A DNA stretch of 64,000 nucleotides. It comes from Brachynemurus nebulosus (lineage: Eukaryota > Arthropoda > Insecta > Neuroptera > Myrmeleontidae). A program made the translations under genes and the position numbers. Of the stretch, positions 1 through 64,000 are shown in pieces (the stretch's first letter is position 1; every line of letters begins with the position of its first letter). Under the pieces are notes generated by a model. The model had not been told where the DNA came from and ran no database searches. It saw only the letters and a program-made list of their open reading frames with translations. The stretch covers positions 7,670,055-7,734,054 of the forward strand of contig JAPWDM010000020.1 of assembly GCA_035578155.1 (NCBI GenBank). The letters run 5' to 3'.

Positions 1-1210
1 ATTTTTGTACACTTTTGGGTCCTATGGACCCAGGCGGACTTTGCATAACGTAATCGATATTTATCTAAAATAGATTAGCTCTGTAACAGTGAAAAAATTT
101 TCAAAATCGGTCAGTTAGTTTATTTTTGACACTTTTGGGTCCTGTGGACCCTGGCGGACCTTACATAACGTATTCTAAATCTATCTAAAATAGTTTAGCT
201 CTGTAACAGTGAAGAAATTTTTAAAATTGGTCGCTTAGTTTATTTTTTACAATTATGGGATCAGTAAATCCTGGCGAAACTCATACAAGTCTAGTACTCT
301 AACAGTAAGAAAAGGGTTCTAAGGATCTCATATAACTTATGGCAGTCCGTAAGCTTCTTGCGGACATCATTTAATTAATTAATTCAAATACTTTAACTTA
401 CTAACTGTGAAAAAATTTTTAAAATCGATTGGTTAATTAATTTCTGGCCTTTTTAGGTCCCGAAAACCTTGACCTCACATAAAATACCTTAAATCCATTT
501 GCAATGGTTTAATTTTTTAACATTATTAATTATTAGTGAAAAAATTTTCAAAATCGATTCAAAATATTTTTCCGTGCATACATATGTACATTGTACATAT
601 TTTGTTTTGTATCATATTTAATAATATTATATCATAACATAATCTTTAATTTCTTGTTTACTTAAAAATTCAATAAAAAAAAAAATTCTTCATTACATTA
701 GCTTAGAAAATCTGTTTAATTTACATTTTTTAACATGAGATAGAACCATGCTAATTATAATGCAATAAATGAGAAACAAAACTCTATACATGTATGTGTG
801 TTATAACACATGTATGTGAATAGGCTTCACCTTTTCTCACAAAATTCTTTAATAAAAAAGTGAAATATTTTTATACTTCATAAAGAACTGGGATATAAAT
901 ATAAATTACTTATTAGGCTAACAAAGAAAGAAAACTAATAATATAATGGTGAAAATTTACATTTTCTCGAAAAATACTTAAAATAGAAAGAAAATTATAA
1001 GAATATTTTCTTCATAATTTTTTTTTCCTTTTCAACGATGTGAAAATCGAACTGTCTTATGATAGGATCGAATGATAAAAAATGGCCAGAAAACCTACTT
1101 CTGGGCATCCGACGTGTCTGGCTAACGAACTTAGCCGAGCGAATTCAGAATCCAGTCCGCACACAAAATTTCATAAGCATTAGACGTTTCGTTCGAGAGT
1201 TATCGTGGCG

Positions 1211-1222
<12 letters not shown>
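1..1222 (+). repeat. Family A repeat, copy 1 (cut by window start)
   Basis: Bases 1-250 are about two units of the 120-bp satellite seen in many copies at 51.7-52.9 kb. The following kilobase matches, in reverse complement, 50750-51720 almost base for base, including the segment at 1083-1205 just before the microsatellite. No coding potential; the open frame here simply reads through the TA tract. The rest of the satellite lies left of the window. Confidence 0.85.

Positions 1223-1305
<83 letters not shown>
1210..1305. repeat. (CA)n/(TA)n microsatellite
   Basis: A short CA run followed by more than 80 bp of pure TA dinucleotides, sitting inside the family A repeat at the same place as in its other copies. 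Confidence 0.98.
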
Positions 1306-1308
<3 letters not shown>

Positions 1309-1440
1309 TTTAGTGAATATCATTTTCGTATTCTAGGGACCTCAAAACACATTTCTGTTATGATCCCGGGCTTAGGTCCCGTCATGACACCTACTGTAAT
1401 AGCGTATTTCCAGTTTCAGTTTTGGAAATTCGCTAATATA
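1306..1440 (+). repeat. Family A distal block, copy 1
   Basis: Starts AAATTTTAGTGAATATCATT and ends near GGAAATTCGCTAA. Matches 50570-50694 (inverted) and 56759-56885 (direct). An imperfect stem, AGCG..TTTCC with GGAAA..CGCT, lies next to the end and may mark the element terminus. Confidence 0.75.
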
Positions 1441-2624
1441 AACTTTTACAAACAGTTGTATCTAAGAAAAGAGTTGTATCTAAGAAATTTACCTAAAAAA
1501 TGATAATTTAAAATCTTCCAGATTTTGGGTAAAATAAAAAAAGCATGCGCTACGAAAATGATTTATTTAAATAATTTAAAATCGAAATACAGTTTCAACT
1601 GAAAAGAAACCTTAATTTAAATAAAAAAAAAATGACTTTATTGAAAGCTACGCTGGATTACATGTGGAAAGGGAGAGCCAAAATCGAGTTACGTAGTTTT
1701 ATTTGGAACAATTAAACAAACATGTATTTGAATGTGAAAATCCATGAATAATCTTGAATTACTTATGAGGTGCTCAATATTTTGAATATTTTGAATTAAA
1801 CAATACTTCCTCACGCGAATTATGCAACCATGTAGTCACACAATCTTTATATTAAAGTTCTTACTATCAGAGGACGTGGTTTTTAAGTAAATTTGAATAA
1901 GCTGCCCAAAAGTGTCTTAATTTTCATATTTTATAACAATAGTTTATTATTTTAATTGAATGTTTTTTTGGAATTGGTAAGAGAAAAATAACTACGCTCC
2001 ACTATTGCGGAAAGGGGGGGGGGGGCAAGGGCAAAAGCCACCTATAGTCTACATGAAAGGTGGAGGGGTTCAAAATTAACCAAAATGGTAGCTTATGGAC
2101 GCTCCCTAAGTAGTATTATTTATTAATAAATATTTCAATATTAGATTAAGATTCATTTATAATTATTTCAATTTTACTGTTATTGGTTTTAAATTATTTT
2201 TGAACATTATTTTGTCGTATAGCTTCTCTTTGATTATAAGATGTTTTCCCTACGTTAAAATTTATGTGTCCTTAGTTGTTGGAAACACTCTGTATATGAA
2301 TTTCTTTTCAACCGTATTTTATTAACACGGATTTATGTGTTAAAATTTTATAACGGTAAAAGAATTCGAATTTTAATTGTTGAAATTCAGTTATAAAATT
2401 TCATTGAATATATTATAATATAATTGAAATATATTTCATTGAAAATATAATTCCTTTAGGATAAGTATATCTAGACTAATCTTATTTTGCTAGCCTCCTA
2501 ATTGCATTTTTCATAAAACAAAGTAATAATTCATCATTTTTGGCTCAAATTTTACACTATTTTCAACCAAAATAACGTTTGACTTTTATTGTATTCTGGG
2601 TACTGGCAAACTAGTTATTTAATT
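1441..2624. other. AT-rich stretch, no gene seen
   Basis: No supportable coding sequence. A poly-G run lies at about 2014-2025. Confidence 0.6.
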
Positions 2625-2636
2625 GCCCGTTTAGAT

Positions 2637-2735
2637 ATTTTACTGACCATTTAGTTATTTTACTGACCATTTATTTATTTTACTGACCATTTAGTTATTT
2701 TACTGACCATTTATTTATTTTACTAACCATTGTAG
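2637..2735. repeat. 20-bp tandem repeat, about 5 copies
   Basis: Unit ATTTTACTGACCATTTAGTT. Copies alternate between ending AGTT and ATTT, so a 40-bp higher-order unit is visible. Degenerate ACTGACCA copies continue to about 2850. Confidence 0.9.
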
Positions 2736-3727
2736 GATAAAATAACTCACCAAATTCATTTTTGTTACTAACCATGCTTTACTTCTCAAGTTGATTTAAT
2801 ACTGCTAAAAAGAATAATACTGACCGTTTAAATTTTTAACTGACCAAGGTAACTGACCAAATGTATAAAAGACTGCTTAAACAATTATTTCCCATTAAAT
2901 ATTTTCTAAGATATTTGAATTTAAGGTTAAATGACATCAAAAAAAATACACTCTATTTTATAATAAATTTCATTTTATTGACGGCTTATGCTTTGATACA
3001 TTCGGTGCTCCCATATCTTTTTGTATACGGAATGTTTCAAAACGTTGGTCATCCGTATAATTTTTTTTTTTTAAGTTTATTGGGTTTCGTCCGTAATATT
3101 AATTCTAATTTGAGATAAAATGTATTTATTTGACGTAATTTGACCATTCAGCGAATTAGTAAAATTCAACTGTCTGGAAAACAAGTTAATATTTTTAAGA
3201 TCAAAGAAGTAATTTTTTTCGTACAGAAATGATAAAGCTTTACATACTAAATTTGTAAATTGCAAATTAATGAGCGACAAGAAAATTATTGAGGGACCTG
3301 CGAGTTAACTCAAATTTAACAACATATTCTTGTTTTTGATTACGAAAATAGCCATGCCCCAATTTTTAACCTGTATCTAGAAAAATGGCTGATGTATTAC
3401 CTATAACAAAAATATATTTAATTTTTTTAATTTTTTTAATTCCTGTAGTAGTAGGTAAGAAAAGAGTGGTCTTAGATCCATTAATGCTAACTAAAATATT
3501 ATCATTTTTTGAACGTAAAAATATAATTTTTTTCGTTAATTATGACACAGTCTGTATAATTCACTAAACGCTATTAGAAGAAATTATGTAATATATTTTG
3601 AGGCAGAGTTAGTAGTTACATTTGATTATATAGACTTTATCCAAGGACTTGACTTGCTGACTTAGGTAATTTACTCGCACTATTGTAAGAAATTTCATTA
3701 ACTGATAATAATTCGTTCCTTTATTAC
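2736..3727. other. AT-rich stretch, no gene seen
   Basis: Short open frames (2861-3118, 3385-3567) have low-complexity composition and no recognisable motif. Nothing else seen. Confidence 0.55.
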
Positions 3728-5400
3728 AAGGAAAGGTATCCAACTGTATCTCTCAAAAACTTTTAAAACTTTGGTGGATTGTAGATCTTACTATAAGTAA
3801 TCACGAGCCATATTTCGTTCGTGCCCATAAGCGGTTTAAGAGGGTGAAATTCACCCCTGAAAATTTGGGTCTTTTTCAATTTTCTTAAATATCTTGGAAA
3901 TGGTAAGAGCTTTGGCAGGGAAACTATATATATTTGTAAATGGCACTTTAAGATCTTTATTATGATACCAAATTAAAGTTATAAAATCATTGGGGTTTCA
4001 TCCCCCACCCCTAGCCCCTAATTTTATCAAGTATATTCTGGTAAAAGAGGAGGCTGTTATCTGTAAATAAACGAATTTTTAATTAATATATTTTACATCA
4101 CATCTGTTGATTTCTTTTTGCATAAATACACCCTTTGCTAATATTAACTTGGGAAAAATTTTAACTTTTTGATTTAATAATGAGCAAAAATATGGTCAAA
4201 AAAACTCGTATTTTAGTAATGAATTTTTAGAAACTTACGATATACTTTAAAGCACATAGTTTAGAAAGAAAAAATACACTGCATCCCCCCCTCCCATGCT
4301 TTACTGATATCAATACAAATCTTATTTATTTATTTACTTATTTACTTATTTTTATTTATCGATACAATTTTCAATATTTTAAGATTTGTAATCTACACAA
4401 TAATAATATTGCTCATAAAAATATTAAAAACAAAAATATTGTCCACACAAAGCACATCCTATCTTTTGATTGATATTCTATCTGCGTGATTACCACATAC
4501 ACTACTCTTTGGTGCTTCTCTTTCTTCTTTGAAAAAGCAATATGTTATAGGATTTTCAAATCTTTCTGGTCGTTGGTCAATATATTCACTTTTATACCAT
4601 CCATACTTTTTGAAAAGAAATCGACGAAATTTGATTGTGAGCTAGAGAATCTTGTTATGGCAATGTAAATCAATCTCATACTCATTTAGAATTACATTAT
4701 CCGAAAATACCCTGATGAGTTGCTTCGAGAGTCGAAATCCATAGATATCCAGAAATTAAAATATTGAAAATTGTATAGATAAGTACATAAAAATAAATAA
4801 ATAAGTAAATAAATAAATAAGATTTGTATAGATATCATTAAAGCAGGGAGGGGGGGGGGATTCCGATGTATTTTTCTTTCTAAACTATGTATTTTAAAGT
4901 ATATCATAAGTTTGTAACAATTTATTACAAAAATACGAGATTTCTTGACCATATTTTTGCTCATTATTAAATCAAAAAGTTAAAATTTTTCCCAAGTTAA
5001 TATTAGCAAAGGGTGTATTTATGTAAAAAGAAATACACTGATGTGATGTAAAATATATTAATTAAAAATTCTTTTATTTACAGATAACAGCCTCCTCTTT
5101 TACCAAAATATACCTGTTAAAATTAGGGGTTGCGGGTGGGGGATGAAACCCCAATGATTTTATAACTTTAATATTGGTATCATAATAAAGATCTTAAAGT
5201 GCCATTTACAAATATATGTAGTTTTCCTACCAAAGCTCTTACCATTTCCAAGATATTTAAGAAAATTGAAAAAAAACCCAAATTTTCAAGGGTAAATTTC
5301 ACCCTCTTAAACCGCTTATGGGCACGAATGAAATATGGCTCGTGATTACTTTTAGTAAGATCTATAATCTACCAATCTACCAAAGGATACCTTTCCTTTT
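3728..5400. mobile_element. Long fold-back (inverted repeat) element
   Basis: The left arm (about 3728-4382) and right arm (about 4757-5400) are reverse complements along nearly their whole 650-bp length, with scattered mismatches and small indels. The loop is about 375 bp. Both arms carry the same landmarks in mirrored order: AAGGAAAGGTATCC at the tip, a GGTTTAAGAGGGTGAAAT block, a C-rich tract and a TTTATTTA tract. No transposase or clear target duplication was found. It is either a fold-back transposon or an inverted duplication. A diverged copy of the GGTTTAAGAGGGTGAAAT block lies inverted near 57960-58080. Confidence 0.85.
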
Positions 5401-5757
5401 TAGAAAAAAAAATAAATAAATAAAAATTTAATTAAAAGAAAAAAATAAAGAAAAAGAATTACGAAAGTTATTATAACAAAACCTTCTTCTTCATTTCCGC
5501 AACAAGCAGCCTAGCTTCTTACTGGAAAAGAATTTCAGTAAAAAAATTATCTAGTATGTTTATATATTCTTAAAATTGGATGAAAATATTCTAAATACCA
5601 ATTTGAATTAAAACGTCTTCGAACAGTGTTGTTTTTATTTCTTATAGAACAGAGTCTAATTTCACTGTGAAAATCTTCCTTAAATAATTTAATCTTCTTT
5701 ATGGTATTTAATTTATTTATTTAAATATGTATTCGATATTCTTACTTATAGCATCAT
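5401..5757. other. AT-rich spacer, no gene seen
   Basis: Only A-rich and AT-rich sequence; no feature recognised. Confidence 0.6.
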
Positions 5758-5892
5758 TTAGGGCCAATATTATAAAGCAAAAGACAACGATCTGTTAGCT
5801 AACAGACTGTTAGATCTAACAAAGTGTTAAACTAAAACTGGATATTATAAAACTAATTGTGCAGTTAGTTAGTTAACTAGAAATTAAACTAA

Positions 5893-6596
5893 TGGCCGAT
5901 TGCACCAACATTAATTTAATCAGAACTTAATGGCCATTAGTAAATCAGAGATTAACTAACCCCGATTTGTCTGTTGCACCATTTAAAATATACCAATGGT
6001 TAACTAATGTACGTTAACGATCAAGTTTGACTAGCAACGGTGTCTGATTTGTTTTTATAGGACATGAAATGAGACATAAGAGAAGCAAATGCTAGTAAGT
6101 TGATAATATCACATGGTTAAAAAATTTAAATCTGCATATTTTGAAATAGGTAGCGCCTACTTGATTTATATAATATTAGAAAATATATAATTTATGTTTA
6201 CGTATTATAAAACATTTTAAAACTGTGATTTGACGATTGTGAAGATATTTTTCAATTTAAAAATGGAAAAATGAAATAGATACCAAAATTTTACAGGACA
6301 AGAAAATTTTAATTGAAATTGTACAAAAGTATATTTATTTTTAATAGTAGAAAAAAAAATTAAATATAAATTTTAATAAATATAAATACTATGGAAATTA
6401 GCATCAAAATATGGACTAAACGCTGATTAAATATTTAATTGCCCAATATCCATCCATTAACTTAACGGACGATTTAATCATCAGTTAACAAAAACTAACC
6501 TTGGTGCATCAGATAATCAGAGATTTTAACTACAGTTAAAGTTAATCATTGATTAAGGTCTTAACGGCCGATTAAAAATGTTGGTGCAATCGGCCA
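5893..6596. mobile_element. Nested Harbinger-like MITE
   Basis: Terminal inverted repeats TGGCCGATTGCACCAACAT at both ends, flanked by a perfect 3-bp duplication TAA (5890-5892 and 6597-6599). About 704 bp. No transposase seen, so presumably mobilised in trans. It interrupts the larger element at 5761-7754 and is therefore younger. Confidence 0.88.
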
Positions 6597-6869
6597 TAAA
6601 ATACGCAAAACTACATTCCAGTTTGAAATTTGAAACCATAGCTACCCGTACGACAATTATAAAATTGATAAAAATAGAGCTAATCAAAGCAAAAAGTTCA
6701 AAATACGCTGGAATCGAAAAAAAGAGATCGTGGCCGAAATTCCATTGAAAATGAAAAATATAATTTATTTGAAATATTTAGAAAATATTTAAAAATAACT
6801 GAATGCAAAGAGACTGACGATATAAACAATAAAATAAAAAATAAAAAATTGTCAAAAATTCTGCTGTCG

Positions 6870-7416
6870 TAGCCCGTAGGTACCGCCTGCTAATCAAGCA
6901 ACTACATCCATTATGTGCAACTGAACGTCGCAAACTATTTGAGTGTTAATGGAATAAAAACCTTTTCTATTTCTAAACTCTTCAGCACGATGTTCACCTG
7001 GCGACTCAATTTAATATAGGTACAATCAGTTGCACCACATACATTTGACAATTGTGCAGTATTATAAAAATGTGCACAGACGTTACGTTTTTCCTGACTT
7101 GTAGTTAACATTTCAATAAATTCATTTTTAATGAAACGATGTGATAATTTTTCTACCCACAGTTACCGTACCTACTCACATTAAAGTTATTTGTAATAAT
7201 TTGCTGAAGCGACCTAGTAGCATAAAATCTTAATGTTGTCAGCAATTGGTTCATTGCTGAAATTGGGCACTTTCGGAAAGTTGTTGACTTGATGTTATTT
7301 TCAGTTTTTTCTAAAACATACATTGTCACTTCTTTAGTCAATCGAAATCGAAGTTTAAATTCTGCATCACTTAACGTCTCAAATGGATTCGTACGATTGT
7401 GAAAACTCCTTGGCAA
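6870..7416 (-). pseudogene. PIF/Harbinger transposase relic
   Basis: The frame at 7416-7153 (87 residues) carries the N-terminal Harbinger pattern: LRFRLTKEVTMYVLE, then PISAMNQLLTTLRFYATRS. After a break, 7130-6870 continues with the catalytic region in two other frames: NVCGATDCTYIKLS, whose D is the first acidic residue of the DDE triad, then EHRAEEFRNRKGFYSINTQI and CDVQLHIMDVVA. At least two frame changes separate the pieces and the rest of the catalytic core was not found. In life it would cut and paste the element in the nucleus; this copy cannot. Class assignment rests on recalled family motifs plus the TTA duplication. Confidence 0.85.
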
Positions 7417-7757
7417 TTGTATCCAAATTTAACTCGTAATCGTATCCTAATCAAAAACTAAATATACTGATGAAATCGATGAAATTGAAAACATGTTATT
7501 CGTCTGCAACCTGTGACTTAGAAAGTTACTGATGTTCAAGTCTGCTTGTCAAAAAAGTATTTGTCAAAAATAAAAATTTTCATTTAACATCCAGTTAAAT
7601 ATTTAAAGGAGCAAAATGAATCAGTTAGTTTAACGGGTGATATAACGGATCTTTAAATTTAACTGAGTTTTATAATATCCAAAGCCTCTGTTAAATTAGT
7701 TTAATAGAGCGTTAAATTTAACTGTCGATTAAAATGGTTTTATAATATTGGCCCTTA

Positions 7758-9341
7758 ATTTATTGAAAATTAAAATATTTGCAAAGATTCATCCCTTTAT
7801 ATGTGTAAATTCGATTAATATTATTTTGATAGGTGTATTTAATAATTATTACTGCTTTGTAGACTTTGTAGATATAATCATTACCAATTATAAATCTAAT
7901 TGCTTATATTGGTTAGATGAACTGTGTGTGGTATATCATACAATTTTACATACGTTCAAATAATGCATACATATTTATTAATGCGTATATGTGTATTAGT
8001 TTCTATAATGAAAGCGGTAACTGATGTATTGATTGAATGCTATAATTTGTAGATTAATTGTCAGCTTCACATCATCGTGTGCCTGTTGATGACACCAATA
8101 CATATTTTAAGATTGTCAACCAATTTTATGTACAAATTATAATATTATATTGTTTGTTGTCTCATGTAGGTAGTGTAACAAATACGTAATTATTTTAATC
8201 ACATGAACCGTTTATTGTTAAAAGCGAGGCAGGTTAGTATCCGAAAAAAAGATAATAATAAAAATCAAGGCAACAACGGGATACAGTTATTTTGTCTGTA
8301 AATGGTAGAGGAAAAGGTCCAAATATGGGCTACCACTTTAATATTGAGGTTTTTTTTGGAAACAGTAAAGAATTCTGGTCTATTTTCACTTTTAGTTTAT
8401 TTATTAATATTTTTTAAATATATTGTGTGATTTTCATGAAACAAAACACTACTGTTGTTGTGAAATTTAGTTTATGTACGACTGAATCGTAAAAGCCTAT
8501 TTTATTACATTGTTAAGAGATATAAAAAGTATTACTTTTTGACACTAGTTGCATAATGAAAAGCAAAAAGCACTAGTGCCATAAAGAATAGTCTACTTGA
8601 TAAATTTTAATTTCAATTTTATAATAAACAGAAAACACACTAACTTTATTTGTATACCATATTTACAAATGTTGACATAATTAATAATAATTACACAATC
8701 TGAACTATTATTAATATTTATTCCAGGCAGCTTTTTTCCTTTCTTTTTTAAATATTATTAAGTTTTGTTGAAAAATCTTTTAAAAATGCTCCAATATTTT
8801 ATTAGCTTTAGATAACAGATAATAACCAAAGCATAAACACAATGAATTTGTCAATGCCAACTATATATGTATAAAATACATTTTTTATTTAAAGTATAGA
8901 CGTAAGATTTATAAATTCTTAAGCTTTGAATGCAATTTGTACATAATTTGAGTTTATGAACTCGCCTTTTTCTATAAACACGGCTCCTTCATAAGAATCT
9001 TCATTATGTACTTATTGCATAAATAACTATTATTGTAAAAGGTTGCAAACAACTAAAATTTTTTATACATGGTCCAAATATGGGCCACCCTCTTAATTTT
9101 ATTGTAAAACAATTCATTTGGAAAACACATAAATGATTGATATTTGTTTCATCAAATCACAAATACTCCGACTGCTTTCCTTTTATAAATTCTTCTTTTT
9201 CTCTATTTTATCTCGTTTCCATCGTTTTAGTTTACCTACTTTAAACGCAGTGGAGTTTTTTGATTTTTTAAATTAACTTTTTTATTATATGTTATTTGGC
9301 GAGCATATTAATAATATTCTTACCTACTGCTGGTTGATTAT
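7758..9341. other. AT-rich stretch, no gene seen
   Basis: No coding sequence supported. The phrase GGTCCAAATATGGGC recurs in the same orientation near 8316 and 9069, hinting at an old duplication. Confidence 0.5.
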
Positions 9342-9342
9342 A

Positions 9343-9361
9343 CTATTATTATTATTATTAA
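9343..9361. repeat. (TTA)n tract
   Basis: Short ATT/TTA trinucleotide run bordering the 3' end of the minus-strand LINE relic that follows. Confidence 0.85.
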
Positions 9362-10138
9362 GTTAACGAAATAAACGCGACTGCACTTCAAAAACCCCCC
9401 AGGCGGAGAAAAAAGTGTCCGTGCAGCGTACCAGGTCAGGTACTTCAAAGCCAGGTACGTAATGTCCGTCATACAGCATCCCCTTCCTGGTCTTCCCTAC
9501 CTAATAAATCCCCGAACCTCGCTGCAAGACCTTCGCAGTGGGAAATTCGAGGACAGGTCCAATGGATGTTCGAGGACCCGCTCTAAACGGGGCATGAGGA
9601 TTCAAAGATGTTCATGAACCCCCGGAAAAGTTCTTCTCGTGCGACCGAAGCGTGCGGAGCGTCCCGATAATAACTGCCTTCTGCATTGACGCCGCTAACA
9701 TATTCGCGTGAGATCTACAATCCGAAATGATGTTAAGATTGCGCACAAAGGAGTTATACCCCCCAGACATCCGATTATAAGTACGACCAAGCGGACAGTA
9801 TAGCCCGGGTACAGTTGTCGCAGTTCATGTATTAGATCTTGATATTTAATCCTTTTTTGCTCCTCCTTTTCCACTATGTTAGCTTCCGCCGGAGCGGAGA
9901 ACTGGATAACATACATATTTTGAGATGCTAAATCTTGGAGCACAACATCAGGCTCAATTGCCTGGTAGTTGCAACCGGCATATTCCAAAAGATCTTGCAC
10001 TTTTGGTTGGCAACAAAGGATTCTACTTCCGCAGGATCGTAGGGCAAGACTGGTGTTTTGTCAACTTCGTAATGATGACCAAGATAAAAGTAGAGCACGT
10101 GCAACGCAGCATTATGGCGATGGATATAGGTGGATTTA
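9362..10138 (-). pseudogene. 5'-truncated LINE: endonuclease domain relic
   Basis: This segment is much richer in GC than its surroundings. The minus strand encodes the end of an R2/R4-superclade LINE protein. A frame near 10130 gives a HRHNAALHVL block. The frame 10000-9695 gives PDVVLQDLASQNMYVIQFSA, then EKEEQKRIKYQDL and GYTVRLVVLIIGCLGG, the layout of the restriction-like PD-(D/E)XK nuclease that nicks the target in this group. The second acidic residue is Q here (VIQF), so the nuclease is probably dead. Only the 3' part is present. Its 3' sequence does not resemble that of the neighbouring LINE, so it is a different family. Confidence 0.75.
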
Positions 10139-10168
10139 GCTATTATTATTACTATTACTATTATTATA
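10139..10168. repeat. (TTA)n tract between two LINE copies
   Basis: TATTATTATTACTATTACTA-type run separating the LINE relic at 9362-10138 from the larger copy that starts at about 10169. Confidence 0.88.
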
Positions 10169-10838
10169 GACTTATACGCCAACCTGGCGCTCACTACTCA
10201 GTAGGACAGTGCAAGGTATTAGGCTCTGTGGAAGGGTAATGTGCCAAACCAATCCGTAAAAGTACCGTAGTACATTCACGGACGGGCTTGTCACATCTCT
10301 CCTTATATTGTTGTTATTGTTGCTTGAAACGAGGTGTTATGCGTCTATTTTGATGTACACTGGGTCGTACGACGAGACTTTCGTGGGAGCGTAGATGTTG
10401 GCTCAATGACAGACGGCTGTGATAGCCTGGTTCGTTTTCGTGTCCACAGAGGATAGGTAGGATTAGGGACAGGGGGAAGGGAAAGGACTGTTTGTGTTTG
10501 TGTGTGTATTCGTGTATGTGTGTGAATGTGTCGTTCTATTTTACATTTCTTGGTGTAAATGTGTTCTGGTTCATCAAATTGCTCATTAAGATCGGGTGTT
10601 CCTGGAATTGCGCGTTTAGACGGTGCAGAGGTTCACGGATCTTGTGTGTTATTGAGTTGGGGAGGATTGTGCACCAGAGCAGTAACAGTGACAGTGCGAC
10701 AGTTGGTCGATCCTCCCTCTCCATCAGACGAATCTGGATCTGTATGTGTGTTAGGTGTTTGTGTTTCAGTGTTAGCGTATTGTGTGTTTATGTATGTGTG
10801 TTGTGTGTCTGTAATATGAGTGTCAGTGTGTTGTTCAC
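10169..10838 (-). other. LINE 3' untranslated region
   Basis: Lies between the stop codon of the endonuclease frame and the (TTA)n tract. Bases 10490-10840 are GT-rich on the plus strand; the open frames there are low-complexity artefacts. Confidence 0.6.
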
Positions 10839-12396
10839 TCACTGTAGATGGCTCAGGTGGAGTAGAAGCAGATCTTGTGTTTCACATATCGCAGTCGGAT
10901 TCGTATTACTGAGGAACTTCCGTACTATACGACACGTGTTTATGATCACTGCCTTTTGCATAGTGACATATGTGTATTTTGGGAGACCCAAGAGGCTCAA
11001 ACTATTGTGTAGTGTGTGTGGAATGACCTTGGTGGCACTGAGCACTATTGGAACAATATGGACATGTTCCATTCGCCATTGTTGTTTTATTTCGGCTGCC
11101 AGGTCAGTGTATTTACCCAATTTAACTGCGTGTGTTTTTTGTAAGTTGTGTGTATTTGGAACCGCAATATCGATCAGATAGGTTGTCTTAGTTTTTTTCA
11201 TTACGAAGGTGATATCTGGTCGATTATGATTTATGGTCTTATCTGTAATAATCGACCGATCCCAGTAAAGTCTACAGGAGTCATTCTCCGCTACTACTTT
11301 TGGTGTGAGCTTGTAGTATGGTGTTTTATCGGTTATAAGGTGGTGTTTAACCGCTAGTTTCTGGCATATAATTTTGCCAACCTGGTCATGACGGTGTTTG
11401 TATTCGGACTGAGCAAGCTGAGTACAGGCAGCTGTGATATGTTGGATCGTTTCGGGTTTGGAATGGCATATCCGGCATGAGTCAGATGTTATTGACGAGT
11501 CACGAAGTATGTATTTTGAGTAACTCTTTGTATGAATTACTTGATCTTGTATAGCCAGCATGAATCCTTCAGTCTCCGGGAAAAGACTTCCTTGACTCAA
11601 CCAGGCGTGCGACGCTGCTTTGTCGACGTTACTCTGATTAAGGTCATGTGGATGTCTCCCAGGTAGAGGATTGCGTATCCATTGCTGGATTATGTCCTCC
11701 TTCGTGACCAATAGACAAAAACTATCTAGCATTTCTTTGTGTGAGAGGTTTAATGCTGTGTGTGCCTTGTCGGCTTGGATTATTCCATTGTGTAAGTGTG
11801 ATGTGTGGGTTTTGGTGTAAAAGTATTCTCGCAAGTTATGAACCTGTTTATTATGCGAGTTCCTTATGTCTATAAGACCCCGACTTCCTTCGGCTCTTGG
11901 CAGCGTTAATCGTTCTATCGCTGCTTTGGGATGATGAATTGGGTATTTGGTCATAAGGACGCGAGTCTTGATCTCGACGTTTGTCAATTCCGTAGGCGTC
12001 CATTTGATTACCCCAAATGAGTACGTTAGCACCGGAACTGCGTAGGTGTTAATTGCTTTGATGGTTTTTTTTCCATCAAGGTGGGTGTTCAGTAATCTCC
12101 GTACACGCGTTAGATATTGCTGCATCAGGTGTTGTTTTAAAGCGCTGCGATCTATACGTTCGTCCTGATTGAATCCGAGATACCGGTACGAATCTCCCTC
12201 GTCCATGGGCTGCATAACAGGCTCTGGTTCGAGTTCGAATGCGACCGCATCTCGTTTGCCTCCAGAACGACATTGTGTTCGACATTTATCGATTCCGAAC
12301 TCCATACAGAGGTCTCGCGAAACCTCGTTGGAAAGTCCCAGCAGCTGCGGTCATTGATGTTTAATAGCTGCATAGATCTTAATATCATCCATATAC
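10839..12396 (-). pseudogene. LINE C-terminal half: RT palm, thumb, CCHC finger, endonuclease
   Basis: The frame opens with the YMDD catalytic motif of reverse transcriptase at 12395-12384, meets a TGA at 12353-12351, then runs 488 residues from 12305. Counting from that methionine: YRYLGF at 40-45, an AINTYAVPVLTYSFG block at 84-98 (thumb), a CCHC finger at C277, C280, H289 and C294, then the PD-(D/E)XK nuclease with NRPDI at 361-365 and LIDIAVP at 377-383. The endonuclease nicks chromosomal DNA to prime reverse transcription from the element RNA. Nuclease residues look intact, but the upstream stop and frameshift separate them from the RT fingers. Family assignment is firm; the clade (R4/Dong versus relatives) is inference. 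Confidence 0.85.
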
Positions 12397-13423
12397 ATCC
12401 ATGTGAGATGGTATGGCGCGAATTCGTTTGCGTACCTACATTGTAACCGTATTTGGTTTCACTTAACAGGCGAGAAAGTGGATTCATTGCGAGACAAAAC
12501 CATAATGGACTCAATGAGTCGCCTTGAAATATGCCGCGTCTTACTTGAATAAGGTCGCTTTCTGTTTTTTCATTACCAATACTCAAATGTAAGGTCGTTC
12601 GCCAGTCGGACATGATCGTTCCAAGGAAGTTCACGATACTTGGGGGTATTTTGTACAGCTCCAATAGTCTCCGTAACCAGTAGTGCGGGACCGAATCAAA
12701 TGCCTTTTTGTAATCAATAAACGCTGTGTACAGGTTACGTTGTCTCCCTTTCGTTTGTTCCAGTACTACGGAGTCAGTCACAAGCTGCTCTTTACAGCCT
12801 TGTGACCTCTTTCGACATCCCTTTTGTTTTTCTGTCAGTATGGTGTTAATCTGACAATGTTCATTGATCTTTTCTGCCAGACAGGACGTCAAAATCTTAC
12901 ACACTGTAGGCAAGCAGGTGATAGGCCTATAATTCGCAGGATTTTTTGTATCACTGTTTTTAGATTTCATGTATGTGATTCCCTGCGTTAGGAACTTCGG
13001 TGTCAGGTTTGGTGTTCTTATAAATAGTGTGAATTGTTCAGCGAGGTACTTGTGTGTTGATGTAAAGTGTTTGAGCCAGTAGTTTTGTATGTTATCGATG
13101 CCAGGTGCCCTCCAGTTATGCGATCTCTGTAAAGCTCTGGAGACGTCCTCTGTAGTAATGTCCGTATAGGGCATCTTCGGAAGATGTTCGTTATTCCTGC
13201 ACTCTGTATCGATCCAGCTGGCTTTGTCATTATGTTCAATAGTGTTGGACCATATATTCGCCCAGAAACTATGGAGTATGTTCTTCTCCGGTAGAGCATT
13301 ACTGTCAGTTATCGTGTTCGTTAGAGACTGATAAAACCATCTCTCGTTTCTGCTGAACGCTTGGTTTTGTCGTCTGCGTTCAGAACTGGTCTTATATCTT
13401 CGTAAGCGCTTCGCTAGTGCTGT
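12397..13423 (-). pseudogene. LINE reverse transcriptase fingers and palm, N-terminal part
   Basis: Open from just after the TAA at 13424 down to about 12400. Landmarks: SFWANIWSNTIEHND near 13280; then, counting from the methionine at 13174, WRAPGID at 21-27, NYRPI at 81-85, the motif A block FIDYKKAFDSV at 152-162 with catalytic D154, and RRGIFQGDSLSP at 212-223. The frame is lost at about residue 258, just before YMDD, by a one-base change near 12400. Because the frame is continuous with the upstream piece except for a single TAA, the original protein was one polypeptide. Confidence 0.87.
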
Positions 13424-14138
13424 TTATTTTTGGTGAAGCGTACCTCTGATCTCTGTGAGTGTTTTATTGGGTTCCTCGTATTGTGTGTGTACTGTGTGTT
13501 TGTGTAATATTTCGTGTATATATTGTGTGTGTACTGTGTGTTTGTGTAATATTTCGTGTATATATTTGTTGAGCCGTTTGGACCTCGTACACTGTTGGTA
13601 TTGGGTGATCCTGCCGAGGTTGCATCGGATGTTGCTGATGCGTTTATTCAATCGTGTTTCCCAGGCAGGGGTTTTGTGTTCCTTCGAGTTGTGCGCTACA
13701 GGTGGTGTTACATCGGACTCGTTACAACGTATTGCTGCAACGGCTCCACAGTAGATAGCTGTGTGTAACTCGATAAAATTGTCACAAGTTTGCAAGTGTT
13801 GAGGCAGTATTATGTTATTTAATATCTCAACGATCTCAGCCAATCTACGTGAGGTGTGTTGTTTAGGCAACAAATACCGATGTGTGGGATCCGTCCCTTC
13901 GAATTCAGTAAGCGCTGTGTTAAATTCCAGTTCGATCTCTTGCAGTAGGGTGTCATTTACTGCTGTTTCATGGTAGTTAGGCTCATTATCGACAAGTTGT
14001 TGAGTGTCGTTTTGGGTGGGGCTCCCCATTTCTGGTGGGCCGTCGTCGGCCTGACTTTCTTCACATTGAGCAAATTGATGTGCGACTTGTGTTTTAATAG
14101 TGTTTATGAGGGAAAAAGGTATAAGGTTATTGGTGAAA
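13424..14138 (-). pseudogene. LINE region linking Myb-like domain to RT
   Basis: The open frame with methionine at 14029 ends at the TAA 13426-13424. The same frame stays open upstream to about 14138, where it meets the N-terminal piece after a frameshift. It holds a WETRLNKRISNIRCNLGRI block, typical of the region preceding RT in this LINE group, and a duplicated 14-residue segment YIHEILHKHTVHTQ. No catalytic role is known for this region. One nonsense change would be enough to explain the stop at 13424. Confidence 0.75.
13479..13562. repeat. 42-bp in-frame tandem duplication inside the LINE
   Basis: Two perfect head-to-tail copies of a 42-bp unit beginning TATTGTGTGTGTACTGTGTG. It repeats 14 codons and preserves the reading frame. 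Confidence 0.93.
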
Positions 14139-14660
14139 ATGACACTTTTGGTCTGTCAGTCTCTGTTCAGTAACGCGATTTAGGTGAGGATAGGTGCGCG
14201 CGAACTCTTGATGTAATTTCGTACGGTAACCAGTTTTGTCCGTTTCAAGTTTAGTGACTTGGAAGTATGTGCGTACGATGAATTCATTCAGTTCATCTGT
14301 CCATTGCATATGCGCACGCTTCTTACCAGCTTTAATGGTCCCCAAAGAGTGCTCCAAGGAAACACTTAAAGTCGGCTGAGCCAAAGGTGTTGGTGGCTCT
14401 GTAAGTAGGGCAGTAGTATTTTGGCTGAAGGTGTTATTACAGCTGACAGGTGGCTGCCTAGAACCCAGCCTGTCGTCACCGCGATCTAAACTGTCACATT
14501 CAGTGGTGACCCTGATGTGCACGGTCGCTCCACCGGCAGCGGCATTTTTCCGAGGCTTATTTTTTCTGTTCTCCATCCTAATGGGTTGTCCTTGTAGTCG
14601 CCTTTTACGACAAGCAGGACTTACTGTGGGCAAATTCTGCAAAGTGAAGCCCCCACCCAC
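14127..14660 (-). pseudogene. LINE N-terminal piece with Myb-like DNA-binding domain
   Basis: 177 residues. The first half is basic and of low complexity. The second half has MQWTDELNEFIVRTYFQVTK, then YRTKLHQEFARTYP and VTEQRLTDQK, a spaced-tryptophan/aromatic pattern like the Myb-type DNA-binding domain found at the N-terminus of R2-group LINEs. This domain presumably helps target recognition. The frame ends at 14127, while the matching continuation lies in another frame from about 14138, so a frameshift is present. The exact start is unsure; the (TTA)n tract begins only a few bases upstream. Confidence 0.72.
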
Positions 14661-14666
14661 AGGGCG

Positions 14667-14705
<39 letters not shown>

Positions 14706-14713
14706 ATTATTAT
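14667..14713. repeat. (TTA)n tract at the LINE 5' end
   Basis: More than ten TTA units immediately upstream (minus-strand sense) of the LINE. With the tract at 10139-10168 it brackets the insertion. Confidence 0.93.
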
Positions 14714-15107
14714 TTTTTTTCTATTAGTTATTTGATGACAATTTTTCTTGTAGTTAAATGTGGTTTCTGAGATCAGAAACATGCAAATGAGCGACTCGTA
14801 TATATACACAGATGTGTCCACTGCTCATTTAATAGCCCTTTTAGTTTCAGTTATTATTCTAAATAAAGTGGATGTATCGATAAGAATTTTATTATCTAAT
14901 CTTCTACTCAGTATTAGTAGACTTTTGTTTCATTAGTGAACTTGGTTTCAAAAATAACAAAATATTATTATCCTTTTTTGAAAGTTGACAGTATAAAAAG
15001 TCTCTACATGAAAATTGTCCAGAGGCCTCTCAAAGGTAAATCCGTCCTTGTATATATTAAATTTCAAAACTGTGTTTTCAGTAAGATGAAATATTGACAA
15101 AACCAAC

Positions 15108-15109
<2 letters not shown>
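14714..15109. other. AT-rich spacer, no gene seen
   Basis: No feature recognised. Confidence 0.55.
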
Positions 15110-15175
<66 letters not shown>

Positions 15176-15190
15176 TATAGATATATATAT

Positions 15191-15239
<49 letters not shown>
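15110..15239. repeat. (TA)n microsatellite with GATA and CATA interruptions
   Basis: Two long TA runs separated by ATAGATATAG and ATACATACAT. Confidence 0.98.
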
Positions 15240-15242
<3 letters not shown>

Positions 15243-16349
15243 AATTATATAAAATACATTTAAAATGAGGCTAGAACTTAATACTAAACGAAGAAAACTG
15301 TGCAATTTCATCATAAAATGATACCCAACTATATAGTAAGCATAAATTATTTTCTCCATATCATATCGTGGTGTTTGGAGAAAAATTTTAATTAAAACGT
15401 AAGAACATAACGTGAAGGATAAAAATTCAACAAAATTTATAAGCTTAAATAATGTGACGTACTAGCCCATAAACATTTATACATTAGCCCAAATAAACGT
15501 ATATATATGTTTTTAAATATACCTATTTTATCAAGTTCTTAAAGCATTAGTTAACTTCAAAAGAGAGATAAAAATTTTTCTGTTATTGCATAACCATAAC
15601 CAGCAAAACCTAGTCAACATCAAGTGTACTAATTTGATATCTGACGTTAGTTTTTTGCAATCTTCAACACGAATAAAGTTTTTTAATATAAATAACCAAA
15701 AAATAGCGCACAAGTTCGTTACGTTAGAACTTAAAACAATTCGGGGTCGGTCCACCAAGGAGTACACATAGTGAGAGGGGCCTCGTAGGTGATTTGTTGC
15801 TATAAATATAAGTATATATTTTTTTATGGCTAAGAAACGAGTACATTTGACTATGTAGGAAGGCTTCAAATAAACTTTCCGTTATTCGAAATTGGCATGT
15901 ATTTTTCGAAAGAAAGAGCTCAAATAAGGTAAAGTGTTATAATTTTTTATTTTCTCCTTTACTCTTATTAGTTATGTTTTAACATACTGGTCCATTTTGT
16001 TAACTTATTAGTTGTAAAAAAAATGAAACAATATAGAATTACAGAGGAATATTTCTCTCAATATATTTTAATTAGCTTCACATTATTATTTGTTTCTTTG
16101 CCATACAATATTTTTAAAGACCAGCAGCTGCTATTATACTGCTGATTTAATCCAAAAAGCAAGAATTCGTGAATACTATACATTTTGGATAACATAGTCT
16201 ACTAGTGGCCGTCTGGGTTTCGTTTAAGAGTAAATTCGTAAATTTCATGATTATTCTTTGGAACCCTAAAAAATAAATTTAATTCAAAGTAGAACAAAAT
16301 AACAAAATAACATGATGTGATAATTTTATTGCTTGCTAACTTTGTTATA
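15240..16349. other. AT-rich stretch, no gene seen
   Basis: The open frame at 15531-15869 has no recognisable domain and overlaps an equally long one on the opposite strand; neither is supported. Confidence 0.5.
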
Positions 16350-16640
16350 CAGATTTGGACAAAAGTATTAGACACCCCCATAAAACACGTATAACTTATA
16401 AATTAGTTTCATGATGACTTATCTGTTTAATAGTAGAATGAAAGGCAATACTAAAAGTTAATTTTAAACAATAGATAAAGGATTTTAAGGTATCATAAAA
16501 CACCTGGTCCACGAAACGTGAAATATGAAGTTTTTTGAAATATAATATAATTTATTTGTTAGTCTTTTATTAACTTTGATGATAACAAAAAGTTGCTAAG
16601 TGTTGTTTATTTGTGTAGTAGAGACAGTTTGTAATATGAA

Positions 16641-17096
16641 ATGCCGAAACAACGAGAACTTAACACAAAAACACGAATAAAAGTCCAAATGTTATATGAA
16701 GAAGGGAAGACTTAAATAAAGACTGCTAAATTAGTAAAAGTTTGACGATGTGTAATGCAATCTACCATTAAAAAGTTCGCGGAGACTGGCTGTCATTTTG
16801 ACAAAATGATAATGGGCAGAAAAGGCATCGCTACTAACCGCGAAGCTAGAAAATTTATCCGTGACTCACTTAAGGACCGCACAAAAACTTCTTTTGAGCT
16901 CGCTGCAGGTTTATCGGAGAACATTAGGAAACCAATTAGTTTTCGAACTGTAAGAAGAAGAATCACAGAAGCAGACTTAAAAAGCTGCAAAGCCAGGAAG
17001 AAGCCTTGGCTCTCCGATAACAACAAGAAGAATCGTGTGAAATGGGCTCTAAGACACCAGCATTCTTCTGAAGAAGATTGGTCCAATGTGGTATGA
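16641..17096 (+). pseudogene. Tc1-like transposase, N-terminal half, left arm
   Basis: Starts MPKQRELNTKTR and carries paired helix-turn-helix sequence: MLYEEGKT, TAKLVKVS-like, STIKKFAETG, then TSFELAAGLS and FRTVRRRITEADLKSC. Stops occur in frame at 16713 (TAA) and 16743 (TGA), and a TGA at 17094 replaces the tryptophan normally before the first catalytic aspartate (WSNVV then FDESNLEL). Tc1 transposases cut at TA sites using a DDE core; here only the DNA-binding half is left, so it is non-functional. Confidence 0.87.
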
Positions 17097-17129
17097 TTCG
17101 ACGAATCTAATTTGGAGCTAAGTTAAATT

Positions 17130-17604
17130 TTATACCATTGCATTAAACAATGCGATTAAATTCGTCAGACCATACCACATTGGACCAATCTTCTTCAGAA
17201 GAATGCTGGTGTCCTACAGCCCATTCTAACGATTTTTCTTGTTGTTATCGGAGACCGAAAGTTTCTACCTGGTTCTGCGACTTTTTAAGCCTGCTTCCCG
17301 GAGTCTTCTTCTTACAGTTCGAGAACTAACTGGCATCCCAATGTCCTCCAATAAAGCTGCGGTGAGCGCAGAAGCAGTTTTTTTTGCGGTCCGTAAGTGA
17401 GTCACGGATAAATTTTCTAACCTGGCGGTTAATAGTAATGCGTTCTCGTTTTGTTTGTGCGAGAGCCAGTCTCCACGAACCTTTTAATTGTAGATTGCAC
17501 TGCACATCGTCAAACTTTTACTAATTTAGCAATCTCTATTTGAGTCTTCGCTTCTTCATATAACATCTGGATGTTTCTGTGTTAAATTCTCGTTGTTTCG
17601 GCAT
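17130..17604 (-). pseudogene. Tc1-like transposase, N-terminal half, right arm
   Basis: Mirror copy of 16641-17096 starting MPKQREFNT at 17604. It retains VVWSDEFN around the first catalytic aspartate near 17170, which the left arm has lost, but has its own indels in the DNA-binding domain, including an in-frame stop after the RRTR block. Differences between the arms show that they diverged after the inverted structure formed, or that they came from two different parent copies. Confidence 0.83.
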
Positions 17605-17974
17605 TTTGTATTACAAACTGTCTCTACTACACAAATAAAGAACACTCAGCAGCTTCTTGTTTTCCTGAAAGTTAATAAAAGACTAACAAATAAATTACAT
17701 TATTTTTCAAAAAACTTCATATTTTACGTTTTGTGGACCAGGTGTTTTATGATACCTTAAAATCCTTTATCTATTGTTTAAAACTAACTTTTAGTATTGC
17801 CTTTCATTGTACTACTAAACAGATAAGCCATTTTTAAATTAATTTATGAGTTAGACGTGTTTTGTGGGGGTGCCTAATATTTTTGGCCAAGACTGTATAA
17901 CATTACTATATTATGTTAATATTATGTATCTAGTAACAGTGCATAAATAAAACCCATATTCTCGCTATGGAAAT

Positions 17975-17975
<1 letters not shown>

Positions 17976-18065
<90 letters not shown>
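17976..18065. repeat. (TA)n microsatellite at LINE 3' end
   Basis: About 85 bp of TA, directly abutting the 3' end of the minus-strand LINE. Confidence 0.97.
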
Positions 18066-18069
<4 letters not shown>

Positions 18070-18131
18070 AATAATAATATATATTTATTTGCATCGACCA
18101 ATATAGGTATACAAAAGGTTTACATTTGATA

Positions 18132-19616
18132 TTACAATATATCAGTTATATCATAAGGTACCATATTGATTAAATACTTCCTTAATGCCCTTTTAAATTG
18201 TTGCGTGTCTTTACTTGTGATCCATTCAGATAGTTTGTTATACAGCTTCTGCCCAGTATAAACAGGTGTTTTTTCATAGAAGCTTGTCCTATGTGTAAAG
18301 TCAAAATTTGACTTCACTCTTGTATTGTACTCATATTTCTTGGTGCACGATTGATCAAAATATGAATTTTCTTTCATGTATGAAAGTAATTCATATGCAT
18401 ATGTAGCCCAAAATGTTAGGATCTTGTTGTCTTTGAATGCCGTTTTACAACTGTCTCTTGAAGGCATTGTAAATATTAGTCGAATAAATTTTTTCTGTAT
18501 TATAAATACTCTGCTAGATTCCGTACTTCTACCCCATGCTAATATGCCATATTTAATAGCTGAGTAGTAAAACATTAACAGTTGAGATTGTTCAACATAA
18601 TTATTCAATATTCGCATTTGGTAGTGCAACTGATTCAATTTTCTACACATATAATTCAGATGATCGATAAATTTCAAATTGTAATCAATATGTATTCCAA
18701 GAAATTTGGTGACTTTAGTCGCCTTTATTTGACTGCTTTTATTACTAAATATAAGATCTGTATTGGGCATAGTTCTTAATTTAAAATCTACTATATTAGT
18801 CTTGTCTAAGTTTACAATTAATTGATTTTGTGAGCACCATTCACTGAAACGCCAAATTGTAGGGTTTGCTATATTTACAGCATCGTGCATATCATCTCCT
18901 GTGATTAATATGGTGATGTCATCTGCATACATTATCAGTTTGCCAAATTCTAAATGTCCATAGGGATCATTAACAAAGCATATAAAGAGAAGTGGTCCAA
19001 GTGTACTCCCTTGAGGTACTCCTGTTTCCACCCATGTACGTTTCTCTCCATCGATCTTAACTATGATCTTTCTATCCGTTAAGTAGGACTTAATTAACTT
19101 ATAAGCATTTCCCCTTAATCCCATAGCTTCCAATTTTGTTATGAGGAAGTCATGATTTACACTGTCGAAAGCCGTGCTAAGATCAAAGAATAACCCCAGT
19201 GCATACTTGCCATCATCAGTTGCTTTTGAGAGATATTCATAAAATTCAAATATTGCACTTGTCGTAGATCTTTTCATTTTGAAGCCGTGCTGTGCTTCAT
19301 TTATCACTTTATTGTCCTCTAGAAAAGTTATTAACCGGTTAGCGATGATTTTTTCATAAATTTTCGAAAATTCAGAAAGCAAAGAGATTGGTCTGTAATT
19401 CCTTACGTTTTTTGTATTATCTTTCTTATATATTGGCTTTATTTTGGCTACTTTAAGTTGATTTGGGAAAACACTTGTTTCAAGCATCCTATTAATATGT
19501 TCGCATAGTATATTTGAAAATATATATGCATTTTGTTTTAATACTATGCCAGGAATTTCATCAATTCCTGTAGATTTCTTATTTGGTAAACTCCTAATAA
19601 TATAATAATCTTCCAC
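18132..19616 (-). CDS. LINE reverse transcriptase (CR1/Jockey-like)
   Basis: An uninterrupted 494-residue frame with a complete RT core: KKSTGIDEIPG at 13-23, NYRPISLL at 73-80, motif A FFDLSTAFDSV at 143-152, motif B GVPQGSTLGPLL at 199-210, and catalytic YADD at 230-233. The C-terminal part (SAIKYGILAWG, QKKFIRLIF) is the thumb/connection region seen in CR1-like elements. The methionine at 19616 is only the first in the open stretch; the true protein began further upstream with an endonuclease. Catalytic residues are all present, but the copy lacks a 5' end and upstream frames are shifted. CR1 versus another Jockey-group family is not settled. Confidence 0.88.
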   Translation of the reverse strand: MEDYYIIRSLPNKKSTGIDEIPGIVLKQNAYIFSNILCEHINRMLETSVFPNQLKVAKIKPIYKKDNTKNVRNYRPISLLSEFSKIYEKIIANRLITFLEDNKVINEAQHGFKMKRSTTSAIFEFYEYLSKATDDGKYALGLFFDLSTAFDSVNHDFLITKLEAMGLRGNAYKLIKSYLTDRKIIVKIDGEKRTWVETGVPQGSTLGPLLFICFVNDPYGHLEFGKLIMYADDITILITGDDMHDAVNIANPTIWRFSEWCSQNQLIVNLDKTNIVDFKLRTMPNTDLIFSNKSSQIKATKVTKFLGIHIDYNLKFIDHLNYMCRKLNQLHYQMRILNNYVEQSQLLMFYYSAIKYGILAWGRSTESSRVFIIQKKFIRLIFTMPSRDSCKTAFKDNKILTFWATYAYELLSYMKENSYFDQSCTKKYEYNTRVKSNFDFTHRTSFYEKTPVYTGQKLYNKLSEWITSKDTQQFKRALRKYLINMVPYDITDIL

Positions 19617-19950
19617 TGAATGAACTGACTTTTTATCTTTGAAATGTTCGTTAAGCTTCTCATATACTGAACTAGTAATTCATGGTTAGCATTAACTACT
19701 TTACTATTATAGTGCAGTACTAGTTCGTTGTTTGTTTTCTTTTTGTTACCTAATAGTTTGTTTATTCCACTCCAAATATCCTTCGTGTTTATTAGACCCA
19801 AATCTATGTTTTTAAAGACTGTCTGTTTTTTTTGCTTGTGCTATATTTATTTTATGTTTTTTTAATAAAATTTTGTACCTATTTTGCAGTTCAGCACTAT
19901 TATTTTTAATTTTATGTAGTTCTCTTAAGTAGTTGCCCTCCTCAATCAAA
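19617..19950 (-). pseudogene. LINE coding sequence upstream of RT, frameshifted
   Basis: The frame at 19801-19680 reads DIWSGINKLLGNKKK and NELVLHYNSKVV, the linker before RT in this LINE group. It is out of frame with the RT by a change near 19675. A second indel in an A-run near 19828 separates it from NYLRELHKIKNNSAELQNRY further upstream. The sequence stops at the TA tract near 19952, the truncation point. Confidence 0.75.
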
Positions 19951-19952
19951 TT

Positions 19953-20063
<111 letters not shown>

Positions 20064-21498
20064 GGGTAATTCCGGGAGATAATAATTTAGTATTTTAATA
20101 TGTCTTAGCATATGGAGGAGTTGCATCTATACCTTTAATCAAACAAGTAGAAATACAATTTTTCACGTTATTACCTGAAGAAAGTAAAACTCTCTATTAA
20201 AATCCATATTGATACGAAAAAACACTATGCAAAAACGAGGTAGGCAGATACAACTTAGGAAACGAGATTTGAAACGCGCAAAAAATTTTAAAATATTTAT
20301 AACCAACTGTACTCTACATGCTGTATGCGACGTTTACCATACAAACGAATAAGTAGTATGCCATAAGTACACCAAAAAGTTTAGTAGGAGGCTTGAATTA
20401 CTGCGCATTCAAATTCCAACTCTCATCCTACGTTTTCAAAGCTGCACTTACTGACTCTTCATAAAAATTTTTCGCCCAAACTTTGCTATTATGAAATTTA
20501 CTCACATCACAATACGATTGGAAAGCATCTGGTTTTGGTGTTATAAGCATTTACTACACTTATTACCCTTACTGATGCAGCCCCTGCAGCTGTTACAAAC
20601 AGTGGTGAATTTTCCTCGTGGTTCGACTCTCCTGGAATTACCCTATTTCATATATTTAATTTCAAATTTCCTTCCATTTAATTTACTAAATATATACTGC
20701 CAGTAACTCTGCATTCTAATTCCTACAGTCTACATTAATTACGTTGCTGTTTTCAAAAAATTAGTAGAGTTATAAATTTTTTTTATATACTCGCTTAAGT
20801 ACATACAGCTTGTTTACAAAATTTTCCCACTGCATGGAAATTTTCGATCTTAAAACTGTCGGTAAGAATATTTTGGAGATTGAATGTAACTATATTTTTT
20901 TAGTATTTACAAAAATCCGCATCGGTAACGACAATGACGATAATGACGCAAGCTGAGTTTGCGAGATGAGAATTGCGATTTATTCAAGTGAGTAATAGCT
21001 ATTATGTATATGCTAAAAATACTATTCTCTATTACTTAATAAAATAGTTTTTCTACGATTCATAAATCTAATAACAAATGTAAATGTGTAGGAAACCAAT
21101 CTTACTTTTTCGTGTAACACATTTTTTTTTATCACCACTGAAAAAGTACCATCGAAGAATTTTCAACGATATAGTAGGTACATGTGGTACTTAAATTTAC
21201 TACTTTCAAGTCGCTCCCCGGATCATTTGCGTCACCGGGAAAGGTAGACACAGAATAGACACTCATAGTCTACACTGTATTATCTCTAGAATGATTTAAG
21301 GTAATGATAATTCGTCGAATCCAACTCCGAAACAGTGGTCTGTAGGGGAGCTGCATTGCTTTTTGTAAGACAATGAAAAGGTGAATTTGACATAAACTGC
21401 TCTAATATATCTAAGTCAAAGATATCAAACGGTTTGATAGGAGCATCCAAATCAAACAAGGAATTGGTTTCTCTAGGAATCTTTTAATCTAAGCCAAT
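20064..21498. other. No gene seen
   Basis: AT-rich. Short open frames (for example 20491-20706) lack motifs. Confidence 0.5.
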
Positions 21499-21724
21499 TG
21501 TACGACAGCTGAACTATCAGATGTTGATTCGCAATCAGTGATTCAGTTTGCAGACGACACCACTTGAATTGGCTATTTCAAATTTAAATTATAATGTTGA
21601 AAAGGTTTACATATGGTGTAAGCTTAATGGTCTAAAACTCAATATTGAAAAAACGAATATTATTAATTTCACATATAATAATAATTGCAAAAATATACAA
21701 CTAATTATCTTAAATAGCAATTGA
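21499..21724 (+). pseudogene. LINE reverse transcriptase fragment
   Basis: A frame from 21499 reads TAELSDVDSQSVIQFADDTT, the end of an RT palm with the catalytic FADD at 21547-21558. After a frame change, NVEKVYIWCKLNGLKLNIEK continues in the pattern that follows the catalytic site in LINEs, ending at a TGA at 21722-21724. Only about 75 codons survive. It is unrelated in detail to the two larger LINEs in the window. Confidence 0.72.
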
Positions 21725-22500
21725 ATGACAAATGACAAATAACAAGAAAAGAAAAAACATACACTGTTAAAAGAAAGTGAGTGGCTGGATATGTTAAACT
21801 AGTCTAAATTAATATATGTAACTAAGTGAATATTACATATTATATACATTGTTTTAAAGATACAAATTGTACAATATAGTAATTGTAAATATTATTGTGA
21901 TATTTGAATATAAAAAAGTCTTTTTTTCTGTTTAATTTATATAAATTTTAAACATCCATAGATTTTGCTATTTTTAATGACATCAAAAATTACTATTAAA
22001 ATGTTTGTGTTCCTTGTTATTCGCAATTCAAAAACCATTCTATCCAGCTTACCAATTTAAATGTTTTTATAGTTTTTTTTTTTGGAAATACGTTTGGAAT
22101 ATGTTTGAAAAAAACGTTTTGGAAATATTCTTAACAGTGTAGATATCTAAACAACTTGCACTTGACAATTTGTTTTATATTTTACCTAACAATATATAAT
22201 TATGTATTTACTATAGCATATTTAATACAAATACACAAATGTTTATTGCAGGTAATTTAATTTCGCTACTTAAAATACACCGACGAATATTGTCATATTT
22301 TTTCCTGTTCCACTTACTACCTACTACTAAGTTGTTTTACTAAGTTACTAAGTTGTTCTACTAACTATTAACTACTAATCTACTTACTTAGGTGTGAACA
22401 ACGCTTAATGGCGGGTCCAGCTACCAAGCTGTCCTTTGATCAGACTCATAACTTACGCGCACATATTGTTAAAATCCCTTTTCATAGTGAAATATATCAG
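21725..22500. other. No gene seen
   Basis: AT-rich. A short CTACTAAGTTG-type repeat lies near 22315-22390. Confidence 0.5.
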
Positions 22501-22612
22501 GGGCAAAATGGTCCGATGGGACAATATCCTGGCAGTGAAATGACCCAGCAACAAAATGTTCTGGTGGCAAAATGACCCGGGAACATAATGGTCGTGACGG
22601 CACTTCAGAATC
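22501..22612. repeat. Degenerate GGCAAAATG/TGACCC minisatellite
   Basis: Several imperfect repeats of a roughly 20-bp unit resembling GGCAAAATGACCCGGGAACA, GC-richer than the surroundings. Confidence 0.5.
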
Positions 22613-22806
22613 CGCTTCCGATTACCTAATTTTTGATATACGCAATTAGATATAGGTACTATGTGTGAAAATATAGTTTACCAGTTGTTTTTAAAATCTT
22701 CTCAGTTTTGTTACAATTTTGATATAAAATATATTTTCAAAAAATCAGTTTCCCCTTGTTGAATTCAGACAGTTTTCCCTGTGACTTACTAAACATATTT
22801 TATTAA

Positions 22807-24405
<1,599 letters not shown>

Positions 24406-25618
24406 ATGAAGACAATTCCTGAAGACCAACATACAGTTTTTACTATAATGGAAAATACGACACTGATAACCACCACCGAATTAATTTCAACATCAACACA
24501 AGATAATTACACTTACTGTGGTCCTGGATTAATCGCATTTCGTTTAGCGTATTCCAACATGCACGGTTATTTAAGTTTGTTAGTTTGTTTATTCGGATCA
24601 GTTGCCAACACGTTAAATATTGCAATATTAACGCGTCGCGAAATGCGTTCACCAACCAATTTAATATTAACCGGTTTAGCGGTTGCCGACTTACTTGTAA
24701 TGCTGGAGTATATTCCATATGCGTGTCATATGTACTTGTCACCGGATCGTCCACGCTTGGAACGTTATTCGTACAGGTGGTCTATGTTTGTGTTATTTCA
24801 TTCAATTTTCACGCAAGTGTGCCATACGATATCAATTTGGTTGACGGTGACATTAGCCGTGTGGAGATATATAGCCGTTGCACATCCACAAAAGAATCGC
24901 GAATGGTGTCGAATGGAAACAACCGTGGCTGCGATTATAAGTGCATATATTGTGTGCCCGTTAATTTGTATTCCACTCTACATTACGTTTAGTTTATCGC
25001 CGAAAGTGGAAAGGTTTGTGAACGGTGGCTACAAATATAATAATCACACATACAATTCGACTATCGATGGTCCCACGTTTAACGCAACCATCTATTTTGT
25101 GAAGTTTAGTGATATGGCCGAACGAACTGCGTTGAAAGACCTAGATTTTTGGATTTATAGTGTAGTAATTAAAATTATACCATGTATAGCATTAACGATC
25201 CTATCTACACGACTTATCATGGCGCTAGTTGAGACGAAAAAACGACGACAGGCATTATCAATGGCCGGAGCACCGAGTGTCGCCTTGCCATTGACAAAAA
25301 TTAATCAAAACGCAGACACTTTAACATCATCCGGTAAGCAAGCAAAAGCAACCAATCTGGAACAGCAGCAGTCTTCAACATCTTCTGTGTTTCTTGCGGA
25401 AAATGGCAGTATTAATAAACTGAAAAAATCATCTATCAAAATTGCACATAAAAAAAGCTCACGTTTACTGGACAAAGAAAGGCAAACGGATCGCACAACA
25501 CGGATGTTGCTAGCCGTTTTACTTTTATTTCTAATTACAGAATTCCCGCAAGGAATTCTTGGATTGCTCAGTGTGATATTTGGAATAAAATTCTTCTTAG
25601 AATGCTACATTAATCTTG
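24406..25618 (+). CDS. Myosuppressin-type neuropeptide receptor, exon with TM1-TM6
   Basis: Class A GPCR of the insect myosuppressin/FMRFamide-like group. It would sit in the plasma membrane, bind a C-terminally amidated neuropeptide and signal through G proteins to muscle or nerve. Residues 1-53 are extracellular with N-glycosylation sites at N17 and N34. TM1 is about 54-76, TM2 86-108, TM3 126-152 followed by WRY (153-155) in place of DRY, TM4 173-195, TM5 248-272 and TM6 366-388. ICL3 (about 273-365) is long and basic. ECL2 has N-X-S/T sites at 213, 217 and 226. GLAVADLLVMLEYIPY and FLITEFPQGILGLLS match the group as recalled. The exon ends in phase 1 at 25618 before GTAAGT; TM7 and the tail must lie on a later exon that I could not find. 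Methionine 15 is an alternative start. Confidence 0.88.
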
Positions 25619-25624
25619 GTAAGT
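25619..25624 (+). other. Splice donor of the receptor exon
   Basis: TTG|GTAAGT matches the donor consensus at the point where receptor-like sequence stops (after INL plus one base). Beyond it the frame runs into a poly-T-coded KFFFFLLT tail and a stop, as expected for intron sequence. Confidence 0.82.
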
Positions 25625-27657
25625 TTTTTTTTTTTTTATTGACATAAATCTATAACTTTCATGTGAAACATTTTTATTGTCAGAAATAATTACCATTCTC
25701 ATCAACAACGCTTTCTCATTATTTTAGCATTGTATAAAATTTGTATTCGATAAGTTCCTGGTCTTTCAGAAATAAAAATTAAAAGTAAAACAATAATATT
25801 TTAAAAATTTAAACTACTGGCAGTCTTGTTTTCATAAATAATGCAAGCTTTAAATAAAACGAAAATAAAACGAAAATAAATTAGGTTTTATAGAATGGCG
25901 TGATATTACTCAAAACCTTAATACCAGACTTTTTCGTATCTTCAGATTTTCAGTCTAGATTTGTCTTATTAGTATTTCATTGTATTCAACGAGCTGAAGT
26001 AAGTGAAACTAACTCGAGAAAATACTTACGAAACTAGCCAAATTTTTCTGTGAGCTTTGCCTTTCTTTCCTTATTTTTAATTTACAGTAAATAGGTGGCA
26101 AGTGCGTAACGAGAATTAAATGGAAGTAACAAGGAACAAAAATATTTCCTGTTATATATAAGAAATGTTTACATAATACTTTTTTGAATATGATACTAGT
26201 TACTATATTACTTTTATTTATATTTCTCCTTACTTAGGTTATAAAAGATATGAACTAATTAATTAGGTAAATAAATTCAGTTAATTAATTGAAGAGGATG
26301 TCGAAATTTTATCGCCTTCCCAAAGCACTCATTAAATTTTAACAACAAAACATATACTGAGAAATAAATTTTCATTTAATAGAGAGAATACTGTTAATTT
26401 ATTTCGTTTTACGTTCTCATTTGTACTATTGCAAAACAGAGGTGAAGAAAGAAGTGTAGGATATTATGCTAGTAAGTTCTAACGAAAAAGGGACCGATAA
26501 TTTCAGACTACTGAATAACAAATGTGACTATTCATTTCCGCATGGTTTGTATAGGTATTGACGGGTGTAATTAAAAGTTGTTGATTGCTCCCGGAACTTA
26601 TACTCAATAATTTTAGTTTTATACACAAAATGTTGAGAGTTGACCTAATTTATTAAATTCCAATTGAAAATTGTTAATTAGAAGTCAGAAAAGCAATTGA
26701 CCAGTATCAGTTCGTCTTAGAATATCAGCTTAAGGTGAATCGATTACTACTGGCGAATGAATTACAAAGTCTATTTTTTTCTCTATAAATAAATATAATT
26801 TATGTGTAGAAAAATAAGTTAAATTTTATAATAAACGTACAGTATTAATATTTGATTATTATTCAATCTTCTAATTTTAATAATTTTGAAAGTAATGAAT
26901 TTGACTCTGGTAGTTGGCAAGTACGCACACATAATAACCTATACATACACAAATATTTATGGGTGTATTAGTATGAAATGCCATTTTTGTAGTTTTCTTT
27001 CTATTTATTATAATAACTAAACGTCCAATATTAAACAAAATAGTTTTTTAATGATTCAAAAACATAAAAGAAAATAATTTTCAGTTTTTTTAAATCTTAA
27101 AGTTGGTTTTCAACGACACAACTTACTTAAATATATACCTCCGATCCACCTCTGATCATACTTTTCACATTTACTCGTACGTTAAAAATTCTAACTTCGA
27201 AAATTTATTTCTTCTAAACTAGACGTCAGAAATTATTCAAATGGTGTCAGTGAATGCACCATATGTTTCTCTATAATATGCTAAAATTTCAAATTCTAGA
27301 CTTGGAAAATTTGTAATCGATTCCTCTTAATTTGTTGGTACAAGCTAACATGCAGTTGACATTAAACTAATTTTACTGTTTGAACAGGCTTGGCAGTCGT
27401 ACAGCAATCATTTATCGTACATGTATCATAATTTGAACATCTTGGGTGTACAATAATGCAACGATTTTAGGTATTAGGTAATTTTTTTTGTATTATTTAC
27501 CTTCATTTATTATAACCAGAATTTTCCGCACAATATCAATATTCACAATGTATTTCAAACTTGACTTTCTACTAATAGTAAGATGAGCTCTATTTTAAAT
27601 TCATATTAGGAAGTATGAACGTATGTACCATATGTGTGTGTATCACCACGGAACACA
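25625..27657. other. Probable receptor intron, no exon found
   Basis: About 2 kb of AT-rich DNA scanned for a TM7 exon (an N-S-x-I-N-F type block) without success. No other feature recognised. Confidence 0.5.
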
Positions 27658-27830
27658 TTAGCTCCTTATAGACCAACTACATTCTCGCGAAGTTGACCGA
27701 GTAAGAGAGTGTAGATAGTTGCCTCGTTGTGCCTCGCGGTTAATGTTATAATGCTATTCATATGCTTCGGCCTGTCTCAGCCAACCTCGCGTCGGTCAGT
27801 TTCGCGAGAATGTGGTTGCTCCTTTAAATA
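27658..27830. mobile_element. Short MITE-like inverted repeat
   Basis: Ends are imperfect inverted repeats sharing ACATTCTCGCGAA and TGACCGA near 27689-27709 and 27793-27818. About 170 bp, GC-richer than its flanks. Class undetermined. Confidence 0.6.
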
Positions 27831-27978
27831 ATTAAGATGAGCTAACTCATCCAACAATGTGACGGTTTACATTGTTTCCATATGTAGGTGTATATTCGGT
27901 TTCAGCGTATAGGGCTATCATATGTGTACTAATATCTATTGTTCATTTCTATGTTTATAGAAATATGTACCTATATAC

Positions 27979-28168
27979 ACTGGACTCTCGATTCTGTCAC
28001 ATAAATGTTGGGGCCAGGGTGGGGTTAAAGATTTACATTAAACAATAATTATTTAGTGTAATGAAACCACGATTCCATACGTTACAAGGGTTGCAAGTGA
28101 ACCGCCACTCTCGATTCTGGCTCTCCGCACCTTGGCCCCAACATTTATGTGACAGAATCGATAGTCTA
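27979..28168. mobile_element. Short MITE-like hairpin element
   Basis: TCGATTCTGTCACATAAATG followed by TTGGGGCCA occurs at 27987-28017 and inverted at 28132-28162. About 190 bp. Resembles a pogo/Tigger-type MITE, but no target duplication was resolved. Confidence 0.65.
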
Positions 28169-28965
28169 ATGTATTTTATATTTTATATTAAACTGAATTT
28201 AATTCTAATAAAATTTAAAAATGTATATATTTTCTACTTGAATTTTACAAAGATTTTATTTAAGTTTCGCACTATATTCGAGTATAATATATTAATAGTC
28301 TTATATATGAATTTATTCACGTCAATTCGACAAGTCTTAAAAGTAAAGCTCTCAGATTTTTTTCATATTCTCTATAATTTATATACTAGTAGAGCTATGT
28401 CAAATTTTAATATAATTTCGCAAAATTATTATTTAGGCTCGAGATATTTAGCTCCGAAAATTACGGTAATTATCACGTTTTTTTGCATTTTCTTTATAAA
28501 AAATTCTATACCTTCCTAACGCGGGATTTGAATTGGTTTTTTTTTGTGAGTAAATTCATGAAGCTCTATAGTACATTACAACACAAGAAAACATTTTTAT
28601 ATTGTCCGGTTTCGTATTTCCATATACTCAAATTAGGTCAAATTTGGACAACCCTGGCCAAAATCTCTAATAACTTAAATAGATGATTTTTTCTCATTGT
28701 GTTCAGAATTTTACGTTCCTTCAAATTTTGTAAAGAAACTAATAGACTTTTACTGTTATCAATATAAAAACGAAGAAAATCCTAACCTATGCTTAATTAT
28801 AGAGCATTCATATGGTACGTATGAAACTATACAATAAATATTTAGCTACTTTTTTGAGGTTACAGGAAATTTCATGTCTTAAAGGTTAACAATGAAAAAA
28901 ATTTGACAGCAAAATCTCTGGCTTTCTGCGAAAGAAATACGTAAAAAAAGTACAATAATTTAGAT
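28169..28965. other. No gene seen
   Basis: AT-rich; the open frame at 28061-28519 has low-complexity composition and overlaps the hairpin element. Confidence 0.5.
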
Positions 28966-28979
28966 TACTATTATTATTA

Positions 28980-29020
<41 letters not shown>

Positions 29021-29042
29021 TATTATTATTATTATTATTAAT
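28966..29042. repeat. (TTA)n microsatellite
   Basis: About 25 ATT/TTA units with two interruptions. Confidence 0.96.
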
Positions 29043-29338
29043 TTTGTTATTTCTTTTAAGCAAACCCTCATTTTTAGCTTTTAGGTTTTACCTTTAAAAT
29101 TATTCAACTTAATATAAACAGTCGGTCGTATTTATATGTTGTTTTTGTTGCAGTATTCTATGTTATTTTAGTATTAACTGTATTTGAGTGATGACCAGTG
29201 ATAATGATGGTTTTTTAGTCGAATTTTTCCTTGAAAAAATTAGACTTATACAGTCTATAGGATAAGAACGGCGAGAGGCGAGAGTAGAGGCGCTATCCGT
29301 TTTCGGACCCGCAGAACACGATTCTGTAGAAAAAAATG

Positions 29339-29342
<4 letters not shown>

Positions 29343-29416
<74 letters not shown>
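29343..29416. repeat. (TA)n, left half of an interrupted tract
   Basis: Pure TA ending exactly where the transposon inverted repeat begins. Its other half is at 33213-33269. Confidence 0.97.
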
Positions 29417-29419
<3 letters not shown>

Positions 29420-29446
29420 CGGTGGAAAGGTAAAACGTTGTAACCC
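29417..29446 (+). repeat. Left terminal inverted repeat
   Basis: Begins CGACGGTGGAAAGGTAAAAC and ends GTTGTAACCC. Confidence 0.92.
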
Positions 29447-29616
29447 TCAGAAATTTCTAAATTAGGGTTACAACATAAATGATATTGTTGTATATGTTTG
29501 GATTGACAGGTAAAATGTTGTTGCCAACAAATAATTGGAAGTTCGTTAAATTTCATATTTTTCATTGTTGTAAGCCACATGAGTTGTCGAATAAGAAAGG
29601 TAAAACGTTGTAAGTA

Positions 29617-30364
29617 TAAGGCTACGGTTACAGTGCAAGCGACTTCGCGCGAACTGGTATTCGCGCGAAGTCACAGATATTCGCGCGACTAAAACAAACA
29701 TGTACAAATGAGTGTAACTGGTTACAGTACAAGCTACTTTATAGAGCGCGAATAGCTGAAAATCGCCGTTGGTCGCTTGTAGTTCAAACAAGTTTGTTTT
29801 TTTAAGCGAATTTAAAGACACATATTTAAAATTATACATATTTATAGGTAAACATGATTCATCTTTTATGGTTCATTTGTTATTGTTATTTACACAGGTA
29901 TTTAGAAAATGGATGCTGAAAAATTAATAAAATGCTGCTAATTTTTCTGATGGCGAAATACAGTCTTTAAAATTATGTTGTTTTTTATTTCGTTTTCTAT
30001 TTCAGCTAATATCTAATTATACATGTTAACATTGTTAACATTATTTTATAAGATAGCATTCAAAAAAATTTTCAGGTAGTTGGGTTAATTCTTCAAAAAG
30101 TTGATTATGTTCACTTAAATTTTTATTTTTAAAAATACTGTCCACCCAGCATTTTCTGTTTTCTTCAAAATAAACTTGATAAGAGTACATAATTTTCCAA
30201 TAAATAATACTCGTCTAAAATATCCATTGTAAAATTGTTAAAATGTTAATAAAATTGAATTAAGCGAGAACTGTTTTTTTGCGAAAAATCGCGTATTTAG
30301 TTGCTTGTACTGTAACCACGCTATCGATAGCGCGATAGTCGCTTACACTGTAACCGTAGCCTTA
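29617..30364 (-). mobile_element. Nested PIF/Harbinger-like element
   Basis: 748 bp with inverted ends TAAGGCTACGGTTACAGTG (one mismatch over about 28 bp), flanked by TA on each side (29615-29616, 30365-30366). It splits a subterminal repeat of the host transposon. A 13-bp perfect stem GACTTCGCGCGAA lies at about 29641-29674. The minus strand carries a transposase-like fragment (30041-30227), supporting Harbinger affinity. The 3-bp TWA duplication typical of that class is not clean here. Confidence 0.82.
30041..30227 (-). pseudogene. N-terminal fragment of Harbinger/ALP1-like transposase
   Basis: Starts MDILDEYYLLENYVLL at 30227. After a one-base frameshift it reads FEENRKCWVDSIFKNK, then HNQLFEELTQLPENFFECY, and a TAA at 30043. 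The (R)-x-(F/C)WV-x-P/S-(I/L) then LF-EL then F-x-Y/C pattern is the conserved N-terminus of PIF/Harbinger and ALP1-like transposases as I recall it. The catalytic DDE part is absent. About 60 codons in all. Confidence 0.62.
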
Positions 30365-30526
30365 TACAACCTTTTACCGGGTAACAATTTGTAACAATTA
30401 CACCACCTGTTAAAAAGGCGATTGTGCAAATTATAACAAAGTTTTGTTTCTCCTGTGCCCATAATTTGTAAAATTATTTTAAATTATTAATTAGTTTCGT
30501 AAAAAATTGCCAGTTATTCATTTTTG

Positions 30527-30593
30527 ATGATGAGTTGGGGTTTTAGAGGTGCACGAATACTCGCGCTAGCAATTAATGCTCACAAAGATGAAG
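30527..30593 (+). CDS. Putative transposase, exon 1
   Basis: Begins MMSWGFRGARILALAINAHK and ends in phase 1 at GAAG|GTTAGT. Joined to exon 2 (30756) the split codon becomes GTG (V) and the frame continues without interruption. The donor and the TTTTATAG acceptor are both good matches to consensus, and the intron is 162 bp (30594-30755). The second methionine (30530) is an equally possible start. Exon assignment is inference from splice signals and frame; no transcript evidence is available. Confidence 0.75.
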
Positions 30594-30755
30594 GTTAGTA
30601 CCTAATTATCACGTATTTTTAATAACCAAAAAAATATTTTAAGACCCACTAGATTTGCTAAACCCACATTTCAATAATTAATTAATAAAATTTTTACTAT
30701 TACCTACTAGTTTTATATTTGTTGCACCTAATTTAATTTTCTTTTCCTTTTATAG

Positions 30756-32787
30756 TGCAAGCTAATGTTGATGTTAACACGGACGATCCCAACACCGTGT
30801 TTTCAAGTGCTAATATTGACATTAATGATGCTGAAATAATTCTTGTAGATGAAGGGTTTATTTGTGATCCTGACACGGCCCAGATTGTGAATATTAATGA
30901 TTTAAAAGAGTTAGCAGATGAACCTAATATTAAAGTTACTGAATGTGATCAATTATTATTGAATTCAAATGTAAATTACGAAATGGATGTAGCAAACGTT
31001 ATGGAAATACAAACTGCAGATAGTGAGCAGCTAGTAGACAGGAGCATTTCTGAAAAGGGGAAAAGGGTGATAAAACAAAATAAAGCGGTAGTACGAAAAT
31101 TGAAAAAACAAAACGGTGAAGCTTATATTAGCAAATCCAAAAAAACAATGGCTAAAAAAAAGTTACGCCCTAACCCATGCAAAGAAAATTGTCCAAACGG
31201 TTGTGGGTTAAAATTTAATGAAGAAGAAAGATTAAATATTTTCAGAAATTACTGGGCGCTTGATAATCAAGATAAGCGAACTTTTTTACTGTCTTGTATG
31301 GCTGAGACATCTAAAGCTAGAACGTACGTTAAGGGACCAAGTCGACGAGGTCGAACTTTTAAATATTATCTACCCTATGGGGATGAAAAAATTAAAGTCT
31401 GTTTACAGTTTCTTTTAAAAACTTTAGATTTGTCTCACAGAATCCTATCGTTCACTTATAAAGAAAGAACTGCATTACATACACCTAAACCAGATATGAG
31501 AGGAAAAAAGACACCGCCAAATAAAACAAAAGAAGCGGACGAATCTAAGGTTCAATCATTTATTGAGTCATTACCGGCTGTCCCTTCACATTATTGTAGA
31601 AGTGATTCCAATAAGCTATATCTTTCCATGGAGTACAAAAATAAATCAAACATTTACAGAATTTATCAAAAGGATTTTTGTTCACGGGAAGGTATTACAC
31701 CTGTTTCCGATAAAGTCTTTAGAAGAATTTTTAACCAAAAATACAACATAGGAATTCATCTTCCTAAAAAAGATAAATGTGCAACATGTGAAGGAAGTAA
31801 GGAAACTGAAACTGAATCAGAACATTTTACTTCCCACATACATGAAAAAAAATTAGCACTGTCACTATTCAAAGCACATCAAATAAGATCTAAACGTGAT
31901 CAGAAGTTTTTGTGTGTTTCTTTTGATCTTCAGAAAGTCTTAAACACTCCTCATGGTGACAATATGCTCCTCTATTACTCAAGAAAGTACGCCATGTACA
32001 ATTTCACATTATACGAAAGTGGAACACGCAATGGATTCTGCTATTTATGGGGTGAATCTGAAGGTAAAAGAGGTGCAAATGAAATATGTTCTAATGTGTA
32101 TTCTTATTTAAAGGATTTAGAGACTCGAATGCCTGAAGTGAAGATAATTTCATTTTTTTGTGACAGCTGCCCAGGACAAAATAAAAACCGGCAAATGCTG
32201 GTAATGTTACATTATTTTGTACAGGAGTCAAAAACTGTTGAAGAAATACAAATAACGTATTTATTACCGGGGCACACTTACATGCCAGCTGATTCGATGC
32301 ACTCCGTAATTGAATCAAATTACCGCAAAAAAATTGTATGGGCACCTAGCGAATGGCCTACGATTATAACAAATAGTAGAATCAATCCAAGACCCTATGA
32401 AATTATGGTTCGCACCCACAAAGATTTCCAGGACTGGAAAACCATACAGGAGAACAATAGTTTAAGTAAGGCTTGTAATATCCGCAGTGTACGACGGGCA
32501 ATTATAAAAAAAATGACCCGCAAATATTACTTTATAATACATACGATAACACTGAAGATCCTCGTTCTGTTCGTGTCCAAGGTTCACGGCGAAAGTTATC
32601 TAGTGTCATAAAAAATGTTTATCCATCACGGTTACCTATAAGCGCCGCTAAAAAGAAAGACTTAGTTGCATTGTGCAAAAAAAAAATAATTCCTTCTAGG
32701 TATCACAGCGAATACCTTCAAATACCCTCCAGTAACGCGACAGAAGACGTAATTGAAGAAGAAGAACGAATCGATTTCGATGACTAA
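30756..32787 (+). CDS. Putative transposase, exon 2 (one frameshift)
   Basis: Residues are numbered with the GTG at 30755 as 1. An acidic N-terminus is followed by a basic stretch (101-140), a C142-C146-C150 cluster, a C342-x2-C345 then H357/H361/H363 cluster, and a core with FDLQK (D391), FFCDSCPGQNKN (D470) and PGHTYMPADSMHSVIE (D513, E520). These are plausible metal-binding acidic residues of an RNase H-like nuclease. I recall many related insect proteins carrying this signature, annotated as a domain of unknown function. In the open frame a poor C-terminus follows the A8 run at 32506-32513. Shifting one base there restores a frame with PISAAKKKDLVALCKKKIIP, ending TAA at 32785-32787. The copy is therefore either frameshifted or has a homopolymer error. 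About 700 residues if intact. Confidence 0.75.
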
Positions 32788-32908
32788 TTTTTTCAATTTT
32801 TTGTGCCTATTCAACTGTGGTTTCTTATTTTTTATAATAACAAGAATAATATTAAACTAATAATAATTAATTACATATTTCATTTTTAATTTCTAAACGT
32901 TAAACTTT

Positions 32909-32914
32909 AATAAA
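32909..32914 (+). promoter_or_regulatory. Candidate polyadenylation signal
   Basis: AATAAA about 120 bases after the restored stop codon of the putative transposase and inside the transposon. Confidence 0.5.
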
Positions 32915-33182
32915 AAATTATACAACTAAGCCGATTATTATTATTGTATTCATTGTTGTATTCCACATTTACATCCTGAAGGACACCGGTAATAGGTTGT
33001 AATCCACAAATTTTACTATTTTTTTTTTTTTTTTAAGTTTTTGTAATGTTATTTATATAAACCCTTTGTATATTCAATATGTATTAAATATGAGCAAAAC
33101 CACTCAAAAATATTTAGCCAATTCCATGTAATATTACTATAACTATCGGTTTTTTTTAATTCCTGAAAAAATACAGATTTGT

Positions 33183-33209
33183 GGGTTACAACATCTTACC
33201 TTTACACCG

Positions 33210-33212
<3 letters not shown>
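33183..33212 (-). repeat. Right terminal inverted repeat
   Basis: Reverse complement begins CGACGGTGTAAAGGTAAGAT and ends GTTGTAACCC, pairing with 29417-29446. Confidence 0.92.

Positions 33213-33269
<57 letters not shown>
33213..33269. repeat. (TA)n, right half of an interrupted tract
   Basis: Starts directly after the right inverted repeat; with 29343-29416 it represents one TA tract split by the insertion. Confidence 0.96.
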
Positions 33270-33271
<2 letters not shown>

Positions 33272-35100
33272 GGCTCTTTTAATATGTGTAGGGCCCTCCT
33301 ATGGAAGTTAGGAGCTCAAATTTGGTAAATGGGGCTCATTCCGATGCACAACAATACTATCAAACTGGGGTCAAATTTTAGGCAAATTTTGGATCCGACC
33401 CAACCTTTAAGCGGGTGGTGGGGGGCGGAAAAGCAATAAAACTTTTCCAAACGGGTCGGAAATAATGTTTCGGGCAATTATCTACAACATATCCAAAATT
33501 CAACTTCCTAGGATGATTTGGTGGGAGTAGAGGGGGAAAAAACGATTTTCGCTGGACCTAACAAGCCCCCAGCCCCTCAGAATTAACGTAGAGGGTTGAA
33601 ATTTGGTGTGTTGATAGAGTTCATACCTAGGTTGTGCTTCTTGAGGGTTCTAATATTTTACCTCCACCCCCCTCATTTTTAAGCTACAATTTCATGCTTT
33701 TTCGACGTTTTCGAAGTTTGTACCACTCGCATTAGGGAGTCCACATTACTTTTCCCCCCACTTCTCCTATTTTTACATCGGAATTCAATGCTATTGCTAA
33801 ATGTGTTTTAAATGCATTATTTTTATTCTAAATACAGGTAGGCGAATACTAATTTTTTAAAATTTAAAAAAATGAACGTACTTTTATAACAAATGAAAAA
33901 CATACATATTAAGTAATTTAAAAATGTTATTAAAGTCACTGTTTATTTATAAATTAGGAATTTTGGATTTTTATTATTTATTAAATATAAATTTTTTTTT
34001 TTTTTGAAAAGAAAAAATATATTCATAAAGGCCTTCCAGTTTACTATTTAAGTTCCTTTTTTAATATTTAAAAATAAAAAACAAAGGCAATTGGCGGATA
34101 AGCATTGGTAGGAATGCCCTCGTACGAATTGTGTTGGCTTTTTCCCTGCTAACTGCTATCGGCACAAAATTGAAATTTACTGAGATTCAGCCCTTAAAAA
34201 CTTAAAACCTTTTTTTTTAAAGCCCTGATCAACCGGACACTCATCATCAGTTTTGAAACCACCAAAATGACAAATCGCTTGTGGACTTTCAATTACATTT
34301 TGCTTGTCGACATTCAATACCGAAGATGAAAGGAAAAATTCGACTTCCGTGATGGGGCTCCGTTGCTCACGGCGTTTTTTAATGTAAACTCACTTTTGCG
34401 ATGCGAAATAAGAGGTATCTAACTAAATCTTATTATTACATAAAATATACCAAGAATTACATAATTACTAAGTATATGTATATGTAATTGAGTTAGCAAG
34501 GCTCCAGTATTTTAATCCATCTATTTAAATTATTTTTACATTTCACAGACAATATGTATGGAAATCGTCAGTTCAGTACAGCTAATTTATTTCCAATAAA
34601 TAAAAATTATTTTGATTGACAAAGTATTTAACATATTTCTTTGGAATATTTATTTTACGAACATAAAACAAAATATTTTTTTTCAGGAAATATGAAAGAT
34701 TTAAGTTTGCATATCCTACGCCATTGCATATTTTGGTGTCAGTATGTCCGCAAAAATAAAATATTAATGAAAAATGTTAAAATTAATTTTTTGAAATTTT
34801 GCCATTTTTTGACGTCTTTGATTCGACGTACTTTGTTTCACATGTTAATCTACGCTACAGGATTTACGTCGTAAAATAGAATTTATTATCTCTTACTTTT
34901 TCGCTTGACTCTTTTCGATACTTCAATCAAAGCCACTTTCTTTACATAAACTTTATTTAAGTAAGAACTTGGGATGTAAGAGCGGCAGTGGCCTAACTAT
35001 CGAAACGCTATCACAAATTCATTGGTGGTAGATATAATGTAGTCAATGAAGCATCAAAATGATCAAAATCTCGAAATTCTCTATAACAGCTCCATTTTTT
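33270..35100. other. No gene seen
   Basis: 33280-33780 is less AT-rich with C-rich runs and looks like old repeat DNA. The remainder is AT-rich without a recognisable feature. Confidence 0.5.
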
Positions 35101-35149
35101 ATGAAATTTTTTTTAAATTGTATGTTTCAATATATTATTTAAAATCATA

Positions 35150-35870
35150 AGCACTGTAAGTAGGGGACTTAAGTCCCGTAAGATCCGGGGGTCCAAAAAA
35201 AGACCAAAATAAACGGCTAGACGGATCTTGATCAAATTTTGCTCAAATACTATTGAGGTCCCAGAATAAATGAACGTTTGGTTGAAATTACCCTTCCAGA
35301 TCCTTGGGTCCAAAAAAGGATCCAAAGTAAATTGTGAGAAATTATCTTTAAATGTAAATAATAAACAAATATTTTACTTTGCAAAATACCACTTTTATTT
35401 TTGAAACAATATTGTCACAGTGTCAAAAATAAAAGTGGTATTTTGTAAAGTAAAATATTTGTTTATTATTTACAAATATGGAATACCATAAAGTAACGCT
35501 CAAATCTATTAATATTATCTTTAAATGCTTAAATACATTAGGATTACGGAGAAAAAGGATGTGAAATTCAAATTGTGCTTTAGGATCCTAGGGTTTCAAA
35601 AAATTTTCACAATAAACGGTTGGACGGATCTTGGCCAAACTTTGTTCGAATCGTATTATGATTGGGAAAAAGATAAATGGAAGGTCAAAATTGTCCCCCA
35701 CGATCCCAAAAAGGGTCCAAAATAAACGACCACATAAATCTGAAATTTGACAAAATTGGATAAAATTTTGCTAAAATATTATTGAGATCCCGAAGAAAAT
35801 AACGTAAGGTTGGGTTTATTCTTCAGGATCCGTAGACCTCAAAAAGGGTTCAAAACTGAAGTGTACCTAA
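35150..35870. repeat. Decayed minisatellite of GGTCC..AAAATAAACGG units
   Basis: Phrases such as GATCC..GGGTCCAAAAA, AAAATAAACGG, GACGGATCTTG and CAAATTTTGCTCAAATACT recur between 35160 and 35850 at variable spacing. They loosely resemble the 120-bp satellite of family A (GGACCCAAAAG, ATAAACTAACTGACCGAT). Confidence 0.55.
35354..35473. repeat. Hairpin with 50-bp arms
   Basis: GTAAATAATAAACAAATATT through CCACTTTTATTTTTGA is repeated inverted at about 35423-35473, with a loop of about 20 bp. Confidence 0.92.
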
Positions 35871-37493
35871 AATTATCAATATGGGTATCTACGGAAAGGT
35901 CTCAAGGTGTGGAAATTAGATTCATCATTGAATGTAGCTACCTTAAAGTCGTTTTGAAAGCGGTACGAAGCGCCATAAATAACTAATTTTCAAATATTCA
36001 TAAAATCTTTTTAAAACGTGATTAAATTTGAGCGAAAAAATATTTTACATTTTATTCACGGAATTCTTCTAACACACCTGTACATTTTAAAAATTGTAAA
36101 AGAATGTTTTTAACATAACTTAAAAAGAATAAATTATATTAGATGCTAAATAGTATGAAGCTATCACAAAAAAGTTAGTTAATTTTTCAATAAATGTTAT
36201 TAGCTGATAGTAGAACTGATTTTTACTAAATTTCACATAGAATTTGTCTAGTTTACGCGAAATATTTATAATTTGCTTTCTAAATATGACTAAATAAACT
36301 TATAAATGCTAAAAATTTAGCGAAAAATAATTTAAATTTTATTTACGGATTTTTTTTTGGCACATCCTGTGCATTTTAAAAAATTATAAAAATTTTACCT
36401 CTAATATTACTTAAAAAAGAAAAGTTATATTTTAAAAGTTACTAATATGAAATTAGGTCTTTAGAAATTCAAAAAAACTATTAAAAAAAAAAACATTTTT
36501 TACTTTTAATTCTTTGCACTCGAACCATTTTTTAGTATGGGACTCAGCTACTCGACAGTAGTTTTAATAAATTATTGTAATACATCAAAGATAAGTATTT
36601 TAAACAAAAGTAGTTTACTTACACATTTTTTTTTTATTTGCGTATTACAAACATTATATTTTAATATTAAATTCTATAATTTTCCTTAGTGTGATATTTG
36701 AGGTAAAGAATAGGATGGCGCCTGAGAGGCGCCTTTCGAGTGCAAAGGCTATTTATTGTGTCGCCGTGGCGGCGCCTATCGTGTGCAAAGGGTTAATATT
36801 GTTTAACATTAAACAAAATTTTATGAACAAAATGAAAATTATATTTTTCAAAGTTGCTGAACCAAAATTATTTAAACGAGATTAAAGAAAATTTTTTCTT
36901 TTAATATGTAAAATAACTAATTAATTTTTTAGAAAAATCCTGTACATTATTGCTACAGTAGCAGATGGACATCAACCATAGGAACGTTAGGCGTAAACAG
37001 CAGATGTATTGAGTATATGAATATTGTATATGATTAACGCGTTATAGATACCTATAGTACATTTAAAACGTTAAAAAAAACACGAATTTTTTTCTTTTTA
37101 GTATTCATAAAGTAATTATAGTTTAAACAATCTCAAAAATTTCTAGTAAATGTTTCAACTTACCGAATATTTCTAAAAATCACAAAAAATACACAAACTG
37201 ATTTCAATACATTATAGTTTTAATAAGCTAAATAAAATTAACTACTCGATTAACTTAAAAACGAACAATTAAAATAGATAAATAACTTAAAAATTATGTA
37301 TTTTTAAGATGAAATTCACTTTGTAACGCTTGAAGCACAGTACTCACAAAGTCACAAAAATCTTAATAACTTATACGTGATTAATCCAGCTATTTTTACA
37401 AGCATATTTTTCAAATGGTATAAATATTAAATAAATTTCATGTATAAAAATTACAAGTCGAATCTTGCAACATACTAACCACTAATCAATAAT
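35871..37493. other. No gene seen
   Basis: AT-rich; a GC-rich island at about 36716-36785 contains paired GGCGCCT motifs. No coding evidence. Confidence 0.5.
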
Positions 37494-37697
37494 TGATTTG
37501 GAAATGGGGATTGAATAAAAAAATCGATTTTTTCCTCTTTTATTTTTAATTTTATTGAACACCAAAAAATGTTTATTTATTAATCTGCTATAATCAAATA
37601 GAATATAAATCATTGATTTAGAGATGGGGATTGAATAAAAAAATGATTTTTTCCTCTTTTATTTTTATTTTTATTGAACACCAAAAAATGTTTATTT
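37494..37697. repeat. 120-bp tandem duplication, left part
   Basis: About 1.7 units beginning GATTTGGAAATGGGGATTGA or GATTTAGAGATGGGGATTGA. The second unit breaks off after GTTTATTT and resumes at 38776, on the far side of an inserted element. Confidence 0.88.
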
Positions 37698-38775
37698 CGC
37701 TAAACACGAATTTCATCCGGCGGTCAGTAAAATGTTTCATCTCCCCAAGGTGCCATAAAAAAAACACGAATTGCATCCCGTGGTCAAAACTTAAACACAG
37801 GAATTGCATCTCGCGGTTAATATTTTATTACTTTTAAAGGTGTAGTTGATTACAAATACATACAAACATACGATCTATTCATTATTTTATACAAAATCAT
37901 TTTCAAAGATAAACATTTCCAAAATCATTCATATTTTTGTCTTATTTAAGTTTTATCTCACCTATTTATTGTATTTTAATAAAAAAAAATCGCCAAGTAC
38001 GTATTCGATCTGCATTAAGTTAGGGTTCCGTAGTCAGTAGTTTCTTAAATTTTTTTATGATTTTTAGTATTAAATAACTTGGAGAAAATTTTACCGGGAA
38101 AACTATCAGCAGCTACTTTTTTTACAACTTTCAGGGTGCAGGAAAATTTAGCACATTCAAGTGGTTTTTTATAAAATACAATTTTGAAAATTTACTAAAT
38201 TTTAGATATTTTCAGACAATGATTATTAATTTTTTTTAAATATTAAACAAAAAATGTTTTTTTTTTTTCAACCATATATGGAAATTGTCTACGTAAATAG
38301 CCCTGTCTTGATAATTTTAAACTGCATGAAACTAGACCAAAATAGCAAATTAGAGTTCCAAATTCAAAGAAAAATGAAATTAAACTGTTTTCCCAGTGAA
38401 ATTTTCTGCAAAATATTTAAAATTAAAAATAAAATAAAAAATTTGAGACATTACTGATTACGAACCCTTACATAATGCAGATTGAATACGTACTTGGTGA
38501 TTTTTTTTTCTATTAAAATACAATAAATAGGTGAGATAGAACTTGAATAAAACAAAAATATGAATGATTTTAGAAAAAATTATTTTTGAAAATCATTTTA
38601 TATAAAATAAGGAATAAATTGTATGTACGTATGTATTTGTATTCAACTACACCTTCAAAAGCAATAATATACTGACCGCGGGATGCAATTCGTGCGTTTC
38701 GCTTTTTACTTTTTTTTTACAACTTTAGGGTCGGGTCGAACTTTTTCAACCGTGGGATGCAATTCGTGATCAGCC
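37698..38775. mobile_element. Fold-back element with 8-bp target duplication
   Basis: The inserted sequence is flanked by GTTTATTT at 37690-37697 and 38776-38783 and lies inside a tandem repeat whose unit is otherwise continuous. Arms of about 340 bp (37698-38040 and 38440-38775) are imperfect reverse complements. The motif CACGAATTGCATCCCGCGGT occurs about five times near the ends (37705, 37769, 37800, and inverted near 38674 and 38750). No transposase. The 8-bp duplication suggests hAT-type mobilisation, but it does not fit the usual hAT target consensus. Confidence 0.83.
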
Positions 38776-38960
38776 GTTTATTTATTAATCTGGTATAATC
38801 AAACTAGAATATAAATCATTGATTTAGAGATGGGGATTGAATAAAAAAATCGATTTTTTCCTCTTTTTTATTTTTATTTTTATTTAACACCAAAAAATAT
38901 TTATATATTTATCTGGCATAATCAAACTAGAATATAAATTAATGATTTAAAAATGGGTAT
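38776..38960. repeat. 120-bp tandem duplication, right part
   Basis: Continuation of the units at 37494-37697, with a further diverged copy to about 38960. Confidence 0.85.
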
Positions 38961-39052
38961 AAATTTAAAAAATCGAATTTTTGTTTTATAATTTTTATTA
39001 AATATATGTAAAAATTGATACAATGTTGAAATTTTTAAAATACATAGTACGA

Positions 39053-39465
39053 TTAAATAATACATTTTAAAGAGAATAAATTACAAAATTCGCCATTCAG
39101 CATCCAACGATTTCGAAAAAAAACCAACCTTTTGAATTCCAGTTTATAAGTCAGTCCAATGGGTCCATTATTCATAATACTCAGTTTTGGATTGTTTTGC
39201 AGCCATGCCAGCACCTGCTCATTTAAATTGTCGAATCTCGCCGGTAACGAAATGTATTCAATTTCTAATTCCAATATTGTCTTCATTCTCGATGAATCAA
39301 ATTTTGATGGCAATTGTCTCGCGCTTATAATTTTATATATTTTCCAATTTCCATATCAGAAAGTTTAATCCATCGTTTAACAGCGTCAAGATGGTTCAAT
39401 TCGTCCATAAAATTCCCCGGCATTTTTTGAATTAAGTCTCTGTTTCCAGCAGTAATGGATTCCAT
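39053..39465 (-). pseudogene. Small single-domain protein gene, frameshifted, function unknown
   Basis: Starts MESITAGNRDLIQKMPGNFM at 39465 and is open to a TAA at 39327-39325. The matching continuation, in another frame, reads IISARQLPSKFDSSRMKTIL, then SLPARFDNLNEQVLAWLQNN and GPIGLTYKLEF, ending at 39053. A small indel in ATATAAAA near 39340 links the two. The order GK.YK-I..AR then L.ARF..L then G.TY.LEF resembles small one-domain proteins I recall as multi-copy in insect genomes; I cannot name a function. About 137 codons in total. A TATA box lies about 120 bp upstream, so this was once a real transcription unit. Confidence 0.55.
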
Positions 39466-39581
39466 TGTTGAAAATAATTAGTTTTTAACACAACAATTGA
39501 AAATTTTTTTTATTACAATAAGATTTAATGTTTTTCACTAAAGTTTCGAACAAGATTGTAATTGAAAAGTTATGCTAGGGT

Positions 39582-39589
39582 CTTTTATA
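39582..39589 (-). promoter_or_regulatory. Candidate TATA box
   Basis: TATAAAAG on the minus strand, about 117 bases before the ATG of the small gene at 39465 and just downstream of the stop of the preceding relic. Leaves room for a 5' leader of roughly 85-90 bases. Confidence 0.5.
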
Positions 39590-39611
39590 GCAGAAAAATA
39601 GCCCGATTACG

Positions 39612-39773
39612 TCAATTATCATACTTTATGTAGCCATGCAGGTTAAAACCTGTTGCTTCATTTTTGCATATTGGACAGAAATCTTCGCTATTGATATCAG
39701 TATACCTTCTAGTGACGTCAGCTGACAATTTATACGAGTTTAAACCTGTTTTCAGACAAAAAATATGATAAAA
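39612..39773 (-). pseudogene. C-terminal fragment of a cysteine-containing protein, unknown
   Basis: An open frame of 53 codons between TAA (39776-39774) and TGA (39614-39612). It reads FCLKTGLNSYKLSADVTRRY, then EDFCPICKNEATGFNLHGYI and KYDN. The CPIC pair followed by a histidine, and the TGLN/TGFN echo, suggest a small zinc-binding tail. A shorter related stretch (TGLNLSACDVIRR) lies at about 44353-44395, with the same downstream repeat context. Not recognised; not assigned a function. Confidence 0.5.
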
Positions 39774-39779
39774 TTATGA

Positions 39780-39985
39780 CTCAAGGTACAGAGTTCGCGG
39801 TGGTTCAGACTAGCGAGACCATCTTTTAACTATCAAAAAGGATTTTCGGCGCCACCGATTGACAATTTTTCAAAATTACGCACAGGGATCACTAGTATCC
39901 AGACTACGAGCGCCATCTAGTAGTGAAAACTTGGAATTTACAGGGCTCGAATGTGGCTGCGCCATCTATTAAGGAAATTTTGAAT
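39780..39985. repeat. GCGCCATCTAGTAG-type repeat, copy 1
   Basis: Diverged units containing GCGCCATCTA, GTGAAAA, TTGACAATTTTTCAAAATTA and a GTTCGC/GTTCAG phrase, shared with 44420-44660. Confidence 0.75.
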
Positions 39986-39987
39986 TC

Positions 39988-40099
39988 TTAGGTTCGGTTA
40001 GGTTAGAAAAAACTTTGTTAGGTTAGGTTAGACCAAATTTCTTTAGGTTCGGTTAGGTTAGATCAAGTTCCGTTAGCTTCAGTTAGGTTAGAAAAAATT
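39988..40099. repeat. TTAGG-like repeat block
   Basis: About nine TTAGGTT/TTCGGTT units in TTAGGTTCGGTTAGGTTAG-type arrangement, separated by AAAAA-rich spacers. TTAGG is the common arthropod telomere repeat; here it is interstitial and part of a dispersed repeat. Confidence 0.8.
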
Positions 40100-40260
40100 T
40101 TCGTTCGCATTACTCCCCCCACCGCCGGAGGTTCCTAGAACCGCCCTGGTAGCTCTACCACCTCCCTGGGTCACTCGAAAAATCGGGAGGTAGGGAGGTG
40201 GTCCCCATTCTCTCCAATCCTTACTACTATTGTTCCTGTTTCAAATACAATTGAGCATGA
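40100..40260 (-). pseudogene. LINE ORF1-like relic, copy 1 (very decayed)
   Basis: A GC-richer block whose minus strand aligns by eye with the ORF1-like relic at 44682-44981. It shares TTTGAA, a GGAACAA..TAGTA phrase, TTGGAGAG and ACCTCCCTACCTCCCGATTT. No usable frame remains. Confidence 0.45.
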
Positions 40261-40753
40261 GTCATCGTTAAAAAATTAAATAATTCTTATATTCGAAACA
40301 AATCAATATTCTATTCTTTTCTAAAAACAAACTACATATTTAAAATTTACATATTTGCAACAATGAAAGAAATAAAGCTAAGAAAACGGGAACTCCCTAA
40401 ATTCGTAACTGATGAATCATGCTTAAATTTAAGTGAAATATATTATGCACACATACTCACATCTTTAAATTAAATAAATGTATTTTATTTATTCTCTTTG
40501 TAATACACGTCATCAATTTTCTTTCTCTGTTTCTTAGAACTTTTCTTATCTTCTCTAATCTTTTTGCTTTATGGCAATAATAGCCTTTTTGTAATAGCTA
40601 AATTTGGTCTATATTGTTAAATATATCTATCCATTTCCGTATGACGTCATAAATATTTTAAAATACAGTTATTCACGACAAACGATTTTAACTACTTTTA
40701 AATTAGTTGAAAATAAATGCAAACAATTTTTACTGCGATAACTAAAAAAAGCC

Positions 40754-41458
40754 ACCGGAAAGAAGTTAGCGCTGAAAGTTGAAAAATCTTTTTGTTTTTT
40801 ATATGGTTAAATTGCTCCCAAATTGCTCCTTTGAAATCAGTAATTGCTCCACCTGAAACTTAATTATTTAATTAGTTATTTATAAAGAAAAAAATTTTTT
40901 TTCCGTTATTTAAGTTATCAAAATCTCCCAAAATAATACTTTTTTATATAATTTCTTTACGTCAATAAATTGCTCCCAGTGTGCTCTATTTAATTTAAAA
41001 GCTAAATCTTAATTTTTTTGAATAATTATTAAAATATTTTGTTTTTTATAATGTTATTTAACTTGTCAAAATTCAATTATCCTTAAATATATGCAAACGA
41101 CTTAAAGGTATAATGGATTGCCTATACGTTTTAATAATACATAACCTAATTCATAATATTTTTTATTTTAATATATTTTAATTATTATTCAGAGAAATTA
41201 ATAACTAACTTTTAAATTAGATGGAGCAAACTGGGAGCAATTTTTTGATATAAAGTAATTGTATAAAAATGCATTATTTGACAAGATTTTGATAATAGAA
41301 ATAGTCAAACAAAAAAGTTTTTTTGTTTGTAAATAACTAATTAAGTAATTAAGTTCCAGGTGGAGCAATTACTGATTCCAAAGGAGCAATTTGGGAGCAA
41401 TTTAGCCATATAAAAAACAGAAAGATTTTCCAACTTTCGGCGCCAACTTCTTTCCGGT
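40754..41458. mobile_element. Palindromic element with perfect 9-bp target duplication
   Basis: 705 bp flanked by AAAAAAGCC at 40745-40753 and 41459-41467. Ends are ACCGGAAAGAAG and its inverse, and the two halves are reverse complements out to near the centre (about 41105), with moderate divergence. The phrases AATTGCTCCCAAATTGCTCC and GGAGCAATTTGGGAGCAATT mirror each other. No transposase. Long inverted repeats with a 9-bp duplication are characteristic of Mutator-like (MULE) non-autonomous elements; that class label is inference. Confidence 0.88.
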
Positions 41459-41467
41459 AAAAAAGCC

Positions 41468-42978
41468 GAATGAACAACACACTCACTTCTATAAAAAACC
41501 ATAAACAAGCCTAATTTATAAAAAAGGATGTATGTATACGATTTCTGGTACCAATTATCGCATTTACTCTTTCACTAATATTAAATTCAATTGTTCTGTT
41601 TGACAGTATTATATCGTTCCTTATTATCATTTTTGAATGAATTATTACATTTATTTTGTATTAAAAAAATATAATAGAAGGGTATAAGGAGAAAGTACAA
41701 ATTTTAAATAAGAGTAAAAACAAAGTTTGAAATGTTCTATACAGAATATTAATAAGTATTTGTCGGAAGCCTGTTACAAACCTTTATTAGGTATACGTTT
41801 CTCTTACTAAAATTCACTCTATTTTTGTTCAATATGTGAAAACGTTTTCAACCATTTCGGCCATTAATGAGTGTTCGTTATATAAATTTAGTATGTAATT
41901 ATCGCAATTATAAAATTGTGTTTAAAAAAAAAATTTGTTCAAGAACTTGTCTTAAAATCTGTTCAATTGAATCTACCACCAGAGTGGAACAATTATTAGA
42001 AAATAACGAGAGTTTGAGATAAAGAGTAAGAGTGCATTTGCAGTCATCAAATTCAAGATTTGCAGTCATCAAATATACTAAATTGATAAAAGAAATGACA
42101 ATATGACAAAAGTGAGTTCTCAGAAATGTCTTGCTCAGGGAAATTTCATTTTCTGTCTAAGCAGGTTACTTTCTGTTCGGGTAAATATGAAAATACCAAC
42201 CTATAATTGTTCACTTGTGGAAAATTTTTCCTTTCAACCAGTGATATTTTCTTATAAAATCTTAGTCAAACGTATATTTAGTGGGAACCTAATTTGAGAA
42301 AAAAATGTTTTCTTTGTGTGCTATCTCGATGTTGAACATCTAATTAATACGAAACAAAGAATAGAATCGCCCGCATCTAAACAGAGATACATATTGATCC
42401 GAACAGTTGGTAAACCGGTTGCATTGTATTCGATGTATGATATCCCCTTCCTCCGTCATCGGATCAGGTTTCAGGGGCGGATGTCCCTAGTTATCGTTTT
42501 TATTCACATTTTATCACTTATTACCCCAGAAGATTTGTGTATTTTTGGGAATAAATTATTATAATGTAAACATTGGCTGCAGTCACTATCGTGTTTTTGT
42601 TAGTTAAGAGCCCTTTCAGTTAAATTTTAACAAACTTGAGTTGTATAAAACACAAAATTCAGAAAAAATATAGAACTTAAATGTAATATGGTAAGACAAT
42701 TTGACGTTTAAAAAAGTATAATTTATATTAATACTTAATATGTTTTTATTATAGTTTTAAAATCAGTTAAAATTACCAATAAAAATTTTCATTTCATTTT
42801 TGTCGCGTTTACCTGGTACTATAAACGAATAATATAACAATCTATGAAACATGCCTCACACACACCTGGCCTCACATATAAGGTACAAAGATACTCATAT
42901 ATGTAAAATTTTACAACACTACTTTTAAATTTTGTATTAAAAGCAATAATAAAAATTTAAAAAAAAAATAAAAGCTAG
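41468..42978. other. No gene seen
   Basis: AT-rich. The frames at 42103-42297 and 42316-42564 show no recognisable domain. Confidence 0.5.
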
Positions 42979-42981
42979 TAA

Positions 42982-43420
42982 GGCTCGATCCGCATTAACG
43001 TTCCGCTCTCGGTACGACATCGCTACGCTCCCGATTCGATAAAATATTCTTACACAATAAACAATGAGTGTATTTACTCCACGCTCCGATATCGGTCCGA
43101 TATCAGTCACGGTTCGCTCCCGCTCCAATACCAATACCACTCAGGTAATATTTTATCGGATCGATATCAGACTTGTTATGACTTGTACCTATAGCGTAAA
43201 CACTTTTTTTTTATTCCACTCCGCTCCGCTTGCATTCAATTGTTATGAAAAGATATTTGTATCGACCTGAGACCGTACCGACAGTGGCGTTATAATGTGA
43301 ATGGAGAATGAATAGGTACCAGCATGATGTCAACACTGTAATGCGAACACAACAAGATTATATCGGAGTGAGAGTGGAGCGGGAGCGTATCGATATCGGC
43401 ACTATAATGTAAATCGGGCC
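42982..43420. mobile_element. Harbinger-like MITE
   Basis: 439 bp, flanked by TAA at 42979-42981 and 43421-43423. Ends are imperfect inverted repeats (GGCTCGATCCGCATTA and GGCCCGATTTACATTA). The interior is rich in GATATCGG and GCTCCCGCTCC phrases that also recur inverted. No transposase. Confidence 0.82.
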
Positions 43421-43423
43421 TAA

Positions 43424-44352
43424 AGATATTAAATTCATATAAAGTAACTATTTCGAAATTAACCGCAGCTTGATCCCAGGAAATAAATCTCAGGTAACGT
43501 TAAATAAGAGAATGTTTATAAAAATTAAAAACATAATAAGCTGGCAAGAGCTGTGACACATAGCTTCCTCGTACCTATAACATGTTTCTATAAATCAATG
43601 CGAAATGTACAAAAATCATATGAGTAGTAAATAAAATCTTAAAAATAAAATGTTTATTGGATTTTCTGTTTTTACGTCGCAGTCGCTAAGATAACAGACA
43701 CCCCCTCTGAAAGTTGGTCCAACACTGGCCCCTTTTCAACGTCTGGAGTTCTGTCAAATATCGGTCCGATATTTCTTGAATTTTATGTACACATTGGAAG
43801 ATTTTATGGATACACAACGGACAAACCGACAAACCAAAGGAAGGCGAATAAAAATTGTTCAAGAAACTACAAAATGTAAAGCGCGATTGGAAATTTTGAT
43901 TTTAGGAAATAAAAATCACTTATTTCGCTGAATTTACATATTAAAAAAGATTTCTCTACTTTGGTAGACCAGAAGCAAAATAATTGCCTACGGACTCTAT
44001 TTGTATAATTTTGTGTAATTCTGGTACAGATATCATATTACTCTATCGCCGACTCTTTTTTCTTAAAGTACGTGACATTTTCTAAGATTTAACGGAAGTA
44101 TCATATTTCAATGTCGCAACATGCTGTCGCCGTGCACATGCAAATAAAAATTGCTTTGTAATCATGTATGTATTAATTGCAAAGTGACCTTCGTGAAGCA
44201 ATGCTCAATAATCATTTGTACAGTTGTATCCATAAGTATGCGAACACTTAGATTAGTTTTTATTTTCTGATGCTCTCTATTAATAAAGTGTAATAGTATT
44301 TTGGTCATACACATTTCAAACCTGCTAGCATATATAATTACTTTAGACGCTA
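43424..44352. other. No gene seen
   Basis: AT-rich; nothing recognised. Confidence 0.5.
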
Positions 44353-44681
44353 ACAAATTATCTTCTAATGACGTCACAGGCAGACAGGTTTAAACCTGTT
44401 ACAGGCGGCATTCAAAATCTAGATGCAGAGTTCGCTAGTGTTCAGATTAGCATCGTCATCTATTAGTGAAAAGTATAACTATCAAATGATTTTCAACGTC
44501 ATCTATTGACAATTTTTCAAATTTACTAGAGGGTTTGCTAGTGTTCAGCGCCATCTAGTAGTGAAAAGTATAGGTAACTATCAAAAGATTTTCAGCGCCA
44601 TCTTTTGACAATTTTCCAAATTTACAGGGTTCGCTAGTGTTGAGCGCCATCTATAGTGAAAAGCATAATTTTTAGGTTCGC
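44353..44681. repeat. GCGCCATCTAGTAG-type repeat, copy 2, with TTAGG-like end
   Basis: About two and a half tandem units of roughly 100 bp (starts near 44427, 44528 and 44627), each containing GTTCGCTAGTGTTCAG, CGCCATCTA and TTGACAATTTTTCAAATTTA. Ends in TTAGGTTCGCTTAGGTTCGG at about 44672-44695. Same order of modules as 39612-40100. Confidence 0.8.
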
Positions 44682-45290
44682 TTAGGTTCGGTTAGGTTGA
44701 GCACGAGAACCCGCATAGGACAGCTGCCTCCTGCCAAGGTCACTCAAAAAATCGGCAGGAGGGTAGGTGGGTCCAGAACTCTCCAAAAGTCCTACTAACT
44801 TGTTACCTTCAAATGTCACAACTACGGAAGAAGTTTTTACGTAGGAATAAGAATTATTAGGTATTTTCACACGTCTAGATAATCGGTGAACTTTGAGAAC
44901 TAAGGTTTGGTAGGGGGATCTAAGATTTGATTGGATAGTGTCATCATCAAAATGTACATCAATATCACGAATATTACCCATCTTTGTAACTCAATGAGTA
45001 GGGATAAATGTTTTTAAATTATTTTTGGGTAAAATAGGATTGGATAAAAACTGATTTGCAGCGCTTGAACGCTTCAAAAAACATATATTCTGTTTTTTTC
45101 CAAGCTGTCTACTTTTAAAACATCAGGGACTTGAGATTTCATAAGAAGGTTACCAATAGTTAGGGGTAAATTCTAGTATCAGGTTGGGTTGATTCTACAA
45201 AGACTTTAAATGGGCCGCGGGAATTATCAGGATAAACATAAGACGTTTTTGGTTTGGGGTTCTTATTGGACTCATCATTAGTAATGGTAT
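44682..45290 (-). pseudogene. LINE ORF1-like (gag-type) relic, copy 2
   Basis: The frame at 44981-44682 starts MGNIRDIDVHFDDDTIQSNL and contains VKTSSVVVTFEGNKLVGLLE. Upstream, in other frames, the minus strand reads YVYPDNSRGPFKVFVES near 45235-45185. GPF.VF.E followed by S-VVVTF-G is the pattern of nucleic-acid-binding ORF1 proteins of insect LINEs such as Jockey as I recall them; the zinc knuckles that normally follow are missing. At least one stop and frame change are present. It would have bound element RNA; this copy is dead. Confidence 0.55.
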
Positions 45291-47592
45291 TAATGGGGGT
45301 TGAACATGGACAAATTGTTTTCTAAAAAAATACTTATTTCTTGTATAGGATTCATCCTGTACGACGGAGTGTGTTTTTGATATTTAAATAAAAATATTTT
45401 TAAAAAATTTAAAAGAATTTAAGTATAAAAATGAAAAAATAATTAAATTAAATTAATAAAAATAAAATACTATTGTAATTCCGACTTACCAATAAAACGA
45501 TAACAATATGAAAAATACAATTTATGTGAATTATAATTAAACAAGTTGTTTTTTCGTTTTAGCTGAACCACTTGCAACAATATACACGTCTATACAAGCT
45601 AACGTACCAGACGTCCTTACGGGGGATTAGTTAAAAAAATGATAGAACTCGATACCAATACTTAAAAGGTTGTACTTATGCAAAAGATAATTTAATAATG
45701 AAATATAATTGATAATTTATTGATGGGATAGTTATCCTTTGCACGAAAATGAGATGTTTCCACCCCAACTTATTTCTATCAGTACATTAATTTTTCAGAT
45801 TTTGGAAACGTTTCTCAGTCTTTTCAATATTGGTATCGAGTTCTGGCGTTTTTGACTAGCCTCCACAATGTTAGACATTAAAAAATTTCAATAAAATCGG
45901 ACCATCAGTTTGGTTTTTACAGCCACAAATAGGCCAATAGTAGCAGTTTTAAATACATATCCAAAAGTTTATCGAAACAGGTAAAGAATCTGTAGGTAAA
46001 AAATAATCCATGGTTTTACGAACACTCTAATATGTATATTTTATTATACTCATAAATCGTAACTGTAGAATCGGTAAATTATTCTTCTGACGAACTGCGC
46101 GGCAGTAAATTTTTTAATCGGTGAATTGTTATCGGATTGAACTGGAATCAACTATTGCAATGATCATTGATGACAAAAAAAATTGTTAGCAAGCATTGTA
46201 TTCAAGGACATTTTTTGCCAAAACAAAATCGCCAATAATTTAAGTAAAATAGTCATATCGAGAGCGGACGAAGTATTACTGTATACATATAAGAGATAAG
46301 ATATTTGCTACGTCAAGATTTAACTTTTCTAGGTAGAAATATTCATCTTACTGAAAGCATTGAGGAATATAAGTTTGTCTTGTTATCCCTCTGAGAAATC
46401 ATTGTAAAAAAATTCTTTATATTATAAGTACTATGAACTGTTCATAACAGTAAGACTAGGGACTACTAGGGAATGGTATTATAAGTTACACCTTAGAAAA
46501 ATAACAGTGTTAGAACATCTTATATGGAATAAGTAAAGTCAGTAAGATGTATTCAAAAATAACTTATTTTTTTCTTACAAAATAGTATATAATATTATCA
46601 TGTCTTTTTATTCCATTTTATTTTTAAATACAACTAGCTTTGGTCCGCAATTTCACCCATGTAAAATTTTCTGAATTGCCCGTCAAATAAGTTTTTAAAC
46701 AGATATTCAGAAATTTTGTACAAAATCAGTCACTTCCATATTTTTAGACTTTTCTGCAGGTAACGATATTGATAGTTTTAAGACTCTTGTTAGTACTGAC
46801 ATATTATATGGACACCGCGTCTCTGGGGATAAATTTTACTTCACCTTCACTTTTTTTCGGGATCTTAATAATTTTTAAGCAAAATTTTGTGTAGGTCCTT
46901 TGGACTCTATCTGATTTAATTTGGACCTTATCTGATGGATACGAGAAACAATTTCGACCTTACGTTACTTTTATATCATGGTACGATTTTCCGCGTTTTG
47001 CGAGAACTTTCCACGTCCAGAAAGCGGAGAATTGTTAAGGATACAGAGAATACAAAATACAGGCACCGAACACACACCGTAATTTTTCTAAAATGTTCTT
47101 TATTTGTACAAAAATTCTTACATTGTGTTCGTAATTTGTATTTATATCAGTTCTAAAAAAATGTAAATGTGTCAATGTCCAAAAATGTTTATTTTGGGTG
47201 CTTTTTGGTAACACTGAGAAATAATCTTAATTTCACGAACACTTTCCACAGATCTCAACAGTATTTGAGAAAAATTGACTCAAGACTCGTTCAACCACTT
47301 ATTTTCGTTCCTGTCCGGAACTCCAGGACTGAAATTTAAAAATATAAAGTTTTGATTTTCTAATGGATTTTATTAATTGCTGTAATTATTTTCTTTACTA
47401 TATACCAAAACATTTGTTCTTTCTCTGAGTTGTTACTTCTTTAATAGAGAATAAAATGGTATATATAGTAATCAAAAATAAAAACCATGTCCTTTTCCCG
47501 AAACTTTCACCTAAATATAAATATTTCATAAAGCAACTTTTATTTTTATTGTTACAAAAAGGTTTGGTTCATGATTTTCAGAAAGCTATATA
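45291..47592. other. No gene seen
   Basis: AT-rich. From about 46850 phrases such as AAGCAAAATTTTGTGTAGGT resemble the decayed minisatellite at 35.1-35.9 kb. No coding evidence. Confidence 0.45.
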
Positions 47593-47594
47593 TA

Positions 47595-48283
47595 CAGGGT
47601 GGTCCAGAATTATGTACCGTAATTGCTAGAGCTGATAGTATGTTCAAAAATAATGGTACCTTTTCATTTACCCTTTTTTCCAAAACTCAATAAGGGTGAT
47701 AAAGCAGAGGGGTAAAATGTAGAGGGGTGGAACGAAACTGCTTCTTTTTTTTAAATTTTTTAGGCACGCTTTTGATTACTGGATTTATATTTTAGGCGCG
47801 CGGGTGAACATTAGGATAATTAAATTTATAGTATCAATTATTCCATTACTTATGATTAGGGGATAATTTGGAAATAGATATTTCTACTTTAAATTACTCG
47901 AAAACGGTATTATTTAACGAAATGTAACAAGTATGCCTTTTTTGCGTAAAATTTTCTGAGGAATCATATTGTCAAGGATTTTGTTTAAATAATTACAAAT
48001 TAAAAAAGAAAAGACGTAATAACGCACACCTACCACCCAAATGAGTGTTGACATAAATTTAACCTTTCTAACGCCAAATAATTTCCCTTAAAATATCAGT
48101 CCGTTATTCAAAAGCGTTTGGGAAATATTTAAGAAAAAATGGTTTCCGTTTCACCCCTTTACAGAGTTGTATCTTCCTTATTATTGAGTTTTCAAAAAAA
48201 GTGTACATGAAAAGATACTATTATTCTTGAGCGTACTATATATTAGCTCTAGCAATTACGGTACATAATTCTGGACCAGCTTG
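47595..48283. mobile_element. Mariner-like long-TIR MITE
   Basis: 689 bp flanked by TA (47593-47594, 48284-48285). The inverted ends share GGTCCAGAATTATGTACCGT and AATTGCTAGAGCT, and weaker pairing continues far inward. The CAGGGTGGTCC end and TA target fit Tc1/mariner. No transposase frame. Confidence 0.87.
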
Positions 48284-48285
48284 TA

Positions 48286-49372
48286 TGTAAGCTTTCACTC
48301 AAATTTTTATCAGTTGTTACTTGTTTAATAGACAATCTAATTTTCAAAAAATTCTATCAGGATCCGTTCAGCTGTTTAGACTTTTCAGATTTTAGCAATT
48401 TATGTCGTAAAAATCCATCGAATCGATTATTTTGGACGCTTTTTGGATTCTCCTAATCCTAGGGGTCAATCTGAACATCACGTTAATGTTTTCGGGCATT
48501 TCGACAGTATTCAAGCAAAATTTGGTGGAGATAAGCTAAGCTGCTTATTTTAGGTCCCCTATGGGACATTAGGATTCTAGGGATTAATTTTAACCTAACG
48601 TCCATTCTTTTTTAGGATCTGGAGAGTATTTAACATGTGTCATTTATAACTGAACTAACTAAAAAATTCCGTTATACATTGCCACTGCCGTTCTCCCTCC
48701 CAAGTTTTACGACCGCATTATGCCACGTGCCATTTTGCGGGCAAATTGCGGGCGTGTTGCGATCGCCCGGTCCGGTCCGACCGATCCTTTACAGTATAAA
48801 AAACAAAACTCCATGCGTTCATATATATTCAATGTAACTGTATTCTGAAGTCAAAACCCCCAGGCGCTCTACTATAATGGAAATAATGCTTAGGTTGTGA
48901 CTACTTGTCTGTTTATACGTTTTTATCTTTCCAAAAAATATATAAAATCTAATAGCCGACAGGGAGTATCAACTAATGGAGATTTCCAAAAATTTTATAT
49001 TATGACTCGTTTTAAATAGTTTTGGCATGTAAATTCCAATTGTAAATTTAAAATTTTAAAGTTTTTGCAAATTGATTTCGGATCGAATATTATTATTCAA
49101 TTTGAATTTCGAATTTTTAAAACAATCCAAACAAAATTTGAAATCATTCGTTAAAATTCGTTAGAATTTGCCTATAGGTTTCAAATAAAAAGAATTTCAT
49201 GCAGATTTGGACACTCTTTGTTAAATTTGCAGTAACGGCTAATGTGTTAAAAGTCCTAGAAATCTGACCCCCCTGAGTTGAAGGCTGGATCCGCCCATGA
49301 TTGCCAAATTTATTTCGTACCTATTATATTGACAGTTATTTAATTAGCTAGCTGGTAGAAGTTATTTATCGT
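48286..49372. other. No gene seen
   Basis: 48350-48620 again carries GGTCC/GATCT-type decayed minisatellite phrases. A GC-rich patch lies at 48720-48790. No coding evidence. Confidence 0.45.
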
Positions 49373-49548
49373 CAGGGCCGGCGAAAGGGGGATCAGGTAT
49401 GATAATTTTCCGAGGGCACGAAGCTTTTGTTAGACGCCTGAATTAAGTGAGTGAGTATTTTTTTAAACGCCAACTGTATTTTTGGAGAAAATTCTCTGGA
49501 AATTTTTTTGCTGTGCTCGGAAGCCCGTCATTTCTGTCGCCGGCCCTG
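49373..49548. mobile_element. Short hAT-like MITE
   Basis: 176 bp with inverted ends CAGGGCCGGCGA and its inverse; CAGGG starts are common in hAT elements. Flanking 8-mers (TTTATCGT and CAATACGT) match poorly, so the duplication is not confirmed. Confidence 0.6.
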
Positions 49549-50340
49549 CAATACGTAAAAAATTCGCTTTCTAGTTTCAGGAAGAGTTTTGAAGTTGACG
49601 CTACAGAAAGAATTGCTGAATTTATAGGTTTAGAAAGGGGCTATTCTGACCTCATTTAAGATCCACTAACCAAATTAATCAAATAATAAGAATAATAATA
49701 ATTGACTTGATAATTTTTTCAGGCTAAATGTTAATCTGCATCTTCATTATAATATTTGAGCTTCATTCTATTGTGATCAAAAGCAATAAAATTGACATTC
49801 AAATTTTTTGTTTTGATGTTTTCATTAAAAATCTGGGCGACATAAAATATGCAATCATCTGCAATATCACGACGTTGAAATTCATTTTTATTTAAAACAT
49901 CTGCTCTAAACTCATTGTGAGAACATATAAAATGAAATGAACAAAAATATTTTATTAAAAAGAACGTAATTTAAAATGAAATGAAAACAATTTTCTTCTT
50001 CTTTCTTTCTTTAAACAGAATTATAATTTGCCATAAAATGAGTTATTTTCTGTATTTTTATTAAAAATGTAAGTTTTTCCGGTCTTTTAAAATACAACTG
50101 AGATTTTCCTAAGTTAGTTAAATAGGTCGAAGTTTTTGGATCATTGTAATGAAGACAAAAAATCTATAACTAGGCGCAAGAATGAATTTTAGAGTGATTT
50201 ATTTTTGTGAAAAGGGAAAGTTTGCGGATTCGCTGAAGGTATTGGAAATCACTTCTGAAGTATACTATGCTCAAAGAATAACTGTAATGATACATCTTTG
50301 ATACATTATTTCACCATGTTATTTTTGATTGGTCACGTAT
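49549..50340. other. No gene seen
   Basis: AT-rich; nothing recognised. Confidence 0.5.
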
Positions 50341-50399
50341 TATTATACCCAAGTAGTTTCTTTGTTTTTCCTCGGTTATTAATACAGTTACCTAATTTG

Positions 50400-50568
50400 T
50401 GTTCAAAATGCCTCCTATCGGGAAAGTTTTGGGGTAGTTTAGATTTCTTCCATTTTATATGTTTTTTTGGATGCTGAATCTGAATCTGAGGTTTGCTAAC
50501 AAGATTTCGTGATGCAACATTGCAAAAAATGGAAAAAAAATGGTAAAAAATCTCATTTTTTGCCTTTT
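50400..50568 (+). repeat. Family D repeat, copy 1
   Basis: Contains AAAGTTTTGGGGTAGTTTAG, TGAATCTGAATCTGAGG and AAAAATCTCATTTTTTGCC, shared with 53905-54050 and (inverted) 55640-55800. Confidence 0.75.
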
Positions 50569-50569
50569 T

Positions 50570-50691
50570 TAGCGAATTTCGAAAACTCGAAATTCAGCTA
50601 TTACAATAGGTGTCATGACGCAATCTGAGTCCGGGGCTATGGCAGAAATCTGTTTTGAGGTCCCTAGAATACGAAAATGATATTCACTAAA

Positions 50692-50753
<62 letters not shown>

Positions 50754-51720
50754 GTGTTCCCACGATAACTCTCGAACGAAACGTCTAACGCTTATGAAAT
50801 TTTGTGTGCGGACTGGATTCTGAATTGGCTTGGCTAAGTTCGTTAGCCAGACACGTCGGATGCCCAGAAGTAGGTTTTCTGGCCATTTTTTATCATTCGA
50901 TCCTATCATAAGGCAGTTCAATTTTTACATCGTTGAAAAGGAAAAAAAAAATTATGCAGAAAATATTCTTATAATTTTCTTTCTATTTTAAGTATTTTTC
51001 GAGAAAATGTAAATTTTCACTTTTATTCTTTCTTTGTTAGTCTAATAAGTAATTTATATTTATATCTCAGTTCTTTATTAAGTATAAAAATATTTCACTT
51101 TTTTATTAAAGAATTTTGTGAGAACAAGTGAAAACTATTCACATATATGTGATATAACACACATACATGTATAGAGTTTTGTTTCTCATTTATTGCATTA
51201 TAATTAGCATGGTTCTATCCCATGTTAAAAAATGTAAATTAAACAGATTTTCTAAGCTAATGTAATGAAGAATTTTTTTTTTTTTTTTTATTGAATTTTT
51301 AAGTAAACAAGAAATTGAAGATTATGTTATGATATATTATTATTATATATGAAACAAAACAAAATGTGTACAATGTACATATGTATGTACGGAAAAATAT
51401 TTTGAATCGATTTTGAAAATTTTTCCACTAATAATTAATAATGTTAAAAAATTAAACCATTTCAAATGGATTTAAGGTATTTTATGTGAGGTCAAGGTTT
51501 TCGGGACCTAAAAAGGCCAGAAATTAATTAACCAATCGATTTTAAAAATTTTTTCACAGTTAATAAGTTAAAGTATTTGAATTAATTAATTAAATGATGT
51601 CCGCAAGAAGCTTACGGACTGCCATAAGTTATATGAGATCCTTAGAACCCTTTTCTTACTGTTAGAGTACTAGACTTGTATGAGTTTCGCCAGGATTTAC
51701 TGATCCCATAATTGTAAAAA
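50570..51720 (-). repeat. Family A repeat, copy 2 (unique part and distal block)
   Basis: Inverse of 250-1440. The distal block is at 50570-50694, a TA tract at 50695-50749 and the kilobase unique part from 50750. Identity with copy 1 is high by eye (only a few changes in 130 bases at 50760-50890). Confidence 0.88.
50695..50749. repeat. (TA)n inside family A copy 2
   Basis: About 55 bp; shorter than the 83-bp tract at the same place in copy 1. Confidence 0.97.
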
Positions 51721-52920
51721 ATAAACTAAACGACCAATTTTAAAAATTTCTTCACTGTTACAGAGCTAAACTATTTTAGATAGATTTAGAATACATTATG
51801 TAAGGTCCGCCAGGGTCCACAGGACCCAAAAGTGTCAAAAATAAACTAACTGACCGATTTTGAAAATTTTTTCACTGTTACAGAGCTAAACTATTTTAGA
51901 TAAATATCGATTACGTTATGTAAGTTCCGCCTCGGTCCATAGGACCCAAAAGTGTCAAAAATAAACTGCCTGATCGATTTTGAAAATTTTTTCACTGTTA
52001 CAGAGCTAAACTGTTTTAGATAAATATAGATTCCGTTATGTAAGGTCTGCCAGAGTCCATAGGATCCAGAAGTGTCAAAAATAAACTAACTGACCGATTT
52101 TGAAAATTTTTTCACTGTTACAGAGCTAAACTATTTTAGATAAATATAAATTACGTTATGTAAGGTCCACCAAGGTCCATAGAACCCAAAAGTGTCAAAA
52201 ATAAACTAACTGACCGATTTTGAAAATTTTTTCACTGTTACAGAGCTAAATTATTTTAGATAAATATAGATTACGTTATGTAAGGTCTGCCAGGGTCCAT
52301 GGGATCCAAAAGTGTCAAAAATAAACTAACCGACCGATTTTGAAAATTTTTTCACTGTTACAGAGCTAAACTATTTTAGATAAATATAGATTACGTTATG
52401 TAAGGTCTGCCAGGGTCCATGGGTCCAAAAGTGTCAAAAATAAACTAACCGACCGATTTTGAAAATTTTTTCACTGTTGGGGAACTAACTATTTTAGATA
52501 GACATACATTACGTTATTTAGGGTCCGCCAGGGTCCATGGGACCCAAAAGTGGTAAAAATAAACTAACCGACCGATTTTGAAAATTTTTTCACTGTTACA
52601 GAGCTAAACTATTTTAGATAAATATAGATTACGTTATGTAAAGTCTGCCAGGGTCCATCGGATCCAAAAGCGTCAAAAATAAACTAGCCGACCGATTTTG
52701 AAAATTTTTTCACTGTTGGGGAGCTAAGCTATTTTAGATACATATAGATTACGTTATGTAAGGTCTGAAGTGTCAGTAGGACCTAAAAGTGTCAAAAATA
52801 AAATAACTGACCGATTTTGAAACCTTTTTACTATTATCAAGGTAAAATATTTTAGATAGGTACAGGTTGTGTTATCTGAGATCCACAACTGTCCTGCGGA
52901 TGCAAATGCGGCGTAGAATG
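51721..52920 (-). repeat. 120-bp satellite array, about 10 units
   Basis: Head-to-tail units of 119-120 bp with the landmarks GACCGATTTTGAAAATTTTT, TCACTGTTACAGAGCTAAA, ATTACGTTATGTAAGGTC and AGGGTCCA..GGACCCAAAAGTG. Units from 51841 to about 52560 are very similar; the outer ones are more diverged. Two more units open the window at 1-250, in the opposite orientation. Confidence 0.95.
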
Positions 52921-52934
52921 CTACACAACGGGTT

Positions 52935-53370
<436 letters not shown>

Positions 53371-56130
53371 GAAATTCGCTATGTTATGCAGATGCTGCGA
53401 CAGGGGTATTTTATTTATAAATTGAAAACTATCAACTTTTCATAAATAATTTTTCTATGCAAAATGAAAGCACATAAAATTTTCTACAAATCTTGTTATT
53501 TTGTTTCTCCGACGAAGCGTTCGGGTTCCAGCGCTGATTGAAAATTGGCATATTTCGGTTGTCATTACAAAAACCGACTAAAACGCAAATTTTATTTATT
53601 ATTAGATATTAAAGGCTATCATTTAGTGAATTCCTCCTAGTTTTAAGTTAAATACTGTGTAGACACTTTCAACTGTTATGCCATCTGCAGTACAAAAAAA
53701 AGCATTTTCATATTCAGTCACACTATATTTAAAATCTGTGCACATTTAATTGCGTTTTGTACATCTTTTCATTTTACAGACAATTTCACAGACGAGTCAA
53801 GAGTGCCTACGATATCGTACCCCTACGTTTCAGACTTTCAGGCATCGAAGCCCTTTGTATTGTTCACGAGGTTTTCTCCCCCTCCACCCACTTTCGTTTT
53901 GTATATTTTTGAAGTTCTCAATCTGAATCTGATTCTTTATAACAAAATTTCACGACGCAACATAAAAAGAAATTCAAAAAGGTAAAAATCTCATTTTTTG
54001 GTGGTTTTTTGCTTGCAACTCGAAAACTGTGAACTTTTCGGAAATAATGTCCTTATACAAAATGAAAGTGCGTGAAATTTGTAGAAAATTTTGGCTGTAA
54101 GACAGTAAATTCCTCCTAGTTCTCTGCTGATACCTTATTTAGATGGTATATGCAAAGTTTAGTTCATTTTTTCAAAAATTGCACAATGTTCAAGTTATTT
54201 AATGCAGTTCGAAATTGTATAAATTCTGTTTAAACCAGGTATTAAATCTGAGCCATATTTTAATTGATTGATTAATTATTTAAAAGATGGCAGCTCAAGT
54301 ATTAAAAATTGAATACCAATTTTAAATGACAAATAGTTATTTAAGATTTGTTTATTTCTGTTTAAAAAAATTAATTCTAATATATTGAAAAATAGAGTAT
54401 GGTCGACATGAGATCGCTGGTTAAAAGTTACACAAACGGGTTGTGTATTTGTGCGATTGTTATTCATATTTAAAAGGCAGTCTGCAATTATTGTTATAAG
54501 CTTTTTTGTGTTTAAAGTTAAACAAAGGATAGTGTGCCACTAATATTTTTTTTACAATTATAATTCGTTCGGTTTTTACCGTTCTGAATTATATTTATAT
54601 TTTACTTTATCTACATATATTCATCCAACCCTTGAATCCTTCCTTATTGGACAAAATTTCTGAAAGTGGAATCTAAACGTAAAACTATCAGGTTAATGTT
54701 ATTTTTTATTTTATATTTTGTATAATTTATTTGCTATACTATTTGGAAAAATAATATTTCGCCTAAGATTGCATCCATTAGCCAATTCCTATACAAATTT
54801 AGTTACAAAAAGGTTGAAATTATAATGCAAAATTTTGGAAAATTATTACGTATTATATTACATATGATTATATATTACATTACATAATTACACTACATTA
54901 CATTACATATGGGCAAAGATTGCAGGAGCTGTTGTCGTTTAAAGGGTCTTGGCTGAGGCTCTTTAAAGGTGGCGAGTCTTAGAGCAAATTCGGCTTGTTC
55001 TATCAACAGCGTCGGAGCTTGTTTATCTGGAAAATGAAAGAGGTGGCTGGCGAGAAAAGAACAACTTGTAATCATATCTCAAGGAGAGATTAATAATTAC
55101 GAAATAGATTGTGAGATTAGACATACTAATCTATTTCTTTCTTCAGTCTACACTCGGTCTCTTTCTTAAATTTCTTTCTCGTCTATATCAGTGCTGTCTT
55201 TCGGGGACTTGACGTTTTCACACAGCTCATCGCACGATGTGCAGATTGCAGAGCAATGGAGGCCTGTTTTCCTACAACCGAAATTAGGTTGGCAGCCTTT
55301 TTTATTTACATTTACAAGAAATATGCTGAAATATCGAGTACGGTGCAGGGTTCAAAGTGGTTAGTACTGGTACGAGACTATTACTTGTTTTTTCGGCGAT
55401 AACATACGTGTAGTAACATCAAATAACATCGCTTTATTCAGAATAAATCGCATAAATTAGAGTTTTAGTCAGTTTTTACAGAGACAGCCGAAATACGCCA
55501 TTTTTAAATCAGCGCTTGAGCCCGAACGCTTTTCCGAAGAAAAAAACTTAAACAACAAGATTTGTAGAAAACTTTATGTACTTTCATTTTGTATATAACG
55601 GTTATTTACGAAAAGTTGATTGTTTTCGAGTTACAAGCAATAAATCGCCAAAAAATGAAATTTTTTATTTTTATTGCATTTTTTACAATGTTACGTCACG
55701 AAATTTTGTTAGCAAACCTCAGATTCGGATTCAGCACCCCATAAAACATACAGAATGGAAGAAATCAAAACTACTCCAAAACTTTCTCCGCAAAAACAAA
55801 ATTTGACTGGATTATATGTGCAGTTTTACATATTTTAGCATTGTAAGCACATTGCGTATGGCTTTATCACATCTCTTCTTACTATTTCTAGAGATGATAC
55901 AATGACCATATTTTTGAAGTTTTTATCCTTTTATTGTTAACTTGACACTGAAGGTCATTATTAACCATTAATAATGACATTCAAATATACAAAATTTTTC
56001 TAGAATATTGTTCTGAAATTGCAATTGTTTTATATCTTTTAATTAAAAATGGCCTATTAGACAAAATAATTTTTTTTTCTTAATTCTAAATACCCCTGTC
56101 GCAGCAGCCTGCGTAACATAGCGAATTTCC
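53371..56130. repeat. Family D inverted-repeat region
   Basis: GAAATTCGCTATGTTATGCA followed by GCTGCGACAGGGGTATTT at 53376-53419 recurs inverted at about 56090-56135. 53430-53562 recurs inverted at 55486-55620 (shared AAAATGAAAG, TTTTCTACAAATCTTGTT, GCGTTCGGG and CAGCGCTGAT). A further direct copy of part of this lies at 53905-54110. The interior (54110-55485) is AT-rich without a gene. The layout suggests an element about 2.75 kb long with inverted ends, or serial insertion of one family; no transposase was seen. Confidence 0.65.
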
Positions 56131-56292
56131 GTTTATAAAAGTTAGTTTTTCTCGGAAACTAGTTGACATAGAACAATAGTTTAAAGACCTTTTTTATAAA
56201 ATTTTTTCTCCTCTTTTAAATGGTATAAAAAAATTTCGCAAAAATTGTTGATTAAATGGAAATTTTGACAAAAAACTAATTTTTGGCAAGAA

Positions 56293-56415
56293 CAAAAACC
56301 ATGTTCCTGGCATCCGACGTGTCTGTTTAACGAACTCGTCCAACGGTTTGGGACTTCCAATATTTTCACCAAATTTCGTAAACCTAGGACATTCCGTTCG
56401 AGATTTATCGTGCGG

Positions 56416-56498
<83 letters not shown>

Positions 56499-56718
56499 TA
56501 TATATATATATATATATACAGATATATATAATATATATATATATCTATATATATATATATATATATATATATAATGTGTGTGTGTGTGTGTGTGTCCGCC
56601 CGATAACTCTCGAACGGAATGTCCTAGGTTTACGAAATTTGGTGAAAATATTGGAAGTCCCAAACCGTTGGACGAGTTCGTTAAACAGACACGTCGAATA
56701 CCAGGAACATGGTTTTTG

Positions 56719-56719
<1 letters not shown>
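56293..56719. repeat. Near-perfect hairpin around a CA/TA/GT tract
   Basis: The left arm (56293-56430) and right arm (about 56585-56719) are reverse complements with about four mismatches in 135 bases. The loop is entirely microsatellite: CA, then TA with GATA breaks, then TG (56415-56596). The arm sequence is a diverged relative of the family A segment at 1097-1215 (shared ATCCGACGTGTCTG, TAACGAACT and CGTTCGAGA). Confidence 0.95.
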
Positions 56720-56762
<43 letters not shown>

Positions 56763-56885
56763 TTTAGCCAATATTATTTTCGGTTTCTAGGGACCCAAAA
56801 TAAATTTCTGCCATGGTCCCGGGCTCAGGTCGCGTTATGACAGTGGCTGTAATAGCTGAATTCCATTCTGGAAATTCGCTAAAAT
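56720..56885 (+). repeat. (TA)n and family A distal block, copy 3
   Basis: A 39-bp TA tract then AAATTTTAGCCAATATTATT through GGAAATTCGCTAA, homologous to 1306-1440. Confidence 0.85.
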
Positions 56886-57015
56886 TTTTAATATGAAAAT
56901 TCTTAAAATTAAAAAAAATATATATAAATAAATAAATAAACTGAAGAAACTATGGCATTAACAAAATAGGAGATTGCTGCGGTGAATTCTTTAATATAAT
57001 TAATATAAATAATAT

Positions 57016-57838
57016 AAAATTTTGTTTACAGATTTGAAATCTACGTCAAAAAATCTAATTGACCTGTTTTTGCTCAATGTCCTAATATTAAGTCTAGGGG
57101 TAGTTAACTAGGGGGTGACTGTGTCGAATAGTCGTACTACTTGGGTAGTTTAAGAAGTTTTTCTTCATGGAAAATAGTTTAAGACATTTAGAATAACGTA
57201 GAAATAAAATTTTCGATTTCAAAATTCAGTTTCAGCAATATTGGAGAGGGGGTGACTCACCCTCTTAAATTACATATTAGTTAACATACACTCATTTTTA
57301 ATATTAACACACTGACAGTGGGTAATAATGTCACAATAAGTAGTTCTGAAGTTGGACTGTCGTATGTAAGGTTTTCATGTCGTATGTAAGGTATTATATG
57401 TTGATGTTATAGTTTTCGTTATCGAAAGTTATCGATACCGAAAATAACGATATTTTGAAAATGAATGGAAACCTTATAAAAACCTTACATACGATAGTCC
57501 AACTTCAGAACCACTTATTGTGACATTATTACCCACTGTCAGTGTGTTAATATTAAAAATGAGTGTATGTTAACTAATATATAATTTAAGAGGGTGACTC
57601 ACTACCTCTCCAATGTTGCTCAAACTGAATTTTGAAATCGAAAATTTCATTTCTACGCTATTCTAAATGTCTTAAACTATTTTCCATGAAGAAAAACTTC
57701 TTAAACTACCCAAGTAGTACGACTATTCGACACAGTCACCCCCTAGTTAACTACCCCTAGACTTAATATTAGGACATTGAGCAAAAACAGGTCAATTAGA
57801 TTTTTTGACGTAGATTTCAAATCTGTAAACAAAATTTT
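57016..57838. mobile_element. Palindromic fold-back element
   Basis: Arms of about 360 bp (57016-57380 and 57478-57838) are almost perfect reverse complements, starting AAAATTTTGTTTACAGATTT. Shared landmarks include CTAGGGGTAGTTAACTAGGG, CCAACTTCAGAAC and ACAGTGGGTAATAATG. The centre (57381-57477) has short ATCGATA-type self-complementary sequence. No gene and no clear target duplication. Confidence 0.92.
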
Positions 57839-58780
57839 TAGATTGTTTAATTTTCACCCCGTTTTTGCAAAATTAACCCCTAAATTTTAACCCCCAGCCA
57901 CCCCTGTTGACACAATTTGAACAAATTGCATACAAATAGATAGCTCTTTAAAAAAGAGCAATATCGCCAATTTAAACTTTTACTCTATCTCTTACCGTTT
58001 TCGAGATATTTAAAAAAAAAATTTTACCCCAATTTTTGGAGGGCGATTTCACCCCTTCAAACCGTTTTTCCGCTGATAAAGAAAAATACGTGTCGCTTAT
58101 TTTTTAGTGTTCTACAACATGTCTAAGTTTCATCAAAATCGATAGGTCCGGCCTCGGGACGTTTACTTGTAAGAAAAAAAACTGTTTATTTTTCTTATAC
58201 ATAGGGAAAAAATTGTTGATTTTAAAAATAATTAAATTAATTAAAATTAATTTCCACGGTTATGTTTGCTAACCGGAATTTACGTAGCGACCCTAGTGGC
58301 GACAGTGTTGAAATATAAGAGAAAGCAACGTCACAGCCCATTTCTGCTGACGTAATTTATAGCTGAAAAATATTAATTTTTTTTTTTTAAATTAAATAAT
58401 GATAGGATGAATTAACATAATAAATTGCTGTCTTTTATTATCAGTTTTCATTAAAACTTGTTTTTATTGTTTTTCTTTGGTACTGTCAAATACCCCATTA
58501 ACATAGTTTTAGAAAAAATTTTTTTGGTAAAATTTTTTAGATATATGGTTTAATTTAAGTTAAACTGGTGTTTTGTTTGGTATTTTTGTACAATATTAGT
58601 CTCACATTTTTTCCGTTATTTTATAATCTACTACTTTTCATCTTTTTATTCAATTTATTTTCAAAATTCTTTGTTATTAATTTTATAATTTTTTTTTTAA
58701 ACCTGAAGTTTTTTTATATTTGAAAATGATGTTATACATTGAAACTGATTGATAAATATCGTAACGTATGTATAAGTAAA
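57839..58780. other. No gene seen; relative of the 3.7-kb fold-back family
   Basis: 57960-58080 carries, inverted, the GGTAAGAG / GGGTGAAAT / GGTTTAAGAGG-like blocks of the element at 3728-5400. The remainder is AT-rich. Confidence 0.5.
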
Positions 58781-58952
58781 AATTAACTAAACTTGGTCTC
58801 ACGTCATTAACAAATGAAACAAAATTAGACGTAAATTTTTAAGTTACGATAGTTATTTTTAATATGAAGATAGCAAAAAGGAAAAGAGACCGACAATTTG
58901 GTACGTCTTCCTTGCTTTTGTTTAATGATGTTAGACCAAGTTTAGTTAATTT
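58781..58952. mobile_element. Short MITE-like inverted repeat
   Basis: ATTAACTAAACTTGGTCT at the left end and its inverse at the right, continuing into CATCATTAA-like pairing. About 170 bp; no target duplication resolved. Confidence 0.7.
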
Positions 58953-59412
58953 CACCTATACCGCAGTTTTGTAGATACCGAAAAGATACTGGCAACAAAA
59001 ACGTATACAAATAGAGCTCTTTTTCTTGACTGTCCAGGAAACCATATAGTATCCCTACTTTTTACTATCTCTCTTGCTTTTCTTAATTCTTACATCATTA
59101 AAATATAAGATACATAATTGAATCTACGACGTGCGTACGTGCTTGATATATAACAGAATCAACTCTACAGAAAGTGTGTTTCGTTATTTGAAAATAACAA
59201 AAAATGACATAGAAAAAGCTTTATTTTCTTTTGTACAGAAAAAAGAACATGAACCAATCTAAGATTTTTGTTTCCTTATAGATCCTATTATAGAATTAAT
59301 ATTGAAGAAAAGAACTGTATAGAATACACGTCGTAACTAGTCGTAATATACAGTGTCGTAACTAGATTTACTGCGCTCTGGAACGATTTTAGTCCAAGTT
59401 CAACTGACGAAA

Positions 59413-59513
59413 ATAGTATATTGTACAATAAGTGGGAAAAGAGGCTTATTTCTCACGAATATGAGTTTCATACGAGCGAGAAATAAGCTTTTCCCACGTA
59501 TTTTACACTATAC
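59413..59513. repeat. Hairpin of about 100 bp
   Basis: GTGGGAAAAGAGGCTTATTT at 59432-59451 pairs with AAATAAGCTTTTCCCAC at 59480-59497. Weaker pairing extends outwards (TAGTATATTGTACAATA with TATTTTACACTATACTT). Confidence 0.88.
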
Positions 59514-59725
59514 TTCTTCTACGAGCACATTTCTTTTTCGTAAAATTTAACATAAATATTATAATTGAAATGAAATTTAAATAAGTAGTAAAAAATTTTT
59601 TAATTTATAATGTCAGTGGTAAAATGTTCAAATTTTTGCCAAAGCATACTTTGAAACTATGGAAACAATAACAAATAATCAACTTACATATGTATATTTT
59701 TTAGAATAATTTATATGGATATAGG

Positions 59726-59726
<1 letters not shown>

Positions 59727-59793
<67 letters not shown>
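59727..59793. repeat. (TA)n microsatellite
   Basis: About 65 bp of TA. Confidence 0.97.
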
Positions 59794-59797
<4 letters not shown>

Positions 59798-61283
59798 TCA
59801 ACGACATAGTCAACTTTTTTATTATATTAAGCCGTGCGAAATAATTTCCCACGCTATTTCCGCATGGTATGGGCAACTGTTAATTTTTATAGTTAGCCGT
59901 GAGTAAAATGTTACTTTTAATATTAGGAGTAGAAATTTGTAAACTAAAATTAAATTAATGATAAAATAAACACTTACATAACTAGTTCGTATGTACGTAC
60001 CTATATATTCACAATTTCTCAAATTTTTGCGAAATTAATTTTAATTTTTCTAAATCACATCTTTTCGTTTAAAAACCACATCTTTTCGTTTTTTAAAAAC
60101 ACCAACAAATGACTCAAGAGTTGGCCAATTAATTAGTTGGCCACTTATAAATTTCGAAATCTTAAAACATGCAATTTGTTGAATTGCTTAGATTATTTTT
60201 CGTGAATGTTCGTCGAGAAAGATAAATTGTAAAATATGAAAAGTTTTAAAAAAGAAAACGTAAAAGATTGTTAAAGCTAAATGTAAAAGCTAAACGAAAA
60301 AAAAAGTTAAGCAATTTGACAACTTGCAATTGCTTTAATGATACATTGAAGTTAAAAGAACCGTGGTTCCTTATAATCCCATAACTCTAAAATTATTCGT
60401 ATTATACTGCTTTTAAAAAATGAGAAAATTCGTATTTTTACAAACATTTCAAAATAAATTTTACAAAAGGCGGGGAATTTTTCTTTAAACAATCGATATT
60501 TATACTTTAAAGAGAATAGTGTTATATTTCTTCAACTCTTTTTTGAATTGCCGTATAGCATTATTATATTCGGAGATATCAAAATTTAAAAGTACTGTGT
60601 TTCGTTTAATCACATACAACGAAGTAATAAGGGTAGATAATAAAGCTTCTAAATAAGGAAACTAAAAGTAAAAATATACTCTAAAAACACAGTTTATCGG
60701 AAAAATATTTCTATATTTTTGCACAACTTTGAATTAAAAGAAAAAAATTCAATATTTGTTTTTGACGACTATTCTTTAAAAAAAATATTTTCCTACAGAA
60801 ATAATTTTTTGATTCCAAAATTGAAATATAGCTGGTGAAAATGCTTTTTCCAAAATTGTTGTCTTTTTTTTTTTTAAACTGAGATATAACTTCTTAACCC
60901 CTTTAGCGGCTAATGTAAAACTAACAAAATAAAATGATCTTTGAAAATACTTAATTTAATTGTATATTTATATGGCCTACCCATTCGATAATTTTTGCTT
61001 TAGTAATGCTTTTACGATAGCAGATGACAGCATCTTACAGTTACCAACACGAGGCGAGTTCAGGGAAGGAAGAGTGGTTCAAGTTGTATAATTCATATGA
61101 CGAGCTGTGCTCAGGATAGCCGCTAAAGGCGTTAAAAAAGATAAGAATTTTCGAAATTTCTTGCGACTTTTCTTTTTAAGAGTATATTTAAAAGTAATTA
61201 CCCATACAAATTATTTTAAAATTTATTATTATTTCTGTTATGCACTGACACAACATACACATAAGTTAGTAACACTGTACATT
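59794..61283. other. No gene seen
   Basis: AT-rich up to about 61284, where composition jumps to GC-richer retrotransposon sequence. The frame from 61107 is random up to that point. Confidence 0.55.
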
Positions 61284-61815
61284 AGTGACCCACAAGGAAA
61301 AGTAATAATGGACTACGAGAGCGGATCAATACACATCGGAAAAGCAAAACGGGTCCGTGTCGCGTGGAGAATACCAAGATATGAACAGGAAACAATGGCA
61401 GTCCCCAACACCATTCTGGACGAAATACAAATTCCACAACCAACACCGAACCAGGAGAAGTTGAGGGCAGTCATACAACGGCACCCCAAGGTCTTCAACT
61501 ACAACACCGGGAGAACAAGGACCATCACTCACAAAATAGACTTGAGTGACAACACTCCCATTAAACTACGACCCTACACCTATAGTCAAGAGAAGCAAAC
61601 AACACTGAACAAACTACTGGGAGACATGGAAGAAGAAGGGGTCATCGAGCCATCAACCTCCCCATGGGCAGTACCTGTAGTCCTCACTAGGAAAAAGGAC
61701 GCATTATATCGTTTATGTGTGGACTACAGAAGATTAAACGAGCGCACAAAGAGCAGCGCCTTCCTCATCCCCAATCTACAAGATATGCTCCGAAAGATCA
61801 ACGGGGCCACGTGTT
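61284..61815 (+). pseudogene. Ty3/gypsy pol: spacer and start of reverse transcriptase
   Basis: From about DPQGKVIMDYES onwards the frame is retroelement-like: FNYNTGRTRTITHKIDLSD, IKLRPYTYS, MEEEGVIEPSTSPWAVPVVL, then LYRLCVDYRRLNERT and PNLQDMLRKING. These are the fingers and first palm motifs. The frame is lost at about 61806 in GGGGCCACGTG, where the continuation shifts. The 170 bases of open frame before 61284 are host AT-rich DNA, not protein. Confidence 0.9.
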
Positions 61816-62338
61816 TTCTACATTGGACTTGCAATCCGGTTACTGGCAGATTGAAATGGATCCCGCGTCCAAAAAGTACACCGCCTTCATCACCTCTCGT
61901 GGACTCTATCAGTTTCGAGTAATGCACCTCGAGTTAGTGCTGGAACGACTGGAACAACATGACCTCACCTGTAAGTCCAGTAAATGTACAATAGCCAGCC
62001 CAAGAGTTCGTTACCTTGGACACATATTCAGTAGCGACGGCATCGACAGGGGGGAAGAAAAGAACGAAGCCATCGACAAATACGAGGTCCCGAAAACGAA
62101 AAGACAATTGCGACAGTTCCTGGGGCTATGTGGTTGGTATAGGAGCTTCGTCCTGCACTATGAGGAAATCACAACGCCTTTGACAAACACTCTCAAGAAG
62201 AAGGAAAAATGGCGCTGGCTGGCGATCCACCAAAAACCTTTTGAAGGACTAAAGACAGCGATCATTACCGCTCCAAAATTGGCACATCCGGATTTCGCCA
62301 GAGAGTTATGCCTCAATAATATTGGATTGGGAGCAGTT
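61816..62338 (+). pseudogene. Ty3/gypsy RT, second part, catalytic site deleted
   Basis: HVFSTLDLQSGYWQIEMDPA (with the motif A aspartate) leads to SRGLYQFRVM near 61920 and then jumps directly to LELVLERLEQHDLTC. The segment that should hold the FGL and Y-x-DD motifs, roughly 60 residues, is missing, so the polymerase cannot work. After it come KCTIASPRVRYLGHIFSSDG and QLRQFLGLCGWYRSFV, the thumb and connection region. The frame breaks again near 62330 within LCLNNIGLGAV, where several residues of the RNase H start are also lost. Confidence 0.9.
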
Positions 62339-62780
62339 TCAATGGAACGACGACGGCAGTTCACGAAGAATCATCCAGAACGTCAGCAAGAAACTCAGCC
62401 CCACCGAACAGAAGTACTCCGTTAGTGAGAGGGAATGCCTCGCAGTAATTTGGCCACTGAGGAAGTTTTGGGGATGCCTCGTAGGACGGGACTTCAAGCT
62501 GTATAATAACCACTCCGCTCTTCATTGGTTGAATAGGTCCAAAGACGCTAGAGGGAAGTTAGCACGATGGACCATTAAACCGGGAGCATACCATTTTGAA
62601 TATACAGCACGAACCAGGGAGTACAAATTAAGCAGCCGACGCGCTCTCCCGGATCCTAACCGATCCAACGAGTTGGGAAGAAGACGAGCCAGGTGTTCTA
62701 GAATGGTCAGCCCCACAACCCAGTACCGAAGCCCCAATTGCGATCAACCTGGCGCAGGTCCCGACAGTAACCATTGAGGA
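62339..62780 (+). pseudogene. Ty3/gypsy RNase H region
   Basis: KKLSPTEQKYSVSERECLAV and WPLRKFWGCLVGRDFKLYNN, then HSALHWLNRSKDARGKLARW, are the RNase H-like domain typical after RT. The aspartate expected before HSALHWL appears as N, suggesting loss of a catalytic residue. After about 62640 the frame no longer matches the family and another break is likely. Confidence 0.85.
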
Positions 62781-63215
62781 CATCAGGAGTTGGCAGGACC
62801 AGGATCCAGATATTTCCGCCATTGGAAACCACCTACTGGAGAACAGTCCGGTCAGGAGAGGCTTGCAACGACGACTATTGCGAACCAAAAATAATTACAC
62901 AGTAGCTCGTAGCCTGCCCTGGTACCACTCGATCCTGAAAGGACTCGCCTTCCTCCACGAATATCAGGACACATCCCGGCTGGAAAAAAAACATACCGGC
63001 AAATTCGAGCTCGCGTCGACGGGTCCGGTATCAAAGATGACATTCGCCGCTATGTACTATCATGCGACAGCTGTCGCAGAGGGAAAGCACAGAATCATCC
63101 ACCAGCACTAAGTATCCGCAACTGCAGGCATACGACCCGATGGGGGATGCTCAGCGTCGACATCATGGGGCCATACCGCCGCACGGCACATATTTACCAA
63201 ATGGATCGAAGCCTT
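62781..63215 (+). pseudogene. Ty3/gypsy linker, H2C2 zinc finger and integrase start
   Basis: The frame around 63000-63110 reads YRQIRARVDGSGIKDDIRRY, then VLSCDSCRRGKAQNHPPA, the cysteine pair of the integrase H2C2 finger; its histidine half (HEYQDTSRLEK) is in a shifted frame just upstream. GMLSVDIMGPY near 63146-63178 is the first catalytic aspartate region of integrase. About 30 bases are missing after it, where the sequence passes to TKWIEAFPMG. Confidence 0.83.
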
Positions 63216-63640
63216 TCCAATGGGAGCCACTACCGCCACAAAAATAGCCAAGGTTCTGGAGGAAGAGATATTCAGCCGTTTCGGATATCCTCGAATCCTA
63301 CTGACCGACAACGGGCCCCAGTTCCGATCCAGAGAGTGGGTCGAAGCCACCAACCGATGGAAGACCGAACATTGGACTACTCCAATTTACCATCCCCGGG
63401 CCAATCCAGTGGAGCGACGGAACCAAGAGCTGAAAAAACGTCTCCGCCTTCACCTATTAGGCGACGAGCACCAACATTGGGACCAACAAGTCGCCAAATC
63501 TCTTTTCGCTCTGCGAAACCGATGGAACCGAGCAACAAGGTTCCGTCAGCACCGACCCAACTGCTATTGGGAGCAAAGACGAGGAAGTCGGGTGACTGGC
63601 AGCTCACACAAGAAAACCAAGATGTCCTACCCCTAGACGA
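63216..63640 (+). pseudogene. Ty3/gypsy integrase catalytic core
   Basis: ATKIAKVLEEEIFSRFGYPR, ILLTDNGPQFRSREW (second catalytic aspartate in TDNGPQF) and YHPRANPVERRNQELKKRL (catalytic glutamate in the expected place) are clear. The core after the first aspartate is the best-preserved part of the element. It would have joined element DNA to the host chromosome. The frame drifts after LFALRNRWNRATR. Confidence 0.88.
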
Positions 63641-64000
63641 GTGGAACCGACAACAGGAAGAGGCACGCCAGACCGCCATGCAACAAGCCGATCAAACGCT
63701 CCAAACGCAAGGCGACAGGAACGACGAAGCAGAGGGCCCGCCACAGTACCACCCAGGTCATTCCGTAAGAGTGCGCAATCCCGTTCTGAGTAGCAAAGCC
63801 GAGGGGTACACGCACGACTAGCACCGAGGTGGAAGGGATCCTGCAGGATACGGCAGGTGTTCCCGACCGGCGTCTATATACTGGACACAGAGCCCGCTAC
63901 CAAGGTTCACAGAAGTTTTCTTAAACCATCCAACAGGAGGATCAACGAAGAAGGCGATGAGTTCGAGCTCGGGGAGCTGCCCGCGCCACCAAGGGAAGAT
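63641..64000 (+). pseudogene. Ty3/gypsy integrase C-terminal region, cut by window end
   Basis: VRVRNPVLSSKAEGYTHD meets a TAG stop at about 63819-63821. Just beyond, in another frame, LAPRWKGSCRIRQVFPTGVY and ILDTEPATKVHRSFLKPS form the usual C-terminal DNA-binding fold, followed by an acidic tail running past the window end. Confidence 0.83.

Follow-up and report, generated by a model that had tools for sequence, protein, structure and literature searches.

Positions 29417-33212 of the window, the 64,000-nucleotide stretch of Brachynemurus nebulosus DNA that was analysed, are a DNA transposon. We read this locus as a damaged copy of a cut-and-paste element, most likely of the Sola2 type, with its DUF7869 (PF25273) protein as the transposase, and give this reading a probability of roughly 0.8. 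The initial annotation had taken the protein to be the element's own transposase, and this is well supported by the link between ends and gene, the 4-bp target-site duplications, the predicted fold and an invariant D-D-D triad. It had also called the transposase unclassified, which is probably wrong because the DDD triad and the length and sequence of the target, with AWWT duplications, match the published description of Sola2 and Sola. The element is therefore described here as a new family of what is probably a known kind.

The transposon is bounded by the 30-bp inverted ends initially noted, which match at 27/30 positions. This is the only such pair in the outer 200 bp of both sides, and none of 20 base shuffles of these stretches reached 27/30; 4 of 20 shuffles reached 20/30. 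Both ends abut a single TA tract, as had been noted, with (TA)n in contact with the element on each side, and because the target is (TA)n the length of the target duplication in the window is ambiguous. Allowing up to 3 mismatches, the window holds four instances of the end motif, where 0.04 would be expected: the two ends, which supplied the search pattern, and the two internal copies previously described (29506 and 29596). For the inverted copy beside the nested repeat the scan was run on another copy of the element, L009, and the window position was read from the window sequence.

Table 1. Positions of the features of the transposon and its gene in the window.
Feature	Position	Strand	Basis or remark
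Left 4-bp target-site duplication, ATAT	29413..29416	.	Within TA tract, read from sequence
Left terminal inverted repeat (CGACGG...)	29417..29446	+	27/30 against right end; present in 3 full-length copies
End-motif copy, internal	29505..29523	+	Motif scan of window
End-motif copy, internal	29595..29613	+	Motif scan of window
Nested repeat, own inverted ends GGCTACGGTTACAG..., foreign to original element	29620..30361	.	Missing in L009 and L010
End-motif copy, internal and inverted, adjoining nested repeat	30364..30379	-	L009 position 203, 3 mismatches
Exon 1, 22 codons and one base, donor GTTAGT	30527..30593	+	Borders inferred from sequence; preserved in L011
Exon 2 of putative transposase gene	30756..32787	+	Frame shift near 32.5 kb in window copy
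Predicted RNase H-like catalytic core, residues 354-547; D391, D470, D513	31814..32395	+	Predicted models, structure matches, conservation
DUF7869 (PF25273) match, residues 424-567	32024..32455	+	E 1.8e-13, 51 bits against cut-off 26
Right terminal inverted repeat	33183..33212	-	Pairs with left end, 27/30
Right 4-bp target-site duplication, ATAT	33213..33216	.	Read from sequence

The host genome (960 Mb) contains two further full-length copies, L009 and L010, both with 4-bp duplications. Their identity to the window copy, by substitutions in the right-hand piece, is 99.3% for L009 and 99.05% for L010; when gaps are included it is 98.2% and 98.0%. The flanks of L009 are AATAATAT and ATATAAAA, which define an exact and unambiguous duplication of ATAT, and those of L010 are ACATTT and ATTTTATT, which define ATTT equally clearly. 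L011 is an older, interrupted copy and L012 a fragment. At up to 3 mismatches the end pattern occurs at seven places in the genome, six of them forming three pairs and the seventh being the right end of L011, and a reversed control pattern occurs at none. As all seven lie at copies of the element, the ends go with the DUF7869 gene within that mismatch limit, and the expectation that full-length copies would carry the gene held. Short copies sharing only the ends, which had been anticipated as well, were absent among the close matches for this family. L010 also sits within another inverted pair (27/30, starting TATATATATAC, at ~808 and ~4854) and may therefore have inserted into another element.

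The sole sizeable gene between the ends is the two-exon DUF7869 gene. Exon 1 begins with ATG at 30527, the intron has a standard donor and acceptor as judged from the sequence, and the older copy L011 retains exon 1 together with its donor site. The two exons originally proposed are present; the gene itself, which had been taken as intact, is not so in this copy, since the frame of exon 2 changes near 32.5 kb. Exon 2 of L009 is also divided between two frames, and that of L010 is a single unbroken 684-codon frame. Nor is the gene alone inside the element, as had been claimed, a nested repeat of ~742 bp being there too. This is flanked by TAA/TTA, its empty site is visible in both L009 and L010, and it looks like a MITE with a 3-bp target. 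Most of the 93 genome matches to the window element cover the nested repeat only, and there are dozens of matching pieces. Elsewhere in the window a frame resembling a peptide-type G-protein-coupled receptor (24406-25647) lies ~4 kb upstream of the transposon, and frames like non-LTR reverse transcriptases and Gypsy-type pol fragments are found at 10839-14660, 18132-19616 and 61107-63821, all of these being assigned by eye.

DUF7869 is the only significant Pfam match of the window protein and exceeds the curated cut-off. As the initial annotation stated, related insect proteins are common and carry a domain of unknown function: 232 proteins match at E ≤0.001 and PF25273 is found in all 120 of the matches listed. 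Among those listed every named species is an insect, and the proteins are called uncharacterized, hypothetical or unnamed, with one ankyrin-repeat label. The host genome has at least 150 DUF7869 places (150/150 of the candidates scored, out of 334). A search for PF25273 gave a match in none of 14 control genomes, tblastn found no relative in viral contigs (9 pattern matches tested) or in prokaryote genome contigs (106 pattern matches tested), and none of the PDB sequences matches the 618-residue frame at E ≤1.

Predicted models of the protein contain the RNase H-like core that had been suspected, close to those of mariner/SETMAR transposases and retroviral integrases. Foldseek alone gave weak matches, the best being to a herpesvirus terminase nuclease (E ~4-5e-4), with TM-scores of 0.2-0.37, and comparison with a viral library likewise gave weak matches only. 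Asp391, Asp470 and Asp513 are invariant in 69/69 and 61/61 sequences of two alignments, and by the predicted secondary structure would be placed on strand 1, on strand 4 and at the start of a later helix. The initial annotation had named all three, with Glu520 as an alternative to Asp513. The three aspartates stood, but Glu520 is D or K in 6/69 sequences, and in two distant families from this genome its counterpart, read by eye, is K. As Glu520 is not invariant, Asp513 is the better third residue, which gives a DDD triad. By prediction, the protein would combine an RNase H-like fold and three conserved acidic residues, as DDE/D transposases do. Beside the triad is a fourth invariant acidic residue (69/69 and 61/61), Glu434 of a W-x-E motif at 32054-32056 of the window. 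The Cys/His clusters at residues 142-150 and 342-363, proposed from the outset as zinc clusters, are conserved in the alignment and probably bind zinc.

A second DUF7869 family in the same genome allows an independent check. Twelve of its loci are 99.7-100% identical over ~2.6 kb and then diverge abruptly, and its ends, GAATCGCTTATTTRTGAAACAT, have 28 exact occurrences in the genome, which form 14 pairs ~2.6 kb apart (e.g. L039 and L046); a control pattern has none. Six further places with 1-2 mismatches are single and unpaired; one of them, at C65:1881626, has a weak DUF7869 match ~0.9 kb away. All 14 pairs enclose a DUF7869 match, that on C79 having an internal stop codon, and every pair is flanked by an exact 4-bp duplication. 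Thirteen of these duplications are AWWT and one is ACAT, with 4/14 in TA runs. These borders were set by the comparison of copies and by the ends, not by the duplication. With 14 complete copies, the 12 compared being this similar, the family must recently have moved and is a strong candidate for current activity.

Further families extend the target tally. The duplications are ATTT, AATT and AATT in the family of L021, L023 and L024, AATT in all three of L025, L028 and L029, AATT in L022 and ATAC in L027, where for L022, L025, L027, L028 and L029 equal 4-bp flanks formed part of the search criterion. Taken with the window, 4-bp duplications flank 25 DUF7869 insertions with defined ends and 23/25 are AWWT, the other two being ACAT and ATAC. 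Five of the 25 (the window, L040, L048, C74 at 36.98 Mb and C79) are in TA runs, in which the duplication could equally well be read as longer or shorter. The end search was run at 19 loci, with low-complexity candidates dropped and equal 4-bp flanks required. It gave no accepted ends at 11, and no end candidate at all at nine of the 19 (L020, L021, L031-L036 and L049); the ends of L021 and L024 came instead from copy comparison. The TTTT flanks of L026 were not accepted as ends, the scan of L024 gave an internal offset only, and at L025 the top candidate gave ATAT, in a reading displaced by 4 bp. The element at 617-2408 of L022 is short (1.8 kb), with 30/30 inverted ends and a protein of a distant branch. 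Across the DUF7869 families the ends are diverse, beginning CGACGG, GAATCG, GAATGC, GAGGCG or GAAGGG.

The Sola superfamily, which includes Sola2, is reportedly treated by Bao et al. in 2009 and by Yuan and Wessler in 2011, and Sola2 proteins presumably look like the DUF7869 protein in sequence. Published accounts describe Sola elements with DDD transposases, 4-bp duplications and TIRs of at least 11 bp (PMC10741241), count Sola among the RNase H-like proteins (PMC3985635) and give Sola2 AT-rich 4-bp AWWT duplications including ATAT, AAAT and ATTT (PMC3627910). They also report an 888-residue Sola2 protein in Dictyostelium fasciculatum (PMC3627910) and Sola2 in insects, as MITEs in iMITEdb (PMC5199201) and in Xya riparia (PMC11245825). 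The DUF7869 elements share with Sola2 the AWWT duplication (23/25), short TIRs, a DDD transposase (here predicted), kilobase size and occurrence in insects. The duplication is 4 bp in L009, L010 and 14/14 second-family copies (4 in TA runs), the 27/30 ends are above the 11-bp minimum for Sola, and the invariant Asp391, Asp470 and Asp513 form a candidate DDD active site. Sola2 is the most likely filing because target and triad match, the likeness covering these two features as published descriptions give them.

It is possible, if unlikely, that DUF7869 marks a superfamily of its own, apart from Sola1, Sola2 and Sola3, with a 4-bp AWWT target and a DDD core. Pfam still labels the domain as of unknown function, and a literature search by the name DUF7869 or the accession PF25273 found nothing, while one for the letters GQNKN gave unrelated matches only. 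The diversity of the family ends also points this way. No Sola name appears among the matches listed for the window protein (120 of 232), nor among those listed for a distant-family query (120 of 185) and a distant-protein profile (120 of 210), in which a minority are named, with the names cut short. Against it, the published accounts of Sola2 and Sola give them AWWT duplications of 4 bp and a DDD triad (PMC3627910, PMC10741241), like the duplications and apparent triad found here, and Sola2 has been reported from insects (PMC5199201, PMC11245825). Were it true, a large and recently active superfamily of insects would stand behind a label of unknown function. The link between DUF7869 and transposition is absent from the literature searched under that name or accession, and elements of this kind are most probably already known.

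Other known systems fit less well. The Tc1/mariner transposases (Mos1, SETMAR) have 8-10% identity to the DUF7869 model, and DUF7869 elements differ from them in the Cys/His clusters and in the termini; the mariner duplication is the 2-bp TA (PMC10741241), while those of DUF7869 elements are 4 bp, for example ATTT and AATT. The retroviral integrase core differs as well, with 8% identity, the DUF7869 element having a DDD reading, TIRs and no retroviral genes. Kolobok and piggyBac elements have 4-bp TTAA targets. They share with the DUF7869 elements a 4-bp duplication and TIRs, and were rejected, none of the 25 duplications being TTAA and the window protein having no Pfam match to their domains.

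That the DUF7869 protein is a passenger, the element being moved in trans by another transposase, seems very improbable. Sola2 elements are known with passenger proteins such as Fanzor1 (PMC3627910), but the ends enclose no sizeable gene other than that for DUF7869, which turns up again in families whose ends are unrelated. Its predicted fold is of the DDE type with an invariant acidic triad, and the searches, within their mismatch limits, gave no paired ends without DUF7869. The idea that the inverted ends arose by chance at a TA microsatellite beside an ordinary host gene, which would suit a window copy lying in (TA)n with an unreadable duplication length, is refuted by the same ends having exact duplications at unrelated sites, and the shuffles also speak against it.

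With the DUF7869 protein as a Sola2-type transposase, it would bind the motif AGGTAARAYGTTGTAA, which lies immediately inside either end as well as in the internal repeats, and Asp391, Asp470 and Asp513 would hold the metal ions for cutting at CGACGG. The freed ends would be joined to an AWWT target at positions staggered by 4 bp, and repair would then produce the 4-bp duplication. As its exon 2 is without a single open frame, the window copy would be movable only if an intact copy assisted it, and a copy whose exon 2 is unbroken is present in the same genome.

Annotations consisting of DUF7869 alone are frequent in insect databases and readily mistaken for host genes; the evidence says that, at least in this genome, DUF7869 proteins are transposases. 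Several families now have ends, a target rule and a probable active site, and the recent movement of the second makes activity directly testable. If these elements are Sola2, the database label DUF7869 gains a function, and if they are not, they would point to a new superfamily.
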